A DNA stretch of 64,000 nucleotides from Prosthecobacter dejongeii (GTDB lineage Bacteria; Verrucomicrobiota; Verrucomicrobiia; Verrucomicrobiales; Verrucomicrobiaceae). The stretch's first letter is position 1, and the number at the start of each line of letters is the position of its first letter. The stretch spans positions 682,001-746,000 of the forward strand of contig NZ_JACHIF010000001.1 of assembly GCF_014203045.1 (NCBI RefSeq). The letters run 5' to 3'. This document shows, piece after piece, positions 1 through 64,000 of the stretch. Position numbers and translations under genes: made by a program. The notes beneath the pieces are model-generated. The model was not told the origin of the DNA. It made no database searches and saw only the letters and a list, made by a program, of their open reading frames with translations.

Positions 1-725
1 GTGCTCAAATTCGGCAGCAAGTGCTTACGCAGGATGGTCCAGCCCCCCTGGCCCATCGCACGGGAGGCAGTGACGAAGGTCATCTCTCTCAGCACCAAGA
101 CCTGCCCCCGAATGATGCGCGCCATGGTCAGCCATTCCACCAGGCCTAGCGAAAGGATCATCACCAAGATCTTTGAATACGGAATGAGGTAACGTGCGGC
201 CTCCTCCAGCTTCCCCCACTGCTGCTCCTGCGCCCACAGCCGGGTGCCGTCCAACCAATCTTTAAAAACCCCATCAAAAGCGGCGATGAAGATCATGATG
301 AAAAGGATGCGCGGCACCGCATACAGCATATCCACTGTGCGCATCATGAGGGCATCCACACGCCCACCAAAGAAGCCACTGACCATGCCATAGGTGGTGC
401 CAATGAAGAGGGAAATGAGAGCGCCGATGATGCCCACCCCCAGCGATACCTGGGCCCCCGTGAGAAGGCGATAAAACAGGTCCTGGCCATTCACATCCGT
501 GCCGCACAGGTGCAGCAGGCCGTGCTCTTGACCTAACGACAAAGGTGGCAAAAAAGTACCGCTGCTAGTTGCCTTCAGACTTTCCGGCAGTAGAAACGGT
601 AGCGTGAAGGCCACCAGGGCCACAAAGCTGAGGTAGATGAGCGAGATCATCGCCGGGCGATTCCGCCGGACAATGGCCCAGCCTCCTGGGCGGCTGATAG
701 CGGCTGCGGTGGGAGCTTTAGCCAT
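1..725 (-). CDS. ABC transporter permease, OppC/DppC type (3' end outside window)
   Basis: Inner-membrane permease of a peptide/nickel-type ABC importer, partner of the OppB-like gene just upstream. I translated it from the ATG at 725. The N-terminus carries the usual RRNRPAMISL segment and a first membrane span, followed by a periplasmic loop with HLCGTDVNGQDLFYRLLTGA, the hallmark GTDxxGxD(L/V)xxRxxxGxR region of OppC proteins. Further spans follow, with a typical EAA-loop region near the window edge (residues about 210-240, containing ASRAMGQG). The start overlaps the stop of the OppB gene by 8 bases (ATGGCTAA), which implies translational coupling. About 241 residues are visible; the C-terminus lies beyond base 1. 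The solute transported cannot be told because the binding protein and ATPases are not in the window. The family assignment is firm. Confidence 0.9.
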   Translation of the reverse strand, partial: MAKAPTAAAISRPGGWAIVRRNRPAMISLIYLSFVALVAFTLPFLLPESLKATSSGTFLPPLSLGQEHGLLHLCGTDVNGQDLFYRLLTGAQVSLGVGIIGALISLFIGTTYGMVSGFFGGRVDALMMRTVDMLYAVPRILFIMIFIAAFDGVFKDWLDGTRLWAQEQQWGKLEEAARYLIPYSKILVMILSLGLVEWLTMARIIRGQVLVLREMTFVTASRAMGQGGWTILRKHLLPNLS

Positions 726-1638
726 GGAGCTGGATGCGTTTATCCAGGACGCTGTAAAGCAGGTCCACGATGAGGTTAAAGACAATGAGCAATGTGCAGT
801 AGATCACCACCGCACCGCAAAGGAGGAAGGCATCGCGATTCTGGATGGCATTCACAAAGATGCTGCCCGCACCGGAGATGTTAAACACACTCTCCACAAT
901 CATCGAACCTGTGAGCAGATGAGCCGCCAGCGGGCCGAGATAGGTGACCACCGGCAGGATGGCCACCTTCATGGCATGGCGTGCCAGGGCCTGAGATTCC
1001 GTCAGCCCCTTCGCCCGTGCCGTGCGCAGAAAGTCACTTTTCAAAACATCCAGGAGGCTGTTGCGCATGAGCCGCGCCACATAGGCCACATACGGCGCCG
1101 CCAGACAGCAGGCTGGCAGGATGAGGTGCTGCACACTGCCCCAGCCGCCGACCGGCAACCAGCCTAACCAAAGAGCAAACACCGCGACCAAAAACGGCCC
1201 GGTGATGAAAGAGGGGATGGAAATGGCCACGATGGCCCCAAACATGGCCGTCCAGTCCACCGCCGTGTCCCGCCGCATGGCCGCGAGACTGCCGATGAAG
1301 ACACCCAGCACACTGGCGATGACAAAGGCCACCCCGCCCAGCTTGATGGACGTGGGCATCTTCTGTGCCAGGATCTCCGCCACGCTCCAGTCACGGTATT
1401 TGAAGGACACGCGCAAGTCCAGCCGGGCCAGATCTCGCAAATAAGCGGTGTATTGCTGCCACAGGCTGCCATCCAGTTTGTACTGTTTTTCCAGCGCTTC
1501 CTTTACCTGGGCCGAGCTGGTCTTTTCACGATCAAACGGCCCGCCCGGCAGCGAGCGTGTCAGAAGAAAAGTGAGTGACACCGCAAAGAACAGCACCAGG
1601 AGGCTGCTCAAAAGACGGCGGAAGAGAAAGGCGACCAT
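718..1638 (-). CDS. ABC transporter permease, OppB/DppB type
   Basis: 306-residue inner-membrane permease, normal length for OppB/DppB. The N-terminus (MVAFLFRRLLSSLLVLFFAV) is the standard first span with an RRLLxxLxVLF pattern. The periplasmic loop has PGGPFD, which corresponds to the PGDP/PGGP motif of the family. The EAA loop is visible near residues 205-225 (LRTARAKGLTESQALARHAMK). The C-terminus ends in YSVLDKRIQL, matching the family's Y-x-x-xDPRIR ending. It forms a dimer with the downstream OppC-like permease, whose start overlaps this stop by 8 bases. The next gene upstream, at 1741, is divergent, so this is probably the first gene of its operon unless other genes are transcribed independently. 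Substrate unknown: peptides, nickel or sugars are all possible for this family. Confidence 0.92.
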   Translation of the reverse strand: MVAFLFRRLLSSLLVLFFAVSLTFLLTRSLPGGPFDREKTSSAQVKEALEKQYKLDGSLWQQYTAYLRDLARLDLRVSFKYRDWSVAEILAQKMPTSIKLGGVAFVIASVLGVFIGSLAAMRRDTAVDWTAMFGAIVAISIPSFITGPFLVAVFALWLGWLPVGGWGSVQHLILPACCLAAPYVAYVARLMRNSLLDVLKSDFLRTARAKGLTESQALARHAMKVAILPVVTYLGPLAAHLLTGSMIVESVFNISGAGSIFVNAIQNRDAFLLCGAVVIYCTLLIVFNLIVDLLYSVLDKRIQLHG

Positions 1639-1740
1639 TCACGGGAATGATGCAGGCGCTTTCTAAAGGTGGCAAGCGCGGGACGGAATGTCTCGCAACT
1701 TGCCGCTTTCCAAAGGCCTGCTCTTTGGCCACATACGCCC

Positions 1741-2334
1741 ATGTCCACCGCCCCTCTCACCAAAGCCGACCTGCGCCGCCAAGTCCGCGAACGCCTGCGC
1801 GCCATGCCTGTGGAGGAGCTAGCCGTTTGGTCCGAGCAAATTGTCCAGCGCCTCATGGCGCGGAGAGATCTCTGGGCACGACCTGGCACCGTCAGCCTCT
1901 TTGGGGGGCTGCGAAATGAGCCAGATATCATCACCACCCTGCTGCCCTGGCTGCGCACTCACGGCTGGCAGACGGCCCTCTTTGCCATGGAGGGGGTGGA
2001 ACTGCATGCCTACGAGGTCACGGGTGATCACGATCTGGAACGCGGGCCCCTGGGTGTATGGGTGCCAGTGGTCTCACAGTGCCGCCCCATTCCCCCGGAG
2101 GAATTGACACTCATCCTCGTCCCTGGGCTGGCCTTTAGCCACAGCGATGGAGGCCGCCTGGGCCGTGGCGGTGGTTTTTATGATCGTTTCCTGGACCTAC
2201 CCGCCGTGAACGCTGCCCTCGTGGGCCTGTGTTTCGAGGCCCAAGTCTTGCAGGAAATCCCCCGTGAAAGCCACGATGCCTGCGTGCCCACCCTCATCAC
2301 CGAGCAAACAGAGAGGTCTTGGCCACCGCTTTAA
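1741..2334 (+). CDS. 5-formyltetrahydrofolate cyclo-ligase
   Basis: 197-residue cytoplasmic enzyme converting 5-formyl-THF plus ATP to 5,10-methenyl-THF, which recycles the inhibitory folate storage form. The fold signature is clear: an N-terminal [12 protein letters not shown] segment, then NEPD after the first sheet (matching the family's E-x-x-T/D region), and the diagnostic C-terminal stretch VPGLAFS...[14 protein letters not shown] that forms the ATP/folate site. I start at the ATG at 1741 because the family begins about ten residues before the KxxLR motif; an in-frame ATG at 1669 would add 24 residues with no family resemblance. It lies 71 bases before trpB in the same direction and could be co-transcribed with it, although the two pathways are unrelated. 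Divergent from the ABC permease genes. Confidence 0.92.
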
Positions 2335-2405
2335 GACTTCCTTTTGCCCGATTTCTTTCCTGCCCTTTGCCAAGCCGCGTATCTGATTTATCCTGCCCTC
2401 CCGCC

Positions 2406-3632
2406 ATGACTGCTGCCCCTGCTGCTTCTCTCCCCGCAATGCCTGACAAACACGGCCACTTTGGCCGCTATGGAGGCATGTTTGTGCCGGAGACGCTGAT
2501 GTCTGCTCTCAATGAACTCTCCGAAGAGTATGAGCGTGCTAAGGCTGACCCACTTTTCCAAACCGAGCTGAACCGTCTCCTGCACGAGTACGTCGGCCGC
2601 CCCACCCCCCTTTATTTTGCGGAGCGCTGGACAGAGAAACTGGGCGGTGCACGCATCTACCTGAAGCGTGAAGACCTCCTGCACACGGGCGCACACAAGA
2701 TCAATAACGCTCTCGGCCAGGCCCTCCTGGCTCTGCGTTTGGGCAAACAGCGCATCATCGCTGAAACGGGCGCGGGTCAGCACGGCGTGGCCACCGCCAC
2801 CGTCTGCGCCCGCTTCGGTCTGGACTGCACCATCTACATGGGCAAGGTGGACATGGAACGCCAGGCTCTGAATGTGGCACGCATGCGCTTCCTCGGGGCC
2901 AAAGTTGTGGCCGTCACCGCGGGTCAGGCCACCCTGAAAGAGGCCGTCAATGAGGCCATGCGTGACTGGGTGACCAATGTCCGCACCACCCACTACATCC
3001 TGGGCAGCGCTCTGGGCTCTCACCCTTTCCCCATGATGGTACGGGACTTTCACCGCGTCATCGGGGTGGAAGCCCGCCAGCAGATCCTGGAGCGTGAAAA
3101 TCGCCTGCCAGATCTCCTCGTGGCCTGTGTAGGCGGTGGCAGCAACTCCATCGGCCTTTTCCATCCCTTCCTCAATGACGCCAATGTGCGCATGATCGGC
3201 GTGGAAGCTGGTGGCGACGGCATCGTGCCCGAGCGCCACGCTGCCCGTTTTCAAGGCGGTCGCCTGGGTGTCTTGCAGGGCACGAAGACCTGGCTGCTAG
3301 CCAACGATGACGGCCAGATCGAGCTCACGCACAGCGTCAGCGCCGGTCTGGACTACGCTGCCATAGGGCCTGAGCACGCCTGGTTGCATGACGAAGGTCG
3401 CGTGGAGTACAACTACGCTACGGACACCGAGGCCCTGGAAGCCTTCCAGGAACTCAGCCGCGTGGAGGGCATCATCCCCGCTTTGGAAAGCAGCCACGCC
3501 ATCGCCGAAGTCCAGAAAGTCGCGCCCAAAATGAGCAAGGATCAGGTCATCATCGTCAACCTTTCCGGTCGCGGTGACAAAGACGTGGCCCAAGCCGCCC
3601 GCATGATCTTCCAGGAAGAGCTGAAGTTCTAA
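2406..3632 (+). CDS. trpB: Tryptophan synthase beta subunit
   Basis: Beta subunit of tryptophan synthase, a PLP enzyme that condenses indole with serine. From the ATG at 2406 it is 408 residues, close to the usual 395-410. The PLP lysine is Lys98 in [31 protein letters not shown] (the substrate carboxylate loop) and the phosphate-binding GGGSN loop ([12 protein letters not shown]) are intact, as are the HSVSAGLDY and LSGRGDKD motifs. An alternative ATG at 2439 would give a more typical N-terminus (MPDKHGHFG). No trpA follows; the next genes are a toxin-antitoxin pair, so trpA is either elsewhere or was separated by that insertion. This is the ordinary TrpB1 type expected to work with TrpA. 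Confidence 0.97.
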
Positions 3633-3658
3633 GCGTCTCCAATGAACGGTGTAATCAC

Positions 3659-3686
3659 TTGATGTTATAACATCCGTGGCTACACT
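3659..3686 (+). promoter_or_regulatory. Promoter and palindromic operator of the AbrB-Doc pair
   Basis: A perfect 14-base palindrome, GATGTTATAACATC, lies at 3661-3674, 18 bases before the antitoxin start. A possible -35 (TTGATG, 3659-3664) and -10 (TACACT, 3681-3686) with a 16-base spacer flank it, so the palindrome occupies the spacer. Transcription would start close to the ATG at 3693, which fits the absence of a Shine-Dalgarno sequence and suggests a leaderless or nearly leaderless mRNA. Autoregulation by an AbrB/MazE-type antitoxin binding such a palindrome is the usual arrangement. The palindrome is observed; the binding is inferred. Confidence 0.6.
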
Positions 3687-3692
3687 GTCCTT

Positions 3693-3923
3693 ATGGTTCT
3701 GGAACTCAAACTTCGCAAGATTGGCAACTCGGTGGGCCTCGTCCTGCCCAAAGAAGCCCTCGCTCATTTGAAAGCAGACGAAGGAGATTCTGTGTTAATC
3801 ACGGAATCTGCAGATGGGAGTTTGCGCCTGAATGCTTCCAATCAAAACGTCAGCCGCCAGATGAAAGCAGCGCAGAGCATTATGGAGCGTTACCGCAATA
3901 CCCTCCGAGAACTGGCCAAATGA
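3693..3923 (+). CDS. AbrB/MazE-type antitoxin
   Basis: 76-residue DNA-binding antitoxin with a swapped-hairpin AbrB fold. Residues 5-45 carry the family pattern KLRKIGNSVGLVLPKEALAHL followed by GDSVLI. The C-terminal half (QNVSRQMKAAQSIMERY) is a predicted helix that would bind the toxin. The stop overlaps the Doc start by four bases (ATGA, 3920-3923), the classic arrangement for an antitoxin-toxin pair. The pairing of an AbrB-type antitoxin with Doc, instead of Phd, is known in many genomes. It probably represses its own promoter through the palindrome at 3661-3674. The coding sequence is visibly less GC-rich than trpB, consistent with horizontal arrival. Confidence 0.88.
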   Translation: MVLELKLRKIGNSVGLVLPKEALAHLKADEGDSVLITESADGSLRLNASNQNVSRQMKAAQSIMERYRNTLRELAK

Positions 3924-4306
3924 ACGAGCCCGAGTGGATTGAAAAAGAAACAGTTTTAGGACTGCATGAACAGTCACTGCATGATCATGGCGGCTCTCCA
4001 GGCATCCGCGACGAGGGATTGTTAGACTCTGCTTTGGGTAAACCGATAAATGTCTTCGCGTATGGTCACCCCACCTTGTTTGATCTGGCAGCTAGCTATG
4101 TGTATGGCCTCGTCAAAAACCACCTTTTCCTGGATGGCAATAAACGCACCGGATTCATCACTGGCATCTTGATGCTCGAACTCAATGGCTATCACTTCAC
4201 GGCGGGGGAAGCTGATGCGGCAGTTCGCACCTTGGCTCTGGCTGCAGGCGAAATGACGGAGGCTGCCTATGCGGCGTGGCTGGAGTCGAATTCCGCACCC
4301 GCTTGA
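3920..4306 (+). CDS. doc: Doc (death-on-curing) family toxin
   Basis: 128-residue Fic-fold toxin. The active-site motif is HLFLDGNKRTGF with His68, Asp72, Asn74, Lys75 and Arg76, which fits the Doc pattern HxFx(D/N)xNKR rather than the AMPylating Fic motif HPFxxGNGR. Studied Doc proteins phosphorylate EF-Tu and stop translation. GSPGIRDEGLLDSAL near residues 24-39 and the YGHPTLFDLAASY segment are also family-typical, and the length is normal. It is translationally coupled to the antitoxin and ends 14 bases from the convergent gene at 4320. No residue looks damaged, so the toxin is probably active and held in check by its partner. Confidence 0.93.
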   Translation: MNEPEWIEKETVLGLHEQSLHDHGGSPGIRDEGLLDSALGKPINVFAYGHPTLFDLAASYVYGLVKNHLFLDGNKRTGFITGILMLELNGYHFTAGEADAAVRTLALAAGEMTEAAYAAWLESNSAPA

Positions 4307-4319
4307 GAGCTACACGCTC

Positions 4320-4907
4320 TCAGGACCGGGGGCGCGCCATGAGGGTGATCTCGGGGCGGCGGATTTCTTCCTGGATGTATTCGCCTGAGGCAGGGGTGGG
4401 GGCTTCCACTTCGATCGCCCTCAGTGCAGGTACTTCGGCGCGGCGCACTTCTTCGATCGCCTGCGGCTGGCTGGTATGGGCCACCTCGGCCCGTCGCACC
4501 TCGAACAATGTTCCCACGGGGGCCACCTCAGCGCGGCGGACTTCCTCCCGCACCACCACCCGCTCACTCGCTGGGGTGTAGCTGCGCACGGCGTTCATCA
4601 CCAGGCTGGACCGGGAAGGAGCCACTTTCAGGGCCGTGTTGAGGATTTCCTGCACCAGCGCTGGTTTGGCCCGCACGGCATCCATGGCCGCAGTGACGAT
4701 CTCCGCCGCGCAGGCTTCATTGATCACCAGGGCATCCTCCAGCCGCATTACCATCAGGTCTGGCCGCTCCTGGATGGCTTTGGTCAGATTCGTACACAGG
4801 ATCTCACAGGGCGACTGCCAGATCTCAGCCCTCGGGGCCAGGGACTCCTCCGCATGAAGTGCCAGCCCGGAACCGAGCAGGAAAATCAGGGGTGAAAAAC
4901 AGCGCAT
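4320..4907 (-). CDS. Exported protein with EVRRAEV repeats, function unknown
   Basis: 195 residues from the ATG at 4907; an ATG at 4916 would add three. It begins with a signal peptide (MRCFSPLIFLLGSGLALHAE) and continues with a helical region of about 90 residues that holds Cys34 and Cys38 and Cys66. The C-terminal third carries three exact copies of the heptapeptide EVRRAEV at residues 122-128, 136-142 and 153-159 and a degenerate fourth, EEIRRPEI, at 180-187. The spacing between copies varies (14 and 17 residues). Alternating charge suggests short amphipathic segments that could bind a partner or the cell wall. The reading frame stays open far upstream to 5594, but that part is antisense to the methyltransferase gene and is not coding. 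I do not recognise the family. It converges on the Doc gene. Confidence 0.7.
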   Translation of the reverse strand: MRCFSPLIFLLGSGLALHAEESLAPRAEIWQSPCEILCTNLTKAIQERPDLMVMRLEDALVINEACAAEIVTAAMDAVRAKPALVQEILNTALKVAPSRSSLVMNAVRSYTPASERVVVREEVRRAEVAPVGTLFEVRRAEVAHTSQPQAIEEVRRAEVPALRAIEVEAPTPASGEYIQEEIRRPEITLMARPRS

Positions 4908-5081
4908 GGGAGGCATCTTTATCAGGGTGGGCAGATCCAGCACAAGCCTAAACGGCAGGCACACACTCTTTCCCAGACGCGCGACATCCATGCCAAATTC
5001 GCCACTGTCTGCCGTTCGAGGCCTTTTTTTGCCCTCGTCAGCCCACTTGCCAGAGAGCCTGGATGATGTTCCAATTCGCCC

Positions 5082-5732
5082 ATGAACGAGCCTTTCAGCA
5101 CGCCGCAGGCATCCCCGGCCGGAGATTCCCTCCTGGTCCATGCCTCTACGTCGCTGCCACCGTCCATCGCCCAAGACATGGCGAAGCTGAAAGGCCTGCT
5201 GCGGGAAAGTCTGCAGCCGAACCTGAAAGCTGCCAATGATCTGCGCATCCTCAACCTCGCCTGCGGACGCTGCGATGAGGCGGAAACGCTGGTCTCCGTG
5301 GGCCAGGAACTCACTCCCGGCGGCCAGGTAGAAATGATCGGCGCGGACATCCGCATCCGCGAAATCCGCCAAGCGCGTGAGCAGCACGCCCATTTGCCGG
5401 CGAAGTTTCTCATCGAGGACGCGACGAAGATGGATCAACACAAGGAACTGGGAGATGACTTCAACCTCGTCTTCCTGCGTCATCAGAACTTCTGGCACGG
5501 GCAGGAGCTGTGGAAAAAGATCTTTGACCAAGGCATCGCCAAACTCCGACCCGATGGCATGCTGGTCATCACCAGTTACTTCGATGTGGAGCACAAACTG
5601 GCCCTCAAAGCCCTGGAAGCGCTGGGCATGGAAGTGGTGAGTAATAAGCGCAACAAAGCCTCCCGTGCCCTTTCGGATGCCCCAGGGAAATCCGTGGACC
5701 GCTGGGTGGCTGTGCTACGGCGCAAGGCCTAG
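5082..5732 (+). CDS. Class I SAM-dependent methyltransferase
   Basis: 216-residue cytoplasmic protein with a Rossmann methyltransferase core. Motif I is LRILNLACGRCDEAETL (residues about 55-71), a Cys-containing variant of the GxG SAM loop. The acidic end of strand 2 is IGADIRIREI, followed by the strand-4 region FNLVFLRHQNFW and a post-motif LRPDGMLVITSYFD. The first 50 residues are variable. The substrate cannot be inferred: the LACG pattern occurs in several unrelated small-molecule methyltransferases. The gene is divergent from the EVRRAEV protein and stands alone between it and the following exported protein. Confidence 0.75.
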   Translation: MNEPFSTPQASPAGDSLLVHASTSLPPSIAQDMAKLKGLLRESLQPNLKAANDLRILNLACGRCDEAETLVSVGQELTPGGQVEMIGADIRIREIRQAREQHAHLPAKFLIEDATKMDQHKELGDDFNLVFLRHQNFWHGQELWKKIFDQGIAKLRPDGMLVITSYFDVEHKLALKALEALGMEVVSNKRNKASRALSDAPGKSVDRWVAVLRRKA

Positions 5733-5805
5733 GCTGGAGTGGTGGGTAGGAAAAATCGGCACAAAGGATTGAATGCAAGCGTGGGCCTGTGCGTCAGAGT
5801 GAGGG

Positions 5806-6840
5806 ATGAAACTAAAACTTTTTTCCCTGAATCTGGGCTCCGGTGTGGCGGTCTTGCTGGCCGCTCTGGTGGTAGGAGCGCCCATGGCCTCCCAGGCTGC
5901 CCGGGAGGATTCGCGTCGTGAGCGGGCCCCCAGCCAAGCACGGCCTGCTGCCCCTAGCCGCCCATCGCCTTCCCGGCCCACCCCCTCTGCTAGCCGCCCC
6001 CCTGCGGCACGTCCTTCGGCCCCACGCCCCTCCGTCTCCCGGCCCAGCACGCCGCAGCGCCCCCCTACAGTGAGCCGGCCCAGCGTGCAGCGCCCACCTT
6101 CCGTCTCCCGCCCCACCACGGTGGTGCGGCCAAAGACCGCTTATGAAAAGGCCTACCCGGGACGCAGCCCCCAGCGGCCGACGGTGACCACCCGCCCCAC
6201 GCCAGAGCGGCCTTCAGTGACCCGGCCCAGCGTCCCTAGCCGCCCTTCCGTGACGCGTCCTAGCATACCCAAGCGGCCTTCGATTGTGACACGCCCAGGT
6301 TCCGGTTCGGATAGGCCTACGATCACCCGCCCAAGCGTGCAGCGCCCTTCGGTGAGCCGCCCGCTGACGCCTTATGAAAAAGCCTATCCTGGGCGCCGCC
6401 CAGGCGTGGTGGCTGCCGCCCACAGCGGTCATCGCCACTTTACCGACTCGTCGCGTTTCGCACGGATTGACCGTCATGAGGCCTACCGCTCTTATCCCCG
6501 CAGTCACTACCGGCTGTGCCATGGGCAGGGCTGGCGCGGTCTGGGCTGGTATTTCGGCCCGCCGAACGTGTCCTACTACTATGAGACGCCCGGTGTGTCT
6601 TATTACAGCTCTCGCAGCTACGCCCCAGCTAGTTATGTGAATCTGACGTATTCCCCAGTGAATTCGCTGGACTACTCCGTGCAGGAAGCCCTGGCAAACT
6701 TGGGCTACTACGACGGCCCTCTGGATGGTGACATCGGTCCGATGTCTCGCCTTTCGATCGCGAATTTCCAGGCTGACAACGGTTTGGAACCGACGGGGAT
6801 CATTGATGAAGTGCTGCTGGATTACCTCGGCATCGAATGA
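5806..6840 (+). CDS. Exported Ser/Pro/Arg-rich protein with C-terminal peptidoglycan-binding domain
   Basis: 344 residues. A signal peptide (residues about 1-32, ending MASQAA) is followed by a low-complexity zone, about residues 33-205, built from R-P-S/T-V repeats (RPSVSRPS, RPSVTRPS). Inside it an 11-residue block, YEKAYPGRxPx, occurs twice, at the middle and end of the zone. A tyrosine-rich stretch follows (PPNVSYYYETPGVSYYSSRSY). The last 48 residues are a PG_binding_1 domain: VQEALANLGYYDGPLDGDIG, then IANFQADNGLEPTG, ending DYLGIE. The domain order suggests a periplasmic or outer-surface protein tethered to peptidoglycan, with the basic, proline-rich arm free to bind polyanions. This is inferred. 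A good rho-independent terminator follows at 6860-6915. Confidence 0.75.
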   Translation: MKLKLFSLNLGSGVAVLLAALVVGAPMASQAAREDSRRERAPSQARPAAPSRPSPSRPTPSASRPPAARPSAPRPSVSRPSTPQRPPTVSRPSVQRPPSVSRPTTVVRPKTAYEKAYPGRSPQRPTVTTRPTPERPSVTRPSVPSRPSVTRPSIPKRPSIVTRPGSGSDRPTITRPSVQRPSVSRPLTPYEKAYPGRRPGVVAAAHSGHRHFTDSSRFARIDRHEAYRSYPRSHYRLCHGQGWRGLGWYFGPPNVSYYYETPGVSYYSSRSYAPASYVNLTYSPVNSLDYSVQEALANLGYYDGPLDGDIGPMSRLSIANFQADNGLEPTGIIDEVLLDYLGIE

Positions 6841-6859
6841 TGGGTGATCTGCCTCTGAC

Positions 6860-6915
6860 AAAGGGCAAATTTTGAGTCAGGTCCCAAGGGGCCGGGCTTG
6901 AGGTTTGCCCTTTTT
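6860..6915 (+). terminator. Rho-independent terminator
   Basis: Perfect 10-base inverted repeat AAAGGGCAAA (6860-6869) and TTTGCCCTTT (6904-6913) with the T-run continuing to 6915. The 34-base loop contains a second GC-rich arm. It lies 20 bases after the stop of the peptidoglycan-binding protein and should end that transcript before the pectate lyase gene. Confidence 0.7.
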
Positions 6916-7011
6916 CGTGGGTTCGAGATGAGGCGCGTTTGCGCTAAAAAACAACATTCGTGATGAAATGGAGACGGCAAAGGCGTTCAGCCATGGACCG
7001 CCCAACCTTCC

Positions 7012-8460
7012 ATGAAAAAGTTTCTCTGCCTCCTCCTGCCCTTAGTGGCCCTGGCCGCCGATCCCCTGCCTGAGCCCGCCGTGGTGACGGCGGCGATGAA
7101 AAAAGCGACGTCTTTTTACACGGAAAAACTGGCTGTGCATGGGGGCTATGCCAGTTCCTGGACCAAGGATCTGAGCCTGGGCATGACGGAGCATAAGAAG
7201 TCGAAGACGGTCATTTCCATCCAGCCACATGGCACCACGACGGTGGGCCTGGCGCTGGTGAAGGCCTATCAGGCCACGGGGGATGCGCAGTTTCTAGAGG
7301 CGGCCAAAGCAGCAGGCCGCGCCCTCGTGGAGTGCCAGCTTTCCAGCGGTGGCTGGGAAAGTGCCATGGACTTTGCCGAGGAGTCCATGAAACGCTACCA
7401 CCTGCGCCAGCAGGTGCTGGCAGGGGATAAGGAACCTGGTAAACGCCACTACCAGAGTACGTTGGATGATAATAAAACGCAGTCAGCTTTGCTCTTCCTC
7501 CTCGAGCTGGCGCATCTGCCGGAGTGCAAGGAAGAGACCGCCCTGCATGACAGCCTGAAAGCTGGGCTGGATAGCCTGCTGGCTGCTCAATACCCGAACG
7601 GCGGATTTCCCCAACAGTATGCGGGCCCGGTGGATGCAAGCACGCCGGTGCTGAAGGCGGCCTATCCAAAAGCATGGCCACGGGAATTTCCCAAAGAGAA
7701 CTACGTGGGCTTTTACACGCTGAATGATGGCAACATGCAGAAGATCGTCCAACTGCTGCTACGTGCGTATGAGTTGACCCAGGAGGAGCGCTTCCTCAGT
7801 GCCTCGAAAAAGGCAGGAGATTTTTTTATCCTCGCTCAGATGCCTGAGCCGCAGCCCGGCTGGGCCCAGCAGTACAATCTGCAAATGGAGCCAGTGTGGG
7901 CGCGCAAGTTTGAGCCGCCCTGTGTGACGGGTGGGGAAAGCCTGAGTACCATGGAGACGCTGCATGAGCTCTACGTGGTGACGGGAGATGAAAAATATCT
8001 CAAGCCCCTGCCCGCCGCCTTTGCCTGGTATGAAAAATCTGCCCTGCCGGATGGCCAGTATGCTCGGTTTTATGAGCTGCAGACGAATAAGCCCCTCTAC
8101 TTCGTGAAGGACACATATGAGCTGGTGTATGACGATGGCAACCTGCCCACGCATTACGGCTTTAAGCTGGATACCGTGGGCCGTGATCTGGAGCGCCTGA
8201 AGGAGCTGCTAAAAAAACCACGGGAAGAACTGCTGGCGAAACGGGCCGCACCCACCACGGAGAAAAGCTGGACCAGCCGCGCGAAAGGAGCTGTGGATAA
8301 AACCGTGCAGGCGCTGAAAACGCAGACGCCTGAAGGGTATTGGCTGAAGGGAGACGAGATCGAAGCAGCCGATTTTGTGAAACACATGCAAGCCATGAGT
8401 CTGTATGTGGAGGGCGCGCGCAAAGGTGGCGAAGCGTTTGAGAAACTCAAAGTTCGTTAG
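7012..8460 (+). CDS. Exported pectate lyase, PL10 type
   Basis: 482-residue secreted enzyme, likely cutting polygalacturonate by beta-elimination. It has a signal peptide (MKKFLCLLLPLVALAADPLP) and the alpha/alpha toroid seen in PL10 enzymes: paired helices with YPNGGFPQQY, FYTLNDGNMQKIVQLL, and the family's best signature, QPGWAQQYNLQMEPVWARKFEPP (quoted in parts), followed by TGGES. The YxLNDG and PGWxQQY elements correspond to catalytic-cleft segments in PL10. The last 100 residues include a lysine-rich segment (KELLKKPREELLAKR) not typical of the catalytic core and possibly a surface-binding tail. Transcription is separated from the upstream gene by a terminator. It fits with the other polysaccharide-trimming enzymes in the window. 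Confidence 0.85.
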   Translation: MKKFLCLLLPLVALAADPLPEPAVVTAAMKKATSFYTEKLAVHGGYASSWTKDLSLGMTEHKKSKTVISIQPHGTTTVGLALVKAYQATGDAQFLEAAKAAGRALVECQLSSGGWESAMDFAEESMKRYHLRQQVLAGDKEPGKRHYQSTLDDNKTQSALLFLLELAHLPECKEETALHDSLKAGLDSLLAAQYPNGGFPQQYAGPVDASTPVLKAAYPKAWPREFPKENYVGFYTLNDGNMQKIVQLLLRAYELTQEERFLSASKKAGDFFILAQMPEPQPGWAQQYNLQMEPVWARKFEPPCVTGGESLSTMETLHELYVVTGDEKYLKPLPAAFAWYEKSALPDGQYARFYELQTNKPLYFVKDTYELVYDDGNLPTHYGFKLDTVGRDLERLKELLKKPREELLAKRAAPTTEKSWTSRAKGAVDKTVQALKTQTPEGYWLKGDEIEAADFVKHMQAMSLYVEGARKGGEAFEKLKVR

Positions 8461-8597
8461 GGCATTTTAAATGATCTTGAGCACACGAGGGCTCGGGGGA
8501 GGGACCGTGCAGAGGGCGTGAAGGTGTCGTTTAGAGGAATAGGGCACCTTTTGCGAACGAGGTTCTGCGGGCTGTGACCACCCCCTCACCTTGGCAT

Positions 8598-8620
8598 CTC
8601 CCCCCAATTCTTGGGGGGAG
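8598..8620. repeat. Perfect hairpin in the pectate lyase-comEC intergenic region
   Basis: CTCCCCCCAA (8598-8607), loop TTC, TTGGGGGGAG (8611-8620): a perfect 10-base stem with a 3-base loop. It sits in the 282-base gap between two convergent genes. There is no T-run on either strand, so it is not a textbook terminator, but it may stop or slow both polymerases. Its C-run/G-run form resembles dispersed intergenic hairpin repeats found in many GC-rich genomes. The rest of 8461-8742 holds no recognisable gene. Confidence 0.5.
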
Positions 8621-8742
8621 AGGGAATGCGCTTTTGAAAGCTCAAAATTGAAGACCGAACGGCTGCTAATCATGGAGCGAACGAGGTATGAACCGCTCTG
8701 AAATTCATGCCGCAAAGATGAGTCTCTTGGTGTTTTAATCGC

Positions 8743-11100
8743 CTAGGGCTGGCGTGGCTTGAGGATCATGGAGCGTGTGCTTTTGAAGGCCTTGAGCTGG
8801 GCTTGCGCACCCTGAATCTCAAGACGCACGCTGCCATCCGCCTCCAGATCGAAGAGCGGCACCTGCTGCTGCTGGCAAAAGTCGCGCAGGCGCTGGGGCA
8901 GGGTTTCTTCAGGGCTGTAGCGGTCGTTGGAGCTGATGATGGCCTGTGGTTGCGCGGCCAGAAGAAGCTCCGTGAGACCGGCGATGTCGGCGCTGTGCTG
9001 GTGCCGAACTAAAAGGTCGCAACGCAGTGTGTCTGGCTTCTCCAGCAGGCGTTTTTCAGTGATGAAGCCAGCGTCGTTGAGCCACAGCACGCGAAAGGCC
9101 CCGAGGTGGATCATGAGAACCAGACCACGATCATCGGCCTTTTCGTGGAGGTCACGTGGCCCCGGGTGCAGGACTTGAGCGGTGATGGGTTGGGTTTCAT
9201 ACGGAGCGATGGGGATGGTCTGGCCCTGCTCATGGCGCTGCCAGAGGGGGCTGTCTGGATGGACTTGAGTGCTGAGTTTTTTCAGGCTGGAAAAAGGTGG
9301 ATCGGGCTTCCAGGGTTCTAGGTGACTGGTGTGCAGGGTGGGCCTGCCCTGGGCGGCAAGCACCCAGGGGGCTGCACCCACATGGGAGATGTCTGAATGG
9401 CTGAGGATGAGACCCTGGAGCTGATCCACCCCAGCCTGCCGGAGAAAGGGCCGCACGACATACCGCCACTGATCCTCATTTCCCGTATCCAGCAGCCAGT
9501 GCTGCGAGCCGCTGGCCAAATATGCGGCCCCACCACCAAACGGAAGCTGGAAGACCTGTATCGCGGCCTCCGGCGCAGTCACCTGCACCACATTCACGTG
9601 ATGATTTGCCCCCGGCCATGTGGCGAACCAAGTGGCCGCCGCCACCATGAAACTGGCGAGGTGGGCATTAAGCTGATTAAACGCCGCGACAGCCCAGCCC
9701 CAGTGCAAACTCGCAAAAACCAAGCTGATGCAGGACAGCAGAAGGCACAGCTCCGATGCAGGCACGAGGATCAGATTTGACACCAGAGCCACCGGTGAAA
9801 AGGTCTGAAAATGGCCTAACAAAAAGGGCAGACTTCCGAACCAGGCGGCGATGGAGCTGAATAATAAAGCGGCTGCCCACATGCGAAGTCGTGAGCCGCA
9901 GCGCTGCCCATAGGTAGCCAGGGTGGGTGGGAGATACGGGTCCAGCTCTGACCAGGCGTGGGTCAAGGTGAGCAGGCCGGAGGCGATCATGACGATGGCT
10001 AGCAACACAAAAAAGGAGAGCTGGAAGCCGGGCATAAACAGCAGGTGAGTCTCTGCCGTGAGCAGCAGCAGGGCCACGGCCCCCAGGATATTGATGACCT
10101 GGGATTTACGATTCAGCAGCGGTGCCGCGAGAACAAAGGCCGTCATGAAGGCCGCCCGTGCGGCGGAAGGGCGCCAACCAGTGATGAAGGCATACGCAAA
10201 GACGAGGAGGATGAGGACGATGCTGAGGCGTAGGCGGCCTAACCAACTGAGGCCCATGGAGGCGATGTGGGCCAGCATGACGACGTGAAGGCCACTGACG
10301 GCAAAGACATGCAGGGTGCCGCTGTCGCGGAAGGCGTCTTCAATGTCCTTACCTGCGGCATCGGAGGCACCGAGAGCCATGGCCAAGATGACGCCAGCCT
10401 GGGTAGGCTGAGACTCCAGGCCCTGAGTGAGCCGCTGAGTGATCCACTGCCGGGAGGCTTCCGCTGCATGCAGGAGACGAAACCGAAGAGCTAGCGCATC
10501 TGCCTTTTCCAGGGTGATTTCCTGGGCTTTTAAGGTGGCCACCCAGCCCATGCGTAAGCTGTAAGTGACGGCATCGAACTGACCGGGATTGTTAGGCGGT
10601 GCAGGCAGACTGAGACGGCCCTGGAGAGTGTAGATACCGGGGGTAGCGAGGGTGTAACCCTCCGGTAGGCGCACTTTAACACTGAGTTTCTGCGGCGTGA
10701 ACTGTGTCTCCCGTGACCATTTGAGGTGCGTCACTTCACAGAGGGCGGTGGCCTGATCCAGCTCGGCCCCTTCAGTCCAGGGATACAACCGCCCCTGCAC
10801 CGTGGCCGTTTCTGCTGTATCGGGGCGGGTGAGTAGATGCTGCCGCACGGGATGGCCGAAGGTCTCTGCCAACCGCTGCGAATGCCAAAAGATGAACCCT
10901 AGACAGATGAGTGGCAGGGCCGTGGCAAGGCCTGGACGATAGGCGAAATACAGCCCAACCAAAAGCGTGACAAGGCAGAAACCCAACCCAGGAGTGTAGG
11001 CCTGAAACTCGGCAACTAGGATACCCACGATGGCCGCCAGCATGAGCAGCAGCATGGGGTAGCGACTGGGCCACGGGAGGAAGCGAGAGCGGAAAGACAT
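8743..11100 (-). CDS. comEC: ComEC/Rec2-family DNA uptake channel
   Basis: About 785 residues from the ATG at 11100; a GTG at 11160 would extend it over the end of the upstream gene. The N-terminal spans and OB-like domain are followed by the competence core with FRDSGTLHVFAVSGLHVVMLAHIA and the GWRPSAARAAFMTAFVL helix, both diagnostic. The C-terminal metallo-beta-lactamase-like domain begins around residue 525 with WLLDTGNEDQ and LILSHSDISHVGAA. The canonical HxDxDHxGG is HSDISHVGAA here: the second aspartate and both glycines are changed, which may weaken metal binding and nuclease activity. ComEC moves single-stranded DNA across the inner membrane during transformation. It is 34 bases downstream of the TPR membrane protein and probably co-transcribed with it. 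Confidence 0.9.
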   Translation of the reverse strand: MSFRSRFLPWPSRYPMLLLMLAAIVGILVAEFQAYTPGLGFCLVTLLVGLYFAYRPGLATALPLICLGFIFWHSQRLAETFGHPVRQHLLTRPDTAETATVQGRLYPWTEGAELDQATALCEVTHLKWSRETQFTPQKLSVKVRLPEGYTLATPGIYTLQGRLSLPAPPNNPGQFDAVTYSLRMGWVATLKAQEITLEKADALALRFRLLHAAEASRQWITQRLTQGLESQPTQAGVILAMALGASDAAGKDIEDAFRDSGTLHVFAVSGLHVVMLAHIASMGLSWLGRLRLSIVLILLVFAYAFITGWRPSAARAAFMTAFVLAAPLLNRKSQVINILGAVALLLLTAETHLLFMPGFQLSFFVLLAIVMIASGLLTLTHAWSELDPYLPPTLATYGQRCGSRLRMWAAALLFSSIAAWFGSLPFLLGHFQTFSPVALVSNLILVPASELCLLLSCISLVFASLHWGWAVAAFNQLNAHLASFMVAAATWFATWPGANHHVNVVQVTAPEAAIQVFQLPFGGGAAYLASGSQHWLLDTGNEDQWRYVVRPFLRQAGVDQLQGLILSHSDISHVGAAPWVLAAQGRPTLHTSHLEPWKPDPPFSSLKKLSTQVHPDSPLWQRHEQGQTIPIAPYETQPITAQVLHPGPRDLHEKADDRGLVLMIHLGAFRVLWLNDAGFITEKRLLEKPDTLRCDLLVRHQHSADIAGLTELLLAAQPQAIISSNDRYSPEETLPQRLRDFCQQQQVPLFDLEADGSVRLEIQGAQAQLKAFKSTRSMILKPRQP

Positions 11101-11134
11101 CGTCCAATGGCGGCGAGCTTGAGCAGGTGACGAG

Positions 11135-11770
11135 CTAAGGCCGATGATGCGCGCGCCCACTTTCCTCTGTTAGGTGTTTATACTCGGCCTGCTCCAGCTC
11201 ATGCAGCTTGTGGTGGGCATTGGCACTGTGGCGGGTGTTGGGAAAATCCGCGATGATGCGCTCCAGCAGTTGGCGCGTGGTGGGGAAGTCTTTGAAATGA
11301 TGCAGTTGCAGATCCACTAGGCGGAAGCGTAGCAGCGCGGCATCATCGGGTGACCAAGGATAGTCCTGGAGGTGGTTTTGCAGCAGGCGCTGGGCGCGCT
11401 GGGGATCTGCCAATTTATCGGCACAGATCTTGGCCATTTCCACAATGGGGAAGGTCTGGCTAGGATCTGCCGCCAGCTCTTTTTCATGCTCCTCGATGGC
11501 ACCTTCGTAGTCGCCCTGGGCCATCTTCGCAGCGGCTTTGGCACTGCCTGTGGCTTTGATTTTTTCCCCCGATGAATACACCGCTGTGCCGACCGCATCG
11601 CCGAACCAGGGCAGCACGTAGGCCACGATCAAAAGCCCCGCCACGATGCCCAGCCCGAGAAAATAGACGAGCATCATGCCCACGTTATCCTGCACCTTAT
11701 CCCAGCCGACTTTGAGCAAGTAGAGGGAAAAGGCGATGAGGCACAGGCGAAGGATTTGCTTGCGGTTCAT
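11135..11770 (-). CDS. Membrane-anchored TPR-like protein
   Basis: 211 residues. Two N-terminal hydrophobic segments, about residues 8-22 and 33-54 (VYFLGLGIVAGLLIVAYVLP), anchor it in the inner membrane. The soluble part, residues 80-200, contains tetratricopeptide-like helices (AKMAQGDYEGAIEEHEKELAADP, LLERIIADFPNTRHSANAHHKL in parts). The A/G-x-Y-x-x-A-I-x-x-x-E pattern is typical of TPRs. It is a probable scaffold for a membrane complex. Its position just upstream of comEC suggests co-transcription, but no competence protein of this exact form is known to me, so a role in DNA uptake is only a guess. Confidence 0.7.
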   Translation of the reverse strand: MNRKQILRLCLIAFSLYLLKVGWDKVQDNVGMMLVYFLGLGIVAGLLIVAYVLPWFGDAVGTAVYSSGEKIKATGSAKAAAKMAQGDYEGAIEEHEKELAADPSQTFPIVEMAKICADKLADPQRAQRLLQNHLQDYPWSPDDAALLRFRLVDLQLHHFKDFPTTRQLLERIIADFPNTRHSANAHHKLHELEQAEYKHLTEESGRAHHRP

Positions 11771-11814
11771 GCCCGCATTTTAGCGGGCACGCAGGGGCGG
11801 TGGCAAGCTTGAGG

Positions 11815-12417
11815 TCAGGGCTTCTTGACCTCGACTCCTGCTTCCTTGGCCACCTCTTCTTTCTTCTTGTCCACGGAGGCGTCCGTTAGCTCCAGCAGTT
11901 TCGGGGCGGTGCCGCCTTTTTCCACGTAGGTGAGGGCCACGCCATTGATGCAAAAGCGGCGCTTTGTGGGCGTATTGGCAGAGACGGATTCGCCCTCAAA
12001 CACGTGCCCCAGGTGGGCTCCGCAGCGTTTGCACAGCGTCTCTACACGGGCCATGCCGTGGGAGTCGTCGCGGCGCTCCAGTACATTCTTGGCGGTGGAG
12101 GCATCATAGAAAGAAGGCCAGCCGCAGCCAGAGTGAAACTTTTCTTTGGAGGTGAAGAGCTCCACCCCGCAGCAAACGCAGTAGTAGGTGCCTTCACCCT
12201 GCTTTTCAAATTCCTCGTAAGTGGCACCAAAGGGCCGCTCCGTTCCGGCCTGGCGTGTGACGGCGTATTGCTCAGCCGTGAGGCGTTTTTTCCAATCGGC
12301 TTCGGTTAGGTTGACTTCGGTTTTAGGCATAGGGGCAGGGGACTTGGGTTTGTCATCCGCGCAGGCGACGAGGGAGAGGCTGGACAGGGCCACGAAAAGT
12401 AACGCTTTTTTGTTCAT
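11815..12417 (-). CDS. msrB: Lipoprotein methionine-R-sulfoxide reductase B
   Basis: 200 residues from the ATG at 12417. A signal sequence ends in the lipobox LSLVAC (Cys19), so the enzyme is exported and lipid-anchored. The MsrB domain spans about residues 36-170: Zn ligands are Cys80/Cys83 (CVCC) and Cys129/Cys132 (CKRC), HSGCGWPSF and HLGHVF are intact, and the catalytic cysteine is Cys156 in RRFCINGVAL (usually RYCINSxSL). It repairs oxidised methionine (R epimer) in envelope proteins. The last 30 residues are a charged Lys/Glu tail. An exported MsrB needs a periplasmic electron donor, which is not in this window. An ATG at 12435 is an alternative start, but it would place extra residues ahead of the signal core. 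Confidence 0.93.
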   Translation of the reverse strand: MNKKALLFVALSSLSLVACADDKPKSPAPMPKTEVNLTEADWKKRLTAEQYAVTRQAGTERPFGATYEEFEKQGEGTYYCVCCGVELFTSKEKFHSGCGWPSFYDASTAKNVLERRDDSHGMARVETLCKRCGAHLGHVFEGESVSANTPTKRRFCINGVALTYVEKGGTAPKLLELTDASVDKKKEEVAKEAGVEVKKP

Positions 12418-12480
12418 GATGGATGTAATCTTCAAACGTGCGAGAAGGGCGCTTGATTGCTTATTCCCGAAAGTTTGATC

Positions 12481-13218
12481 TCAAGAAACACTTTGGCGGA
12501 GCTGGGCCAGTTCTTCCTTCGCAGCGGCGGGGTCTTCCACCGTTTGCAGAATCTCTTCCTGGAGGGCCTCTTGGTAGTCGGCCATCATGCGCATGAGGGC
12601 GGTGCGCAGGGCACCGTAGTTCATGCCGACTTGCTCGGCCATCTGGGGGCCATTGATCCCGCGCAGGCTGCCGCCATCCATGAGCACGGGGCGCAGGACT
12701 TTAAACAACGGCTCTTTGCCCCGGCTTTTGTACAATTCCCCCACGCGGTTTAGGGCAGCGCCCAGGAGTGTCAGCGTCCACTTGCGGCCGAAGATCTGAT
12801 CCGGCGTTTCGTGGTCTTGGAATTTTTCATGCTGATAGCGCTTTTCGCTGTCGGAGTCTCCAGGGTGGGCCTCTTCCTCGGCGCTCACCTCGCGGCGGCG
12901 GTGCTGGTGAAGGCGCTCCCAACTGATGACAAAACGCTCGAGACTGACGTGCAGCATGCAGCGTAGGCGGCCTTTGGAGGCATCGGCAGCGGCGAAGCTT
13001 TCATTGCGCAGGAGCTTCATCAGAAAATCCTGCAAAATGTCATCCGCATCACTGTGCTGGTAACCGCGCCGCCGGAGGTAGCAGTATAGGGGGTAACGGT
13101 ACTGGGTGATCAACTCATCCAGCGCGCGTTTGGCCTCTGCAGCATCGCCATGCCGGAGGCGCGCGATCAGCGTCCACTGAGTCGCGGGCAGATGACTTTC
13201 AGCGGGGGAGGACGACAT
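12481..13218 (-). CDS. ECF-like RNA polymerase sigma factor (paralogue 1)
   Basis: 245 residues from the ATG at 13218, chosen because TAGGGG lies just ahead of it; an upstream TTG/ATG would add ten residues. The sigma-2 region includes LITQYRYPLYCYLRRRGYQHSDADDILQDF (quoted in parts), with the DADDILQDFLMKLL helix that contacts core polymerase. A long insert with RRREVSAEEE separates it from a sigma-4-like C-terminal domain (GSLRGINGPQMAEQVG, LMRMMADYQ). An N-terminal ATQWTLI motif is typical of the planctomycete/verrucomicrobial group of these factors, which are often controlled by Ser/Thr kinases. It is paralogous to the next gene (13374-14099), from which it is 155 bases away. No anti-sigma factor is adjacent. 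Confidence 0.78.
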   Translation of the reverse strand: MSSSPAESHLPATQWTLIARLRHGDAAEAKRALDELITQYRYPLYCYLRRRGYQHSDADDILQDFLMKLLRNESFAAADASKGRLRCMLHVSLERFVISWERLHQHRRREVSAEEEAHPGDSDSEKRYQHEKFQDHETPDQIFGRKWTLTLLGAALNRVGELYKSRGKEPLFKVLRPVLMDGGSLRGINGPQMAEQVGMNYGALRTALMRMMADYQEALQEEILQTVEDPAAAKEELAQLRQSVS

Positions 13219-13373
13219 AACCCCTACCCATAACCAATTTTTCGCCAATGCTCAAGCAACTGCTCTTTTGAACAATTCTAACGATTACAATCTAGAATCT
13301 AAAAGGTTGATTTTCAGATGATTGTTTGAGGCATCACCCCCTGATATTTTTTTGAAAAGCTAGGAAGTGGCAG

Positions 13374-14099
13374 TCATTTCTGGAAGACGGCCATCAGATG
13401 GCTGATTTCATCCTCCACCTGATCCATGTGGCCCACGGTCTGTAGAACCTCATTGCGCAGCAGGGTGCGGTAGTCTTTGAGCAGGCGGTGGAGCCGAATG
13501 CGTAAGGTGCCCTCCGTGATGCTGAGGCTTTGGCTGAGGGCCTGGGTATCATACCCGCGCAGGCTGCCGCCGGAGAGTAAGATGGGCTTCAGGGCCTGGT
13601 AGTCCGCACTTTTGCCCCGGGCCTGATAGTCTTCATCCAGACTTTCCAGCACCCGTTTGAGGAGTTCCTGGCTCCACTTGCGGTTAAAGATCCGCTCGGG
13701 GGTGTCGGCATCGGTGAGATGCTCCATCTGATAGCGTTTTTCAGATTCCGAAAGGTCCTCCAGGGATTTCACTCGCTGGGTACTGTTGCGGCGGCTTTCA
13801 TGCCAGTTGATGAGGAAGCGGTGCAAGGAGGTGCAGAGAAAGCCGCGTAGGCGACCGCGTGCCTCCTCCGTATCCTGGAGGGAATCCAGGCGCAGAAGCT
13901 TGGCTAAAAAATCATGCAGGGCGTCTTCAGCATCGTGATGGTCCAGCCCGCGGCGGCGGATGTAGCAGTAGAGGGGGTAGTGGTACTGGCGGCAAAGATC
14001 TTCCAAAGCGCGGGTGCTGACCTGCGCGTCCTCGCTTTTTAACCGCTGGATTAAGGTCCAGTGGGTGGTGGGAAAGCGGCCGTCCAAACTCTCTTTCAT
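13374..14099 (-). CDS. ECF-like RNA polymerase sigma factor (paralogue 2)
   Basis: 241 residues from the ATG at 14099; an in-frame TTG at 14135 is a longer option. The order of motifs matches paralogue 1: FPTTHWTLIQRL at the N-terminus, YPLYCYIRRRGLDHHDAEDALHDFLAKLL in sigma-2 (in parts), EKRYQMEHLTDADTPERIFNRKW in the linker, and GSLRGYDTQALSQSL in the sigma-4-like domain. By eye the two proteins are about 35-40% identical, so they are a tandem duplication that has diverged, most strongly in the C-terminal DNA-contact helix. Different target promoters are therefore likely. The same-strand neighbours are unrelated. No anti-sigma gene was seen. Confidence 0.78.
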   Translation of the reverse strand: MKESLDGRFPTTHWTLIQRLKSEDAQVSTRALEDLCRQYHYPLYCYIRRRGLDHHDAEDALHDFLAKLLRLDSLQDTEEARGRLRGFLCTSLHRFLINWHESRRNSTQRVKSLEDLSESEKRYQMEHLTDADTPERIFNRKWSQELLKRVLESLDEDYQARGKSADYQALKPILLSGGSLRGYDTQALSQSLSITEGTLRIRLHRLLKDYRTLLRNEVLQTVGHMDQVEDEISHLMAVFQK

Positions 14100-14199
14100 C
14101 ACCGCTGACTTAGGCGGGAGAAGGCATGACGCCAAGCGAATAGTGCGTGGCGTGGCTTAGACGTGGTCTTGCCGTCCCGAAGGCGTGTGCCCTATGAGT

Positions 14200-16335
14200 T
14201 TATTGGACGAATAGGAATTCCCGGGTGTTTAGCAGCGCCCAGGCGACATCGGCAAAGCCGTTTTTGCCACCTTGGCGGATGGTTTTATAAGCGGCTGAGC
14301 GTTCGTCTGGCGAGGGCAGGCGGCTGAGGATGCTGAGAAAAACGGCCTCCACTTTGGGGCCATCCGCCTTGTGTTGATCCACCACATTCATAAGGCGGGA
14401 ACCAGGCTTCGTGATGACCTGACTGCCCCGACCATTCATGAGGGCCAGGGAAATGGGGACCGAGCCGGTCATGACGCTGGCATCCACCAGCTCGCGGTCG
14501 GACTGGCCCAGATTTCGCAGCAGGTGGCCGCCACCCGTGGGTTGGGTGATTTCCGAGGCACGCACGAGAACATCACCATACAGCCGCCAGGCCTTGATGC
14601 GGGGATCTATGTAAAGGGGCGAGCCGCTGGGGCGCATGGATTCATCCTCGCGTGGCCAGCCGAACAAACCACCATCTTTGCTGCTTAGTTCTACCAGTTT
14701 CGCGTAGCGTTCTGTGAGTTCCTTCCCCGTGACGGTGCCGCGATCCATGCTGTAGAGCTTCTCCCATTCCGTGTAGTCGCGCTGGCCGTTGAAGTAATCC
14801 GGATCCTCCAAAATGAGGGTCAAAACCGAGTCCCAGATTTGTTCGGCCGTGAGCCTACGCAGCAGAGGCCCAGGGAAGTCATAAGACGCGCCGGGCGCGA
14901 TGGAGACCAGGGAGGACTCCCTTTGCCATGCCCGGGTGCGGTAAAGCAGGCGTTCAAATTCGCGGATGTCATAACGCAGGCGTTTCATTTCCTCGCCCAG
15001 GAGCTGCACGAGGCCAGGGATGGCGGCGGTGCTGAGATCATTCACATCCGTGACGGGCTCCACCACGGCGCGGCCAAAGGCCCGCTTCCACAGACGATTG
15101 GCGACGGTGATGGCAAAGCGCGGATTGTCATCCGCCGTGAGCCAGTGGGCAAAGGCGGCGCGGCGGTTATCAAACTTGGTTAGGTCTGGCGCATTGCCAA
15201 AGAGGACTTTCGGCTCCACCACCTCCCCGGGTGTGCCGTCTTTGTATTGGTAGTCATGCGGCAGCTTCATCACGCTTTTCGGGTTTTCCGTGATGTGATG
15301 AGCGGAGGCATGCAGGAAGCGCTGCACGGCCGGTTTGACGAGGGGATCAATGGGCTGAAACTTATCTGCTTCTGCCACCAGGGTCAGATTGTCCCGCCAG
15401 GCGAGACCGCGATCTGCCAGGCCCTGTTTTAACATGCCGTAGTCTGGGGCCGAACGGGTGCTGCCAAAGTAAGCGGCGAGGTGGTAAAACTGCTTTTGTG
15501 TCCAGTCATCAAAAGGGTGGTCATGACACTGAGCGCAGGAAATATCCGTGCCTAAAAAGACCTGACTGGTCACGGAGAGATTATCCAGGAGCATGCCGGA
15601 ATCGCGCAAGAGATACCCCGCAGCGGGATTCGTCTGCGTGTTGCCACTGGCGGTCATCATCTCCCTCACCATGACGTCGTAGGGTTTGTTTTCGGCGACG
15701 GCCTGTTTCACCCAGCGGTTGTAAGCAGCGCCGCTGATGTATTCGGAGACACGGGTCTTTAGCCGCAGCATGTCGGCGTAGTAATTGAACAAGTGACTGG
15801 TGTGGCCAGGGGAGGTGAGCAACTGGTCCGTCAGCTTCGCGCGTTTGTTGCGGTCCTTGTCTGCGATGAAGGCCATGGCCTCTTCGTATTTCGGGATGCG
15901 ACCCACCGTTTGCAGGTAGAGACGGCGAACAAATTGTTCGTCATTGAGAGGCGGATTTGGCTTGATGCCCTTGGCCTTCAGGTGGGCCTCCACCACACGG
16001 TCCAGGCGCTCTGCGGCCTGTTCGAGCGTGAGGTTCACAGGGCGTGCCGCCGCTACCCCTGAGGGGGCCGGAGGAGTCAGGCGACGCGCCAGGGCGATGT
16101 CATCGGCGCTGAGTCGAGTGAGGGGAAAGGGGTGCGTTTTTCCATCCTGCGTTTTAAGGTAAACGAACTCGCCCTGCATCATCACCAGCTCGGCTTCCAC
16201 CTTCCGACCCGAGACATCCGTCCACATTCGCACCTCAGCCACAGCAAGGGAAGAGGAGAGACTGGCGATGAGGAGCCAATGACGGAGCGGGCTCCGGCGA
16301 GCCCAAACGGGGAGGTGAGTGAGAGCACTTTTCAT
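14200..16335 (-). CDS. DUF1549/DUF1553 protein with SHD1 domain and CxxCH motif
   Basis: 711 residues, exported. After a signal segment, residues about 33-86 form an SHD1 (SLA1 homology) domain with MWTDVSGRKVEAELV and PLTRLSADD. DUF1549 (PSCyt2) covers about 97-300 with RRLYLQTVGRIP and the conserved SCAQCHDHPFDDW near residue 266, a CxxCH that could bind c-type haem. DUF1553 (PSD1) covers about 395-690 with VANRLWKRAFGRAVVEPV and RLLYRTRAWQRES, ending LLNTREFLFVQ. These proteins are abundant in Planctomycetota and Verrucomicrobiota and normally sit next to a DUF1501 gene; here none follows. They are thought to be exported oxidoreductase-like proteins in polysaccharide use, without a proven reaction. 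Confidence 0.88.
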   Translation of the reverse strand: MKSALTHLPVWARRSPLRHWLLIASLSSSLAVAEVRMWTDVSGRKVEAELVMMQGEFVYLKTQDGKTHPFPLTRLSADDIALARRLTPPAPSGVAAARPVNLTLEQAAERLDRVVEAHLKAKGIKPNPPLNDEQFVRRLYLQTVGRIPKYEEAMAFIADKDRNKRAKLTDQLLTSPGHTSHLFNYYADMLRLKTRVSEYISGAAYNRWVKQAVAENKPYDVMVREMMTASGNTQTNPAAGYLLRDSGMLLDNLSVTSQVFLGTDISCAQCHDHPFDDWTQKQFYHLAAYFGSTRSAPDYGMLKQGLADRGLAWRDNLTLVAEADKFQPIDPLVKPAVQRFLHASAHHITENPKSVMKLPHDYQYKDGTPGEVVEPKVLFGNAPDLTKFDNRRAAFAHWLTADDNPRFAITVANRLWKRAFGRAVVEPVTDVNDLSTAAIPGLVQLLGEEMKRLRYDIREFERLLYRTRAWQRESSLVSIAPGASYDFPGPLLRRLTAEQIWDSVLTLILEDPDYFNGQRDYTEWEKLYSMDRGTVTGKELTERYAKLVELSSKDGGLFGWPREDESMRPSGSPLYIDPRIKAWRLYGDVLVRASEITQPTGGGHLLRNLGQSDRELVDASVMTGSVPISLALMNGRGSQVITKPGSRLMNVVDQHKADGPKVEAVFLSILSRLPSPDERSAAYKTIRQGGKNGFADVAWALLNTREFLFVQ

Positions 16336-16567
16336 CGTCGGAACGGATTAAAAAGTGGAGAAGCAGGGACTGCGCCAGACGGCGGGGATCTCTGCCCTCC
16401 TCACTCTTTACTGGAATTGTTAGGCCGGGTTACAGCGTGTGCATGGATTTAGGCCGATTTCCATAACCCGTTTTTGAACTCAGCACGTCAGGGACATAAG
16501 GCATGAGCTGCCCCCTGCCCTTCAGGCATCTGCCGAAGAGGCCCTGTGAGTCTGCCGCGCCATCGCA

Positions 16568-18865
16568 TCAATACAGCAAAAAATTTGCTCGCCGCGCCTG
16601 AAAGGCAGCGGTCTCAGCCGCCCACTGAGCCGATAGTTCTTTCCCCGTTTTTCCGCTCTTGAGACCCTTCAATAGTGCGGGGTGATTCAGCAAGGTGTTC
16701 ACCTTTTCCAAGGCAAAATCCTTCGGATACAAACGCTGGAAAACCGCTGCGATGGAGACGCCCGTGAGCACCGGCCTCACCGCACTGCGTTGCGTGATTT
16801 CCAGCCGCACTCCCCCACACACCTGGTCTTTAAAAACACTGGTCGTGGGGGTAAAGCGTACTGGCATGAACCGGAGCCCTGGCAGGCCTAACTGATTGAG
16901 TTCATGGGCCAGCCTGCGGTCATTCACATACGGCGCTCCCAGCATCTCAAAGGGGCTGTCCGTGCCACGGCCCACGCTGATGGAAAATTCCAGCAGGCCG
17001 ATGCCTGGATACAGCAGCGCGGCCTCCAGCCGCCGCATGTTGGGGGAGGGATTCACCCAGGGCAGGCCGGTTTGATCCATCAGCCACTTCCGCTGCCAAC
17101 CCTCCAGGCGGATGATTTGCAGATCCGCCTGGATCCCGCGCTCCGCATTCATCATTTGCGCCAGCTCACCCACCGTCATGCCGTGGCGCAGGGGGATGGC
17201 GTGTGTGGCGGTGAAGGTTTCTTTCTCCACCACCGTTGGCCCTTCGACAGCGTTTCCGCCGATGGGATTTTGGCGATCCAAAACGAAAACCTTTTTGTTC
17301 GACTTTGCCGCAGCTTCCAGGCACAGACGCAGCGTGGAGATGTAGGTGTAGAAACGACAGCCGATGTCTTGAATGTCAAAGACCAGCGCGTCCAGCTCGG
17401 CCAGTTGCTCCGGCGTGGGCGCGCGGCGTTCCCCATACAGGCTGTGGATGGGGCGGCCCGTTTTGGCATCCACCCCGTCCTTGATTTTTTCCTGGTCCAG
17501 TGCCCCCCGGATGCCGTGCTCCGGGCTGAAAAGGGCGCGCAGTTTCACCTCCGGGGCCTTGGCCAGCAGGTCGATGGTCGGCGTGCGTTCGGCATCAATG
17601 CCGGTCTGGTTGGTGATCAGGCCCACCCGCAGACCCTTGAGTGGGGCAAAGCCATCCCGCTTCAGCACATCAATGCCGTTCAGCACGCTGGGTACTTCAT
17701 CGGCGCCTCGCGGGTGCAGCGCCCCGGCGACTTTGTCGAAGTCAAACTTAGGCACACAGCGCGCGGCTGCCCGGCCGATCTCCTCATACAGATCCCGAAC
17801 GCTGCCTTTCCCATCCGGATGCAGGCGGGAACTCAGGAAGATGACGAAGGTCTTCGAATACGGGTCCAGCCACAGACTGGTGCCAGTGAATCCCGTGTGG
17901 CCAAAGGAGCCGATGGGGAAGCGATCTCCCCGAGGGCGGCTGTAGGGAGACTCCAGGTCCCAGCCCAGGCCGCGCCTTTCCGTCACCGTCGCGGCGGTCT
18001 GCACCCGTTGCATTTGGGCCAGCGTGCCCGGTTTGAAAATCTGCACACCCTCCAGCGTTCCCCCCTGCAGGATCATGCGGGAAAAGCGGGCCAGATCCCC
18101 CGCCGTGGTAAAAAGGCCCGCGTGCCCAGCCACCCCGCCCATGCGCCGACAGGTGGGGTCATGCACCACCCCGCGCAGCATCAAGTCTTTTTCATCTTTC
18201 TCCGTGGGTGCCAGCCGTGCCTGCCATTCCGCTGGTGGCCGGAAGCGGGTGGAGGTCATGCCCAAAGGGGTGAAAAGAGCCTTCTGCACGTAACTATCCA
18301 GCGACTCACCGCTCACCCGTTGGACGATCTCGCCTAACAAAATGAAGTTGATGTCGCTGTATCGGAAAAAGCTATCCGGGGGTGCATCCGGCACGGTGGT
18401 TGTCGCCCGGCGGATGCCTTCGGCATAACCACTCCACGCAGGGTCTCGCGGGATGCCCGGCTTTAAACCCGAAGTATGCGTGAGTAGGTGCCGCAGGAGG
18501 ATGGCCTCGCGCCCCTCCCCGGTAAATTCCGGCAGGTAGCGGCTGACTGGGGCCTCCAGATTCAGTTTCCCTCGCTCCCACAGGTGCATGATCGCAGGAG
18601 CTGTGGCTATGACCTTGGTCAGCGAGGCCGCGTCAAAAACAGTGTCCACCGTCATCGGCTCGATGCTGGGCACCTGGGCACGATCCCCTTTGACCAGCGT
18701 GTGCGCGCGCCCCTCATGCTCCAGCCACACCACCGCCCCCACCGGGCTTTTTTTGGCGACGGCTGCATCCACCACCTTTTCCAGTTGTTGAATGCCTGCC
18801 GGCGGGAAGTCTTGGGCCAGTGCCTGAACGGCAGCGAGGACGAGGGACAGCAAAAGAAAACGCAT
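16568..18865 (-). CDS. Fused serine hydrolase (beta-lactamase/AmiE fold) and NamZ exo-N-acetylmuramidase
   Basis: 765 residues, exported (MRFLLLSLVLAAVQALAQ). Residues about 22-380 are a class C beta-lactamase-like hydrolase: nucleophile Ser81 and Lys84 in SLTK, YSDIN as the Y-x-N-like element, and HTG as the third box. Residues about 405-765 are a DUF1343/NamZ domain, with GLITNQTGID, FSPEHGIRG, DIQDIGCRFYTYIST and GRGTDSPFE. In Bacillus, NamZ removes N-acetylmuramic acid from peptidoglycan ends, and a beta-lactamase-fold amidase (AmiE) encoded nearby removes the peptide. Here both are in one chain, which suggests one secreted muropeptide-stripping enzyme. It is 60 bases downstream of the RelE-like gene on the same strand. 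Confidence 0.88.
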   Translation of the reverse strand: MRFLLLSLVLAAVQALAQDFPPAGIQQLEKVVDAAVAKKSPVGAVVWLEHEGRAHTLVKGDRAQVPSIEPMTVDTVFDAASLTKVIATAPAIMHLWERGKLNLEAPVSRYLPEFTGEGREAILLRHLLTHTSGLKPGIPRDPAWSGYAEGIRRATTTVPDAPPDSFFRYSDINFILLGEIVQRVSGESLDSYVQKALFTPLGMTSTRFRPPAEWQARLAPTEKDEKDLMLRGVVHDPTCRRMGGVAGHAGLFTTAGDLARFSRMILQGGTLEGVQIFKPGTLAQMQRVQTAATVTERRGLGWDLESPYSRPRGDRFPIGSFGHTGFTGTSLWLDPYSKTFVIFLSSRLHPDGKGSVRDLYEEIGRAAARCVPKFDFDKVAGALHPRGADEVPSVLNGIDVLKRDGFAPLKGLRVGLITNQTGIDAERTPTIDLLAKAPEVKLRALFSPEHGIRGALDQEKIKDGVDAKTGRPIHSLYGERRAPTPEQLAELDALVFDIQDIGCRFYTYISTLRLCLEAAAKSNKKVFVLDRQNPIGGNAVEGPTVVEKETFTATHAIPLRHGMTVGELAQMMNAERGIQADLQIIRLEGWQRKWLMDQTGLPWVNPSPNMRRLEAALLYPGIGLLEFSISVGRGTDSPFEMLGAPYVNDRRLAHELNQLGLPGLRFMPVRFTPTTSVFKDQVCGGVRLEITQRSAVRPVLTGVSIAAVFQRLYPKDFALEKVNTLLNHPALLKGLKSGKTGKELSAQWAAETAAFQARRANFLLY

Positions 18866-18925
18866 GGCCTCAGCTAAAAGGACCCCGCGGAAAGAGTCAA
18901 TGCCGCTTGCTGTTGCCTCGGTGGA

Positions 18926-19300
18926 TCAGACCGTTTTCAGGGTTTTGGCCCCTTCATCAATGAGCTGCCAAAAATTCTTCGACTGGCTCAGCGCCTCATC
19001 TTCCCCGCCACCGGGCAGATTGCTACGGAAGAGGAAATCGGCCAGGGTATTTTTATGGAGCACGCGGTGGATGCGAACATCGCCATCATTCACAGCAAAG
19101 TAGATGCGGTGATCTCCCGCCCGGCAGCGATAGAGTTTCTTTTTCGGCCCGCGCTCCAGGACACCGAATTTTTTTGCCAATGTGTTCTCATCCAGATCGC
19201 TGGATTGAATGTTCAACGCTTCCAGAATGTGGAACTGGATCTGCGTCGGCAGCCGTGACAACTCGGCGGCACTGATGTCATTAAAAACGATCTGGAGCAT
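18926..19300 (-). CDS. RelE/ParE-superfamily protein without adjacent antitoxin
   Basis: 124 residues. The core, residues about 1-95, follows the RelE fold: an N-terminal strand (MLQIVFNDISAAEL), helices, then LYRCRAGDHRIYFAVNDGDVRIHRVLHKNTLADFLFR (in parts), where the YRxRxGDxRIYF pattern and the late histidine match mRNA-interferase relatives. A C-terminal extension of about 30 residues (GGGEDEALSQSKNFWQLIDEG) is unusual. No antitoxin gene fits upstream or downstream: the next genes are the DUF2059 protein (divergent) and the NamZ fusion. It may be an orphan toxin, a domesticated nuclease or a fused self-inhibited form. Such RelE-like singletons are common in Verrucomicrobiota. Confidence 0.65.
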   Translation of the reverse strand: MLQIVFNDISAAELSRLPTQIQFHILEALNIQSSDLDENTLAKKFGVLERGPKKKLYRCRAGDHRIYFAVNDGDVRIHRVLHKNTLADFLFRSNLPGGGEDEALSQSKNFWQLIDEGAKTLKTV

Positions 19301-19430
19301 AGGGGTATGGTAGAGATCAAAAGCAGGACTTCAAAGGCAAAAATGCCCGGTAGGATCAACGCTGACTGCCTTTTCGCCGCTTTTGAGATTGCCAAGATAG
19401 AGTGAAACCGCTTCCCTCCGATTTCTCCTT

Positions 19431-19904
19431 ATGAAAAAAATCATTTCCTGTGCTTTCCTTGCCATCGCCCTTTTGACACCCGCTATGGCTGTGGAGCCAG
19501 AGCATCAAGCCGCGATCGAAAAAATGTTCAAGCTCATGCACCAGCAGGAGCAGTATGAGACCTCCATGACCGCCGGTTTTGAGTCCGCCCTCGGGGGTGC
19601 TGTGGACCAGATGCCTGAGGCCCAGAAGGAAAAATTCAAAGTCGCCATCGGTCGCGTGAAGGAATTCATGAAAGCCGAAATCGGCTGGGACAAAATGAAG
19701 GGTGAACTGGTGGAGCTGTATGCTCAGAACCTCACCCTCGCTGAGATCAATGCCGTGCTGCCTTTGCTGGAAAAGCCCGAGTTCCAGACCGTCATTGTCA
19801 AGCAGCTCAAGGTCCTGCCTGAAGCCGCCAAGCTGGGTGCCTCCAAGGCCCAGGCTTTGCAACCCAAGATCATGCAGATCATCCAGGAAGAGATGACCAA
19901 GTAA
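19431..19904 (+). CDS. Exported DUF2059-family protein
   Basis: 157 residues with a signal peptide (MKKIISCAFLAIALLTPAMA). The mature part is all-helical. It carries the DUF2059 pattern: an amphipathic helix with KMFKLMHQQEQYETSMTAGF, then ELVELYAQNLTLAEINAVLPLL followed by PEF, which corresponds to the family's FTxEEI...FYxSPxG segment. DUF2059 proteins are periplasmic and have no known reaction. The gene is alone on its strand, diverging from the RelE-like gene by 130 bases and converging on the G3E GTPase gene with a 6-base gap. Not broken and of normal length. Confidence 0.75.
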   Translation: MKKIISCAFLAIALLTPAMAVEPEHQAAIEKMFKLMHQQEQYETSMTAGFESALGGAVDQMPEAQKEKFKVAIGRVKEFMKAEIGWDKMKGELVELYAQNLTLAEINAVLPLLEKPEFQTVIVKQLKVLPEAAKLGASKAQALQPKIMQIIQEEMTK

Positions 19905-19910
19905 TCCGGT

Positions 19911-21086
19911 TTATCCGCGCGCTTTCAAGGCCTGTGGCCACGGGTCTTGAAAGCGCCCACCCTGCTGCCAGTGCTGGATCTCAGCCTCCGTGCAAAAGCA
20001 GGTTTGCAGTTGCCCCACAAAATACTCCCGGTGCTGCTGCGTGCCGATGACGGTGATCTCATTCAGCCGATCTCCAAAACGCGGGTCCAGGGCGCTCAGT
20101 TGTTGCTCCAGATGGGCGATCTCTTCCGGCAATAATTTTCCCAAGGGATCTTTCACCAGGGCCGCTTTCCAGTAGGCCAGCAGTTCTAGGCTCAGCCCAC
20201 CGCCGGCCTGGTTCCATAACAGCACTTGTTCATCCCGGGAGGCCATCCACAGGAAGCCTTTGCTGCGGTGAATACCCACACCTAACTGATGATGAAATAA
20301 ATCCCACAGCCTTTGTGGGTGCAGGGGCCGGGCATCACACACCACCGAGCTACCCAGATCATAGGCCGCCGCCTCACCCACCCCTGCCAAAGCGTCCCCC
20401 CATCGCACACGGGCCATTTCCTGTGCCCGGTGTAGATCGTAAGAAGCTCCACCTAACAAAAGAGAAGGAGATATTTGGCCGTGAGAGACACGATGCACCG
20501 CCGCCTCCGGATTCAACTTTCCCAGGCATTCCTGCAGGGAATCCACGTCGCTCGGTGTCACCCGGTCCGTCTTGGTCAGCAGCAGGGTGCTGGCCCACTG
20601 GATCTGCTCTGCCAGCAGATTTTCAAGCCCCCGCTGCCCGTGTTTTTCATGGCGGGCGAGCCGATCCATCAGCCCACGGCCCGCCTCGTAGTCCTCAGTC
20701 ATCGTGCGCGCATCCAGCAGGGTCACCAGTTGGCCCAGGGTGTAAGCAGCGCGGCGGGAGATGGCCTCAACTAAAGGCCACGGGTGCGCACTGCCAGAGG
20801 TTTCGATGATGACGTGATCCAGGTCCGTGCGCCCGGCCCAGGCATCCAGTGCGTGCTCAAAGGCCTGCTGCTGACTGCCGCTGATGGAACCTGAAGCCAA
20901 GCTCACCAAAGTCCCAGCCGCTTCCGAGACCCGCTTCCCTTCACGAATGAGGTCACCATCCACCTCCAGCGGGCTCATGTCATTGACGATGACGCCCAGC
21001 CTCAGCGGCCCCACCTCCCGCAGGAGTCGGCGCAGCAACGTGGTTTTCCCTGAGCCTAAAAAGCCCGTGATTAAAGTGACCAGCAT
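19911..21086 (-). CDS. G3E-family GTPase (CobW/COG0523), lacking the usual CxCC
   Basis: 391 residues from the ATG at 21086, which places the P-loop at the N-terminus as in all G3E GTPases (VTLITGFLGSGKTTLLRRLL). The second conserved block VIVNDMSPLEVD replaces the usual VNEFGxxxID. VIIETSGSAHP is the Walker B region and LLLTKTDRV the NKxD-like base contact. The family's metal site, G-C-x-C-C, is GSISG here (VSLASGSISGSQ), so both metal-binding cysteines are absent. A CFC motif near the C-terminus might take over. The CobW_C domain is present (GDRLNEITVIG). COG0523 proteins act as metal chaperones under zinc starvation. A Fur/Zur-like palindrome lies directly upstream at 21095-21115. Confidence 0.85.
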   Translation of the reverse strand: MLVTLITGFLGSGKTTLLRRLLREVGPLRLGVIVNDMSPLEVDGDLIREGKRVSEAAGTLVSLASGSISGSQQQAFEHALDAWAGRTDLDHVIIETSGSAHPWPLVEAISRRAAYTLGQLVTLLDARTMTEDYEAGRGLMDRLARHEKHGQRGLENLLAEQIQWASTLLLTKTDRVTPSDVDSLQECLGKLNPEAAVHRVSHGQISPSLLLGGASYDLHRAQEMARVRWGDALAGVGEAAAYDLGSSVVCDARPLHPQRLWDLFHHQLGVGIHRSKGFLWMASRDEQVLLWNQAGGGLSLELLAYWKAALVKDPLGKLLPEEIAHLEQQLSALDPRFGDRLNEITVIGTQQHREYFVGQLQTCFCTEAEIQHWQQGGRFQDPWPQALKARG

Positions 21087-21094
21087 GGAGTTAT

Positions 21095-21115
21095 TAACGC
21101 AAATAAATTGCATCA
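21095..21115 (-). promoter_or_regulatory. Possible Fur/Zur-family operator upstream of the G3E GTPase
   Basis: Imperfect inverted repeat, arms TAACGCAA (21095-21102) and TTGCATCA (21108-21115), separated by ATAAA. Six of eight positions pair and the GCAA/TTGC core is exact. It lies 9-29 bases ahead of the ATG in an AT-rich stretch. Zur or another Fur-family repressor is the likely candidate since COG0523 GTPases are often zinc-regulated; the sequence does not match one specific known consensus exactly. Confidence 0.4.
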
Positions 21116-21267
21116 ACAACTTTAGCAAAGGCAATCTTGATGAATCGCTTTATAAGATGACTGGGCCACCCTACACCCCTAGGGCATCCAATGGCCGACA
21201 GAGGAAACTCAGGCGATATCTTTCCCACGACATCCTGTGGAAACTTAACAATCCACGATCCGCCGCG

Positions 21268-22749
21268 TCATTCCGCAAAACGGTCACGCAGATGTTTGAG
21301 GTGCCATTTGGCATCCGTAGGCTTGCCAGTGGCATGAACCATGATCTCGCCAGGCAGTGGCGTGCCGCCCTGGGAGTGGACCTTTTCACGCAACCAGGCC
21401 AGAAGCGGGGCGTAGTCGGCCTTGTCGAGGGCGGTGGCGATCTTCTTCTGCTTACGAGCGGTGCCAAAAAGCTGGGCTGCATTCAAATTACCCAAGGTGT
21501 AAGTCGCGAAGTAACCGAGGCCGCCCATGCTCCAATGAATGTCCTGGAGGCAGCCATGGGCATCATCCGGCGGAACCATGCCGAACAAACTTTCAAACTC
21601 GGCATTCCACGCAGCCGGCACATCTTTCACGGCCAGTTCACCACTGATGATCCGGCGTTCAATGCTGAAGCGTAGGAGGATATGGAGGTCATACGTCGCC
21701 TGGTCTGCCTCCACACGAATGAAGGAATACTCAGCGCGGTTGATGGCACGGAGAAAGTTCTCCAGCTTGATCTTCTTCAGGTGAGGGAATATTTCTTGCG
21801 TGCGCGGCAACCACCTTTCCCAAAAGCTGCGGGAGCGGCCCACATGATTTTCCCAAAGACGGCTTTGAGATTCATGGATACCCAGAGAGCAAGCCCGGCC
21901 CGAAGGCTGGCCAAAATCATCCTGAGGCAGCCCCTGTTCATACAAACCATGGCCTGCCTCATGCATGACGCCAAAAAGTGAGGAGGTGAAGTCCGCCTCA
22001 TCATAACGCGTGGTGAGGCGAATATCTGCCGGGCCCAGGGTGGTGCAGAAAGGGTGGGCGGTGGTGTCAATGCGACCCGCCTCAAAGTCAAAACCCAGAC
22101 TCGCGGCCACTTCAGCGTTGAGGATCTGCTGCTTTTCAATCGGGTAATGACCCCGCAAGAGGTTAGGCTTCACTGCTGCACTCTGCTCCACAGCCTGCCG
22201 GGCAATCTGGGTAAGCTCGGGCTTTAGCTTCGTGAACAAGGCCGCCACTTCAGCCGTGTGGGCTCCGCGCTCATAGGTTTCCAAAAGAGCATCGTAAGGT
22301 TCATCGGCGTAGCCCCAGAGATCCGCCTTCTTGCGTGCGAGGGTGACGAGTTTTTGCAGATGCGGGGCAAAGACTTTGAAGTCCGATTTTTTCCGCGCCT
22401 CTGCCCAGGCGGCTTTGCCATGGGCGCAGATTTCGCTTTCCTCGATGACGAGCTTTTGTGGCAGCTTTACCGCCCGGTCATAGTCACGGCGGAGTTCGCG
22501 CAGGTTCGCGAGCGCCTTGGGCTGGCGGCGTTTTTCAGACTCGGCTTTTTCCAAGAGCTTGCGAAAAACCGTGCCTGTGGCGAGGGCATGTGCCTTGCCA
22601 TTCAGGTAAGCCATCTGCCGGGCGCGATGGCCTAGAGCCTTCGCGGGCATAAATGTCTCCTGATCCCAGGAAAGCGTGGCCTCCGTGGAGGTGAGGAGGC
22701 TGACCTCTTGGACGAGGGATTGGAGCTGATCGTAAGCGGTGGAAGGCAT
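21268..22749 (-). CDS. M32-family metallocarboxypeptidase (Taq type)
   Basis: 493 residues, the normal length for carboxypeptidase Taq. The zinc site is HEAGH near residue 262 in GVMHEAGHGLYEQGL, with a downstream third ligand in the conserved HESQSRLWENHVGRS segment. The N-terminal LLTSTEATLSWDQETFMP and ADIRLTTRYDEADF motifs match the family. The M32 enzymes remove C-terminal residues from peptides in the cytoplasm and do not act on proline. No signal peptide. The start lies 6 bases from the stop of the upstream kinase-like gene (22756-25329), so co-transcription is likely. The first ATG at 22749 has a clean family N-terminus (YDQLQSLVQEVSLL). Confidence 0.93.
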   Translation of the reverse strand: MPSTAYDQLQSLVQEVSLLTSTEATLSWDQETFMPAKALGHRARQMAYLNGKAHALATGTVFRKLLEKAESEKRRQPKALANLRELRRDYDRAVKLPQKLVIEESEICAHGKAAWAEARKKSDFKVFAPHLQKLVTLARKKADLWGYADEPYDALLETYERGAHTAEVAALFTKLKPELTQIARQAVEQSAAVKPNLLRGHYPIEKQQILNAEVAASLGFDFEAGRIDTTAHPFCTTLGPADIRLTTRYDEADFTSSLFGVMHEAGHGLYEQGLPQDDFGQPSGRACSLGIHESQSRLWENHVGRSRSFWERWLPRTQEIFPHLKKIKLENFLRAINRAEYSFIRVEADQATYDLHILLRFSIERRIISGELAVKDVPAAWNAEFESLFGMVPPDDAHGCLQDIHWSMGGLGYFATYTLGNLNAAQLFGTARKQKKIATALDKADYAPLLAWLREKVHSQGGTPLPGEIMVHATGKPTDAKWHLKHLRDRFAE

Positions 22750-22755
22750 GAGAAG

Positions 22756-25329
22756 TTATTTCAGCTTGGTGAGGCGGTCTTTGGCCCAGATGAGACCCTG
22801 CTGGATGATGTCATCCCCGGGGATGAGCGCGGCAAGTTTTTCCCATCTCTTCACCGCGAAACCGAAGGCGCTTTTCGCCTCCTCTTTCTTGCTGAGGGAT
22901 TGACTGGTATGCCCCAGCACGCCGTAGAGTTGAGCCAGTTGTATCTCCTGGGACTTGCGCTGCGGCGTCAGGCGTGCATCGGGCTCTTTGGCAAGGATTG
23001 TCTCCAGAGAAGTGACGGCCTGCTGCACGATGGGCAGTGCCGCGCTGGGCTTGCCAAGGTCAGACATTAGCTCCGCGTACTCACCGCGCAGCTTAGCCTG
23101 GAGAAAGCCGAAGTTCAGATTGTCCGGTTCATCCACCAGGATCTCATTCAGCAGCTCCATGGCATCCTGCTTCTTTTTGATGGCGTCATTGTTGTTGCCA
23201 TCGTCCCGCTCCAGCAGAGAGAGGCCACCATAGTTCTTGGCCAGGAGATACTTCACCTCCGCCCATTCAGGTAAAAGACGATTCAGCTCCAACAGGATGG
23301 GGATGGCCTGCTGATGGGCTTCCCGGGCTTCTTTGGCACCGATGCTTTTGCCGATCAATTCCGCAAGCTCGGTGTAGGCATCTGCCAGCATCAGCGCCTG
23401 CTCTTGATTGCGTGGGGAGGAGCCCATGACCAGCTCTCCCATTTCCGTTACCGCATCAATGAGGGTGGTCAGCGCATCCTGCACACGGCCAGCATCCCGC
23501 TGGGCCAGGCCCTTGGCAAATTTGGAACGTGAGAGGAGGAAACGTTCATCAGGAATCGGTTCCGCCCCGATGAGTTTCGGGTCCAAAACTTCGGGCACAT
23601 GAGCCAAGGCCTTTTCTGCTTCATTGAGGTCCCCACTCTCCTGCATGCGCAGCCCATACTCCATCCAGGCGCGGGCACACTCATTGCGCGCGAGGCGATT
23701 TTTTGAATCTGCGGCGAGGCCTTCCGTGAGGCTTGTGGTGGCATCTCGCAGGTAGGCCAGCGAGGTCGCGCGCTCGCCTTTACGATTGGCCAGATCCGAG
23801 AGAAGCAGGCTGTATTTGCCGAACCATTGATGAAACAAGGGCAGTTGAGGATCCCCCTTCCCGTCCTTGAGCAAGAGGGCAGCTTGATCACGCGCTTTTT
23901 CCAGGTAAACCCGTGCCTGTTCATGATCCCGCATGCGCAGGTGAATTTGGCCGATGTTCCCATACGCACGCAGGCGCTCCACGCCTAAAGCGGGGTCTTT
24001 TTCCAGAGGAGGAAGCCCGGCCATGCAGAAGGCCAAAGCATCTCTCAACTGGCCTTTGGAAAACTCGGTATCCAGTTCATTGCTGGTGGGGGATTCCAGC
24101 AACTGCGTGAGGAATTGATCCACCGCTGTCTGGGAATGTTGCAGGTTGGCATCCGCCGTTTTCTTTTGAGCGATGGCTTTGTCCCGCTGGCCGGTGAGGG
24201 TGGAAATCTTGCCTTCCCTCACATCGATTTCCCGCTGTAAAACCACCTTGTTTTCAGCGACGGTGACCTCGGCATTCTGCGCGCGGCGCAGGGTCATGAA
24301 AGCGTATGTGCTGATCATCACTGCCGCAGTGACAAGGCTGAGCACGGTGACCTGAAGCATGCGCACTTTCAGCGCCTGCTTCTTACGTTCATGAATGGTC
24401 TGCTCACGAGATTCCTCCAGCAGATAGTCAGACTCCAGCACCTCAAACTCACGCACGACTTCGCGCATGTCCGTCCAGCGGGCCGCAGGATTCAGATCCA
24501 AAGCCCGCTCGATGATGTTACGGCGGCGTTCATCCCACTTGGACTGAGGAGCCTCTGGCCAGACGATCTTCGGCTGCGCGCGTACCGCAGTGATCAATGC
24601 CGCGCTATCAATCCCGTAAGCGAGCCCTGTGGCGGCTTTTTTCTGCACCGAGCTCACTTGCTCTGCCCAGGCGCGGGCACCCCGGGGCAGTTGCCCGGTC
24701 AAAAGGCGAAAGGCCAAGACGCCAAAGCTGTACACGTCCCAGCTCGCGCCGTAGCCATTGAAGACGCCTTCTGGATTTTCCGCCTGCTCTGGGCACAGAT
24801 GAACAAAATGGTCCGTCAGTTCCAGGTGATGGATGCCGCCCACCCAGCCCTGCGCCATGTCGGTGAGGCGGATGCTCGCCTCTGCATCGTCTTCCAGCAG
24901 TACATTGCAGGGTCGCAGGTTTCCATGCGGGATGCCGTGCTTATGCAGCCACGCCAGGGCATCGGAGAGCTGGTAGATGCAGTTCCAGGCTTGGTCAGGG
25001 TTCGGCTGATTGCACAGGGACTCCAGCGTCGGCGTCTGCCACAGGCGGCGGCCTTGCGCGTCCTTCACCATCATGCCTACCAGGGGCATGGCGGCATAAT
25101 AGGGACTGCGATCAAAATTAAAATTTTCTACGGGTAGCACCCCGCGGTGATGGGGCATCTGCTGCAATGCCCCAAGGGCCGTAGCCAGGGCCTTGCGGTT
25201 GATGGCCATGGAGGAAAAAACCTTCACCGCACAGGCCTTGCCGCCGGAGCTCGCCCGGTAAACAGCTCCGCAGCGCCCGCTGCCGATCAAGTCCTGCAAT
25301 TCATGTCCAGCGATATCCGGCAAACTCAT
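22756..25329 (-). CDS. Kinase-like membrane protein with TPRs, probably a pseudokinase
   Basis: 857 residues. The kinase domain spans about residues 7-310: a glycine loop with G16/G18/G21, Lys36 in AVKV, and a WDVYSFGVLAFRLLTGQLP segment that fits the C-lobe. The catalytic HRDxKxxN is HGNLRPCN (His135-Asn142): the catalytic aspartate is Asn137. The DFG is TDM (Asp157 kept). A membrane span follows at about 325-347, then a coiled segment and a long TPR region of about 450 residues (TYTELAELIG, LAQLYGVLGHT, IRAYGNIGQIHLRM-like repeats). Verrucomicrobial kinases commonly have this layout; without the aspartate this one may only bind ATP or partners. Its own stop is 6 bases before the M32 peptidase gene. 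Confidence 0.8.
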   Translation of the reverse strand: MSLPDIAGHELQDLIGSGRCGAVYRASSGGKACAVKVFSSMAINRKALATALGALQQMPHHRGVLPVENFNFDRSPYYAAMPLVGMMVKDAQGRRLWQTPTLESLCNQPNPDQAWNCIYQLSDALAWLHKHGIPHGNLRPCNVLLEDDAEASIRLTDMAQGWVGGIHHLELTDHFVHLCPEQAENPEGVFNGYGASWDVYSFGVLAFRLLTGQLPRGARAWAEQVSSVQKKAATGLAYGIDSAALITAVRAQPKIVWPEAPQSKWDERRRNIIERALDLNPAARWTDMREVVREFEVLESDYLLEESREQTIHERKKQALKVRMLQVTVLSLVTAAVMISTYAFMTLRRAQNAEVTVAENKVVLQREIDVREGKISTLTGQRDKAIAQKKTADANLQHSQTAVDQFLTQLLESPTSNELDTEFSKGQLRDALAFCMAGLPPLEKDPALGVERLRAYGNIGQIHLRMRDHEQARVYLEKARDQAALLLKDGKGDPQLPLFHQWFGKYSLLLSDLANRKGERATSLAYLRDATTSLTEGLAADSKNRLARNECARAWMEYGLRMQESGDLNEAEKALAHVPEVLDPKLIGAEPIPDERFLLSRSKFAKGLAQRDAGRVQDALTTLIDAVTEMGELVMGSSPRNQEQALMLADAYTELAELIGKSIGAKEAREAHQQAIPILLELNRLLPEWAEVKYLLAKNYGGLSLLERDDGNNNDAIKKKQDAMELLNEILVDEPDNLNFGFLQAKLRGEYAELMSDLGKPSAALPIVQQAVTSLETILAKEPDARLTPQRKSQEIQLAQLYGVLGHTSQSLSKKEEAKSAFGFAVKRWEKLAALIPGDDIIQQGLIWAKDRLTKLK

Positions 25330-25540
25330 GCAAGGCGTGCGGCAGGGGTTATCATGATGATGATGGGGAAAAGCGCAGCATTCCGCGCTTAATTGGAATC
25401 CTGCAACGCCTGGGAGGCAGGGTCAAGCCAGCGCTTTGACTGTAAAACTTTGTTAAATGTTCAGCTAGAATCGGGTGGGTCCATCCGTCAGGAGGTATCC
25501 AGCGACAGATCTCCGGCTTCAGCCGCGTTGTTTTGCGCTC

Positions 25541-26821
25541 ATGTTACGCACTTTTTTTTACCTCGCTCTAGCCTGTTCGGCCACCGCCCAGACGCCCGCT
25601 CTCGTCATTCGAGCCGTGACCGACCGTCCGCAGGCCCTGTATCAGACGGGGGAGACGGCCCAGTTTGACCTGACTGTGACTCAGGCTGGCAAGCCGCTGG
25701 CCCAGGGACAGATCCAGTGCTTCCTCTCCAAAGATGGAGTGGACCCCAAACGTGAGGAGATCCTCCAGATCCAGGACGGCAAAGCCTCACTGACTGGGAC
25801 ACTGGGCGAACCCGGCTTTCTGCTGCTGCGTGCGAGCATCGCAGGCCAAAAGGATTTCGCCCAGGCCAGCGCTGGATTCAGCCCGCAGGAAATCAAGCCG
25901 AGTCTGCCTGTGCCGGATGACTTCGACGCTTTTTGGTCCGCCCAAAAAGCTGCCTTGGCTCAAGTGGAGATGAAGTCCACCCTGACCCCCGTGGATAGCC
26001 CTGTGCCGAAAGTGGATGCGTTTGACGCCCAGATCACCTGCCTGGGGGCCCCAGTCTCCGGCTACTACGGAAGGCCCAAAAATGCGAAGGCGAAAAGCTA
26101 CCCCGCCATCCTCTTCGTGCACGGTGCCGGGGTCGGCGGTTCCAGCCTGGGCGCTGTGGCGTGGTCGGAACGTGAAGGCGGCATGCTGTCCCTGGATATC
26201 AATGCCCATGGACTGCCGAATGGCAAACCCAAGGCTTTTTACGATGAGCAAGCCGCAGGCGCTCTGAAGGACTACCGCTTTCAGGGCCGGGATGATCGCG
26301 AAAAATGCTACTTCAAAGGCATGTTCCTCCGCGTCATCCGCGCGCTGGATTTCCTCACCGCGCAGCCGGAGTGGGATGGCAAGACGCTCATCGTCTATGG
26401 CAGCAGCCAGGGTGGTTTCCAGGCCTTTGCCGCAGCAGGGCTGGACCCACGCGTCACCTTCTTTTGCGCGGGCGTGCCGGCAGGTTGTGACCACACGGGC
26501 ATCTCCGCAGGTCGCATCAATGGCTGGCCCAAACTGGTGACCGTCACCGATGGCAAGGCCATGGAGGCCGAGCTGCAAACAGCGCGCTACTTTGACAACG
26601 TCAATTTCGCCACTCGCGCCAAGTGCCAGGGAGCCGCCGTGACCGTCGGTTTCATTGACACCGTGTGCCCACCCAGCAGCGTCTATGCAGCCTACAATGC
26701 TCTCACCATGCCGAAAACCCTGCACACCATGCCACTGACAGGTCACAAAAGCAGCCCGGAAGCGAGTGCCTTCATGACGGAGGCGGCACTGGCCCATGTG
26801 CGGGCCATGCGGCAAAAGTAA
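25541..26821 (+). CDS. Exported acetyl (xylan) esterase, CE7-like
   Basis: 426 residues from the ATG at 25541, giving a signal peptide MLRTFFYLALACSATAQT. An N-terminal domain of about 110 residues (beta-rich, RAVTDRPQALYQTGETAQFDL) precedes the hydrolase. The alpha/beta-hydrolase carries the nucleophile elbow YGSSQGG near residue 286, a catalytic aspartate near 372 (GFIDTVCPPSS) and a histidine near 402 (LTGHKSSPE). GSSQGG and the DTVCPPS element are hallmark CE7 features of acetylxylan esterases and cephalosporin deacetylases. It likely removes acetyl groups from plant polysaccharides outside the cell. Convergent with NDH-2, with 2 bases between the stops. Confidence 0.88.
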   Translation: MLRTFFYLALACSATAQTPALVIRAVTDRPQALYQTGETAQFDLTVTQAGKPLAQGQIQCFLSKDGVDPKREEILQIQDGKASLTGTLGEPGFLLLRASIAGQKDFAQASAGFSPQEIKPSLPVPDDFDAFWSAQKAALAQVEMKSTLTPVDSPVPKVDAFDAQITCLGAPVSGYYGRPKNAKAKSYPAILFVHGAGVGGSSLGAVAWSEREGGMLSLDINAHGLPNGKPKAFYDEQAAGALKDYRFQGRDDREKCYFKGMFLRVIRALDFLTAQPEWDGKTLIVYGSSQGGFQAFAAAGLDPRVTFFCAGVPAGCDHTGISAGRINGWPKLVTVTDGKAMEAELQTARYFDNVNFATRAKCQGAAVTVGFIDTVCPPSSVYAAYNALTMPKTLHTMPLTGHKSSPEASAFMTEAALAHVRAMRQK

Positions 26822-26823
26822 GG

Positions 26824-28086
26824 TTATTCGTCTCGGTTCAAGATGATGCGCGCGCCGCGCTGCCAGGTGAAATAGCCCCACACCCAGTGCAGGAAAACAG
26901 CGGCGCGATTGCGCATGCCTACCAGGAACAGCAGGTGGACAAAGAGCCACATGAGCCAGGCGAAAAAGCCACTGAAATTCATGCCTTTAAACATCGCCAC
27001 CGCCGCCTTGCGCCCGATGGTAGCCATGCTGCCTTTATCCCAATAGGCGTAAGGGATGCGGTCGCCTTCTTTGATGACTTTGGCGATGTGCTGCCCCATC
27101 TGGATAGCCGCTGGGCACACCCCAGGGACACGCACGCCTTTGACATCAGTGAGGGCCACCAGATCCCCCGCCGCATAGACCTGCGGGTAACCCGGCAGAC
27201 TGAGATCTGGCTGCACCTGGATGCGCCCACCGCGATCCAGCGGCACGCCTGCGAGCGTTTTGGTAACCGGGCTGGCCTCCACGCCAGCGGCCCAGATGAT
27301 AATGTCAGCCTCGATGCGCTGCTCACCCGCGATGACGTAGCCTTTCCCCACTTCCTTGACCGGGCAATTGAGATGCACGGTGACGCCGATCTCCTCCAGG
27401 TGCTCGCGAGTATAGTTGATTAGGCTTTCCGAAAACATCGGCAGCAACTTCGGTCCCGCCTCGATGAGGTGGACGTGCGCCTGGGTGGGATCAATGCGGC
27501 GAAAGTCCTCACGCAGCACCACTTTGGCCAGCTCCGCCAGAGACCCCGACATCTCGACACCTGTGGGCCCGCCACCCACCACGATCATGGTCAGCAGTCG
27601 CTTCGTTTCCGCCGGATCATTGGTGGCCTCAGCTTTTTCAAAAGCCAGCAACACCTTGCGACGGATGTCCATGGCATCCTCCAGGCTCTTCAGCCCCAAG
27701 GTGAAAGGCTCCCATTCATTGCGACCAAAAAATCCCGTCTTGGCACCCAGTGCAATGACGAGGTGATCATAGGCCAGCGTGTGGCCTTTCATGACCACCT
27801 TTTTATTCGGCAGATCAATCTCCGTGACCTCATCCATGAGCGTCGTCACATTTTTATGCTCGGCCAAAATGGAGCGCAGCGGCTGGGCAATCTCTGTGGT
27901 GGAAAGTCCCGCCGTGGCCACCTGATAAAGGAGGGGCTGGAAAAGGTGATGATTCCACCGGTCCACCAGAGTGACATGGTAGCGCGCATCATTCAGTTCC
28001 TTGGCACAGGTCAGCCCGGCAAAACCACCGCCGAGGATCACCACTTCTTCGGGACGCTTGGTATCAGTCGCAGGTGGGGGAGTCAT
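26824..28086 (-). CDS. ndh: Type II NADH:quinone dehydrogenase
   Basis: 420 residues from the ATG at 28086; 28131 is a longer in-frame start with no family similarity. The FAD site is VVILGGGFAGLTCAKEL and the NADH site is MIVVGGGPTGVEMSGSL. The family motifs HHLFQPLLYQVATAGLS and IIIWAAGVEAS are intact, and the quinone-site region VCPAAIQMGQHIAK is normal. The C-terminal hydrophobic segment (WLMWLFVHLLFLVGM and the basic tail WQRGARIILNRDE) anchors the protein on the cytoplasmic face of the membrane. It feeds electrons from NADH to quinone without pumping protons. Divergent from the sulfatase gene, which begins 98 bases away. Confidence 0.95.
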   Translation of the reverse strand: MTPPPATDTKRPEEVVILGGGFAGLTCAKELNDARYHVTLVDRWNHHLFQPLLYQVATAGLSTTEIAQPLRSILAEHKNVTTLMDEVTEIDLPNKKVVMKGHTLAYDHLVIALGAKTGFFGRNEWEPFTLGLKSLEDAMDIRRKVLLAFEKAEATNDPAETKRLLTMIVVGGGPTGVEMSGSLAELAKVVLREDFRRIDPTQAHVHLIEAGPKLLPMFSESLINYTREHLEEIGVTVHLNCPVKEVGKGYVIAGEQRIEADIIIWAAGVEASPVTKTLAGVPLDRGGRIQVQPDLSLPGYPQVYAAGDLVALTDVKGVRVPGVCPAAIQMGQHIAKVIKEGDRIPYAYWDKGSMATIGRKAAVAMFKGMNFSGFFAWLMWLFVHLLFLVGMRNRAAVFLHWVWGYFTWQRGARIILNRDE

Positions 28087-28184
28087 GCTTTCCAGTAGAT
28101 GATGTTCAAGGTTTAAACAAGCACACAGCACGCCAGACCGATGCGCTGAAATGACCAGGATTCTCGGTCGTTTGTTCTATCCAC

Positions 28185-29591
28185 ATGAAATCGAAGCTCC
28201 TGCTCTTTTGCGCCTGTCTCCTGCACACGTGCCTCAGCGCGGCGGAGAAACCCAACATCCTCTTTCTTTTTGCCGACGATCTCACCTACGATGCCATCCG
28301 CGCCTTTGAAAAAACGGACATTGAGACGCCGAATTTGGATCGCCTAGCTCAAAGCGGCAAGGTCTTCACCCACGCCTACAACATGGGCTCCTGGAGCGGT
28401 GCCGTCTGCGTGGCCAGCCGCACCATGCTCAACACGGGTAAGCATGTGTGGCGCGCGCAAAAGGTGGCTCTGCCCCAGGCACAAGCTGAGGGCAAACTGT
28501 GGCCGCAACTCATGGCGGCACGTGGTTACGAGACCCTCATGACCGGCAAATGGCACGTCGCGGTGCAGGCGGAAAAGTGCTTCACCCGCACAGGCACCGT
28601 CCGCTCTGGCATGCCCAAAGACACACCTGCCAGTTACAATCGCCCCATCGCAGGCCAGCCCGATGCCTGGAACCCGTCCGACACGGACCTCGGTGGTTAT
28701 TGGCAGGGCAGTAAACACTGGAGCGAGGTCACCGCGGATGACGCCATCGGTTTTTTCCAAAGCGGAGTCGGCAAGGCCCAGCCTTTCTTCATGTACGTAG
28801 CCTTCAATGCACCGCACGATCCCCGTCAGTCCCCGGCCGAGTATGTGGCCAAATATCCGCTGGATCGCATCCAGATTCCTGCCAGCTACCAGCCCGAGTA
28901 TCCTTACCAAAAGCAGATGGGCTGCGGCCCCAGCCTACGGGATGAAAAACTGGCCCCCTTCCCGCGCACGGAGTTCGCCATTAAGACCCACCGTGCCGAA
29001 TACTACGCCCTCATCACCCATCTTGATGCCCAGATTGGTCGGGTGCTCACCGCCCTGGAGGCCAGCGGCCAGGCCGACAACACCTGGATCTTCTTCACGG
29101 CCGACCATGGACTCGCCGTGGGTAAGCATGGTTTGTTAGGCAAACAAAACATGTATGAGCACAGCCTGCGTGTCCCCTTCCTGGTGAAAGGGCCCAGAGT
29201 GAAACCCGGCAAGATCAGCGCCCCCATCTATCTTCAGGACGTCATGGCGACCAGCCTGGACCTCGCCGGCGGCAAGCCTGACGAGGTCGAGTTTCAGAGC
29301 CTACTGCCGCTGATCCGCGGCCAGTCCACCCAGGCCACCGCCAGCCCAGTATATGGAGCCTACCTGGAACTCCAGCGTGCTATCCTGGCCGATGGTTGGA
29401 AACTCATCGCCTATCCTGAAGCCAAAAAACTCCGCCTCTACCATGTGGCCGAAGACCCCGAAGAACTCCGCGACCTCGCCGCCCAACCCTCTCAGCAGCC
29501 CCGTCTTAAAAATTTGTTCCAGCAGCTCCTCGCCCTTCAGCAAAAGATGGATGACCCCCTGGATCTGAAGCTCTCGTTTCCGGGGATGTGA
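28185..29591 (+). CDS. Exported sulfatase, type I (formylglycine-dependent)
   Basis: 468 residues with a signal peptide (MKSKLLLFCACLLHTCLSAAE). The metal-binding start NILFLFADDLTYDA and the nucleophile Cys75 in CVASR are present. This is the CxAxR form of the formylglycine consensus, where Ala replaces the more usual Pro; both forms are accepted by the formylglycine-generating enzyme. TGKWHVAV and the later FFTADHGLAVGKHGL with Asp and His ligands complete the site. The length is normal for S1 sulfatases of PVC bacteria. The likely substrate is a sulfated polysaccharide. A formylglycine-generating enzyme is not in this window. It is divergent from ndh and followed by the M28 gene on the other strand. 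Confidence 0.9.
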   Translation: MKSKLLLFCACLLHTCLSAAEKPNILFLFADDLTYDAIRAFEKTDIETPNLDRLAQSGKVFTHAYNMGSWSGAVCVASRTMLNTGKHVWRAQKVALPQAQAEGKLWPQLMAARGYETLMTGKWHVAVQAEKCFTRTGTVRSGMPKDTPASYNRPIAGQPDAWNPSDTDLGGYWQGSKHWSEVTADDAIGFFQSGVGKAQPFFMYVAFNAPHDPRQSPAEYVAKYPLDRIQIPASYQPEYPYQKQMGCGPSLRDEKLAPFPRTEFAIKTHRAEYYALITHLDAQIGRVLTALEASGQADNTWIFFTADHGLAVGKHGLLGKQNMYEHSLRVPFLVKGPRVKPGKISAPIYLQDVMATSLDLAGGKPDEVEFQSLLPLIRGQSTQATASPVYGAYLELQRAILADGWKLIAYPEAKKLRLYHVAEDPEELRDLAAQPSQQPRLKNLFQQLLALQQKMDDPLDLKLSFPGM

Positions 29592-29639
29592 GCAGTTAGG
29601 TAAAATCTGGAATTGTCCTGACTACCTTTAGAAAATGAT

Positions 29640-30590
29640 TCACATCGTCGTGGCGGAGCGCAGAACCACGGCGGTTAAGGCGCGGCAGACATTCGTGAGA
29701 AACTCATAGTTGAGGGTGTGGGGCAAGTCACTCTCGCCATGATAATGGGGATTGCGAAATTCAGAAGTATCCGTCCACATGACACAGGGGATACGTGACT
29801 TCCAGAAGGGTGAATGGTCGCTTCGATGCAGCACGGGAAAGAACCGCTCAAGCCCGATTAGCACCTCCAATCCGTAGGCGGGCAATTGCGGACAGTAGGT
29901 GCGAAGGCCATTGAGAGAATCTGCCATCAACGCAGCCCCTGAACGATTTGTCAGCAATCCGATGAAGTCGCCACGGTCCGGCAATTTGATTGGCAATCCT
30001 GGCGGTATTTTTTGAGACCCCGGCTCGCTGCTCGCATAACCGACCATTTCCAAAATATGGCTGGAGATGATTTCATAACCACAAGCTGGGAGAAAAGAAT
30101 GGACCCAGTCTGAACTCCCCAGCAGGCCATCCTCCTCGCAGTTGAAGGCAACAAACACCACCGGGATTCTCGGCAGAAATTGAGCACAGGCCTTGGCACA
30201 GCCGAGCATGGCCGCCACAGCACTGCCATTGTCATCGGCTCCTGGCGTCATGGGCACACTGTCATAGTGAGCGCCCACCAAAACGGCTTGCTTGCCGACG
30301 CCTGGAGACGTAGCCACCACATTGCGGTAGCGGCCCTGAAACTTCACATCATATCCCCAGGACTTTAATGTCTGCGCCAACCAGTAAGCCGTTTGCTCGT
30401 TACTGTCAGGATTGACCTGGAAATGCCGAGACACTGAAATCTTCTCCACCCATTGCCGAAACTCCCACGGCTGAAGTGTCTCAAGCAAAGCCCTGATCTC
30501 TTCCGAAGCCGGATACCCCTTATAGCGGCTAGCATTGCGAATAAGCATGATGGGCCAAAGCATGCAGAAAAAGCCGTTTCTGGCGAGCAT
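29640..30590 (-). CDS. M28-family zinc aminopeptidase-like protein
   Basis: 316 residues from the ATG at 30590; ATG at 30563 is an alternative. The di-zinc site of M28 peptidases is readable in order: His and Asp in LVGAHYDSV, Asp in TPGADDNGSAVA, the Glu pair in FNCEEDGLLGS, and a late HRSDHSPFW and NPHYHGESD. There is no convincing signal peptide, so cytoplasmic or weakly membrane-associated. The gene is visibly less GC-rich than its neighbours and uses AT-ending codons more often (long AT stretches around 29990-30010 and 30330-30380), which suggests recent acquisition. It removes N-terminal residues from peptides. Transcribed toward the sulfatase gene on the opposite strand. Confidence 0.85.
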   Translation of the reverse strand: MLARNGFFCMLWPIMLIRNASRYKGYPASEEIRALLETLQPWEFRQWVEKISVSRHFQVNPDSNEQTAYWLAQTLKSWGYDVKFQGRYRNVVATSPGVGKQAVLVGAHYDSVPMTPGADDNGSAVAAMLGCAKACAQFLPRIPVVFVAFNCEEDGLLGSSDWVHSFLPACGYEIISSHILEMVGYASSEPGSQKIPPGLPIKLPDRGDFIGLLTNRSGAALMADSLNGLRTYCPQLPAYGLEVLIGLERFFPVLHRSDHSPFWKSRIPCVMWTDTSEFRNPHYHGESDLPHTLNYEFLTNVCRALTAVVLRSATTM

Positions 30591-30643
30591 ATGTTGGAGG
30601 CTTTCGCACCCAAGAAGAACTAGAACAGGATGTTCTCCAACAA

Positions 30644-30676
30644 AAAGCCCTGCTTCCGATCTGGAAGCAGGGCTTT
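30644..30676 (-). terminator. Strong rho-independent terminator of the M29-like gene
   Basis: A perfect 14-base stem, AAAGCCCTGCTTCC (30644-30657) and GGAAGCAGGGCTTT (30663-30676), with a 5-base loop GATCT. On the minus strand it is followed by TT (30643-30642), extending the T-run of the arm to five. It lies 19 bases after the stop of the M29-like gene and blocks read-through into the M28 gene. Confidence 0.9.
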
Positions 30677-30694
30677 AAAGTTGATTAGACCGGA

Positions 30695-31879
30695 TTACTC
30701 AGCGGCGAGCGCATCCAGCAGGTACTTAGCGGGCTGGAAGTGCTCGATGAGGATTTCCTGCTGGCCACCGCGATTCATGCGCACCTGTTTGATGTCAAAG
30801 TTCGGCGTCTTGTGAGGCGCAAACAAAATGTCATCATGCGTGGCGTTCTGGTGGCGCTTGAACTGGGCGGGGGTGATGTGACCGCCGAGATGGTCGTCAC
30901 GACCTGTGGCCAAATGGCAGGTGCCTAGAACTTTTTCGTCCTGGATGTCCGCGCCAGAGACCGGCAGCACCTGCGTGCCGAAACCGAGTTCACCGAGAAC
31001 GCCCGTCATTGGATCGTCCAGCAGCTTGGCATTGTGAGCGTCAATGGTGGCCTGATCGCCGGCGATGAGCTCGCTCTTGATGATGCAGCCGCCGGTGACG
31101 GTGAGCTTGCCCAGGGTCCCGTCTTCATACTTCATGGGGAAAAAACCTTCCGCACCGGTCGGAACGAAATAGACTTCGCCAGCAGGCAAGTTGGCGACAT
31201 CTGGCGCAGTGCCACGGCAGAGGCCGTGGCTCTTCTGGGCTTCCTGACCACTGAGCTCCAGCTTGGCGGTGAGCACCTCGCCGGTTTCGAGGGCGAAATC
31301 AATTTCCACCGAGTCAGCCTGAGTCATGGCGAGACGCAGTTTTTCCGCATCTCGGCTGACTTCATCGTAATCCACGGCCAGACCGGTATTCAAAATGATG
31401 TCATTGAGACCGTGCAGGGTGGCACCACGGAAACCATACTGCTTCGCAAAGGCGGTCAAAGGCGCCGTGGCGGAGAAAGTGGAGATGCAGAGAATGATGT
31501 CATAGTTCGTGTAGATGTCCTTCTCCAGGCTCAGCGGATTGCCCGCCATGTCCACGCATTCATCAGGCAGATCCAGATTGCTTCCCGTCGTCTGGGTGTA
31601 GGCGTAGATTTCGCCACCCTTCATCGCCAGTTCTTCCATGACGCCGTTTTGCAGCCCCAGGTAAAAGTGCTTATGGGCATTGCGCTGGACGGCGCGGGCG
31701 GGATTGTTCAAAAAGGCCATGTCCTTGGCCTCGGCCAGGTCAGGGAGATCAATGAGGATACAAATTTTACAGCCAAAAGTGGGCTGAAAAACGGTATGAA
31801 GAAGACGATAGAGATCGAACTTCGGGAATTTGCGGCCGTTGGCCGTCGTTTGAACGGTGGGCATGGGAGCGTTCATCAT
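30695..31879 (-). CDS. M29-like aminopeptidase family protein
   Basis: 394 residues. The C-terminal half is recognisable as the M29 (aminopeptidase T) metal-binding region: LGELGFGTQVLPVSGADIQDEKVLGTCHLATGRDDHLGG (in parts), then FKRHQNATHDDILF. The ELGFGTN-like, DEKxxGTxHxAxG and HxDxxF segments supply Glu, His and Asp metal ligands, as in the family. The N-terminal half is a variable domain (PTFGCKICILIDLPDLAEAKD) typical of the 'leucyl aminopeptidase' subgroup. A cytoplasmic peptidase; the substrate is not clear. It ends in a strong terminator at 30644-30676. Divergent from the SDR gene. The start may also be the ATG at 31864. Confidence 0.72.
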   Translation of the reverse strand: MMNAPMPTVQTTANGRKFPKFDLYRLLHTVFQPTFGCKICILIDLPDLAEAKDMAFLNNPARAVQRNAHKHFYLGLQNGVMEELAMKGGEIYAYTQTTGSNLDLPDECVDMAGNPLSLEKDIYTNYDIILCISTFSATAPLTAFAKQYGFRGATLHGLNDIILNTGLAVDYDEVSRDAEKLRLAMTQADSVEIDFALETGEVLTAKLELSGQEAQKSHGLCRGTAPDVANLPAGEVYFVPTGAEGFFPMKYEDGTLGKLTVTGGCIIKSELIAGDQATIDAHNAKLLDDPMTGVLGELGFGTQVLPVSGADIQDEKVLGTCHLATGRDDHLGGHITPAQFKRHQNATHDDILFAPHKTPNFDIKQVRMNRGGQQEILIEHFQPAKYLLDALAAE

Positions 31880-31992
31880 AGTGGGAGTGTGGTGTTTGGG
31901 TAAAGGCGAATACGGCTTTTTGCGAATGGCTGGGCGCGCTTTTCTTTTTCAATTTTTAAGGCATCCAATGGAGGAATACCCCAGGAATGGTC

Positions 31993-32685
31993 ATGAATTC
32001 TCAAAAACTTGTTTTCATCACAGGCTGCAGCCGTGGGCTAGGCCGCGCCATGATCCAGGAATTCAGCGCACGCGGCTGGACCGTCGTGGGCTGTGCCCGC
32101 GATGCCGAAAAGGTGGCGCAACTGCAACAACAGTTCCCTGCCCCACACCACTTCATGGCCTGTGACGTGGCGGATGACGCCGAAGTCCGGGCCTTTTGCC
32201 AAAGCGTCTTGGACCAACAAGGCGTGCCGGATCTGGTGCTGAACAACGCCGCCATCGTCAATGCCAATGCACCGCTGTGGGAGATTTCGTCCGAGGAATT
32301 TAGCCGGGTGGTGGACATCAATGTCAAAGGCACTGCCAGCGTGATGCGCTATCTTTTGCCCGCCATGCTGAAACGAGGCAGCGGGGTGGTCGTCAATTTT
32401 TCTTCCGGTTGGGGCCGCAGCACTTCCCCCGAAGTCGCTCCGTACTGTGCGACGAAGTACGCCATCGAAGGTCTGTCCCAGGCGGTGGCTCAAGAAACAG
32501 GCGGAAAGGTGGCTGTGATTCCACTGAACCCGGGGATCATTGATACCCACATGCTGCGCAGTTGTTTTGGCGAATCCGCCGACGGCTACCCCACCCCCGA
32601 AGAATGGGCACGCACAGCAGTGCCCTTCCTCATCCAACTCGGGTCCGAGGATAATGGCAGACCCCTCACCGCTCCAGGTGGGTGA
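31993..32685 (+). CDS. Short-chain dehydrogenase/reductase
   Basis: 230 residues from the ATG at 31993, chosen because AGGA (31983-31986) is six bases ahead; the ATG at 31987 would be directly against it. The NAD(P)-binding motif is TGCSRGLG (residues 10-17), the NNAA motif is at 84-87, and the catalytic Ser137/Ser138, Tyr151 and Lys155 (YCATK) are complete. Gly-Cys-Ala-Arg after strand 2 suggests NADPH preference because of the basic residue. The C-terminus (NPGIIDTHML) is typical. Substrate unknown. Divergent from the M29-like gene and 100 bases from the giant surface protein. Confidence 0.88.
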   Translation: MNSQKLVFITGCSRGLGRAMIQEFSARGWTVVGCARDAEKVAQLQQQFPAPHHFMACDVADDAEVRAFCQSVLDQQGVPDLVLNNAAIVNANAPLWEISSEEFSRVVDINVKGTASVMRYLLPAMLKRGSGVVVNFSSGWGRSTSPEVAPYCATKYAIEGLSQAVAQETGGKVAVIPLNPGIIDTHMLRSCFGESADGYPTPEEWARTAVPFLIQLGSEDNGRPLTAPGG

Positions 32686-32785
32686 TGGGAATTCCACGCC
32701 CAGCTTCTAATGGTAATACCCTGGATAAGTCTCTGCCATATTATGATTGCCTCCCCTCCTGAATTTGCCGATATAGGGGAAGCTC

Positions 32786-35700
32786 ATGATGTCTTTGCCC
32801 CCCAGTCGCCGCTTTGTACTGCTCGGCTTCCTAGCCTTTTTAACCACGGTGCCCTTAGCCGAGGCCCAGGTGCTGGATGCGACCTTTGATCCCAATGCGA
32901 ATGACACGGTGCATGTAGCAGTGCCCTTGGCGGACGGGAAAATCCTCATCGGCGGTGATTTCACTCAGGTGGGAGGGATCGCTAGAAACCGCCTCGCACG
33001 CCTGAACCCCGATGGCTCTGTGGACCTGACCTTTGACCCTGATGTCACAGGTTTTTCGGATCCTCCCATTTTTCCCACCGATTTCAGTGGGGTGAAATGC
33101 CTGATGGTGCAGGCCGATGGCAAAATCATTCTTGGGGGCGATTTCACCCACATCGGCGGCACACCCCGCAATCGAGTCGCACGGCTAAACGCCGATGGAA
33201 CCCTGGACACCAGCTTTGCCACGGGTGTCAGCAGTGACATGGGCAACGGCATGATTGATCGTTCCACAGTGGATGCCCTAGCCCAACAGGAAGATGGCAA
33301 GGTGATTATAGGCGGGGATTTTCTCAATGTGGAACGTCAGACCACGCATGGGCGGCTGGCACGGCTGAAGACGAATGGCACGCTGGACACTTCTTTCAAT
33401 GCAGCCAGCACGAACATCAAGAGCGTGCAAGATCTGGAATGCCTGCCTAACGGGCAAGTGGTGGTTTCCGGTCAATTTTCCAACGAATACAAGGTCATGA
33501 AACTGAACGCGGATGGCACGCGCGATCCTACCTTTGCCATCGCCAATGTGACCGGAAGAGTGCTGTGTCTCCACACACTGCCAGAGGGGAAAACCCTGCT
33601 AGGCAGCGGTTTTACTCATATCAATGGCATCGCGCGCAGCTCCCTGGCCCGCCTGAATGCGGATGGCAGCCTGGACACCCAATTTACAACTACAGGCTCC
33701 GTAGGATCTTGCCTGGCGCTGCAAGCGGGAGGCAGCATTGTCAGCTCTTTCAGCCAGCTGGCTGCGGATGGTAGCTTCACCAGCCTGTTGCCCACCCAGG
33801 CAGGCGGAATTTGCTATGGAATCAGTCTTCAAAAAAACGGCCACATCCTTCTCTGTGGTGACTTTACCACCGTGGGAGGCATTCCCCGCAGCGGCATCGC
33901 CCGCATCATCCCTGCAGAGCCACCGGCTGAAAGCCTGACGGCCAACTCCAGCACGGGCGTGATCCAGTGGCTGCGGAGCGGCAGTGCCCCGGAAGTGGAA
34001 AAAGTGACCTTCGATGTCTGGGACAATGCCACCCTCACCTGGCAGCCCTGCGGGAAAGCCAGCGCGATTTCGGGCGGCTGGCAGCTCACCGGGCTGACGC
34101 TTCCCGGCAGTTCCTGGATCCGGGCCCAGGGCCGTGTACAGGGCGGCACCCAAAGTGGCAGCTCCTGGCATGCAGAGCAAATCCACAGCTACGGCACGGC
34201 GGTGGCCGAACTGGAAGTGGAGGCGGCGGGCCAGGGTAGCCTCACAGATCACCAGGACACCCTCAGCTTTGGCACGCAGAACTGGCTGGTCCCAGGTGCT
34301 GCTAAAGAACTGACCCTGCGCAATACCGGCACGGCTGATCTAACCAACATTGCCATCACGGTTATTGGCGAGCAAGGGAGCGACTTTGGCATCAGCGGCC
34401 CGGCCGTCACCACCCTCGCCGCTGGGGCCAGCACCACCTTCACCGTCACCTTCACCCCGCAGGGGGCCTCCAGCCGAGAAGGCACCCTTCTCATTTCCAG
34501 CAACGATGCGGATGAACGTCCCTTTCGCGTGGCACTCACCGGGACGGGTGTGCATGAAGATCCCACACTGAATTTGGCCATCGAAGGATCTTATGTATAT
34601 GCGGCGACACAGCACCCCGATGGCCGCATCCTGCTGGTAGGTTACTTGGATTCCATCAATCACAGCACCGCCGCGACAGACTTGGCATGGGTGAATGAGA
34701 CAGGACTGGCCAGCCTCCCTTTCAGTGACTCTTTCCGTATCAACCAAACGGCGATGATGCCTGATGGCAAGCTGCTGACCACACAGTCCACCTTTGGGTA
34801 CTCTAAGACGGTCAAACGCTGGACTACCAGCGGTTCTAACGATGGAACCTTCGTGGGCCGGAGCGAATTCAATGATGGCCATAGCATGATCATCTACCCC
34901 ACAGGTGAAATCATTGCCTCCATCAGGCTGCGAAACTCATCCACCAATGAATCCTTTGGGAATGTGTACCGTTTTTCCGCCGATGGCAGTCAGGTGACCA
35001 CCCAGAACATGGGAGTGGGCAGCTATGTGAATGCCCTAGCCCTGCAAGAAGATGGGTGTTACCTCGTGGGGGGCTACTTCATCACGCCTGATGGTAAAAA
35101 AGGTCTGGTCCGTTTCCTACCCGATCACAATCGGGACACTAGCTTCATGAGCGCAGGCAGCAGTTCTTGGTTTTCAGATCTCACGGTGAATACTCTGGCC
35201 ATTCAGCCAGATGGCAAGATCCTCATCGGAGGTGACATGGAACCCGTCGGCGGCATCACACGTGAGGGAATCGCCCGTGTGCATGCCGATGGCAGCCTGG
35301 ATCTGGCCTTTGCGCCGAAGGTCAATGGCCTCATCGAAAGCATGATCCTCCAAGCCGATGGGAAAATCCTCATCGCTGGACAGTTTACGGAAGTGAACGG
35401 CATCCGCCGCCGCCACATCGCTCGTCTTTTCTCGGATGGCAGTCTGGACCCGCAATTCGACCCCGATAGCGATAACTGGGTGCATGGGCTGAGCCTGCAA
35501 AAAGATGGCAGCATTTTGGCAGGCGGCATTTTCAGCCAGATCGGGAATGTCTCGCGCCAATTCCTGGCCCGACTGCCTAACAATATCCCTGTCAGTGAAT
35601 CACTCACCGTCTCAGGTAACCATGAGATCCAGTGGCTGCGCGGTGGCAGCGCCGCTGAGATCAGTCATGTGAGTTTCGAGAGCTGGAATGGCAACTCCTG

Positions 35701-38700
35701 GTCTCCCCTGGGGAGGGCCTCACGCATGCCTGGAGGCTGGCAAATGACGGGGCTCAACCTCCCGGCAAACTCCTGGGTGCGCGCCCGGGGCCGGGCCTAT
35801 GGAGGCCTGAAAAACGGCAGCTCTTACCTCGTGGAAAAGATCGTCCGTTACGGCAGCGCCCAGGCGAGTCTCGTGGTCGAGCGGCCCTCTGGAACTGCCT
35901 TGGGAAACCGCGCGCAGAAAGCCGACTTCGGGGGGGTTTTGGTGAATGCCTCCAGCAGCGTCATCACTTACAGGCTGCGAAACACTGGACCGCAGACGCT
36001 GACAGGACTCATCCTGACTAAAGACGGCCCGCAAGCGAGCAACTTCACCGCTTCCACCCTACCTTCCACCTTGGCTCCAGGGGCCAGTGCCACGCTGACG
36101 GTGACCTTTAACCCCAAGGCATTGGGGGAACGTTTTGCCGCCCTGCACATCGAATCCAACGACCTGAATAACAGTCCGTTTGATATTTTCCTCACGGGCA
36201 TCGGACTGAACAACGCTCCCACGATCACAGGTCTGACGGATATCACGATCAATGAAGATGATTTAGGACTCAATATCCCCTTCACCATTGGGGATGTAGA
36301 GACTCCGCTGGCAGACCTCACCGTCTCCGTCACTTCTAGCAATACAAATCTCACCTTTGGAACGCTCTCCGTCGGGAGCGGCACGGGAAGGGAACGCACC
36401 TTCAGTATTTACCCAAGGGCGAACCGATTCGGCACCAGCACGATCACCGTGCGTGTGGGGGATGGCACCACCACCACTGCCGTGCCGATCACTCTCACCG
36501 TACGCTCCGTCAATGACCTTCCAACCGTGACGGGTCTCACCACCCAGACGATCCTTGAAGACAGTGCCACAACAGCGCTCCCCTTCACCATCGCGGATGT
36601 AGAAACACCTGCAGAGGAATTGACCCTCACGGCCACTTCCAGCAATACCAGTCTTGTCCCTGAGGCCAACATCGTCTTGGGCGGCAGTGGGGAGGACCGC
36701 ACCATCACCTTGACACCCCTGCCGAATAAAAATGGCAGCTCTGTGATCACCATCCGTGTCAATGATGGCACTGCCAGTCGCAACTTTACTTTTACCCTGA
36801 CGGTGACTGCCGTTAATGATGCGCCCACGATCAGTAGCATCCCCAATCAGACCACGGACGAAGACACGGCCACTGCCGCCATCCCCTTCACCATCGCTGA
36901 CCTGGAAACGGCCCTCAGTGCCCTAGTGGTGACCGTTCGCTCCAGCAATAGCACACTCACGCCTAGTGCAGCTTTCACTCTCGGGGGGGCGGAGGCGAAC
37001 CGCACCCTCGTCATCACTCCTGCTGCCAACCGCAATGGTAATGCCACCATTACCGTTTCAGTCTCTGACGGGGCCCTGACCGTGGAGCGCACCTTTTCCC
37101 TCACCGTGAATGCTATCAATGATGCCCCGACTATCACTGGCCTCATAGATCGGCATGTATTCGAAAACACTGCCACGGGAACGGTGAATTTTAACGTCCA
37201 GGATGCGGAATCGGTCCCCTCAGCTCTGACGGTCACGGCGGCCTCCAGCAACACAGCTCTGGTGCCGAACGAAAACATCTTGTTAGGCGGCACGAACAAT
37301 ATCCGCACATTGAACATTACTCCAGCACCGGGTCAGAGTGGCACCACCCTCATCACCCTGACAGCCAGCGATGGCAGCGCCCAAAGAAGTGCCAGCTTCA
37401 CGCTGACGGTGGCGAATCTGCCCATCATCACGCAGCACCCCACCACGACTCAGGTGAGTGAGGGGGCTGAACTGAGACTGCGGGTGATCGCCACAGGAAC
37501 AGGTACCCTAAGGTATCAGTGGCGTAAAAATGAACAACCTATCCCGCTGGCGACGGCCTCCGAATGGGTCGTTGCAGCGACCGAGATTCGGCATGAAGGC
37601 ACCTACGATGTCATCGTTACGAATCCGGCAGGCTCCGTGCCCAGTCAGCCTGCGGCGGTGACGGTGCACCGCACTCCCTTCATCCAGCAGCAGCCGCTGC
37701 CCCAGATCATCCACCAAGGAAGTGCGCTGGAGCTGAGCGTCTCCGCACTGGGCCGCGCACCGCTGTTTTACCAATGGAAAAAGGGCAAAACAAATCTGCC
37801 CAATTCGAGGGCAGACCACTACCAAGTCACTGAGGCAGCCACAGCCACACATGCGGGCAGCTACTCCGTCGTGATCAGCGGCAGCAGCACCTCCAAAGAA
37901 TCGGCCCCAGCCCATGTGGCTGTGGTGGCCCCGGCATTGCCCAGCCTCAGTTTGAAAAAAGGTGGCGCTGTAAAACTGGCGAGCAAGGTGACCGCCCCGA
38001 AAGTGGCTGGGGTCACCCTCAGCTACCTCTGGCGCAAAAATGGCACGCCTCTCACCAATGGGCTTCAAGAAAATGGCGCACTTATCAGCGGTGCTGCAAC
38101 GGCCACTCTTTCGATCACCCAGACGAGCCTGGAGGACAGCGGTGACTATGACTGCCGGGTGACCCTGAATACCCCCGACCACTCGCCATTTCTGTTTCAA
38201 TCCCCAACGCGGGTGAGCATCGTGGATGAGGTGCCAGTGATCGAAGAAGTCACCCTGCCGACCACCCTTCTCGTCAGTGAACCCGTAGAGGCGGAAGTGC
38301 GTGCCACCCAAGCCCCGAAAACTTACTCTGCCGTGGGCCTGCCAAAAGGCCTCAGCCTGAATACAAGCACAGGCCGCATCACAGGCCGCCCTCTTCAGAC
38401 AAGTCGTTACGATGCTGCCACGGAGACTTACCAGCCGTTCAAGATCACCTTTTTTGCCCGCAATGATGTGGGCCTTAGCACAGCAAAGGAAATGTACCTG
38501 ACGATTGAGAAAACCCCATTTGAGGGTAGCTACATCGGCCTGGTAGAACGCGAGAGCCACAGCAATGGCGACTTGGGTGGGCGACTAGACTTCACCGTGG
38601 CCCCCACCGGCGTCGCCAGCGGCAGTCTCCAAGTGGCTAACCAACGATACGCCTTTAAGATGGCCTTGGACACGCAGGTGGCAGATCCCGGCAGCTTCCA

Positions 38701-39637
38701 GGCAACGGTGAGCATCCCCCGCAAGAAACCTTTTCTCACCGCTCTCCGCCTAACTTTAAGTGCGAACGCATCGGTGATTACAGGTTCGCTACAAGAAATT
38801 TCTTCCAGTGAGGAAACGCCGACGGATCCTGCTGCTTTGCTCATCCACCGGGTGACGCCAGCGGCGGAAATCGCGGGGGCTATTTCGGGCGACTACACGG
38901 TGGGCTTTCCCAGCGCCACTCCATTAGCAGAGGGCTTTGCCCGAGTGAAGGTGAGTAAAACTGGAACGTCTCAGTGGACAGGTCGTGCAGGTGATGGTTC
39001 TACCTTCACCTGCGCATCCAAGCTGACGACTTCCGCGCAGACCGTGCTGTTCCATGCACTGCTGGACAAGGACCAAGGCAGCCTGCAGGGAGCGGTGAGT
39101 ATTCACCCCACGACGCAGGATCTTGCGCCCCTCAATGAGGCCACGATCCCGCTGGATTGTCTGCTGTTGCCGCGCCTCGCCGGCACCCGTGATACCACCT
39201 TCCCGGGTGGCGTTCCTTTGCGAGCACTGACCCTGGTAGGGAACAAGTACTCAAAGGTCGAAAACTTCGATCCTCTTTTAGAATCTCCCGGCCTGGATCA
39301 GCCTTCGGCCGCACTTTCCTTTATGGGTGATCTCGATCTCAACCTCGCCGCATTTTCCCAAAGCTTCGCCGTGAAAGCACCTGCGAAAATCGTTATGCCA
39401 AAAGCTGGCCCTCTGAATCCCTACGGCGTCACCCTCACTCTAGCCTCCACCACAGGCCTTTATTCAGGCAAGTACAAGGACCTCACGAGTGGACGCAGTG
39501 GCAGCTTCAGCGGGGTTTTGGTGCGGCATTTGGGAACCTCGGAAAAGCGCGGTTTTGGCCAGTTCATGATCCCCCTCGGCACGGTGAAAGATCCGGTGCA
39601 TGTCGGCACCGTGCAACTTCAGGATTTGCTGCCTTGA
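32786..39637 (+). CDS. Giant exported surface protein: delta-60, choice-of-anchor D, cadherin-like and Ig-like domains
   Basis: 2283 residues. The ATG at 32786 follows a good AGGGGAAG. Signal peptide: LLGFLAFLTTVPLAEAQV. Domain order by rough residue: 30-380 delta-60 beta-propeller repeats (GGDFTQVGGIARNRLARLN, DGSVDLTFDP); about 385-490 a spacer with QWLRSGSAPEV; 491-592 a choice-of-anchor D/HYDIN-like domain; 595-932 a second delta-60 propeller; 935-1040 a second copy of the spacer; 1040-1142 a second choice-of-anchor D; 1143-1545 four cadherin-like repeats (INDAPTI, NEDDLG, LEDSAT, DEDTAT); 1546-1815 three Ig-like domains; 1816-1908 an He_PIG-like domain; 1910-2283 a beta-rich C-terminus. 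There is no LPxTG or PEP-CTERM. The structure indicates a cell-surface adhesin or exopolymer-binding protein. Confidence 0.88.
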   Translation: MMSLPPSRRFVLLGFLAFLTTVPLAEAQVLDATFDPNANDTVHVAVPLADGKILIGGDFTQVGGIARNRLARLNPDGSVDLTFDPDVTGFSDPPIFPTDFSGVKCLMVQADGKIILGGDFTHIGGTPRNRVARLNADGTLDTSFATGVSSDMGNGMIDRSTVDALAQQEDGKVIIGGDFLNVERQTTHGRLARLKTNGTLDTSFNAASTNIKSVQDLECLPNGQVVVSGQFSNEYKVMKLNADGTRDPTFAIANVTGRVLCLHTLPEGKTLLGSGFTHINGIARSSLARLNADGSLDTQFTTTGSVGSCLALQAGGSIVSSFSQLAADGSFTSLLPTQAGGICYGISLQKNGHILLCGDFTTVGGIPRSGIARIIPAEPPAESLTANSSTGVIQWLRSGSAPEVEKVTFDVWDNATLTWQPCGKASAISGGWQLTGLTLPGSSWIRAQGRVQGGTQSGSSWHAEQIHSYGTAVAELEVEAAGQGSLTDHQDTLSFGTQNWLVPGAAKELTLRNTGTADLTNIAITVIGEQGSDFGISGPAVTTLAAGASTTFTVTFTPQGASSREGTLLISSNDADERPFRVALTGTGVHEDPTLNLAIEGSYVYAATQHPDGRILLVGYLDSINHSTAATDLAWVNETGLASLPFSDSFRINQTAMMPDGKLLTTQSTFGYSKTVKRWTTSGSNDGTFVGRSEFNDGHSMIIYPTGEIIASIRLRNSSTNESFGNVYRFSADGSQVTTQNMGVGSYVNALALQEDGCYLVGGYFITPDGKKGLVRFLPDHNRDTSFMSAGSSSWFSDLTVNTLAIQPDGKILIGGDMEPVGGITREGIARVHADGSLDLAFAPKVNGLIESMILQADGKILIAGQFTEVNGIRRRHIARLFSDGSLDPQFDPDSDNWVHGLSLQKDGSILAGGIFSQIGNVSRQFLARLPNNIPVSESLTVSGNHEIQWLRGGSAAEISHVSFESWNGNSWSPLGRASRMPGGWQMTGLNLPANSWVRARGRAYGGLKNGSSYLVEKIVRYGSAQASLVVERPSGTALGNRAQKADFGGVLVNASSSVITYRLRNTGPQTLTGLILTKDGPQASNFTASTLPSTLAPGASATLTVTFNPKALGERFAALHIESNDLNNSPFDIFLTGIGLNNAPTITGLTDITINEDDLGLNIPFTIGDVETPLADLTVSVTSSNTNLTFGTLSVGSGTGRERTFSIYPRANRFGTSTITVRVGDGTTTTAVPITLTVRSVNDLPTVTGLTTQTILEDSATTALPFTIADVETPAEELTLTATSSNTSLVPEANIVLGGSGEDRTITLTPLPNKNGSSVITIRVNDGTASRNFTFTLTVTAVNDAPTISSIPNQTTDEDTATAAIPFTIADLETALSALVVTVRSSNSTLTPSAAFTLGGAEANRTLVITPAANRNGNATITVSVSDGALTVERTFSLTVNAINDAPTITGLIDRHVFENTATGTVNFNVQDAESVPSALTVTAASSNTALVPNENILLGGTNNIRTLNITPAPGQSGTTLITLTASDGSAQRSASFTLTVANLPIITQHPTTTQVSEGAELRLRVIATGTGTLRYQWRKNEQPIPLATASEWVVAATEIRHEGTYDVIVTNPAGSVPSQPAAVTVHRTPFIQQQPLPQIIHQGSALELSVSALGRAPLFYQWKKGKTNLPNSRADHYQVTEAATATHAGSYSVVISGSSTSKESAPAHVAVVAPALPSLSLKKGGAVKLASKVTAPKVAGVTLSYLWRKNGTPLTNGLQENGALISGAATATLSITQTSLEDSGDYDCRVTLNTPDHSPFLFQSPTRVSIVDEVPVIEEVTLPTTLLVSEPVEAEVRATQAPKTYSAVGLPKGLSLNTSTGRITGRPLQTSRYDAATETYQPFKITFFARNDVGLSTAKEMYLTIEKTPFEGSYIGLVERESHSNGDLGGRLDFTVAPTGVASGSLQVANQRYAFKMALDTQVADPGSFQATVSIPRKKPFLTALRLTLSANASVITGSLQEISSSEETPTDPAALLIHRVTPAAEIAGAISGDYTVGFPSATPLAEGFARVKVSKTGTSQWTGRAGDGSTFTCASKLTTSAQTVLFHALLDKDQGSLQGAVSIHPTTQDLAPLNEATIPLDCLLLPRLAGTRDTTFPGGVPLRALTLVGNKYSKVENFDPLLESPGLDQPSAALSFMGDLDLNLAAFSQSFAVKAPAKIVMPKAGPLNPYGVTLTLASTTGLYSGKYKDLTSGRSGSFSGVLVRHLGTSEKRGFGQFMIPLGTVKDPVHVGTVQLQDLLP

Positions 39638-39655
39638 GCAGTGAATCAACCGACC

Positions 39656-42600
39656 TCACTCCACCATCGCTGCCACCTGCTTATCCGTGGGTGGCAGAGA
39701 GAGGCGGTCGTGTTCATCCTTCACGGATTGCAGTGACTCCGGCGCCCGCCGGAACAAGACGGGTGACCACAGACGCTGGAGTTCCCACCCCTGAGCGCGA
39801 AGGACGCGTGTGCGGAAGATGTCCCACTCGATGGGGTCCGGCGTTTTATGGAATCGGCTAAAGTCCGTGAGCACCCCCACGGTCACATCCGCTGGCATCA
39901 GAGGGTGAATACAGGCCACATCCACACAGAAACCTTCATTGCCCCAATGAATGTGCGTGCCAGTCTGGTGACGATCCAGAAGGGCATGGCCAAAGGCCTC
40001 CGCGAGAGGGGAAGGCGTGGCGCTGTCCCATTTTTTCAATTCTGGCTGGGTGTCCCGGCGCATTTTTTCCAGTTCCTCCTGATAATGGGTAAAGACAGCC
40101 GCCAGCTTTTCAGCATATCGCAGGTAAGCATAAAGCTGGAGGCGGCCATTGGGAATCTGGCCCGGTGGTGTTGCCTCGGCCACGCTGTATTCTGCCGCAG
40201 GGATGGAGGTGAGCACATGCACGGCATCGCGAGCGCGAGTGACCAGGACATTCAGCCTCCGCCCACCTTCACGCTGAGAGAGCGCACCGAAGTTGCGGCG
40301 AAATTTGCCCTGCGGATCAGGACCAAAGGTGGTGCAAATGATCATCACATCCCGCTCGTCTCCTTGCACGTTTTCGAGATTTTTAACAAACAGTCCTTCA
40401 AAGGAATCCCTTCCCTTGCGACTCTTCGCCACCTCATACAATCGGGCAAAATCGGGGTCTTGAGTCACGCGGTTGGCGAGAGCGTCATGGATGGCCTCTT
40501 TTTGCGTGAGGTTAAAGCAGGCCACTCCGATGGAGGGAGGCTCGGGGTTGGCCAGCAGTTCGGCGATGAGGTTCACTGCAGCCTCCGCCTCCTGCACATT
40601 GGCGCGGTCCTGATAAACCCCATTGACCCGATGCAGGCGGATGGGGGTGCTGAGAGCTTTATTGCGCGGATGCCCCGGGATGGGCTGAAGGCGGGAGCCG
40701 TAGTAATGCTCGTTCGAGAAACCAATAAGCGCCTCATTGCGGCTGCGATAATGCACATCCAGGTAGGCCTCTTTCACATCGAGGTTGAGCGCGGCAGTGA
40801 GGAGGTCCTCCGCCTCCTGTTGCTGTTGATAAAACAGCTCTTCAGCCGTCTCCGCATCGCTATCGCCGGAATCAGCCAACGCCGATTCAAAGAAGCGCGT
40901 GGGCGGCAATTGTTTTTGATCTCCAGCGATGACCACTCGGTGACCGCGCAGCAACACAGGCAGGGCTTCTTCAAGACGGCACTGGGAGGCCTCATCAAAG
41001 ATGACGACATCAAAGATGGGCTGGCGGGGGAAGATCTGCGCAACAGTGGAGGGGCTGGCCATCCACACGGGGCAGAGATCATAGATCGGGTCTCCCCCTT
41101 CCACTTCCGCGCCAGTGGCCAGCATCTGGCGCAGTTTCAGCGCCTTCTTGCCTTTCACATACAGTCGCTGCCGTAGCCCAGCCCCTTGTTTATTGAGCTG
41201 AGATCCCGTGCTGGCCAGCAGGCGCTCACGCTGATGATTCACCCACAAAAACCGGATGTAGTCACCCACATGCTGCGGCTTCTCTTGAGACAGTTTTAAA
41301 AACGCATCAAAAGCAGCCTCGATACGCTCGCCATCCATGGCGGCAAGCTCCGGGTCCTGGCGCAGACGCTCGCGCAGCCCGTTCTCCACAGCCTGATGCA
41401 TGAAGGTGGCCCGCAGGTCTTCAAAGGCGATACCCTGGACAAGAAGCTTCCGCGTCGGATCCTGCAAGGAAGGGGGCAACTGCCCCAGCGCATGCTGAAG
41501 ACGCACCATGTCCTCCAACGAAGGAGCGTGTACCTGCCAACTGCGGGTGGTCTCCTGCACGCTGCCAGCGCTGAGCCACCGGGATAACAACTCCCTGGGC
41601 GCAGCTTCCGCGAAGAGCCCACTCTGCGCGACCAGCGTGGTGAGCTGATTCAATGCATGAGCCCACTGGCCCTCCTGCTCCAGCCTAACGGCAAGTGATT
41701 CCACGGAAGCCTGATCTTGCAAGCTGGCAGCCAACGAATCGGCACAGCCCAAGTTGAGCAAGAGAGCGTGGGTTTCCCAGGCCGTTTGGGCCACCTTCAC
41801 CTGCCTGTGCATTTCGACCTCCTCAGGTAAGGTGATGCTGGCAATGCCGGTGACACGGGCCAGCCAATCCGCCACGAGCAAGCGATATTTCACCCCCCGA
41901 TAAAAAGCCAGTCCCTGCTGCCAGCCTGTGGCCAGAGTTAACCCGAGAGGCATCAAGGCCGCATTTGCTGCCGTCTTTGTGGCTCCGGCAAACAATCGCT
42001 TGAAGAAACTCCCCGCCACACTTTCCCAGGCCTGGAGCGAGGCCAGATGCTGATTCACCAACGCCAACGTGAGCAATCCGGCGCTGCGTGCGCTGCTGAC
42101 GAGACTGCGATCCAGCGCTGGCCCCGCCTGCTCCAGCCAAGTGGTGACATCCGGCAGTTCCTTGCGCAGTTCTTGACGACGTGCTTCCGGCAAAACCACA
42201 CACGCCTGAGCGAACGAGAGGTCCTGCTCCGCGGCCAGTTCCCGCAGCAATTTCACCAACGAATCCCGCATGGCAGCCTGACCGGAGAGAGGCTTAGCGG
42301 GATCCAAGTTAGCGACCGCTGAAGTCGGCTTCAGCGCATCAGCCTTTTCGGCGGCAGCATGGAGAGCATCCAACGTGGCCCGAACATCTGAAGATGAGCG
42401 ACCCAGAAAATCCGCCAGACCGATGTCCAATAGATCGCGAAACGGATTGGCCGGGTAACCCGCCTTCTCCGCCCGGCGGCAGATTTCATCCAGCGAGGTC
42501 GAGGCCTCTTCCACCATCGCAGGCAACAGTGAAGGGATGGATTCCGCCAAAGCGGGGTGATCCTTGGCCGCATACTCCAGCCAGGCGCCTAACAAATCAT

Positions 42601-43978
42601 GAAAACTCTGCGCTGCCGCATCGGGAGTGAGGTGCAGCTTCTTCCGGCAGCCCTCCAGCTCCGCATGCAGAGCAGCGAGCTGCTTGTTGACCGAGTCGAG
42701 TTGACTGCGGGGATCCTTAGGCGAAGGCATGTCAGCCAGCGTTTCCAGCTTTCCTCTCAGGCCCATGTAGAAGTCTTTGCGATCTCCACTAGGATCATGC
42801 ACCACACCGCAGAGGTCACCGAGGCCGACGGCATCCAGGCGATACTTCACCACGTCCAGAGCCGTGCGTTTATCACAGACGAACAGCACCCGCTCCCCAC
42901 GGGCGAGGTGGTCTGCAATCATGTTGGTGATGGTCTGGCTCTTCCCTGTTCCGGGTGGGCCATGAACGACCAGCGCCTTGGCCTCGCGAGAGGCCAGCAC
43001 CGCATTGGCCTGGCAAGGATCAGCGGCAGAAACCAACCATTCCTGGGCAAAGTGACGCCCCTGGACCGCGATGGTTTCTTCCGCGGCCATTTCCTCCGAC
43101 ACCTCATGCAGCGCCTGAGGATTCAAAAAAGCGGACGCCGGTTCCTGCAAGATGGCCTGATTTTCCAGCATCCAGCGCGTGTCTCGCAGCAGGGACTGAT
43201 TGGACAGAGGGAAAAGCCCCAGCACGGCGGAGGGCAGCACCGTCACGCTCTTCGGCAGTTTTTCCAGCAGCGGCACGGTCTCTAGAAGCGTGTCACTATG
43301 GAAAGCAGGGGCTATGGGTAGATCCAGCAGCGTCTGAATCTGTTTCAGCAATTCCTCGACCTCACGCCACGGGTCTGCGGCTTCATCATCCAAATAAAGG
43401 TCTCCCAGAGTCTTGCCCGTCTGCCGCTCCAGCCAGGCGACGAGGGCTGGATTGGCCACCAGCAGGTCGGCCCCTTCGCCCACACATTCCAAGGTAACCC
43501 CGGCCCGTGAGGCGGTGCGCACCTGGATATTCACCGGCATGAGCAGCAGCGGTGCGAGCACGCGACTGGAGCCGCGCAGGGATTTTTCATCCGCCACCGG
43601 GGGCATGGAAATGAGGGGGAAACCGAGGGCTAGGCAGGATTCGCCATGGTCATTCATGTATTCCAGGGCGTCATCAGCCATGTCGCGCAGCTTTTTCAGC
43701 AGACGGGTTTGCTTCTGAAAGGCATCCCGGGCTTTCTTTTGTTCGTCGGACCACTCCGCCTCAGGAAAAGCAGGGGCGCTGAAGGCAGGCACCTTGGCCG
43801 GAAACTCGATTTTTCGCTTTTCCAGCAAGGTCTTCAGCGCCGAGGCTGGGTCCAGTCCCTGGAGTGAGGTCAGATCCATCCAGTCGCATCGCTGCCGGGA
43901 ACGGTGCGGCCGTGCATTCATGGACGGACCGTGGACGAGGCTGGCGAAGAGCCTCTGAAGCATTGTTTCGAGAATCAT
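39656..43978 (-). CDS. Superfamily 1 helicase with DUF4011-like N-terminus and nuclease-like C-terminus
   Basis: 1440 residues from the ATG at 43978; ATGs at 43921 and 43879 are alternative starts and none has a good Shine-Dalgarno sequence. The N-terminal third (LGFPLISMPP, RVLAPLLLMPVNIQVR) resembles DUF4011. The helicase has Walker A GPPGTGKSQTITNMI near residue 339, motif II VVIFDEASQCRLEEALP near 991, GDQKQLPPT as motif III, and C-terminal NVQGDERDVMIICTTFGPD and RRLNVLVTRARDAVHV as motifs V and VI. The last about 110 residues look like a REase_MTES_1575/Vsr-type nuclease (RTRVLRAQGWELQRLWSP), although the expected IE-x-DG is VGVLTDF and may be inactive. Such proteins act in DNA repair or phage defence. 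The convergent neighbour is the giant surface protein. Confidence 0.82.
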   Translation of the reverse strand: MILETMLQRLFASLVHGPSMNARPHRSRQRCDWMDLTSLQGLDPASALKTLLEKRKIEFPAKVPAFSAPAFPEAEWSDEQKKARDAFQKQTRLLKKLRDMADDALEYMNDHGESCLALGFPLISMPPVADEKSLRGSSRVLAPLLLMPVNIQVRTASRAGVTLECVGEGADLLVANPALVAWLERQTGKTLGDLYLDDEAADPWREVEELLKQIQTLLDLPIAPAFHSDTLLETVPLLEKLPKSVTVLPSAVLGLFPLSNQSLLRDTRWMLENQAILQEPASAFLNPQALHEVSEEMAAEETIAVQGRHFAQEWLVSAADPCQANAVLASREAKALVVHGPPGTGKSQTITNMIADHLARGERVLFVCDKRTALDVVKYRLDAVGLGDLCGVVHDPSGDRKDFYMGLRGKLETLADMPSPKDPRSQLDSVNKQLAALHAELEGCRKKLHLTPDAAAQSFHDLLGAWLEYAAKDHPALAESIPSLLPAMVEEASTSLDEICRRAEKAGYPANPFRDLLDIGLADFLGRSSSDVRATLDALHAAAEKADALKPTSAVANLDPAKPLSGQAAMRDSLVKLLRELAAEQDLSFAQACVVLPEARRQELRKELPDVTTWLEQAGPALDRSLVSSARSAGLLTLALVNQHLASLQAWESVAGSFFKRLFAGATKTAANAALMPLGLTLATGWQQGLAFYRGVKYRLLVADWLARVTGIASITLPEEVEMHRQVKVAQTAWETHALLLNLGCADSLAASLQDQASVESLAVRLEQEGQWAHALNQLTTLVAQSGLFAEAAPRELLSRWLSAGSVQETTRSWQVHAPSLEDMVRLQHALGQLPPSLQDPTRKLLVQGIAFEDLRATFMHQAVENGLRERLRQDPELAAMDGERIEAAFDAFLKLSQEKPQHVGDYIRFLWVNHQRERLLASTGSQLNKQGAGLRQRLYVKGKKALKLRQMLATGAEVEGGDPIYDLCPVWMASPSTVAQIFPRQPIFDVVIFDEASQCRLEEALPVLLRGHRVVIAGDQKQLPPTRFFESALADSGDSDAETAEELFYQQQQEAEDLLTAALNLDVKEAYLDVHYRSRNEALIGFSNEHYYGSRLQPIPGHPRNKALSTPIRLHRVNGVYQDRANVQEAEAAVNLIAELLANPEPPSIGVACFNLTQKEAIHDALANRVTQDPDFARLYEVAKSRKGRDSFEGLFVKNLENVQGDERDVMIICTTFGPDPQGKFRRNFGALSQREGGRRLNVLVTRARDAVHVLTSIPAAEYSVAEATPPGQIPNGRLQLYAYLRYAEKLAAVFTHYQEELEKMRRDTQPELKKWDSATPSPLAEAFGHALLDRHQTGTHIHWGNEGFCVDVACIHPLMPADVTVGVLTDFSRFHKTPDPIEWDIFRTRVLRAQGWELQRLWSPVLFRRAPESLQSVKDEHDRLSLPPTDKQVAAMVE

Positions 43979-44163
43979 GGCAGCGTCGTAAGAACCCTGG
44001 AGGGATTACGCGGGGAAATCCTAAAGTTCAAATCCTGTCTCACCCCTTCCCTCCAGTCATTTCATCCCATCCATGAACCCTTTTCATCCATGTCCTGGCC
44101 CAGAGACTGCATCGCTAGTTGCCAGCCGTGGGGGGTGCGCTACTCTCTACGCCCTTTCCCATC

Positions 44164-45705
44164 ATGCCTGAACTGGAAAATCCCTTTCAAGAAACGCTTC
44201 TCCAGCGCCATCGCGCAGAGCCTTGCACCGTGGTCATCTTTGGCGCCACGGGCGATCTGACGAACCGCAAACTCATCCCCGCGCTCTACAATGTGGCGGC
44301 AGAGGGAGACCTCCCCCCCCAGTTTAAGGTGGTGGGCTTTGCCCGCCGGGACAAATCTGACGACGTCTTCCGCAAAGAATTGGAAGAGGGAAATCGCAAA
44401 AACAGCCGCCAGGGTCACAATGAGGAATTGTGGGCCAACTTTGCCCAAACCATCCATTACCACCGCAGCGAATTTGAAGACCTGGAAGGCTACAAGGCCC
44501 TGGCCGATCTGCTGGACAAATTCGATGAAGAGCGCGGTGCCCCAGCCAACCGCCTATTTTACCTTGCCTCCGCCCCAGAAGCTTTCAAACCCATCTTGGA
44601 GATGCTGCGTGAGGCAGGCCTGCATGAAGGGGTGAATGGTAAGTGGGCGCGTGTAGTGTGTGAAAAACCCTTCGGCAAGGACCTGGTCACCGCCCGGGCG
44701 CTGAATGAAACCGTGGCGGGCACCTTTGCGGAAAAGGACACCTACCGCATTGACCATTACCTGGGCAAAGAAACAGCGCAGAACATCATGGTGCTGCGCT
44801 TTGCCAATGCCCTGTTTGAGCCGAACTGGAACAGTCGCTACATTGACCACGTGCAGATCACCTGCGCCGAAAACCTGGGCATGGAAGGTGGCCGCGGTGG
44901 CTACTATGACACCGCTGGGGCTCTGCGTGACATGGTGCAAAACCACCTCTTCCAGCTCCTCTCTCTGGTGGCCATGGAGCCGCCGACCGACCTCAGCGCG
45001 GACAGTGTGCGCGATGAGAAGGTGAAGGTCATCCGCGCGCTGCGCCCGCTGGTGGGGCCTGAAGCGGTGGGGGCCAATGTCATCCGCGCTCAATACACGG
45101 CTGGCAGTGTGGACGGAGCCGCGCGTGTGGGCTACCGCCAGGAGGACCGAGTGAATCCGGAATCCAATACGGAGGCCTACGTGGCCCTGCGCCTCTACAT
45201 TGATACCTGGCGCTGGCAGGGAGTGCCCTTTTACATTCGCGTGGGCAAGCAACTGCCCAAAAAGGCCACGGAGATCAGCGTGCATTTCAAAAAACCGCCA
45301 CAGGTCCCCTTCGCCACCGCGCGTCTCCCCGGCAGCAGCGAAAACACCCTGGTCATCCGTATCCAGCCGGATGAGGGTATCGCCCTGCGCATCCTGGCCA
45401 AGCAACCCGGTCAGGCCCTGTCCATGCAGCAGGTGAAGATGGACTTCCGCTACAGCAGCAGCTTTGGCAAAGCCAGCCCCGAGGCCTACGAGCGCCTCCT
45501 CCTGGACGCCATGGCCGGCGATGCCACCCTCTTTGCCCGTCGCGACGAAGTGGAAAGCGCGTGGAAGTTCATTGATGAACTCGAGCACGCCTGGCACAAG
45601 ACGGAAAACCCACCGACCATGTGCGAATACCCCGCCGGATCCTGGGGCCCGAAAGAGGCCGATGACCTCCTGCGCCAGGACGGCCGCGAGTGGCGCACGC
45701 TCTAA
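44164..45705 (+). CDS. zwf: Glucose-6-phosphate 1-dehydrogenase
   Basis: 513 residues from the ATG at 44164; an upstream ATG at 44119 adds 15 residues of no family similarity. The coenzyme fingerprint is VIFGATGDLTNRKLIPALYN and the active site is RIDHYLGKE with His198. EKPFGKD and the C-terminal WRWQGVPFYIRVGKQLPKKATEI are also standard. It oxidises glucose-6-phosphate to 6-phosphogluconolactone and makes NADPH. opcA, whose product assembles and activates G6PD in cyanobacteria and actinobacteria, follows 576 bases later, separated from zwf by a toxin-antitoxin pair. Divergent from the helicase gene. Confidence 0.97.
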   Translation: MPELENPFQETLLQRHRAEPCTVVIFGATGDLTNRKLIPALYNVAAEGDLPPQFKVVGFARRDKSDDVFRKELEEGNRKNSRQGHNEELWANFAQTIHYHRSEFEDLEGYKALADLLDKFDEERGAPANRLFYLASAPEAFKPILEMLREAGLHEGVNGKWARVVCEKPFGKDLVTARALNETVAGTFAEKDTYRIDHYLGKETAQNIMVLRFANALFEPNWNSRYIDHVQITCAENLGMEGGRGGYYDTAGALRDMVQNHLFQLLSLVAMEPPTDLSADSVRDEKVKVIRALRPLVGPEAVGANVIRAQYTAGSVDGAARVGYRQEDRVNPESNTEAYVALRLYIDTWRWQGVPFYIRVGKQLPKKATEISVHFKKPPQVPFATARLPGSSENTLVIRIQPDEGIALRILAKQPGQALSMQQVKMDFRYSSSFGKASPEAYERLLLDAMAGDATLFARRDEVESAWKFIDELEHAWHKTENPPTMCEYPAGSWGPKEADDLLRQDGREWRTL

Positions 45706-45751
45706 GGAACATCTGATTGTTTTTCACCCGTTCTCAGACGAAACTGTGCCC

Positions 45752-45979
45752 ATGAACGCCTCGTTGATGATCCACAGTTTCACCCCTGAGGAACAGAAAG
45801 AGCTGCTCCATGCTCTGGTAGATCGGCTCTTCCCTGAGCCGACGGATCAAGACGCCTTTCCGGAATGGCTCGTGAAAGATCTGGAGGAACAAAATGATCG
45901 TTACCACGCGGGCCTCGAAACGGGTGATGAAATTGATGCCGTGGAGGCTCGTCTCAAGACCAAGCTCCAGTCTCGATGA
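45752..45979 (+). CDS. Antitoxin, addiction-module component family
   Basis: 75 residues from the ATG at 45752. It resembles the PF09720-type addiction module component: a helical N-terminus (TPEEQKELLHALVDRLF), then a WLVKDLEEQNDRYHAG segment with a conserved Trp and Arg, and a final DEIDAVEARLKTKL helix that typically holds the toxin. Its stop overlaps the toxin start by four bases (ATGA, 45976-45979). It lies 46 bases after the zwf stop and may be expressed from the zwf promoter, its own promoter, or both; no clear -35/-10 was found. The local base composition is lower in GC than zwf. Confidence 0.82.
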   Translation: MNASLMIHSFTPEEQKELLHALVDRLFPEPTDQDAFPEWLVKDLEEQNDRYHAGLETGDEIDAVEARLKTKLQSR

Positions 45980-46275
45980 AGCTGATCATCCTCAGTTCTG
46001 CCGAGAGAGATCTCGAAGATGGGTGGCATTTCTATGAAGATCAAGAACCGGGGACAGGGGATATTTTCCTCCAATCCACTCTCACTGGCATTCGCGGCCT
46101 ATCTGACAGTTACGGGATTCATCCTCACCAAGGCCGGTTCTACCGCATGCTCCTGAAAAAATTCCATCGAGGCATCTACTACACCGTCGAATCTGATCGC
46201 CTTTTGATCCACCGAGTCATTGACCTGCGCCAAGACCCTCAATGGATTCGCCGCGAACTCAAACGCTCCCTTTAA
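45976..46275 (+). CDS. RelE/ParE-family toxin
   Basis: 99 residues, standard length. It starts MKLIILSSAERDLEDGWHFYE, the family's beta1-alpha1 with A-x-x-D-L, and continues with the GRFYRMLLKKFHRGIYYTVESDRLLIHRVIDLRQDP region (in parts), which matches ParE-like toxins more than mRNA-interferase RelE, since the latter's catalytic Lys/Arg/Tyr set is not complete. ParE poisons DNA gyrase; the group also includes inactive members, so the target is not certain. Translationally coupled to the antitoxin. Its stop is 5 bases from the opcA start, so opcA may be read through from the TA module. Confidence 0.83.
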   Translation: MKLIILSSAERDLEDGWHFYEDQEPGTGDIFLQSTLTGIRGLSDSYGIHPHQGRFYRMLLKKFHRGIYYTVESDRLLIHRVIDLRQDPQWIRRELKRSL

Positions 46276-46280
46276 CTCTC

Positions 46281-47342
46281 ATGCCCCTCACTGAAGACAC
46301 CCTTTCCTGCCTCGGCACCGAAGTTCCGCTGCCGAAGATTGACCGTGCACTCAAGGACCTGTGGTCCAGCGATGAGGCTAAAACACGGGCTTCGCTGATC
46401 AACTTTGCCATTTACAGCGAAGACCCTGAAAGCGTGGTGAAGAACAATGAGCAGATGGCCCGCATCACGGCGGACAATGCCTGCCGCGCCCTCCTCATCA
46501 CCTGCCTGCCAGAGGCTAAACCCCCGCGTGCCCGCGCCTGGATCAATGCCCTGTGCCGCCCTTATCAGGGGAAACAAATCGTCTGTAGCGAGCAGATTTC
46601 CTTTGTCCTGGAAGGTGGCGATGCGGCCCAAGTCCAGAACATCGTCTTCGCACACCTGGATTCGGATCTTCCGCTGATCATCTGGTGGCAGGGGGATCTG
46701 ACGAAAAATTTCGAGGAACGTTTCTACAGCCGCATCGGCACCCTCATCATTGATAGCAGCCGCTGGTCTGCCCCGATTTCAGAATTTGCCATGCTGCTGG
46801 AAGCCCGCGCAGCCTCTTCCTTTGACGTTCGGGACCTGAGCTGGACACGCAGCCACTTCCTGCGCACCGCGCTGGCAAATAGCTTTCAAGACGCCAAAGC
46901 CCGCGAGCACCTGCCCATGGTGGAGACGCTCGAGATCACCCATGCGAAGGGGCAGACCTGCGCCGCCCTCCTGCTTGGCGGGTGGATCGCCCAGCGCCTG
47001 GGTGCCAGCCTGGATGAGTCGGCCCCTGGCCTCGCTTTTAGCAAGGCCGATGGGAAGACGATCCAGGTGAAGCTCATTGAAAAAGCCGAGGGCTGCGCGC
47101 TCCAATCCCTGCGCCTCATCGCCCCCTGCCTGGAAGTCTCCATCACCCGAGAGGGTGCCTCTGCCTTTGTCCACACTCATGCTTCCTGCGAGGGGCACAG
47201 CCACGAGGAGATTTTGCCCGCGGATGTGGTGAGTGATGCAGACCTCATTGCCTCCCAGCTCAGTCGTGCAGGCGGCAGCACCCATTATTCCCATATTTTA
47301 CCGCTCATTCAGCCCATGCTGGCTAAACTGAACGCCGCCTGA
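46281..47342 (+). CDS. opcA: Glucose-6-phosphate dehydrogenase assembly protein OpcA
   Basis: 353 residues from the ATG at 46281. OpcA in cyanobacteria and actinobacteria binds and activates G6PD and is usually encoded directly after zwf. The visible pattern matches: SLINFAIYSEDP, NNEQMARITADNACRALLI, VCSEQISFVLEGG, and the core LPLIIWWQGDL with the aromatic cluster. No signal peptide or membrane segment. The toxin-antitoxin pair lies between it and zwf (stop to start 5 bases from the toxin), so opcA most likely depends on transcripts passing through that pair. A C-terminal GSTHYSHILPLIQPML segment is normal for the family. The gene is intact. Confidence 0.9.
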   Translation: MPLTEDTLSCLGTEVPLPKIDRALKDLWSSDEAKTRASLINFAIYSEDPESVVKNNEQMARITADNACRALLITCLPEAKPPRARAWINALCRPYQGKQIVCSEQISFVLEGGDAAQVQNIVFAHLDSDLPLIIWWQGDLTKNFEERFYSRIGTLIIDSSRWSAPISEFAMLLEARAASSFDVRDLSWTRSHFLRTALANSFQDAKAREHLPMVETLEITHAKGQTCAALLLGGWIAQRLGASLDESAPGLAFSKADGKTIQVKLIEKAEGCALQSLRLIAPCLEVSITREGASAFVHTHASCEGHSHEEILPADVVSDADLIASQLSRAGGSTHYSHILPLIQPMLAKLNAA

Positions 47343-47405
47343 ACCCGCTGGTTTTGCCCTTGCCACGGGGGCGCGTGCGGTTAAGCGTGAGCTGAATTCC
47401 TCGTC

Positions 47406-48389
47406 ATGTCTGTTTCCCTGCGCCATCTTACCTGCCTCGCGGCGCTGCTTTGCTCGGCAGTGCCTGCTTTTTCGCAATCCTCCAGCAATGGCATCGCTGC
47501 CATTGTGAATGGAAATGTCATCACCAAATCCGAAGTGCGCGATGCGGTGAATGCACAAGAACAGATGCTGCGCATGCAGTATCAAAACGACCCAGCCGCC
47601 CTGCAGCGTGAAATGGCCACCCTGAAGGCCACCGCTCTGGATGGCCTCATTGATCGCGAACTCGTCCTGGCGGAATTCAAGCGCATGGGCGCTGCCATCA
47701 AAAGCCAGTGGGTGGATGATGACATCAACGGCATCATCCGCGAAAGCTTCAAAGGCAACCGTGAAGCCTTCGTCAAGGAACTGGCCGAGTCTGGCATGAC
47801 CCTGAAGAAGTTCCGCGACATGCGCGAGAAGATGATGATCGTGCAGGCGATGCGTGGCAAGCAAGCTGCCGAGCAGCCACCTGCCACACCGGCCGAAGTG
47901 GAGGCCTACTACAAAAAGAACGTCGCTAAATGGCGCAGTGGCGACATGATCAAAATCAGCACCATCACCGTGGCTAAATTCAGCGGTGAAGCCACCGCCA
48001 CCCCTGCCAGCCAGAAAAAGATGGCCCAGGAAATCCATTCCAAGCTGGTCAAAGGCGCTGACTTCGCGACCACCGCTAAAACTTACTCTCAAGACAGCCA
48101 TGCCGAAGACGGTGGTGCCTGGGACTGGATGTCCCGTGAGCAGATGAAGCCCTCCATCGCCAACGTGGCCTTCAACCTCAAAACCGGTGGCCTCAGCAGT
48201 GTCATTGATGACGAAGCGGCCTACATCATCATCGCCTGCGATGCCATCAAGTACGGCAACTCCAAGCCCATGAGCGAAGTGCGCCAGGAAATCGAGCGCG
48301 CCATTTCCAACGAGAAGTCCAAAGCCGTTATTGATAAGTGGATGGAAGGCCTCCGCAAGAAAGCCGTCATCAAAAAGAACGGCTGGTAA
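47406..48389 (+). CDS. SurA-like periplasmic peptidyl-prolyl cis-trans isomerase
   Basis: 327 residues with a signal peptide ending VPAFSQ. Residues about 28-150 form a SurA_N/SurA-type helical domain (AIVNGNVITKSEVRDAVN, DGLIDRELVLAEFKRMG). Residues about 170-280 are a parvulin/PpiC domain (IKISTITVA..., LVKGADFATTAKTYSQD, GGAWDWMSREQ with the characteristic GGxxGW-like segment). It probably chaperones outer-membrane proteins in the periplasm. It starts 63 bases after the opcA stop and could be in the same transcript. Followed by an intergenic region holding two hairpins. Confidence 0.9.
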   Translation: MSVSLRHLTCLAALLCSAVPAFSQSSSNGIAAIVNGNVITKSEVRDAVNAQEQMLRMQYQNDPAALQREMATLKATALDGLIDRELVLAEFKRMGAAIKSQWVDDDINGIIRESFKGNREAFVKELAESGMTLKKFRDMREKMMIVQAMRGKQAAEQPPATPAEVEAYYKKNVAKWRSGDMIKISTITVAKFSGEATATPASQKKMAQEIHSKLVKGADFATTAKTYSQDSHAEDGGAWDWMSREQMKPSIANVAFNLKTGGLSSVIDDEAAYIIIACDAIKYGNSKPMSEVRQEIERAISNEKSKAVIDKWMEGLRKKAVIKKNGW

Positions 48390-48744
48390 AAGACGCCCCG
48401 CAGGCACCTTGCGCCAGCATCCTGAATGTGGCGCGAGGATGAGGGCCGGGATAAGGCTATTCAGCATTAGAATAGCCAAAGAACTGTGCAGGGTCTATTC
48501 TCGCCAAGCCTTTCTGCCGTAGGCCGGATGTGTATGTCGCCCAGGTACCTCGATCCCTCTTAAAACCTCACCGGCAAACTATCCGGCTGTTTGGGAAGGC
48601 CGAAGCTCTCATGCCGAGCTGAAGACATAACGAGCCGAATCAAAGACGGCATCTGGGCGAGCTAAAGCTCTGGTTACTTTGGCGCTGCCTCCTATGGCCG
48701 GGAATTCACTCCCAGCCAACTTCGAGACAGCGCCCAGAGATCCT
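48390..48744. other. 355-base gap without a recognised gene; two hairpins
   Basis: Two inverted repeats were seen. CCTTGCGCCA (48407-48416) pairs with TGGCGCGAGG (48429-48438) with one G-T. GGCTATTC (48455-48462) pairs perfectly with GAATAGCC (48470-48477) across a 7-base loop. Neither is followed by a clear T-run on the plus strand, so they are weak candidates for terminating the surA-like transcript. The rest is unremarkable and no short ORF resembles a gene. Confidence 0.4.
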
Positions 48745-51243
48745 TTACGGTTTCTTTTCCAGCAGCACCTTGGCTTGGTCCACCGTCAGGTTCGACAGCG
48801 GCAGGTCAAAACCCAGGTTGTCTCCATTGGCTTTAAAACCCCCGCCATCCACGTCCACATAGATGGGATTGTTATACGCACAGGGGCGCATGCTGGCATA
48901 GCTACTGGTGCCGTAACCGGTCTTCAGATCCATGGTCTCATGCATGGCGACGACGATGAGGTGGGCATCCTCTTTGAGTGGCACTTGCAGAGTCTGGTCA
49001 AACTTCACCACGCCATCCTGGAACATCTGGGGATGCGTTTCGCGGGTGAAATTCAGCTTCGGATCGGGCCGGCTATTCACCAGCACCTGCACGCGGTTGA
49101 TGTCCTGCCAATCGGTACACTGCACCTTCACCTTCAGCTCGACACCACCGGGGGAGCTAACATCGTTACCGGCCATTTTGCCATCGGCTGTGCTCACTTG
49201 CAGGAAAGGCCCGGTGGTCAGCACCATGTTGCCACCCTTGGCTTTCGGAGACAGTTCCGCCCAGTCAATCTTCGCTGGATCATCCGTGCTGCTAGGCAGG
49301 TAAACACGCCAGCAGCCCACACCATTGCCATACACAGCATGGGCATCGGCCACGCCCACAGCCACCAATCGGTGACCCTGATTCAAAAGTTGGCGCCACA
49401 TGAATTCGCGGCACTGCGTCACCTTGGTGGCTAGGGATTTGCCAGATCGAGCGAGTTTGAACGGCGCATCATGGAGGATGTCTGTGCTGCCCCCATTCTG
49501 TGCTTCCATGCCATCAATCATTGTCCCCACGCCCACAAACCCTCCATCCACGGCACTGTCCCCATCCCGGTCCACAAACATGTCCGTGAGGTTCGGGTGA
49601 TTGAACTGGATCCAGCGGTCTGCCCGCTCCCCCTGCCAGCGGCGCAGCGTCAGGGCCGTCACCCGTGGGTCTTTATTCCACACAGGTGCCCCACCATCTT
49701 GCACAAAAGCCTCCGGCTCAAAAGGGAAGGCATTGATGTGCTGGCCCGAACCTGTGATTTCGACGCCCTTCACCGTCTTGATGAATGGACTCAGTCCCAG
49801 GGCTTGGATCGTGGGCTCCCAATCAAAGAAACGGTTATGCTCTGTGGTGGGTGTGAACTCCAGATGCTCTGCAGCGATATTGATGAGGCGGCCATCCGTA
49901 TCGCAAACATTGTCACCGCTAGGCGTGCTGTGATTGTGAAAGTCTGCGCTGATCCAGCCAGTGGTATCCACCAGCCGCTTGAGAGTTCCTTTAAAAACAA
50001 ATTCCTTGTTAGGCTCGACAGTGACTTCTTGGGCCAGGTGACCGTATTCCGGCCCACGCACCACCACGACTCGATACTTGCCTGGAGGCAGTTGCACGGT
50101 GAACTGGCCCTTCTCACTATGATACTGGTCCACACAGCCGTGGGCGCGTTCTTTCGGGCCCAGATCCAACTTCAAGGCCTCTTGATCCAGCGGCTCAAAG
50201 TGGGCCTTGCAAGGGATGGAAACCCCGGCTTCATCGGCAATCTCAAAACGAATGCGCGCGGCGGCTGAGAGCATCGTCTCCGCACGGTTCTCCTCACCCG
50301 CCTTGACCTTCACAGCCAGCTTCACTTCGGCACGACCTAGGTCGGCCACGGTCAGTTCCAGAGGTCCGGGCAACGCACGAAACGCATACTCCCCTTGGTC
50401 ATTCGGATAGGCAGGCACTGGCACTTTCGTAAACGGAACGGCCACCGTGGCGGTAGTCACAGGTCCCTGTTCAGACTTCAACGTGCCTTTCACCCAGCCC
50501 ACCTTTTTACCTTGGGCGGCCAAGGCCTCGCCCACCGCCTGCGCTGGGGAATTACCCACCGCAAAAAAGCGCGTAGCTACGACTTCCTGCCCAGGAGCGA
50601 TTTCGATATCGCCTCCCCAATTTTTCACCCCCTCGGTCTTCAGACTCGCGATGGCATATCCACAGCGATGAGCGGGATTCACCGCATCCACCCAAAAGAT
50701 GCCATCCACAGTATCCCCCTTGTTATTAAAACGGGTCATTTCTGACTTGGTGCCGACCTTCTGTGGCTTGTCCGTTTCATTGCGCAGCGTGGTGGTGATG
50801 AAGACACCCTGCTGGCCATCCTTGACGCGATATTCGTTCCGTTTGTAGATGCCACCATGGCTCGCGGCCGTAGTCACCGCTTCCACCGCAGATTCACCTT
50901 TCGGTGTGCCTTCGACGATGCGCACATAAGAAACAGGACCATATCCGGCCGGGCAGTAGGCCGTGAGTTGGTCATTGGCCGCGCCACGTAGCGTCAGATC
51001 ATAGAGGCACCCAGGGGACATGCCATCGGCTCCATAAAAGGTGCTCATATTTGCCCGGCGATTCGGTGCATTGTGGGAGATCACCGCTTCGACCAAATCA
51101 TTGCGCAGCACAAAGTCTCCCCGAATTCCATCCGCCTCTTTCCCTCCTGGCAGCTCCTTTTCACGCCCCAGATGGGCCTCAAAAACTTCCGCGCTCCAGA
51201 GCGCGGGTGTGGCAGCGAGCATGAATAGGGCAAGTTTTTTCAT
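48745..51243 (-). CDS. Exported CehA/McbA-type PHP metallohydrolase
   Basis: 832 residues from the ATG at 51243, giving the signal peptide MKKLALFMLAATPALWSA; a longer start at 51312 has no such segment at its head. The N-terminal about 430 residues are beta-sandwich-like. The PHP domain follows, with metal ligands in order: WISADFHNHS, TPTTEHNRF, GVEITGSGQHINAF, IQFNHPN and GVADAHAVYG. This matches the CehA/McbA family, which hydrolyses esters or phosphates, including carbamates in studied cases. The C-terminus carries a DINRVQVLVNSRP domain. In this setting the likely target is a sugar ester or phosphate outside the cytoplasm. The neighbours are unrelated. Confidence 0.8.
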   Translation of the reverse strand: MKKLALFMLAATPALWSAEVFEAHLGREKELPGGKEADGIRGDFVLRNDLVEAVISHNAPNRRANMSTFYGADGMSPGCLYDLTLRGAANDQLTAYCPAGYGPVSYVRIVEGTPKGESAVEAVTTAASHGGIYKRNEYRVKDGQQGVFITTTLRNETDKPQKVGTKSEMTRFNNKGDTVDGIFWVDAVNPAHRCGYAIASLKTEGVKNWGGDIEIAPGQEVVATRFFAVGNSPAQAVGEALAAQGKKVGWVKGTLKSEQGPVTTATVAVPFTKVPVPAYPNDQGEYAFRALPGPLELTVADLGRAEVKLAVKVKAGEENRAETMLSAAARIRFEIADEAGVSIPCKAHFEPLDQEALKLDLGPKERAHGCVDQYHSEKGQFTVQLPPGKYRVVVVRGPEYGHLAQEVTVEPNKEFVFKGTLKRLVDTTGWISADFHNHSTPSGDNVCDTDGRLINIAAEHLEFTPTTEHNRFFDWEPTIQALGLSPFIKTVKGVEITGSGQHINAFPFEPEAFVQDGGAPVWNKDPRVTALTLRRWQGERADRWIQFNHPNLTDMFVDRDGDSAVDGGFVGVGTMIDGMEAQNGGSTDILHDAPFKLARSGKSLATKVTQCREFMWRQLLNQGHRLVAVGVADAHAVYGNGVGCWRVYLPSSTDDPAKIDWAELSPKAKGGNMVLTTGPFLQVSTADGKMAGNDVSSPGGVELKVKVQCTDWQDINRVQVLVNSRPDPKLNFTRETHPQMFQDGVVKFDQTLQVPLKEDAHLIVVAMHETMDLKTGYGTSSYASMRPCAYNNPIYVDVDGGGFKANGDNLGFDLPLSNLTVDQAKVLLEKKP

Positions 51244-51384
51244 GGTTGGGGAAATCAGCAGTCTTTTAGCTACGTGACAGGAAAGCATCCTTTTCCAGAA
51301 CCCTCTCTTCACCCAACTTAAAAAGCGTCTCCTTTGACGAAAGTCTTGTCACTTAGATTTTCTTGACCTGTATTCCAAGTCTGC

Positions 51385-52002
51385 ATGGACTGCCGCCGCT
51401 CACGCACCTCTGACCCTGAAAAATGGATCGCCACCTGCCCAGAGGGCTCGAAAGCCGTGTGCGAGGAACTGCGTGACCTCATCTTCCGCTGGGAGCCAGA
51501 CTTGAAGGAGTCTATCAATTCTAATATGCTTTGCTACAGCCTAAAAAAGCGAGTGTGTGGCATCAGCGGGTTTAAAGATCACGCCCAGCTCACCTTTTAT
51601 CGAGGCAGCGATCTACCCGACCCCACGCACCTCTTTAACCATGGTCTGGAGAATGCCTCCATCCACAGCCTAGACCTGCCTAACGGATTGGAGGGGCTGA
51701 ATCTGCGCGCTCTCAGGTCTTTACTCCGTGCTGCGGTCCTGCTGGATGCTGAACCTACCCAGCCCAAACCCCCAGCGCCCCCACGCGAAGAATGGCCCAT
51801 GCCGGAGGCCCTGGCTGCGAGGCTAAAAAAGAACCCAGCAGCCGCTGCGTTCTATGACCAATTGAAGCCGACCTACCAGCGCGAATACAAGGTGTGGGTA
51901 GGCATGGCGAAACAGCCAGACACCATCGCCAAGCGCCTGGATGAAACCCTGCGCGCACTCGCAGCAAGAAAGAAATGGGCGCAAAGGAAAGATGCCCACT
52001 AA
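51385..52002 (+). CDS. DUF1801 / YdeI-type protein
   Basis: 205 residues. The N-terminal half matches DUF1801: PEGSKAVCEELRDLIFRWEPDLKESINSNMLCYSLKKRVCGISGFKDHAQLTF (in parts), with the conserved CY-x-L pattern. The C-terminal part (WPMPEALAARLKKNPAAAAFYDQLKPTYQREYKVWVGMA in parts) resembles the YdeI/OmpD-associated family. Both families are soluble with no established chemistry; YdeI-related proteins affect resistance to antimicrobial peptides and bacteriocins. No signal peptide. Its last 11 bases overlap the start of the downstream transporter gene, so the two are translated together. Confidence 0.75.
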   Translation: MDCRRSRTSDPEKWIATCPEGSKAVCEELRDLIFRWEPDLKESINSNMLCYSLKKRVCGISGFKDHAQLTFYRGSDLPDPTHLFNHGLENASIHSLDLPNGLEGLNLRALRSLLRAAVLLDAEPTQPKPPAPPREEWPMPEALAARLKKNPAAAAFYDQLKPTYQREYKVWVGMAKQPDTIAKRLDETLRALAARKKWAQRKDAH

Positions 52003-53362
52003 CAACGAAACCACTCCCATGGCCTACCGCACCGCACCCGTTGCCACGCCCACGATGCCTCCAGGCATTCCCTATATCATTGGCAACGAGCTCGCTGAAC
52101 GCTTCAGCTTCTATGGCATGCGCACCATCCTCATGATCTTCATGACCACCGCCTTGGTGACTCATGAAGGAGCTAAGGATCTCATGAGCGAGGCTGAAGC
52201 CTCCAAATGGATCCACGCTTACATGGCTGCCGTTTACCTTACCCCACTGGCAGGTGGCCTCATTGCTGATCTGTGGCTGGGTAAATACAAGACCATCCTT
52301 TCTCTATCGCTGGTGTATTGCCTGGGGCACCTGGTGCTGGCGCTGGACAGCACACGTGATGGGCTTTTCTGGGGACTCACACTGGTGGCCATCGGAGCAG
52401 GCGGCATCAAACCCTGCGTGGCTTCGCACGTGGGAGATCAATTCGGTCAAACCAACGCCCATCTCCTACCTCGCATCTACAACTGGTTTTATTTTTCCAT
52501 CAACTTTGGTTCTTTCTTCGCGACCTTGCTGACGCCTTGGCTCATGAAGCACTATGGCCCACACGTGGCCTTTGGCGTGCCAGGCATTCTCATGTTTCTT
52601 GCCACGGTCCTCTTTTGGTTAGGCCGCCAGCGTTTCGCCCACATCCCTCCGCAGCCAAGGGAGTTCATGAGAGAGCTGGTGCGCCCTGAGGTTGTGCGCT
52701 CACTCTCGGGCTTGGTGATGATTTACCTGTTCATCGCCATGTTCTGGTCCCTCTTTGATCAGACCGCTTCCCGCTGGGTGGCCCAGGCCACTCGCATGGA
52801 TTTGCATCTGTTTGGCTACCCCGTGTTGCCAGATCAAATTCAAAGCGCCAACCCCATCTTGGTCATGCTGATGATCCCGCTTTTCTCCTGGGTGATTTAT
52901 CCTTGGTTAGGCCGTCTGTTCACCCTCACACCCTTGAGGAAGATCTGGGCAGGTTTTATCCTCGCTGCCATCTCATTCGTCATTCCTGCCCTGGTGGAAA
53001 GTTGGATCAGTGCCGGTGAACGGCCCAGCATCTGGTGGCAGGTGCTGGCTTATGTACTCATCACCGGGGCAGAAATCATGATCTCCATCACCTCCTTGGA
53101 GTTCAGCTACAGCCAGGCCCCCGCGCGGCTGAAGTCTATCATCATGGCCGTCTATTATTCCAGCGTCTTTCTGGGCAATGTCTTCACTTCTCTCGTCAAT
53201 GCCTCCATTGAGAAAGCCGGTCTTGCCAGTAGCCTAAACGGTGCAGCTTACTACTGGTTCTTTGTCCAGTGCATGGCGGTCACTGCTGCGCTGTTTCTCT
53301 TGGTGGTGAGGTTTTACAGGGGAAGGACTTATTTGCAGGAGGAAACAGCGACACTCACCTGA
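51992..53362 (+). CDS. POT/PTR-family proton-coupled oligopeptide transporter
   Basis: 456 residues from the ATG at 51992, preceded by AAAGGAAAG. It is a 12- to 14-span inner-membrane protein with the family's first-span motif ELAERFSFYGMRTILMIFM (the ExxERFxxYG signature) and the second motif IGAGGIKPCVASHVGDQF with the conserved GGIKP. FYFSINFGSF matches PTR family motif 2. The C-terminus has EIMISITSLEFSYSQAPARLKSIIMA (in parts). It imports di- and tripeptides with protons. It overlaps the DUF1801/YdeI gene by 11 bases, so the pair is an operon. A peptide importer is in keeping with the peptidases in the window. Confidence 0.9.
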   Translation: MPTNNETTPMAYRTAPVATPTMPPGIPYIIGNELAERFSFYGMRTILMIFMTTALVTHEGAKDLMSEAEASKWIHAYMAAVYLTPLAGGLIADLWLGKYKTILSLSLVYCLGHLVLALDSTRDGLFWGLTLVAIGAGGIKPCVASHVGDQFGQTNAHLLPRIYNWFYFSINFGSFFATLLTPWLMKHYGPHVAFGVPGILMFLATVLFWLGRQRFAHIPPQPREFMRELVRPEVVRSLSGLVMIYLFIAMFWSLFDQTASRWVAQATRMDLHLFGYPVLPDQIQSANPILVMLMIPLFSWVIYPWLGRLFTLTPLRKIWAGFILAAISFVIPALVESWISAGERPSIWWQVLAYVLITGAEIMISITSLEFSYSQAPARLKSIIMAVYYSSVFLGNVFTSLVNASIEKAGLASSLNGAAYYWFFVQCMAVTAALFLLVVRFYRGRTYLQEETATLT

Positions 53363-53392
53363 GCTGCGACCCACTAGAATTTTAACAGAGAT

Positions 53393-53554
53393 TCATTTCC
53401 CCAGCAACCACCCGACGAGATTCACAAAATCCGCCTCGGGGATCATTTGGCCAAACGCGGGCGGCATCAGAAACATGGGCATGACTTCATCCTTGGTTAG
53501 GTCAGCTTTTGAAACACAGTGCTCCTGGCCTGCGGCATCGGCGAGTAATGGCAT
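53393..53554 (-). pseudogene. C-terminal remnant of a haem-binding/PVC-type exported protein
   Basis: A 53-codon open stretch on the minus strand, starting at an ATG directly after an in-frame stop. Its translation (AGQEHCVSKADLTKDEVMPMF, then PPAFGQMIPEADFVNLVGWL) closely resembles the end of the haem-binding domains of PVC-bacterial dehydrogenases and DUF1549-associated proteins, whose C-termini read G-x-E-x-x-V-x-K-A-D-I ... MPP ... LSxxEVxDLVAYL. The upstream part of such a gene is absent. This is a deleted gene's tail. A stand-alone 53-residue protein is unlikely. Confidence 0.55.
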
Positions 53555-53638
53555 TCATCAGGAGAAAAGTATCCACTCTGGCGACCAAGCCACCTACGTC
53601 GCTGAGAGCAACAACCTTTGGTGAACGTTAATAAGTCC

Positions 53639-55483
53639 ATGCGTTTTTTGATTCTCGCTCTCACCCTGGCTTCTAGCGTTTTGGCATTCGCTCAAAACGG
53701 GCCCCGCATTGTCTTGGCAGGTGACTCCACAGTCGCCACGGTCACCCAGACCAAGAAGGATCGGCCGGACCTGGCAGGCTGGGGGCAGATGCTACACGAG
53801 TTCTTGCCGCAGGCCACCGTGGTCAATCATGCGCGGGGTGGAGCCAGTTCCAAAAGCTTTCGCAGTCTGGGTCTGTGGAACAAGGTCATCGCGGAAAACC
53901 CAGACTATGTTTTGATTCAGTTTGGTCATAACGATCAGCCCGGCAAAGGCGAACGCACCACGGATCCCAAAGGCGACTACCGGGATAATCTGCGCCGCTT
54001 CATCGAAGAAGTGCGCACCGCTGGTGGCCAGCCTGTACTCATCACATCCGTCGTGCGACGTGTGTATGAAAATGGCAAACTGGTTTCCACCCTCTGGCCT
54101 TATGTGGAGGCCGTGAAGGAGGTGGGCCAGCAGATGAAAGTGCCCGTCATTGATCTGCACCAGCGCAGCCTGTGGTTCGGCAATCAAATGGGCGAAAAGT
54201 TTTGCCTGCGTTATGCCCCGTCAGACACAGACCGCACCCACTTCAATAAAGAAGGAGCCCGCATGATCGCACGTCTCGTGGCGGAAGGTTTAGCACGTGA
54301 AGTTCCTGAACTGCGCCCTTACCTACAACTCCTGCCACCACCCCCAAAAGGGCTGCCTTATGAGGTGAAACTGGAGACGGTTACCAGCGGCTACGATGGC
54401 AAAACCTGCTGGGTGCATCCTCGTGCGGGTGCCATCCCGGGCCCCACTCCAACGGTGGTGATGACGATGCAAAAGCTTCTCCTCACGGGTAGCGACGTCT
54501 TCTTTGCTCTCAATGATTTACGCACGGATGATCTGGGGAGAACCTGGAGCCCGATCAAGCAACACGATCAAACGTTAGGCCGCCGCAACATGCCGGGGGA
54601 CATCATTGTGGCTGCTTGCGACTTCACCCCCAAATGGCATGCCAAGTCGGGCAAGCTGCTAGGCACGGGTCACACCGTTCACTACCAGAATGATAAAGTC
54701 ATGCATGACCAAAAGCGCGGCACCAGCTACGCCGTCTATGATGAAAAAAGCCACACTTGGTCCCCATGGGCCACGCTTGAAATGCCGAAGGAAGCTAAAT
54801 TCTTCAACTCAGGTGCGGGCTGTGTACAGCGCTTCGATCTGGAAAATGGCGACATTCTGCTGCCTGTTTATTTCAAGGGCCAAGGCGATAAGTATTACAG
54901 CGTCACCGTGCTTCGATGCAGCTTCGACGGGAAAACTTTAAAATGCCTCGGCCAAGGCAACGACCTCAAGCTGGAGTCAGGCCGTGGTGTGTATGAGCCA
55001 TCGCTTACCCACTATCAAGGCAAGTTTTACCTGACCCTCCGCAACGACACCGCCGCCTACGTCACCACCAGCACCGATGGCCTGAACTACGGCCCCATCC
55101 AGCCCTGGCAGTTCGAAGACGGCAGCGACCTGGGCAATTACAACACCCAGCAGCATTGGGTCACGCATAACCATGGATTGTATCTCGTTTACAACCGCAG
55201 AGGCTTGAACAACGACCACATCGTCCGCCACCGAGCCCCACTAGTGATGGCTCAGGTCAATCCTGACACGCTCAAAGTCATCCGCTCCACCGAGCGCATC
55301 CTGGTGCCCGAGCGCGGCGTGCGCCTGGGCAACTTCGCCGTCACCGAAGTCAGCGAAAACGAGACCTGGGTCACCGTGGCCGAGTGGATGCAAAACACGC
55401 CCCCAAACATCATCGTCCCACCCGAAAATGCCTTCGGTGCCGACAACAGCGTGTATGCGGCAAGGATCTTGTGGAAGAAGTAG
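53639..55483 (+). CDS. Exported GDSL/SGNH acetylesterase fused to a sialidase-like domain
   Basis: 614 residues from the ATG at 53639 with signal peptide MRFLILALTLASSVLAFAQ. Residues about 20-235 form a rhamnogalacturonan-acetylesterase-like SGNH hydrolase: block I GDST (AGDSTVATV), block II NHARGGASSKSF, block III QFGHNDQPG and block V DRTHFNKEG with the Asp-His pair. Residues about 245-614 have the six-bladed sialidase/BNR look (GRTWSP, KSHTWSPWATL, DGKTLKCLGQG, GRGVYEPSLTHY). Known sialidase-like folds hydrolyse or only bind sugars. The fusion suggests an enzyme that removes acetyl groups and then acts on or holds the same chain. Other polysaccharide-trimming genes are present in the window. 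Confidence 0.85.
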   Translation: MRFLILALTLASSVLAFAQNGPRIVLAGDSTVATVTQTKKDRPDLAGWGQMLHEFLPQATVVNHARGGASSKSFRSLGLWNKVIAENPDYVLIQFGHNDQPGKGERTTDPKGDYRDNLRRFIEEVRTAGGQPVLITSVVRRVYENGKLVSTLWPYVEAVKEVGQQMKVPVIDLHQRSLWFGNQMGEKFCLRYAPSDTDRTHFNKEGARMIARLVAEGLAREVPELRPYLQLLPPPPKGLPYEVKLETVTSGYDGKTCWVHPRAGAIPGPTPTVVMTMQKLLLTGSDVFFALNDLRTDDLGRTWSPIKQHDQTLGRRNMPGDIIVAACDFTPKWHAKSGKLLGTGHTVHYQNDKVMHDQKRGTSYAVYDEKSHTWSPWATLEMPKEAKFFNSGAGCVQRFDLENGDILLPVYFKGQGDKYYSVTVLRCSFDGKTLKCLGQGNDLKLESGRGVYEPSLTHYQGKFYLTLRNDTAAYVTTSTDGLNYGPIQPWQFEDGSDLGNYNTQQHWVTHNHGLYLVYNRRGLNNDHIVRHRAPLVMAQVNPDTLKVIRSTERILVPERGVRLGNFAVTEVSENETWVTVAEWMQNTPPNIIVPPENAFGADNSVYAARILWKK

Positions 55484-55570
55484 AGCGGTGGAGCTCGGAG
55501 GATTTCTCACAAAAGCCACAGCCCAGGAGTGAGACATCCTGACTGATGGCGATTTCATGGTCCCATTCTT

Positions 55571-55959
55571 CAGCCCGCAGGGCTACCCATGAATAGCCGG
55601 AGGTGCCGCGAGCCTCGGTGAGCCAACCTCCGGATGCGCACCGATAATGCCCTCCCAATCTGGGACAACCCGCAGGGTTGCCCGATCACCCCGCCTGTTG
55701 TTCAGCCCGCAGGGCTACCCATGAATAGCCGGAGGTGCCGCGAGCCTCGGCGAGCCAACCTCCGGATGCGCGCCGATAATGCCCTCCCAATCTGGGACAA
55801 CCCGCAGGGTTGCCCGATCACTCCGCCTGTTGTTCAGCCCGTAGGGCTACCCATGAATAGCCGGAGGTGCCGCGAGCCTCGGCGAGCCAACCTCCGGATG
55901 CGCGCCGATGAGGTCCTCCCAATCTGGGACAACCCGCAGGGTTGCCCGATCACTCCGCC
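55571..55959 (+). repeat. Three tandem copies of a 132-base repeat
   Basis: Copies start at 55571, 55703 and 55835, exactly 132 bases apart, differing at few positions. Each carries CAGCCCGCAGGGCTACCC, GAATAGCCGGAGGTGCCGCG, a second GC-rich arm and ACCCGCAGGGTTGCCC. The arms are partly palindromic, so the units fold into hairpins like REP/BIME elements. They lie just past the Y1 transposase gene's 3' end, and an inverted partial copy lies on its other side at 56593-56654. Confidence 0.85.
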
Positions 55960-55974
55960 TCATCCCTCAGCCCA

Positions 55975-56451
55975 CTACCCTTCATTGTCACGGTCATGAA
56001 TAGCTAAACCAACTTCAGACAAGAGACGCTCGTACTCCTGCCGAAACGTCTCTTCACGATGATGGGCTTCTTGATTCCGAATATAGTCAATCAAGGCCGA
56101 TTTCTGCTCCAACGAACAAGTAAAGGCACCATAACCTTCTTGCCAATAAGTGAAATTGGGAAATACCTTTTGGCCCTTGATCCAGGCTGATGATGCCGTT
56201 TTGACTTCTTTGACCAGATCCGAAAGAGCCACACTGGGATGAAGACTGATCAGCATGTGCAGATGATCTTCCACTCCTCCGATCCGATAGAGATGGCATT
56301 GGCGATTTTTCAGCACGCCCCAGATGAAACGAAACAGCTCATCGCGACGAGCTTGGTCAAGCACTCGCTCGCGATGTTTGGTCGCAAAGACAATATGATA
56401 AAGAATCTGGGTGTAGGTAGCCACGTGCCGTGGTAAAAAGAAATGACACAC
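55975..56451 (-). mobile_element. IS200/IS605-like Y1 transposase, REP-associated (RAYT) type
   Basis: 158 residues from a GTG at 56451. It is a Y1 HUH transposase: the HUH pair is in GGVEDHLHMLISL and the catalytic tyrosine in ALIDYIRNQEAHHREE. YHIVFATKHRERV and FTYWQEGYGAFTCS are typical of the REP-associated transposase subgroup. There is no TnpB/IscB accessory gene. Repeats with palindromic arms flank it on both sides, as with RAYT genes that mobilise or process REP elements by single-strand cleavage. The gene is less GC-rich than its surroundings. The frame is intact, so it may still be active. Confidence 0.85.
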
Positions 56452-56545
56452 CCGTTTTAAAGGTCAAAGTGTTCTAGGAGGAGCTAAGCCCCTTGAGGAA
56501 TTCAGACCAGTAGGGGTAACTTCATGAAATGAGCAGGTGATGGGC

Positions 56546-56560
56546 CTACCCTCCGGGTAG
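56546..56560. repeat. REP-like hairpin upstream of the Y1 transposase
   Basis: CTACCC (56546-56551), loop TCC, GGGTAG (56555-56560): a perfect 6-base stem. The CTACCC/GGGTAG arms match those in the 132-base repeats (GGGCTACCC). It sits about 95 bases beyond the transposase start, in the 290-base gap up to rnhA. Confidence 0.55.
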
Positions 56561-56592
56561 CCTCGGGATAGCAGGATCATGATTCAATACCA

Positions 56593-56654
56593 GAGGTTAG
56601 CTCGCCAAAGCTCGCTTCACCTCCGGCTATTTATGGAGAGCCCTACGGGCTCAG
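56593..56654 (-). repeat. Inverted partial copy of the 132-base repeat
   Basis: Read on the minus strand, this stretch gives AGCCCGTAGGGCT, then CATAAATAGCCGGAGGTGAA and GCGAGCTTTGGCGAGCTAACC, which follows the order of the 132-base unit (CAGCCCGTAGGGCTACCCAT, GAATAGCCGGAGGTGCCGCG, GAGCCTCGGCGAGCCAACC). It is diverged and inverted relative to the three tandem copies, so the transposase gene is bracketed by opposed repeats. Confidence 0.7.
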
Positions 56655-56741
56655 GGAAATCTGAAGAGTGCGTTGGAGTTAGTGACTCCATAACGCCCGT
56701 GATTGTGAACCTGAGAGGGCATGAACCCCTCCCCTTTTCGT

Positions 56742-57233
56742 TTAAAGCAACGATGCAGGTTTCGCCTTCGCCAGTTCATACCCCTCATCGGCCTGAAGCC
56801 CACCGGATTTAGAAGCAGCGACGGCGAGTTCGTCACAGCGGTTGTTGCCCGCGTTGGAAGCATGGCCTTTCACCCAGCGAATGGTCACCTTGTGTTTTTC
56901 CAGAGCTTTCAAGGCGCGATCCCAGAGGTCGGCATTCACCGCAGGTTGCTTGTCCGCCTTCACCCAGCCCCGAGCTTTCCAGCTCTTAGCCCAGCCCTTT
57001 TGCACCGTATCCACGACGTATTTGGAATCGGAAAAAAGCGTGACCGTGCAGGGGCGATTCAGCAGCTCCAGGCCCTTGATGAGAGCCATCAGCTCCATGC
57101 GATTGTTCGTCGTGCGACGATAACCCTCAGAAAGTTCCTTGGTGTGCGCGCCCGCCTGCAGCAACACCCCATAGCCACCTGGGCCCGGATTGCCGCTACA
57201 TGCGCCATCAGTGTAAATAGTAACGGAAGTCAT
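56742..57233 (-). CDS. rnhA: Ribonuclease HI
   Basis: 163 residues from the ATG at 57233; a longer frame to 57317 has no family similarity. The four catalytic acids are Asp9 (YTDGACSGNPGPGGYG), Glu47 (NRMELMA), Asp69 (FSDSKYVVD) and Asp134 (RCDELA), and the basic loop WAKSWKARGW is present. It cuts the RNA strand of RNA-DNA hybrids, for example at replication primers and R-loops. The last residues (GGLQADEGYELAKAK) are an ordinary short tail. The gene lies 28 bases downstream of the GNAT gene on the same strand and may share its transcript, although its housekeeping role is unrelated to lipid genes. The gap below it holds the REP-like repeats. Confidence 0.95.
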   Translation of the reverse strand: MTSVTIYTDGACSGNPGPGGYGVLLQAGAHTKELSEGYRRTTNNRMELMALIKGLELLNRPCTVTLFSDSKYVVDTVQKGWAKSWKARGWVKADKQPAVNADLWDRALKALEKHKVTIRWVKGHASNAGNNRCDELAVAASKSGGLQADEGYELAKAKPASLL

Positions 57234-57261
57234 GTCGAAAAAGAAAGTGAAGACGGCGCCG

Positions 57262-58194
57262 TCAGATCTCAGCTGTGTCCACCCACCAGTCATAGCCAGC
57301 TTTAATCCGATGACCATAAATTGTGGCTGGAGCTTCTTCCACTTTCAGATCTTTGAGGTAAAGCCGCAGGACTGCCATTTGAGACCGGGGGACGGCGGTG
57401 AAAACGGCGGGCATTTGTTGCAGTGCGGCTTCCTGAACGGCCCTCCGAATCGTCTCGGCACCCTGCTGGGCAGTGTCAAAATACAACCCGGAAAGGTGGG
57501 CAGAGACCATCTCCACACCGCTATCAGACCATAGCTGCTTACTCAGTCGGGTATCTTCAAGCAGACCGCGCATTTTCCCTCCTTCATCCAAGATCGGCAC
57601 GGGTGGCATCTGAGAACGCAGTCCGGAGCGCCCGCCTGTTACGATGCAAGCCGGAGGGCCTGGACATGTTTTCTCCACTGCATGGCCCGCTTTGGCCTCA
57701 GTATTTTGCAATGAAGAAAGACGGAGCACCACAATCTCGGCCACTTTTTCAAAGAGTGGAATCCCCACTCTCCCTGTATAGCTAATAGGCAGGCGGCCAG
57801 TGCCGTTCATGACGATGCCATAACAGCTTCGCGACTTGCTCCGTTCGATCTGCCGCCGCGCCTCATTCATCAGCAGCGCGAGCACACGACTGCCACGCGC
57901 CTGCGGGCTGATTTTGAGATCGCACAGGTAATGGGCCAACTGCGTCATCGGGCATTCACCCTGCCAATGCAGCCAGCGCTGCACCCGCGCCAGAGTGCCT
58001 ATGACCTCCCCTTCGCGCTCGACAACAAGCAAAGTCGCTGGTCCCATGGCGGTAAAAAATGGCAGATACGCCCGGCCATGGGAGATGGAGAAGTGGCCGC
58101 TGTCCCCTAGAGGATATCGGAACTGCCCCTCGAATCTCTCCAGCGCCTCACCCATCCATCTAGGCGGCGGCTCGGAATAGCAGTGCAGAGTCAT
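57262..58194 (-). CDS. GNAT-fold acyltransferase-like protein, last of the lipid cluster
   Basis: 310 residues. The GNAT core lies in the first half: LLVVEREGEVIGTLARVQRW, then a YLCDLKISPQARGSRVLALLMNEARRQIE stretch (in parts) with the R/Q-x-x-G-x-G/S acetyl-CoA loop (QARGSRV). The second half is a separate, weakly conserved domain (MPAVFTAVPRSQMAVLRL, ending AGYDWWVDTAEI). It may be a double-GNAT protein with an inactive second half. Its start overlaps the DUF3419 stop by four bases (ATGA, 58191-58194). In the setting of that cluster it could N- or O-acylate a lipid head group, which is inference only. The base composition is slightly lower in GC than the genes above it. Confidence 0.65.
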   Translation of the reverse strand: MTLHCYSEPPPRWMGEALERFEGQFRYPLGDSGHFSISHGRAYLPFFTAMGPATLLVVEREGEVIGTLARVQRWLHWQGECPMTQLAHYLCDLKISPQARGSRVLALLMNEARRQIERSKSRSCYGIVMNGTGRLPISYTGRVGIPLFEKVAEIVVLRLSSLQNTEAKAGHAVEKTCPGPPACIVTGGRSGLRSQMPPVPILDEGGKMRGLLEDTRLSKQLWSDSGVEMVSAHLSGLYFDTAQQGAETIRRAVQEAALQQMPAVFTAVPRSQMAVLRLYLKDLKVEEAPATIYGHRIKAGYDWWVDTAEI

Positions 58195-59219
58195 AGTCGG
58201 GTGCCAACCAAGATGCGGGGATAGAAAAAACTGCGGTCTCGTTTTTCCATGGCTTCCCCCTGGGCTCGATCCCAGCGGATTCCATCGACCAACGTCTCTA
58301 TTTCGAGCGTGGAGTTAAGCTGGCGAATGATAAGACGCGCGCCCGGCTTCATCACCCGCGCTGCCGCTGCAAGGGTCTGCGCCGCATGGGCGGGGGGAAG
58401 CCAGTCGAGGATGTTGGAAAGGTGCACTAGGTCCGCACTCGCAGGCGGAAGGTCATCCAGGACTTCCTGCATACGACCTTGATGCCAGACGATTTCTGCT
58501 TGCAGCGGCTCGGTGGATCTTAACCAGTCATAAGGACAGCCTGGGGCAAAACGTCCGCCATACATCTGGTGCAAAAAGGGATTGGTTGCGGCATCGGCAC
58601 GGCTCAGTGCCACCCGTGTGCGCCAGGCGAAATGTTCATGAAAAGGCAGACGCGGATTTTGAGTGGCCTCCTGGCCAAAAAGGGCCACCAGATTGGCCAG
58701 GGACATCACCTTCGCCAAGGCTTCATCCAAACCGTTTTGGTTTATTGACACGCCCGGGGGTAGAGCCTGACGCAGTGTGGCAAAGCAGCGTTCATACCTT
58801 CCCAAATGATCCGGCCCATGCTCGGACACCAAGGACGGAGGACCGAAGACATCCGCGGGTAAATCCAGAATCTCCAGCCGAGGAAGCAACGCTTCTTCAC
58901 GTTCTAGTGCTGGCAAAGGCGCATGGCCTAACAGATTGCATGATACCATGGCCGATTCATGGGTGGCAAGATGAGCCTTGAACCGTGCTAAGGCCAACTG
59001 GGCGGGATTCACATCAACCGCATGGATGCGGGCCAGTGGCAGGCGCGCGAGCTGGATCAATGTTTCACCACCAGAAGCAATCATGACGACGGTGGCATTT
59101 TCAGGCAAAGCCGTGGCTAGCTCCACATCCAGCGCGGGATCTTCCCGCACCTGGGCAAAGGCCAGAGGCAACTTGGCGGCCTCAAGAGCCCAGGGATCGG
59201 CGGGGGGCAGGTCGTTCAT
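58191..59219 (-). CDS. DUF3419-family protein, BtaA-like aminocarboxypropyl transferase
   Basis: 342 residues from the ATG at 59219, which avoids a longer overlap with the upstream gene. The SAM-binding block is VVMIASGGETLIQLA with VDVNPAQLALARFKAHL, the form used by DUF3419/BtaA proteins. BtaA transfers the 3-amino-3-carboxypropyl group of SAM to diacylglycerol in the first step of betaine-lipid synthesis. Conserved C-terminal elements are PYDWLRST, VHLSNILDWLPP and RLIIRQLNS. The BtaB N-methyltransferase normally needed for betaine lipids is not adjacent. It starts inside the PAP2 gene (38-base overlap) and ends in the GNAT gene start. The family call is good; the head-group chemistry is inferred. 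Confidence 0.75.
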   Translation of the reverse strand: MNDLPPADPWALEAAKLPLAFAQVREDPALDVELATALPENATVVMIASGGETLIQLARLPLARIHAVDVNPAQLALARFKAHLATHESAMVSCNLLGHAPLPALEREEALLPRLEILDLPADVFGPPSLVSEHGPDHLGRYERCFATLRQALPPGVSINQNGLDEALAKVMSLANLVALFGQEATQNPRLPFHEHFAWRTRVALSRADAATNPFLHQMYGGRFAPGCPYDWLRSTEPLQAEIVWHQGRMQEVLDDLPPASADLVHLSNILDWLPPAHAAQTLAAAARVMKPGARLIIRQLNSTLEIETLVDGIRWDRAQGEAMEKRDRSFFYPRILVGTRL

Positions 59220-60012
59220 GGCAGATCTGAAGGATAAGGAAGAGCAGCAGGCTGGCGAGCAAATCCACAGCATAATGCAGCCTAAGAGCGACGGTGGCCA
59301 CCATCATGAGAGCAGAGGGGGCCAGCATGGCCCAGAAGCGAGCGCGGAAGTGCGCCCAGTCCCAGGCCAGCAGCGTGAGCGTGATGAGTAAATGTAGGCT
59401 TGGAAACGCATCGTATCTGGCGGCCATCATGCTATTGATCTGCTGGTTCCAGGCAGTGAGCACCCCACCTTTGACCGGCTCTGAAAAGAGCTCAGGAAAA
59501 GCGACGGCGGGAGGCGCAGCGGGGTACAATAGATAACCAACAAATCCGAGGCCAAAGGCGGCGAACAAAGGTGCGCTGATCTGGCTACGCCAAGACGGAT
59601 CGCGCCACAGGGCATCCAACAACACCCAGTGTAGGTAAAGGTGGTAACTCAAGTACCCGAAACTCAGTTCTTCGTTTGCCCACAGGGCCAGACGCCCCTG
59701 CCATGAGATGGCAGGTGATGACCCAAACATTGCAGCATCCGCTTCCAGCAGCTCCCGATGCCGCAGTGGAATACCCAGCACCTCTACCAGAGTGGAGGAG
59801 CTAGCATAAAAGGCCCAAGCCACTAAATAGCTACCGACCAGCCGCATGCGGTCACCGCTTTGCGTCCTCCACAACAAGACAGCATAGGCCACCATTCCAC
59901 ACACTGCACTTATAGTTAGGCCATGCACGCCTTTCACCCAAAACAGGGCAGCCAGGACACCGGAGCCGAGAACCAAGAACAGAAACTCATGTCTAGCTGG
60001 GACTGGTCTCAT
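59182..60012 (-). CDS. PAP2-family membrane phosphatase or head-group transferase
   Basis: 276-residue integral membrane protein with about six spans. Catalytic motifs are YDAFPSLHL (residues 200-208; the PSxH motif with His207) and LHYAVD (245-250; His246, Asp250). A YPAAPPAV segment near 163-170 is typical of the PAP2_3 branch, which includes inositolphosphorylceramide synthases and other lipid phosphotransferases. It could dephosphorylate phosphatidic acid to diacylglycerol, the substrate for BtaA-like enzymes, or exchange a head group. Its start overlaps the stop of the desaturase gene by four bases (60009-60012) and its 3' end overlaps the DUF3419 gene by 38 bases. Confidence 0.82.
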   Translation of the reverse strand: MRPVPARHEFLFLVLGSGVLAALFWVKGVHGLTISAVCGMVAYAVLLWRTQSGDRMRLVGSYLVAWAFYASSSTLVEVLGIPLRHRELLEADAAMFGSSPAISWQGRLALWANEELSFGYLSYHLYLHWVLLDALWRDPSWRSQISAPLFAAFGLGFVGYLLYPAAPPAVAFPELFSEPVKGGVLTAWNQQINSMMAARYDAFPSLHLLITLTLLAWDWAHFRARFWAMLAPSALMMVATVALRLHYAVDLLASLLLFLILQICHERPAPRRSLGS

Positions 60013-60956
60013 ACCCGAGGCTCCACTTTTTGCTTCGGACCCAGCGGGCTACGCCGGAGGCTACCAGTGACGAACTCCTGCACAAATGCCCAGTAGGAGC
60101 GGATAAAGGGTGCACCCTGCTCCTTCAGTGGCTGTTTCAGCGCCTCATGCACCTGCGGTAGATGATGCCACGGCACACCGGGGTAGAGGTGATGCTCCAG
60201 GTGGTAGTTTTCATTGCACATGAAGAAACGAACGATGGGATAAGTGAGAATGGTGCGCGTGCCGCGCACCTCATCATCCGCATGTTCCAGTAGCGTGTGC
60301 TGGCTCATGCCGCGGATATTGACCATGGTATTGATGAAAAGCATGGGGATGAACCAGCCATGCCACAACCACCGAGCGGGCAGCCATTCCAAAGCCAGCC
60401 AGATGAGCATGAGAGTGGCTGCGACTTCCGCTAAGATACCCACCCGATCACGCCTCGTGCCATGCCTGAAACCGAGAATCGGAATCGCAGTGATGTAAAT
60501 GGGATATCCGATGAGCAGCCGCAGCCAGTTCATGATGAACACCAACCAAGTCCAGCGGGTGTAGCTAGCGTAGTGATCAGGATCATTTTCCTCCCCCAGG
60601 TGCTGATGATGGCGCAGGTGCAGCACACGGTAGGCGCTGAAGTTTTGAAGCACAGGAATGGCGCACAAGGAACCGCCCATAGCATTCAAGAAACGACGAT
60701 GAGAAAGCGTACCATGCACAGCCTCATGGGTAAACAGGCTAACACCATGCAGGGAGGCCGCCGCGAGAAGATACAGCGGCACCAGCAGCAGCCACTGCCA
60801 CCCGTGCGTGACTTGCGCCGCAGCCGTGCAGGCAGTCCAGGCCGCCGCGCCATACAGCCCGGCGAAGATGAAAAGGCGCAGCACATGCTGGCCAGCAGCC
60901 CGCGTGTGGCAGAGGCGCAGGAGCTCAGGCGGCAGCGTGGGCGGTGGCAGGCTCAT
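60009..60956 (-). CDS. Membrane fatty-acid desaturase-like protein
   Basis: 315 residues from the ATG at 60956; an ATG at 61013 is longer. Three histidine boxes are in the correct order for membrane di-iron desaturases: HEAVH (77-81), HLRHHQH (113-119) and HLEHH near residue 262. There are four predicted spans between them. It introduces a double bond, or hydroxylates, an acyl chain while it is attached to a lipid. Its stop overlaps the PAP2 gene start by four bases (ATGA), and its start lies within the end of the oxidase gene (32-base overlap). Tight packing of these genes is strong evidence of a shared pathway. Other members of the superfamily include hydroxylases and ketolases, so the exact reaction is not known. 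Confidence 0.83.
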   Translation of the reverse strand: MSLPPPTLPPELLRLCHTRAAGQHVLRLFIFAGLYGAAAWTACTAAAQVTHGWQWLLLVPLYLLAAASLHGVSLFTHEAVHGTLSHRRFLNAMGGSLCAIPVLQNFSAYRVLHLRHHQHLGEENDPDHYASYTRWTWLVFIMNWLRLLIGYPIYITAIPILGFRHGTRRDRVGILAEVAATLMLIWLALEWLPARWLWHGWFIPMLFINTMVNIRGMSQHTLLEHADDEVRGTRTILTYPIVRFFMCNENYHLEHHLYPGVPWHHLPQVHEALKQPLKEQGAPFIRSYWAFVQEFVTGSLRRSPLGPKQKVEPRV

Positions 60957-61677
60957 GAGGGCGGGTAGGTTGGGCTTCCTCCAAAAGATCCTCATAGAGG
61001 CGATTAAAGACATGCAGGCCCAGCTTCACGCCATCCTGTACAGCGGCGCGGTTCTCGCCCCCACGATCCCATGATCCTGCGACGATCTGGAAAAAATCCG
61101 CTGCATGGCGCTGGTCAATCTCTGCATGGAGCTTGTAGTGAACAAGGTCCTCAAAAGCAATCCACCCCTGCTTCACCACCTGCTCACCTATGAGAGCGGA
61201 GATGTCTGCAAAAGTGTGTTCGATGACGCCCAGACACCCGAAGGCGACTTCGATGGGCTCCATGAGGCAGGTCCCCATCAGGCTGGTGTTAAAGGCCCGG
61301 ACGGCGGGCCCTTCCCGCAGCCGTCGCACCTCCTCGCGAGACACACCAAGGGTGGCCAAAAATTGCTGGAAGCTCATGTCATGCGCCAGTCTAGGGTCAA
61401 AGCCTGCTGGGCTTTCCCCCTCATCTCCATCCTCAAAACCATGTTCCTCAGAAAGATTGTGGATGAGCCCCTGGCGCAGCGCAGAGCTTGGCATGCGCGC
61501 CGTCAGTGCCGCCATGGGCCGGGAGAAATAGCGCACGGCAAAAAAGAACTGCTGTTGCGTTTCCCGGAATACCTCGCGATCCAGCTGCCCCTCACGCAAG
61601 GCCGTGAAGTAGAGGTTTTGTAGCAGGGGATGCGTATTCGCCTCGGCCACTACCCAGCGGATAAGTTCATGATTCAT
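60925..61677 (-). CDS. Haem-oxygenase-like iron oxidase (HDO/TenA-like fold)
   Basis: 250 residues from the ATG at 61677; 61722 is a longer in-frame start. All-helical, no signal peptide. It carries H-x-x-x-D-x-x-H (His184, Asp188, His191; YKLHAEIDQRHAADFF), the metal-binding pattern of CADD and other HDO enzymes, and acidic NLSEEHG at residues 74-80. HDO enzymes use non-haem iron and O2 for unusual reactions, such as the decarboxylation of medium-chain fatty acids to 1-alkenes by UndA, or N-oxygenation. Beside a desaturase and PAP2 it may act on a fatty acyl chain. The overlap with the desaturase is 32 bases. Confidence 0.75.
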   Translation of the reverse strand: MNHELIRWVVAEANTHPLLQNLYFTALREGQLDREVFRETQQQFFFAVRYFSRPMAALTARMPSSALRQGLIHNLSEEHGFEDGDEGESPAGFDPRLAHDMSFQQFLATLGVSREEVRRLREGPAVRAFNTSLMGTCLMEPIEVAFGCLGVIEHTFADISALIGEQVVKQGWIAFEDLVHYKLHAEIDQRHAADFFQIVAGSWDRGGENRAAVQDGVKLGLHVFNRLYEDLLEEAQPTRPHEPATAHAAA

Positions 61678-61730
61678 GCAGAAGAATACTTGGCAGACAA
61701 AGGGCCTGCGAAAGTTGTTCATCTTAAGAT

Positions 61731-62264
61731 TTATAATAACGTCTCCAGCAGTGCCTTCAGCCCGCGTGTATCGGGCAGAGTATGAGTGGCGGAAACGAGG
61801 TGGGGGTTTTCGCTTTCGATGCGGATGCTGATGGGGACACCGGCATGGGTGCCCATTTCGATGTCGCGATCAGCATCGCCGATCATGAAGCTGTGGGCGA
61901 GATCGAGATCGTGCTCCTGGGCTGCACGCAGCAGCATCTCAGCACTGGGTTTCCGGCAGGTGCAGGTGGGGTCTTTGGAAAGGCAGGTGCAGGCGTAGAT
62001 GCCATCGAAGGCGGCATCGTGCAGAGCCAGCTCTGCCTGCATCCGGGCATGGATGTCATCCAGCGTGGCCTGGGTCATCAGCCCTTTGCCCACCCCCTGC
62101 TGGCTGGTGGCTAAAATGGTGGCGTAACCACGAGCTCGACAAAAGGCCAGAGCCTCGACAATGCCCGGACTGAAATGAAAATCTTCCCAGCGGAGGACGT
62201 ATCCGGCTCCTGGAGAAAGATTGACGACTCCATCGCGGTCAAAAAAAACAACCGGTCGGCTCAT
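61731..62264 (-). CDS. HAD phosphatase, GmhB-like
   Basis: 177 residues. Motif I is FFDRDGVVN (nucleophile Asp near residue 9), motif II is TSQQGVGKG, motif III is the Lys of CRKPSAEM, and motif IV is IGDADRDIE. A Cys-rich zinc loop (YACTCLSKDPTCTCRKP) corresponds to the C-x-H-x-C-x-C zinc site of GmhB, which removes the 7-phosphate from heptose-1,7-bisphosphate for LPS core sugar or S-layer synthesis. Histidinol-phosphatases of the same fold are a less likely alternative. Its start overlaps the ribD stop by four bases (62261-62264), so these two genes are coupled. It ends 53 bases ahead of the oxidase gene and may be in the same operon. Confidence 0.8.
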   Translation of the reverse strand: MSRPVVFFDRDGVVNLSPGAGYVLRWEDFHFSPGIVEALAFCRARGYATILATSQQGVGKGLMTQATLDDIHARMQAELALHDAAFDGIYACTCLSKDPTCTCRKPSAEMLLRAAQEHDLDLAHSFMIGDADRDIEMGTHAGVPISIRIESENPHLVSATHTLPDTRGLKALLETLL

Positions 62265-63313
62265 GCGTGATCAGATTCTAGGTTAGGCCAAACAGGACGA
62301 CCTGTGAGGCAGAGGTTATCGCCAATGGGCAAGAGGGTGACGTTTTCCAATGCGACGGAGCTTTGCCAATCTGGACCGCCGATGACAGGCAGCCCGCCCC
62401 CACAGAGACGCGGGGCGATGTACCAGCATACCTCGTCCACACAGCGCGCAGCAAAGGCCTGGCCGAGCACGTTGCTACCGCCCTCAATGAGCACACTGGT
62501 GATGCCACGGGCGGCGAGATCCCGCAGGACCTCGGGAAAGGCCAGATCCCGCAGCACAAGGGTGCGGTCCTGATAGGCATCGGTAAAGACGTACGCGTCT
62601 GCGGGCAGATGACCGCTGCGGGTGAGGATGATGCGAAAGGGCTGTGGCTTGAGGCTGCCGTTTCGCAGGGTGAGACGGGGATTGTCCTGCCGCACTGTTT
62701 CCGCTCCCACCAGGATGGCATCTACCCGAGCGCGCAGGCCCTGGCTATGAGCACGGGCGGCCTCGCTGGTGATCCAGGGGCCCTCACCGGGAGGGCGGGT
62801 GATGCGACCATCCAGGCTCTGCCCAGCCTTGGCAATGACGTACGGAAGACCCGTGGTGATCCATTTAGCAAAAGGGCGCAGAATTTCCTGGCACTCGCTT
62901 TCCAGGATGCCGGTAGTCACGGCGATGCCTGCGCTTTCTAAAAGCTGCTGCGCACGGCCCACGTGGCTGGGATTTGGGTCCTGCGCCCCCCACACCACGC
63001 GTGTGATGCCTGCGGCCTGAATCGCGGAGGTGCAGGGGCCTGTGCGTCCCTGCGTGCTGCACGGTTCCAGCGTGACATATATGGTGGAGCCCGCGATGCG
63101 CTCGGGCGCGCGAATGCGGGCATCCTTAAGTGCCTCAATCTCCGCATGGGGCTGACCCGCTTGACGATGGAACCCTTGGCCAATCAGTTCACCCTCCGCC
63201 ACGATCACCGCCCCCACGGCTGGATTTGGACTGGTGAAGCCGATGCCCTGGCGCGCCTGCTCCAGGGCGAGGCTCATCCAGTGGAGGTCGGATTCGGGGT
63301 TTAGGGCGGGCAT
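62261..63313 (-). CDS. ribD: Bifunctional riboflavin biosynthesis protein RibD
   Basis: 350 residues. The deaminase domain has the zinc site His56-Ala-Glu58 (PHAEIEAL) and Cys85/Cys94 in EPCSTQGRTGPC. The reductase domain starts near residue 150 with PYVIAKAGQSLDGRI and has VGAETVRQDNPRLT and IEGGSNVLG. It deaminates the pyrimidine intermediate of riboflavin synthesis and reduces the ribosyl chain with NADPH. Length normal. It is the first gene of the run of minus-strand genes from 63313 to 56742. Its stop overlaps the GmhB-like start by four bases. A FMN riboswitch is not visible upstream in the 118 bases up to 63431. Confidence 0.95.
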   Translation of the reverse strand: MPALNPESDLHWMSLALEQARQGIGFTSPNPAVGAVIVAEGELIGQGFHRQAGQPHAEIEALKDARIRAPERIAGSTIYVTLEPCSTQGRTGPCTSAIQAAGITRVVWGAQDPNPSHVGRAQQLLESAGIAVTTGILESECQEILRPFAKWITTGLPYVIAKAGQSLDGRITRPPGEGPWITSEAARAHSQGLRARVDAILVGAETVRQDNPRLTLRNGSLKPQPFRIILTRSGHLPADAYVFTDAYQDRTLVLRDLAFPEVLRDLAARGITSVLIEGGSNVLGQAFAARCVDEVCWYIAPRLCGGGLPVIGGPDWQSSVALENVTLLPIGDNLCLTGRPVWPNLESDHA

Positions 63314-63431
63314 GGCTAACTTGTTTCATAACGCGCCCAGTCCTGGCAGACAAGGCGGCTTTCATTCAGGATGTCTGACAGGGAACTGCAGGCTTGACCG
63401 TTGATGTCAGACTCTCTTCACTCCCGTCTGC

Positions 63432-64000
63432 ATGAACCGCCGCGCCTTTCTCCACCAGTCTGCCTTCATCACTGCCGCCCTCACCGCCTCCAAGCTGAAG
63501 GCTTCAGACTCGCGCCCTTTGATCGGGATGGACCACTTTTCCGTGCGCGCCACCGGCTGGAAGGCGGGCCAGTACATTGACCATGCCGCCAGTCTGAAGC
63601 TGGACACCTGCTTCATCTCAGAACTGCACATCTTTGAAAACTTCGAAGAGGCCTACCTCAAGGGCCTGAAAGAGCAGGCCGACAAAGCCGGGCTCAAGCT
63701 GTATGTGGGCACGGGTTCCGTCTGCCCCACCTCGAATACCTGGAAGGACACCTATGGCACCCCAGAGGAGCATCTAGCCCTGACCATCCGTGTGGCCAAG
63801 GCCCTGGGCTCGCCCGTGGCCCGCTGTTACCTGGGAAATAACAAAGACCGCGCCACAGATGGCGGCATCCAGAAGCACATCGAAGCCATTCTCAAAGTCA
63901 TCCAGGCCAACCAATCCCGCGCGGAAGCCGAAGGCATCAAAATCGCCATCGAAAACCACGCCGGCGACATGCAATCCCACGAGCTGAGGGCCCTCATCGA
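63432..64000 (+). CDS. Tat-exported xylose-isomerase-like TIM-barrel protein (3' end outside window)
   Basis: Open from the ATG at 63432 to the window edge (189 residues). The N-terminus MNRRAFLHQSAFITAALTAS is a twin-arginine-type signal (RRAFL). Then comes an AP-endonuclease-2/sugar-isomerase-like barrel: strand elements GMDHFSVRA, LKLDTCFISELH, LKLYVGTGSVCPTS and KIAIENHAGDM. The IENHAGD motif is the family's metal/sugar-binding segment. PVC bacteria have many such exported 'sugar phosphate isomerase/epimerase' proteins acting on polysaccharide-derived sugars. The start is divergent from ribD. Confidence 0.82.
   Translation, partial: MNRRAFLHQSAFITAALTASKLKASDSRPLIGMDHFSVRATGWKAGQYIDHAASLKLDTCFISELHIFENFEEAYLKGLKEQADKAGLKLYVGTGSVCPTSNTWKDTYGTPEEHLALTIRVAKALGSPVARCYLGNNKDRATDGGIQKHIEAILKVIQANQSRAEAEGIKIAIENHAGDMQSHELRALI

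Follow-up and report, generated by a model that had tools for sequence, protein, structure and literature searches.

NMT is the protein-myristoylating enzyme of animals, plants and fungi. UndA and UndB, the 1-alkene enzymes, are a haem-oxygenase-like diiron oxidase (HDO) and a desaturase-family enzyme in lipid metabolism, and the HDOs nearest to the one described here, those of the CADD and BesC group, use amino acids, or a tyrosine of the enzyme itself, as substrate. According to one paper, HDOs seem to be specialists for amino-acid substrates (PMC13185094). In the available part of a GNAT review, catalysis by a C-terminal carboxylate is called unique to NMT among the GNAT superfamily (PMC4964394). 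Bacteria, including Planctomycetota, make N-acylated amino-acid lipids: the available portions of two papers describe ornithine lipid synthesis by OlsBA, OlsF and OlsH/OlsI (PMC12493201) and N-acyl tyrosine synthesis by NasY (PMC12479983), and these portions name other enzymes than ours, with neither DUF3419 nor an HDO among them. The locus described here shares with the betaine lipid pathway of BtaA and BtaB the DUF3419 family, the expected SAM-dependent aminocarboxypropyl chemistry and a membrane lipid context, but its DUF3419 enzyme falls in a separate clade, lacks a BtaB-like neighbour and is joined by an HDO and a putative N-acyltransferase. It resembles UndA/UndB in pairing an HDO with a desaturase-family enzyme, except that here both lie in one operon with other enzymes. 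We propose that the locus is a horizontally mobile biosynthetic operon whose product would be an N-acylated, SAM-derived aminocarboxypropyl (homoserine-type) lipid, a reading that we hold tentatively and consider somewhat more doubtful than probable.

All five open reading frames of the set (hereafter the module) lie on the minus strand of the window, the whole 64,000-nucleotide stretch of Prosthecobacter dejongeii DNA that was analysed. They encode an HDO (60925-61677), a membrane FA_desaturase-family diiron enzyme (60009-60956), a PAP2_3-family membrane phosphatase or phosphotransferase (PAP2; 59182-60012), a DUF3419 enzyme of the BtaA superfamily (58191-59219) and a GNAT-type acyltransferase (57262-58194). 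An earlier note on this DNA had described five overlapping genes, and the ORF coordinates bear this out, with overlaps of 32 bases (HDO/desaturase), 4 bases (desaturase/PAP2, ATGA), 38 bases (PAP2/DUF3419) and 4 bases (DUF3419/GNAT-type, ATGA). These figures use the start codons of that note, which were preferred because alignments with relatives favour them; longest-ORF starts give longer overlaps at two junctions. The motifs that it had pointed out were also found and are conserved. The HDO ligands E78, H99, E153, H184 and D188 occur in 45/45 aligned rows and H191 in 44/45, and they make up the diiron ligand set that marks the HDO fold, as mapped by alignment onto the ligands of CADD. All eight histidines of the three desaturase boxes (H77/H81, H113/H116/H117 and H252/H255/H256) are invariant in 17 rows.

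The five genes form a discrete unit, a compact cassette that is mobile and whose site is empty in relatives; the earlier note had missed this, as well as the genome's own canonical btaA with its BtaB-like gene and the NMT-like predicted tandem fold and fixed C-terminus of the acyltransferase. The cassette (57234..61740, minus strand) sits between two genes, immediately upstream of the start codon that rnhA probably uses (57231-57233) and downstream of a gmhB-like gene. In the closest relative found, blastn placed window position 57233 at position 9929 and window position 61741 at position 9944 of the matching locus, so that 14 bases stand in place of the cassette-bearing 4.5 kb; rnhA and the gmhB-like gene are adjacent in a second genome (G014) too. 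Thanks to this empty site, strains that carry the cassette can be compared cleanly with strains that do not.

The conserved core consists of three genes, those for the DUF3419 enzyme, the GNAT-type acyltransferase and the HDO. In profile searches, the three core profiles matched the identical 18 of 288 genomes of the order, and the core was also found in Planctomycetota, Myxococcota, one gammaproteobacterial MAG and one Mycobacterium plasmid. A GNAT-type gene accompanied the DUF3419 gene in 51 of the 53 loci that have at least 300 bases downstream of the latter, and pairwise distances of the proteins correlated with r of 0.85-0.93. These shared profiles, correlations and co-occurrences support the reading as a lipid operon. 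The gene set is far beyond chance, since its order is kept in relatives and its core recurs in other phyla. The earlier note had named a gene order confined to close relatives as a finding that would refute its proposal; this was checked and is not the case, and the proposal of one pathway unit is supported. Several loci depart from the pattern and count against a lipid operon. Two of them (L126 and L127, the latter a very long branch in the DUF3419 tree) have the DUF3419 gene without an acyltransferase though there is room for one, and a third (L128) has the DUF3419-acyltransferase pair with the HDO absent from the 6 kb downstream. HDO relatives also occur without the other two core genes, adjoining an EF-hand protein on Streptomyces plasmids and away from the DUF3419/acyltransferase pair in two Planctomycetota genomes.

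The desaturase (PF00487, 1e-44, 153.6 bits, cut-off 29.7) and PAP2 (PF14378, 1e-16, 61.4 bits, cut-off 27) are add-ons to the core: PAP2 was not found in many otherwise complete loci and the desaturase is absent from many core loci, and a view of the five genes as an indivisible set is not supported. In one locus (L055) the two are fused, and on the Mycobacterium plasmid an MmpL-type transporter directly follows the core trio (TIGR00833, 1123 bits, cut-off 875). Both observations support a lipid operon, and with the desaturase and PAP2 present in many loci the lipid product envisaged earlier is plausible. Against it, desaturase and PAP2 are lacking from many core loci, so that the core does not have to work at the membrane. 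A rather unlikely alternative is that the product is no membrane lipid but an N-acyl amino acid or a small peptide-like metabolite, soluble or secreted, for which the DUF3419 enzyme would alkylate a small acceptor or work LuxI-like on N-acyl-SAM, the HDO would desaturate or cleave, the NMT-like enzyme would add a fatty tail and MmpL would export the product in mycobacteria. It is favoured by trios without the set's membrane enzymes in Planctomycetota, Myxococcota and the Mycobacterium plasmid, by the apparent amino-acid speciality of HDOs (PMC13185094) and, as far as the available text goes, by the N-acyl tyrosines of Planctomycetota (PMC12479983). Against it, Verrucomicrobiota loci nearly always contain the desaturase and often PAP2, and among ORFs of at least 90 aa, viewed without one-by-one annotation, no further gene family was seen to recur in a constant position next to these genes. 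The desaturase itself bears on another alternative. RtxC oxidises a homoserine ether in rhizobitoxine synthesis, and the desaturase-family enzyme might act similarly on an ether made by the DUF3419 enzyme, yielding an enol-ether amino acid that N-acylation masks or anchors. Membrane desaturase-family enzymes acting on amino acids do exist, and GntB is the best NCBIfam match of the desaturase, but its 82 bits lie far under the cut-off of 380, and with so many core loci lacking the gene we find this very improbable.

Returning to the proposed lipid, we compared the DUF3419 enzyme with BtaA. It matches PF11899 in two stretches (7e-26, 91.8 bits, cut-off 28.2), has a predicted fold of the methyltransferase type (Z 14.5 across 155 residues) and shares 22% identity with the canonical BtaA that the same genome encodes. 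By sequence it is a distant, separate clade outside canonical BtaA: in a tree that omits 8 of the 55 module sequences as short or ambiguous, module (47 rows) and other DUF3419 proteins (14 rows) split with support of 97/95. Because the clade is so distant, the acceptor of this predicted SAM:acceptor aminocarboxypropyl transferase may not be a lipid, a point against the proposed lipid operon. A BtaB-like gene, a label that rests on position and a methyltransferase domain, was found in 0/55 module loci, compared with 12/14 loci around DUF3419 genes of the canonical or another type (all but L020 and L022); the positive control worked, and such a gene was also found at the window genome's own canonical btaA locus, where it overlaps btaA. 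The earlier statement that no BtaB is present thus holds for the cassette and fails for the genome, and the idea of SAM-dependent aminocarboxypropyl-type chemistry with N-acylation in place of methylation is supported by these counts. They also make it highly unlikely that the module is a DGTS-type betaine lipid operon which has diverged and no longer has btaB, as its DUF3419 membership might suggest: the clade is separate, and the window genome already has a canonical btaA with its BtaB-like gene elsewhere.

The HDO (PF14518, 7e-17, over the Pfam cut-off) has CADD (1.7e-16) and BesC (1.7e-10) as its nearest solved relatives by profile search against the PDB, which also returned a 4-aminobenzoate synthase and, weakly, a TenA homologue; no UndA chain was among the five matches at E up to 0.1. 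UndA-like fatty-acid decarboxylation, as suggested in the earlier note, is not supported by these relatives. The pathway proposed there is improbable: in it, a fatty acid would be tailored by an HDO of the UndA kind, and diacylglyceryl-homoserine, made by BtaA, would be N-acylated by the GNAT enzyme. DUF3419, PAP2 and desaturase would suit a diacylglycerol-based lipid, but the module enzyme lies outside the canonical BtaA clade, and a BtaA-type protein above 200 bits coexists with it in 10 of the 18 module genomes of the order. The HDO shares the fold and six metal ligands of CADD, a 4-aminobenzoate synthase, and of BesC, and scores far under the NCBIfam cut-offs for CADD (40.5 of 200 bits) and BesC (30.5 of 500, an equivalog). 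It does not fit a CADD-type 4-aminobenzoate synthase: at the position of CADD's sacrificial Tyr27 the module HDOs have mostly Phe (F 37, L 5, V 2, gap 1 in 45 rows), and CADD's Lys152 falls in an alignment gap.

The acyltransferase fell under the Pfam cut-off for GNAT (E 0.015), and its AlphaFold2 model (pLDDT 91.1) predicts a tandem GNAT with an NMT-type fold. In a structure search with the model, NMTs made up 50/50 of the matches listed (Z 17.1-18.1), with alignments, among these, covering 263-271 of 310 residues at an rmsd of 3.5-4.0. Foldseek likewise gave NMTs in 50/50 of the rows listed (E 1e-9 to 2e-8, TMq 0.56-0.61), its own alignments having an rmsd of 7-9 among those rows. The likeness to eukaryotic NMT lies in the tandem GNAT fold of the model (Z about 18, with 266 residues aligned), the same C-terminal end point and an oxyanion-type strand of similar spacing, and the difference in an identity of 8-12%, the missing Pfam NMT match, the bacterial operon and a substrate that is probably not a glycine-starting protein. 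None of 26 module members matched the Pfam NMT family at E up to 10, and PF01233 was over its cut-off in 0/24 genomes, its 9 weak matches lying away from the module. Because no Pfam NMT model matches, we call the enzyme NMT-like and not an NMT; this absence among the module proteins tested also counts against a lipid operon.

Of 44 complete acyltransferase homologues, 43 end exactly at the same Ile, and model residue 310 aligned with residue 496 of human NMT1, which is its C-terminal residue in the available part of the source (PMC7048800). The C-terminal DTAEI (57265..57279, minus strand) is a candidate catalytic carboxylate. HYLCDLK (residues 88-94; 57913..57933, minus strand), with Y89 and K94 invariant in 44/44 rows, is a candidate oxyanion-hole strand, matching by sequence spacing, as distinct from residue-level structural alignment, the NMT residues Phe247-Leu248...Lys252 given in the same part of that paper (PMC7048800). 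The predicted fold and fixed C-terminus would also suit a bacterial system that acylates protein N-termini, which we regard as barely credible: the DUF3419 enzyme and HDO are present in all 18 acyltransferase-matching genomes of the order, and no substrate protein was seen to recur beside the acyltransferase gene among ORFs of at least 90 aa.

For the N-acylated lipid that we propose, PAP2 and desaturase, as accessories, would prepare a membrane lipid acceptor, such as diacylglycerol, and its unsaturation; the CADD/BesC-like HDO would oxidise an amino-acid-bearing intermediate using O2; and the NMT-like tandem GNAT would attach a long acyl chain to the primary amine, using the carboxylate at its own C-terminus as the base. 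What the analysis shows is the gene set with its conservation and co-occurrence, the cassette, the predicted folds, and the conserved ligands and C-terminus; each of these reactions, their order, the acceptor and the long-chain acyl donor we infer. The DUF3419 family relation, SAM-type fold and amino-acid-acting HDO relatives support this reading, as do the lack of BtaB-like genes in module loci, the NMT-like predicted fold and the fixed C-terminus. It is possible, though doubtful, that a mobile pathway of three enzymes is shared among several bacterial phyla and leads to a new class of N-acyl aminocarboxypropyl lipids, with NMT-like acylation through the enzyme's own C-terminal carboxylate; in that case NMT may descend from or share an ancestor with such enzymes. 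A cross-phylum core with a testable product prediction gives direct access to what may be a new class of bacterial lipids, and since the predicted shape of its last enzyme resembles NMT, the cassette is well worth targeting in a search for lipids. The acyltransferase, with its predicted NMT topology and fixed C-terminus, bears on the origin of eukaryotic NMT and offers a second test case of C-terminal-carboxylate catalysis. The core was found in named, apparently cultured strains, namely Haloferula sp. BvORR071, Verrucomicrobium sp. BvORR034 and BvORR106, and Roseiconus nitratireducens JC645.

The genes under study lie on the minus strand of the window. The encoded haem-oxygenase-like diiron oxidase (HDO; 60925-61677; PF14518, 62 bits), the desaturase family protein (60009-60956; PF00487, 154 bits), the PAP2_3 protein (59182-60012; PF14378, 61 bits) and the DUF3419 protein (58191-59219; PF11899, 92 bits) all scored over the respective Pfam cut-offs, and the GNAT-type protein (57262-58194) gave sub-threshold Pfam GNAT matches only. 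The five overlapping genes described in the earlier note were recovered, with overlaps of 32, 4, 38 and 4 bases when its start codons were used. A PHROGs search with the five cassette proteins returned no match, and the counts of promoters (2 versus a shuffle mean of 1.6) and terminators (3 versus 4.3) were within the shuffle range.

We investigated the fold of the GNAT-type acyltransferase using an AlphaFold2 model of 57262-58194 (pLDDT 91.1, pTM 0.89). In VIA-align, all of the best 50 entries listed were N-myristoyltransferases (NMTs), with Z scores of 17.1 to 18.1 over 263 to 271 of 310 residues, an rmsd of 3.5 to 4.0 and 8 to 12% identity. A Foldseek search of the whole PDB gave NMTs only in the best 50 rows listed (E 1e-9 to 2e-8, TM about 0.6), in alignments that were themselves loose (rmsd 7 to 9). 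Both comparisons thus cover the best 50 matches, all of them NMTs, and the margin over other tandem GNATs lies beyond these. Model residue 310 was the last one aligned, opposite residue 496 of human NMT1, in all of the best 50 VIA-align matches but one, a truncated NMT variant. According to one study, NMT uses its C-terminal carboxylate as catalytic base, with an oxyanion hole made by backbone atoms of Phe247 and Leu248 (PMC7048800); a review calls this role of the carboxylate unique to NMT among GNATs (PMC4964394). For human NMT1, the study reports that taking off three C-terminal residues cut kcat/Km to 0.4%, with kcat dropping only from 0.41 to 0.22 per second, and that with two taken off Glu244 could serve as base (PMC7048800). 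The same terminal Ile was present in 43 of 44 complete homologues, which ended in TAEI (23), TSEI (12), SSEI (4), TSDI (2), TAQI (1) or TSTI (1), a count made without six rows cut by contig ends and one with ambiguous letters (L057, which reads past NSAEI). The exception, locus L065, comes from a metagenome-assembled genome (MAG) whose DUF3419 gene is also in pieces, and a frameshift is suspected. As controls, the tails beyond the last conserved column were 1 to 32 residues long in the HDO and 0 to 16 in the desaturase, the fused protein excepted. The DUF3419 ends were fairly constant too (one residue in 46 of 53), and a constant C-terminus alone is therefore no proof. Y89 and K94 were invariant in all 44 homologues, with the sequence spacing of Phe247 and Lys252 in NMT. 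At the sequence level, the NMT Pfam model matched none of 26 family members at E up to 10, PF01233 failed to reach its cut-off in any of 24 genomes, and the sole PDB match of the acyltransferase profile was an AAC3-I acetyltransferase (E 0.41); membership of the NMT family by sequence was thus rejected. Taken with the absence of an NMT Pfam match, the predicted fold matches argue for an enzyme that probably has an NMT-like tandem-GNAT architecture, rather than for an NMT family member.

We then determined how widely the genes are distributed. When genome contigs were scanned with an alignment of DUF3419 proteins, 37 loci were recovered; they belong to Verrucomicrobiota, Planctomycetota, a gammaproteobacterial MAG and a Sandaracinaceae MAG, a distribution to be read as a lower bound, since the scan used two peptide patterns and is blind to divergent members such as that of a Mycobacterium plasmid. 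Whole-genome searches with DUF3419 found 18 of the 288 genomes of the order (E up to 1e-30), 12 of 392 in the phylum of the Roseiconus genome and 5 of 235 in that of the Sandaracinaceae genome (both at E up to 1e-20, centre genome included); the two phylum counts also contain other genomes known from the contig scan. Across 55 loci, the gene order was HDO-desaturase-PAP2-DUF3419-GNAT in 14, HDO-desaturase-DUF3419-GNAT in 14, DUF3419-GNAT-HDO in 11, DUF3419-GNAT in 6 and DUF3419 alone in 3, with other orders in seven; the PAP2 match of L069 (~68 residues) is probably spurious and the desaturase matches of L039 and L054 are fragments. These loci are not independent, as L048, L062 and L095 come from near-identical strains and L060 and L061 are halves of a single genome, and the MAG names of L044, L047 and L060 may be mislabelled. 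Nearly all were located by a DUF3419 protein query, so that DUF3419 is present by construction.

A GNAT-type gene accompanied the DUF3419 gene in 51 of the 53 loci having at least 300 bases downstream (the misses being L126 and L127); in L129 the HDO gene lies between the two. The HDO gene was found on the same strand within 5 kb of the DUF3419 gene in 45 of 55 loci. Two Planctomycetota MAGs with DUF3419-GNAT only (L066, L068) carry the HDO gene elsewhere in the genome (L103 8312-8995 and L104 9660-10343), with no partner recognised near it, and the DUF3419-GNAT pair of L128 has no HDO gene within 6 kb downstream. On these arrangements the desaturase and PAP2 genes are accessory, and they are tied to each other by L055, in which a single 645-residue protein carries both domains. 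The desaturase profile had no PDB match at E up to 0.1, a poor test with a profile of 638 positions that included the fused row.

Profiles of DUF3419 (1e-30), the GNAT type (1e-15) and the HDO (1e-15) each picked out an identical set of 18 genomes among the 288 of the order. These profiles were built from the module loci, so that presence in the 18 is partly by construction and absence from the other 270 is the informative part; the 18 genomes are related, partly served as profile sources and do not represent 18 independent events. Scoring covered the 7 to 10 top candidates of each genome, and misses are possible. Pairwise protein distances of the three core families and the desaturase were correlated (r 0.85 to 0.93). 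The core trio appears to be inherited and lost as one, since no genome of the order had one core gene without the other two at these thresholds.

The DUF3419 protein was compared with the canonical betaine-lipid enzyme BtaA of the same genome, to which it is 22% identical, sharing E26-D27, D69, Q74, D272-W273, R299, D328-R329 and Y333. Modelling gave it a methyltransferase-type fold, with a best Z of 14.5 over 155 residues. A gene for a BtaB-like methyltransferase comes directly after the canonical btaA and overlaps it by 4 bases; with this pair present elsewhere in the genome, the cassette gene was rejected as the genome's own btaA. In a tree, 47 module rows separated from 14 other DUF3419 rows (split 97/95), on a long branch and with an arbitrary root. 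Searched with the BtaB-like protein, 12 of the family's 14 other DUF3419 loci gave a match (the exceptions being L020 and L022), and 0 of 55 module loci did. Of the 18 module genomes belonging to the order, 10 encode a BtaA-type protein (>200 bits), every one of the 8 from the same genus being among them, and the remaining 8 gave no such match; outside the order, 4 of 6 module genomes encode one. The module is thus neither a substitute for BtaA nor dependent on it, which points to a module product that would differ from that of BtaA. At L020, from a genome of the same genus (G056), the DUF3419 protein forms a long branch close to where canonical BtaA and the module clade part, with no BtaB-like match in the 3.4-kb locus, and is possibly a third subfamily.

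Among solved structures, the HDO profile matched CADD (1.7e-16), 4-aminobenzoate synthase and BesC (1.7e-10), with a TenA homologue as a further, weak match; no UndA chain was listed. The six metal ligands are kept in the family. Across 45 HDO rows, the position of CADD Tyr27 holds Phe, Leu or Val or is gapped; CADD Lys152 aligns to a gap. Both residues have functional roles in CADD, and a CADD-type 4-aminobenzoate synthase was rejected because neither site is kept. According to one source, amino-acid substrates are apparently a speciality of HDOs (PMC13185094). Together with the CADD- and BesC-type relatives, this favours a substrate that would bear an amino acid rather than a free fatty acid.

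The trio was also found on a linear plasmid of Mycobacterium riyadhense, in the order DUF3419 (38% identical), HDO, GNAT type (33%), followed by an MmpL-type RND transporter gene (TIGR00833, 1123 bits; cut-off 875). The module profiles scored 4.6e-116 for DUF3419, 1.8e-95 for the GNAT type and 4e-85 for the HDO, and the GNAT-type protein ends in INTAEI. Three tandem tyrosine recombinase genes follow the transporter gene and PE/PPE genes adjoin, making the whole stretch (L172 11831-18479) a candidate mobile lipid locus. MmpL proteins are exporters of envelope lipids in mycobacteria, and such a gene after the trio therefore favours a product that would be amphiphilic. Relatives of the mycobacterial HDO, at about 60% identity, are encoded on six Streptomyces plasmids. 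In all three annotated records examined (L173-L175, about 9292-10690) the neighbour is an EF-hand protein gene, with the HDO gene second; in the four of six stretches searched in full we found no DUF3419, and for the GNAT type one weak match 8 kb off. This is a separate two-gene association, which speaks against the HDO being exclusive to the trio.

We tentatively propose, at somewhat below even confidence, a pathway whose steps, order, acceptor and donor we infer: the DUF3419 enzyme would transfer an aminocarboxypropyl group from SAM, the HDO would carry out an O2-dependent modification and the NMT-like enzyme would N-acylate. The main rival is that the genes make a secreted N-acyl amino-acid metabolite instead. 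For the membrane-lipid pathway, PAP2 and the desaturase would contribute optional membrane steps readying a glycerolipid acceptor. By title and abstract start, we found no description of this gene set or of a bacterial NMT-like acyltransferase among the open-licence literature matches listed. The enzyme families are already known and no report of their combination was found in that literature; we therefore rate the set as belonging with bacterial amino-acid lipid synthesis.

In the closest relative found (G013, RibD 97% identical), DNA identity reaches window base 57233, at which the probable rnhA start codon begins, and restarts at 61741. In G013 these two points are separated by 14 bases; it lacks the 4,507 bases containing all five genes, and its rnhA abuts a gmhB-like gene. 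The same two genes adjoin in G014 (44 bases between aligned blocks), and about 0.76-0.78 kb lies at the corresponding site in G017, G046 and G035. Among 45 loci, rnhA, the gmhB-like gene and ribD stand beside the set in the window genome only, and a gain there, rather than loss in the relatives, is thus the simplest reading of these alignments. A foreign base composition was rejected (G+C 57.5% in the cassette versus 58.2% in the window). Conserved flanking genes were rejected too: beyond the five, no family had a fixed place in the 45 loci (ORFs of at least 90 aa). The widest flanking family, DUF1501-like by eye, occurred in 10 of 45 loci at 28 bases to over 5 kb, and the remaining common flanks came mostly from close relatives.

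Elsewhere in the window, a Y1_Tnp (IS200-like) transposase gene (55975-56451) has three tandem repeats of 132 nt on one side and, on the other, a single inverted copy of 62 nt that is 82-85% complementary to them; the whole (55566-56651) looks like a set of REP elements with its RAYT-type transposase.
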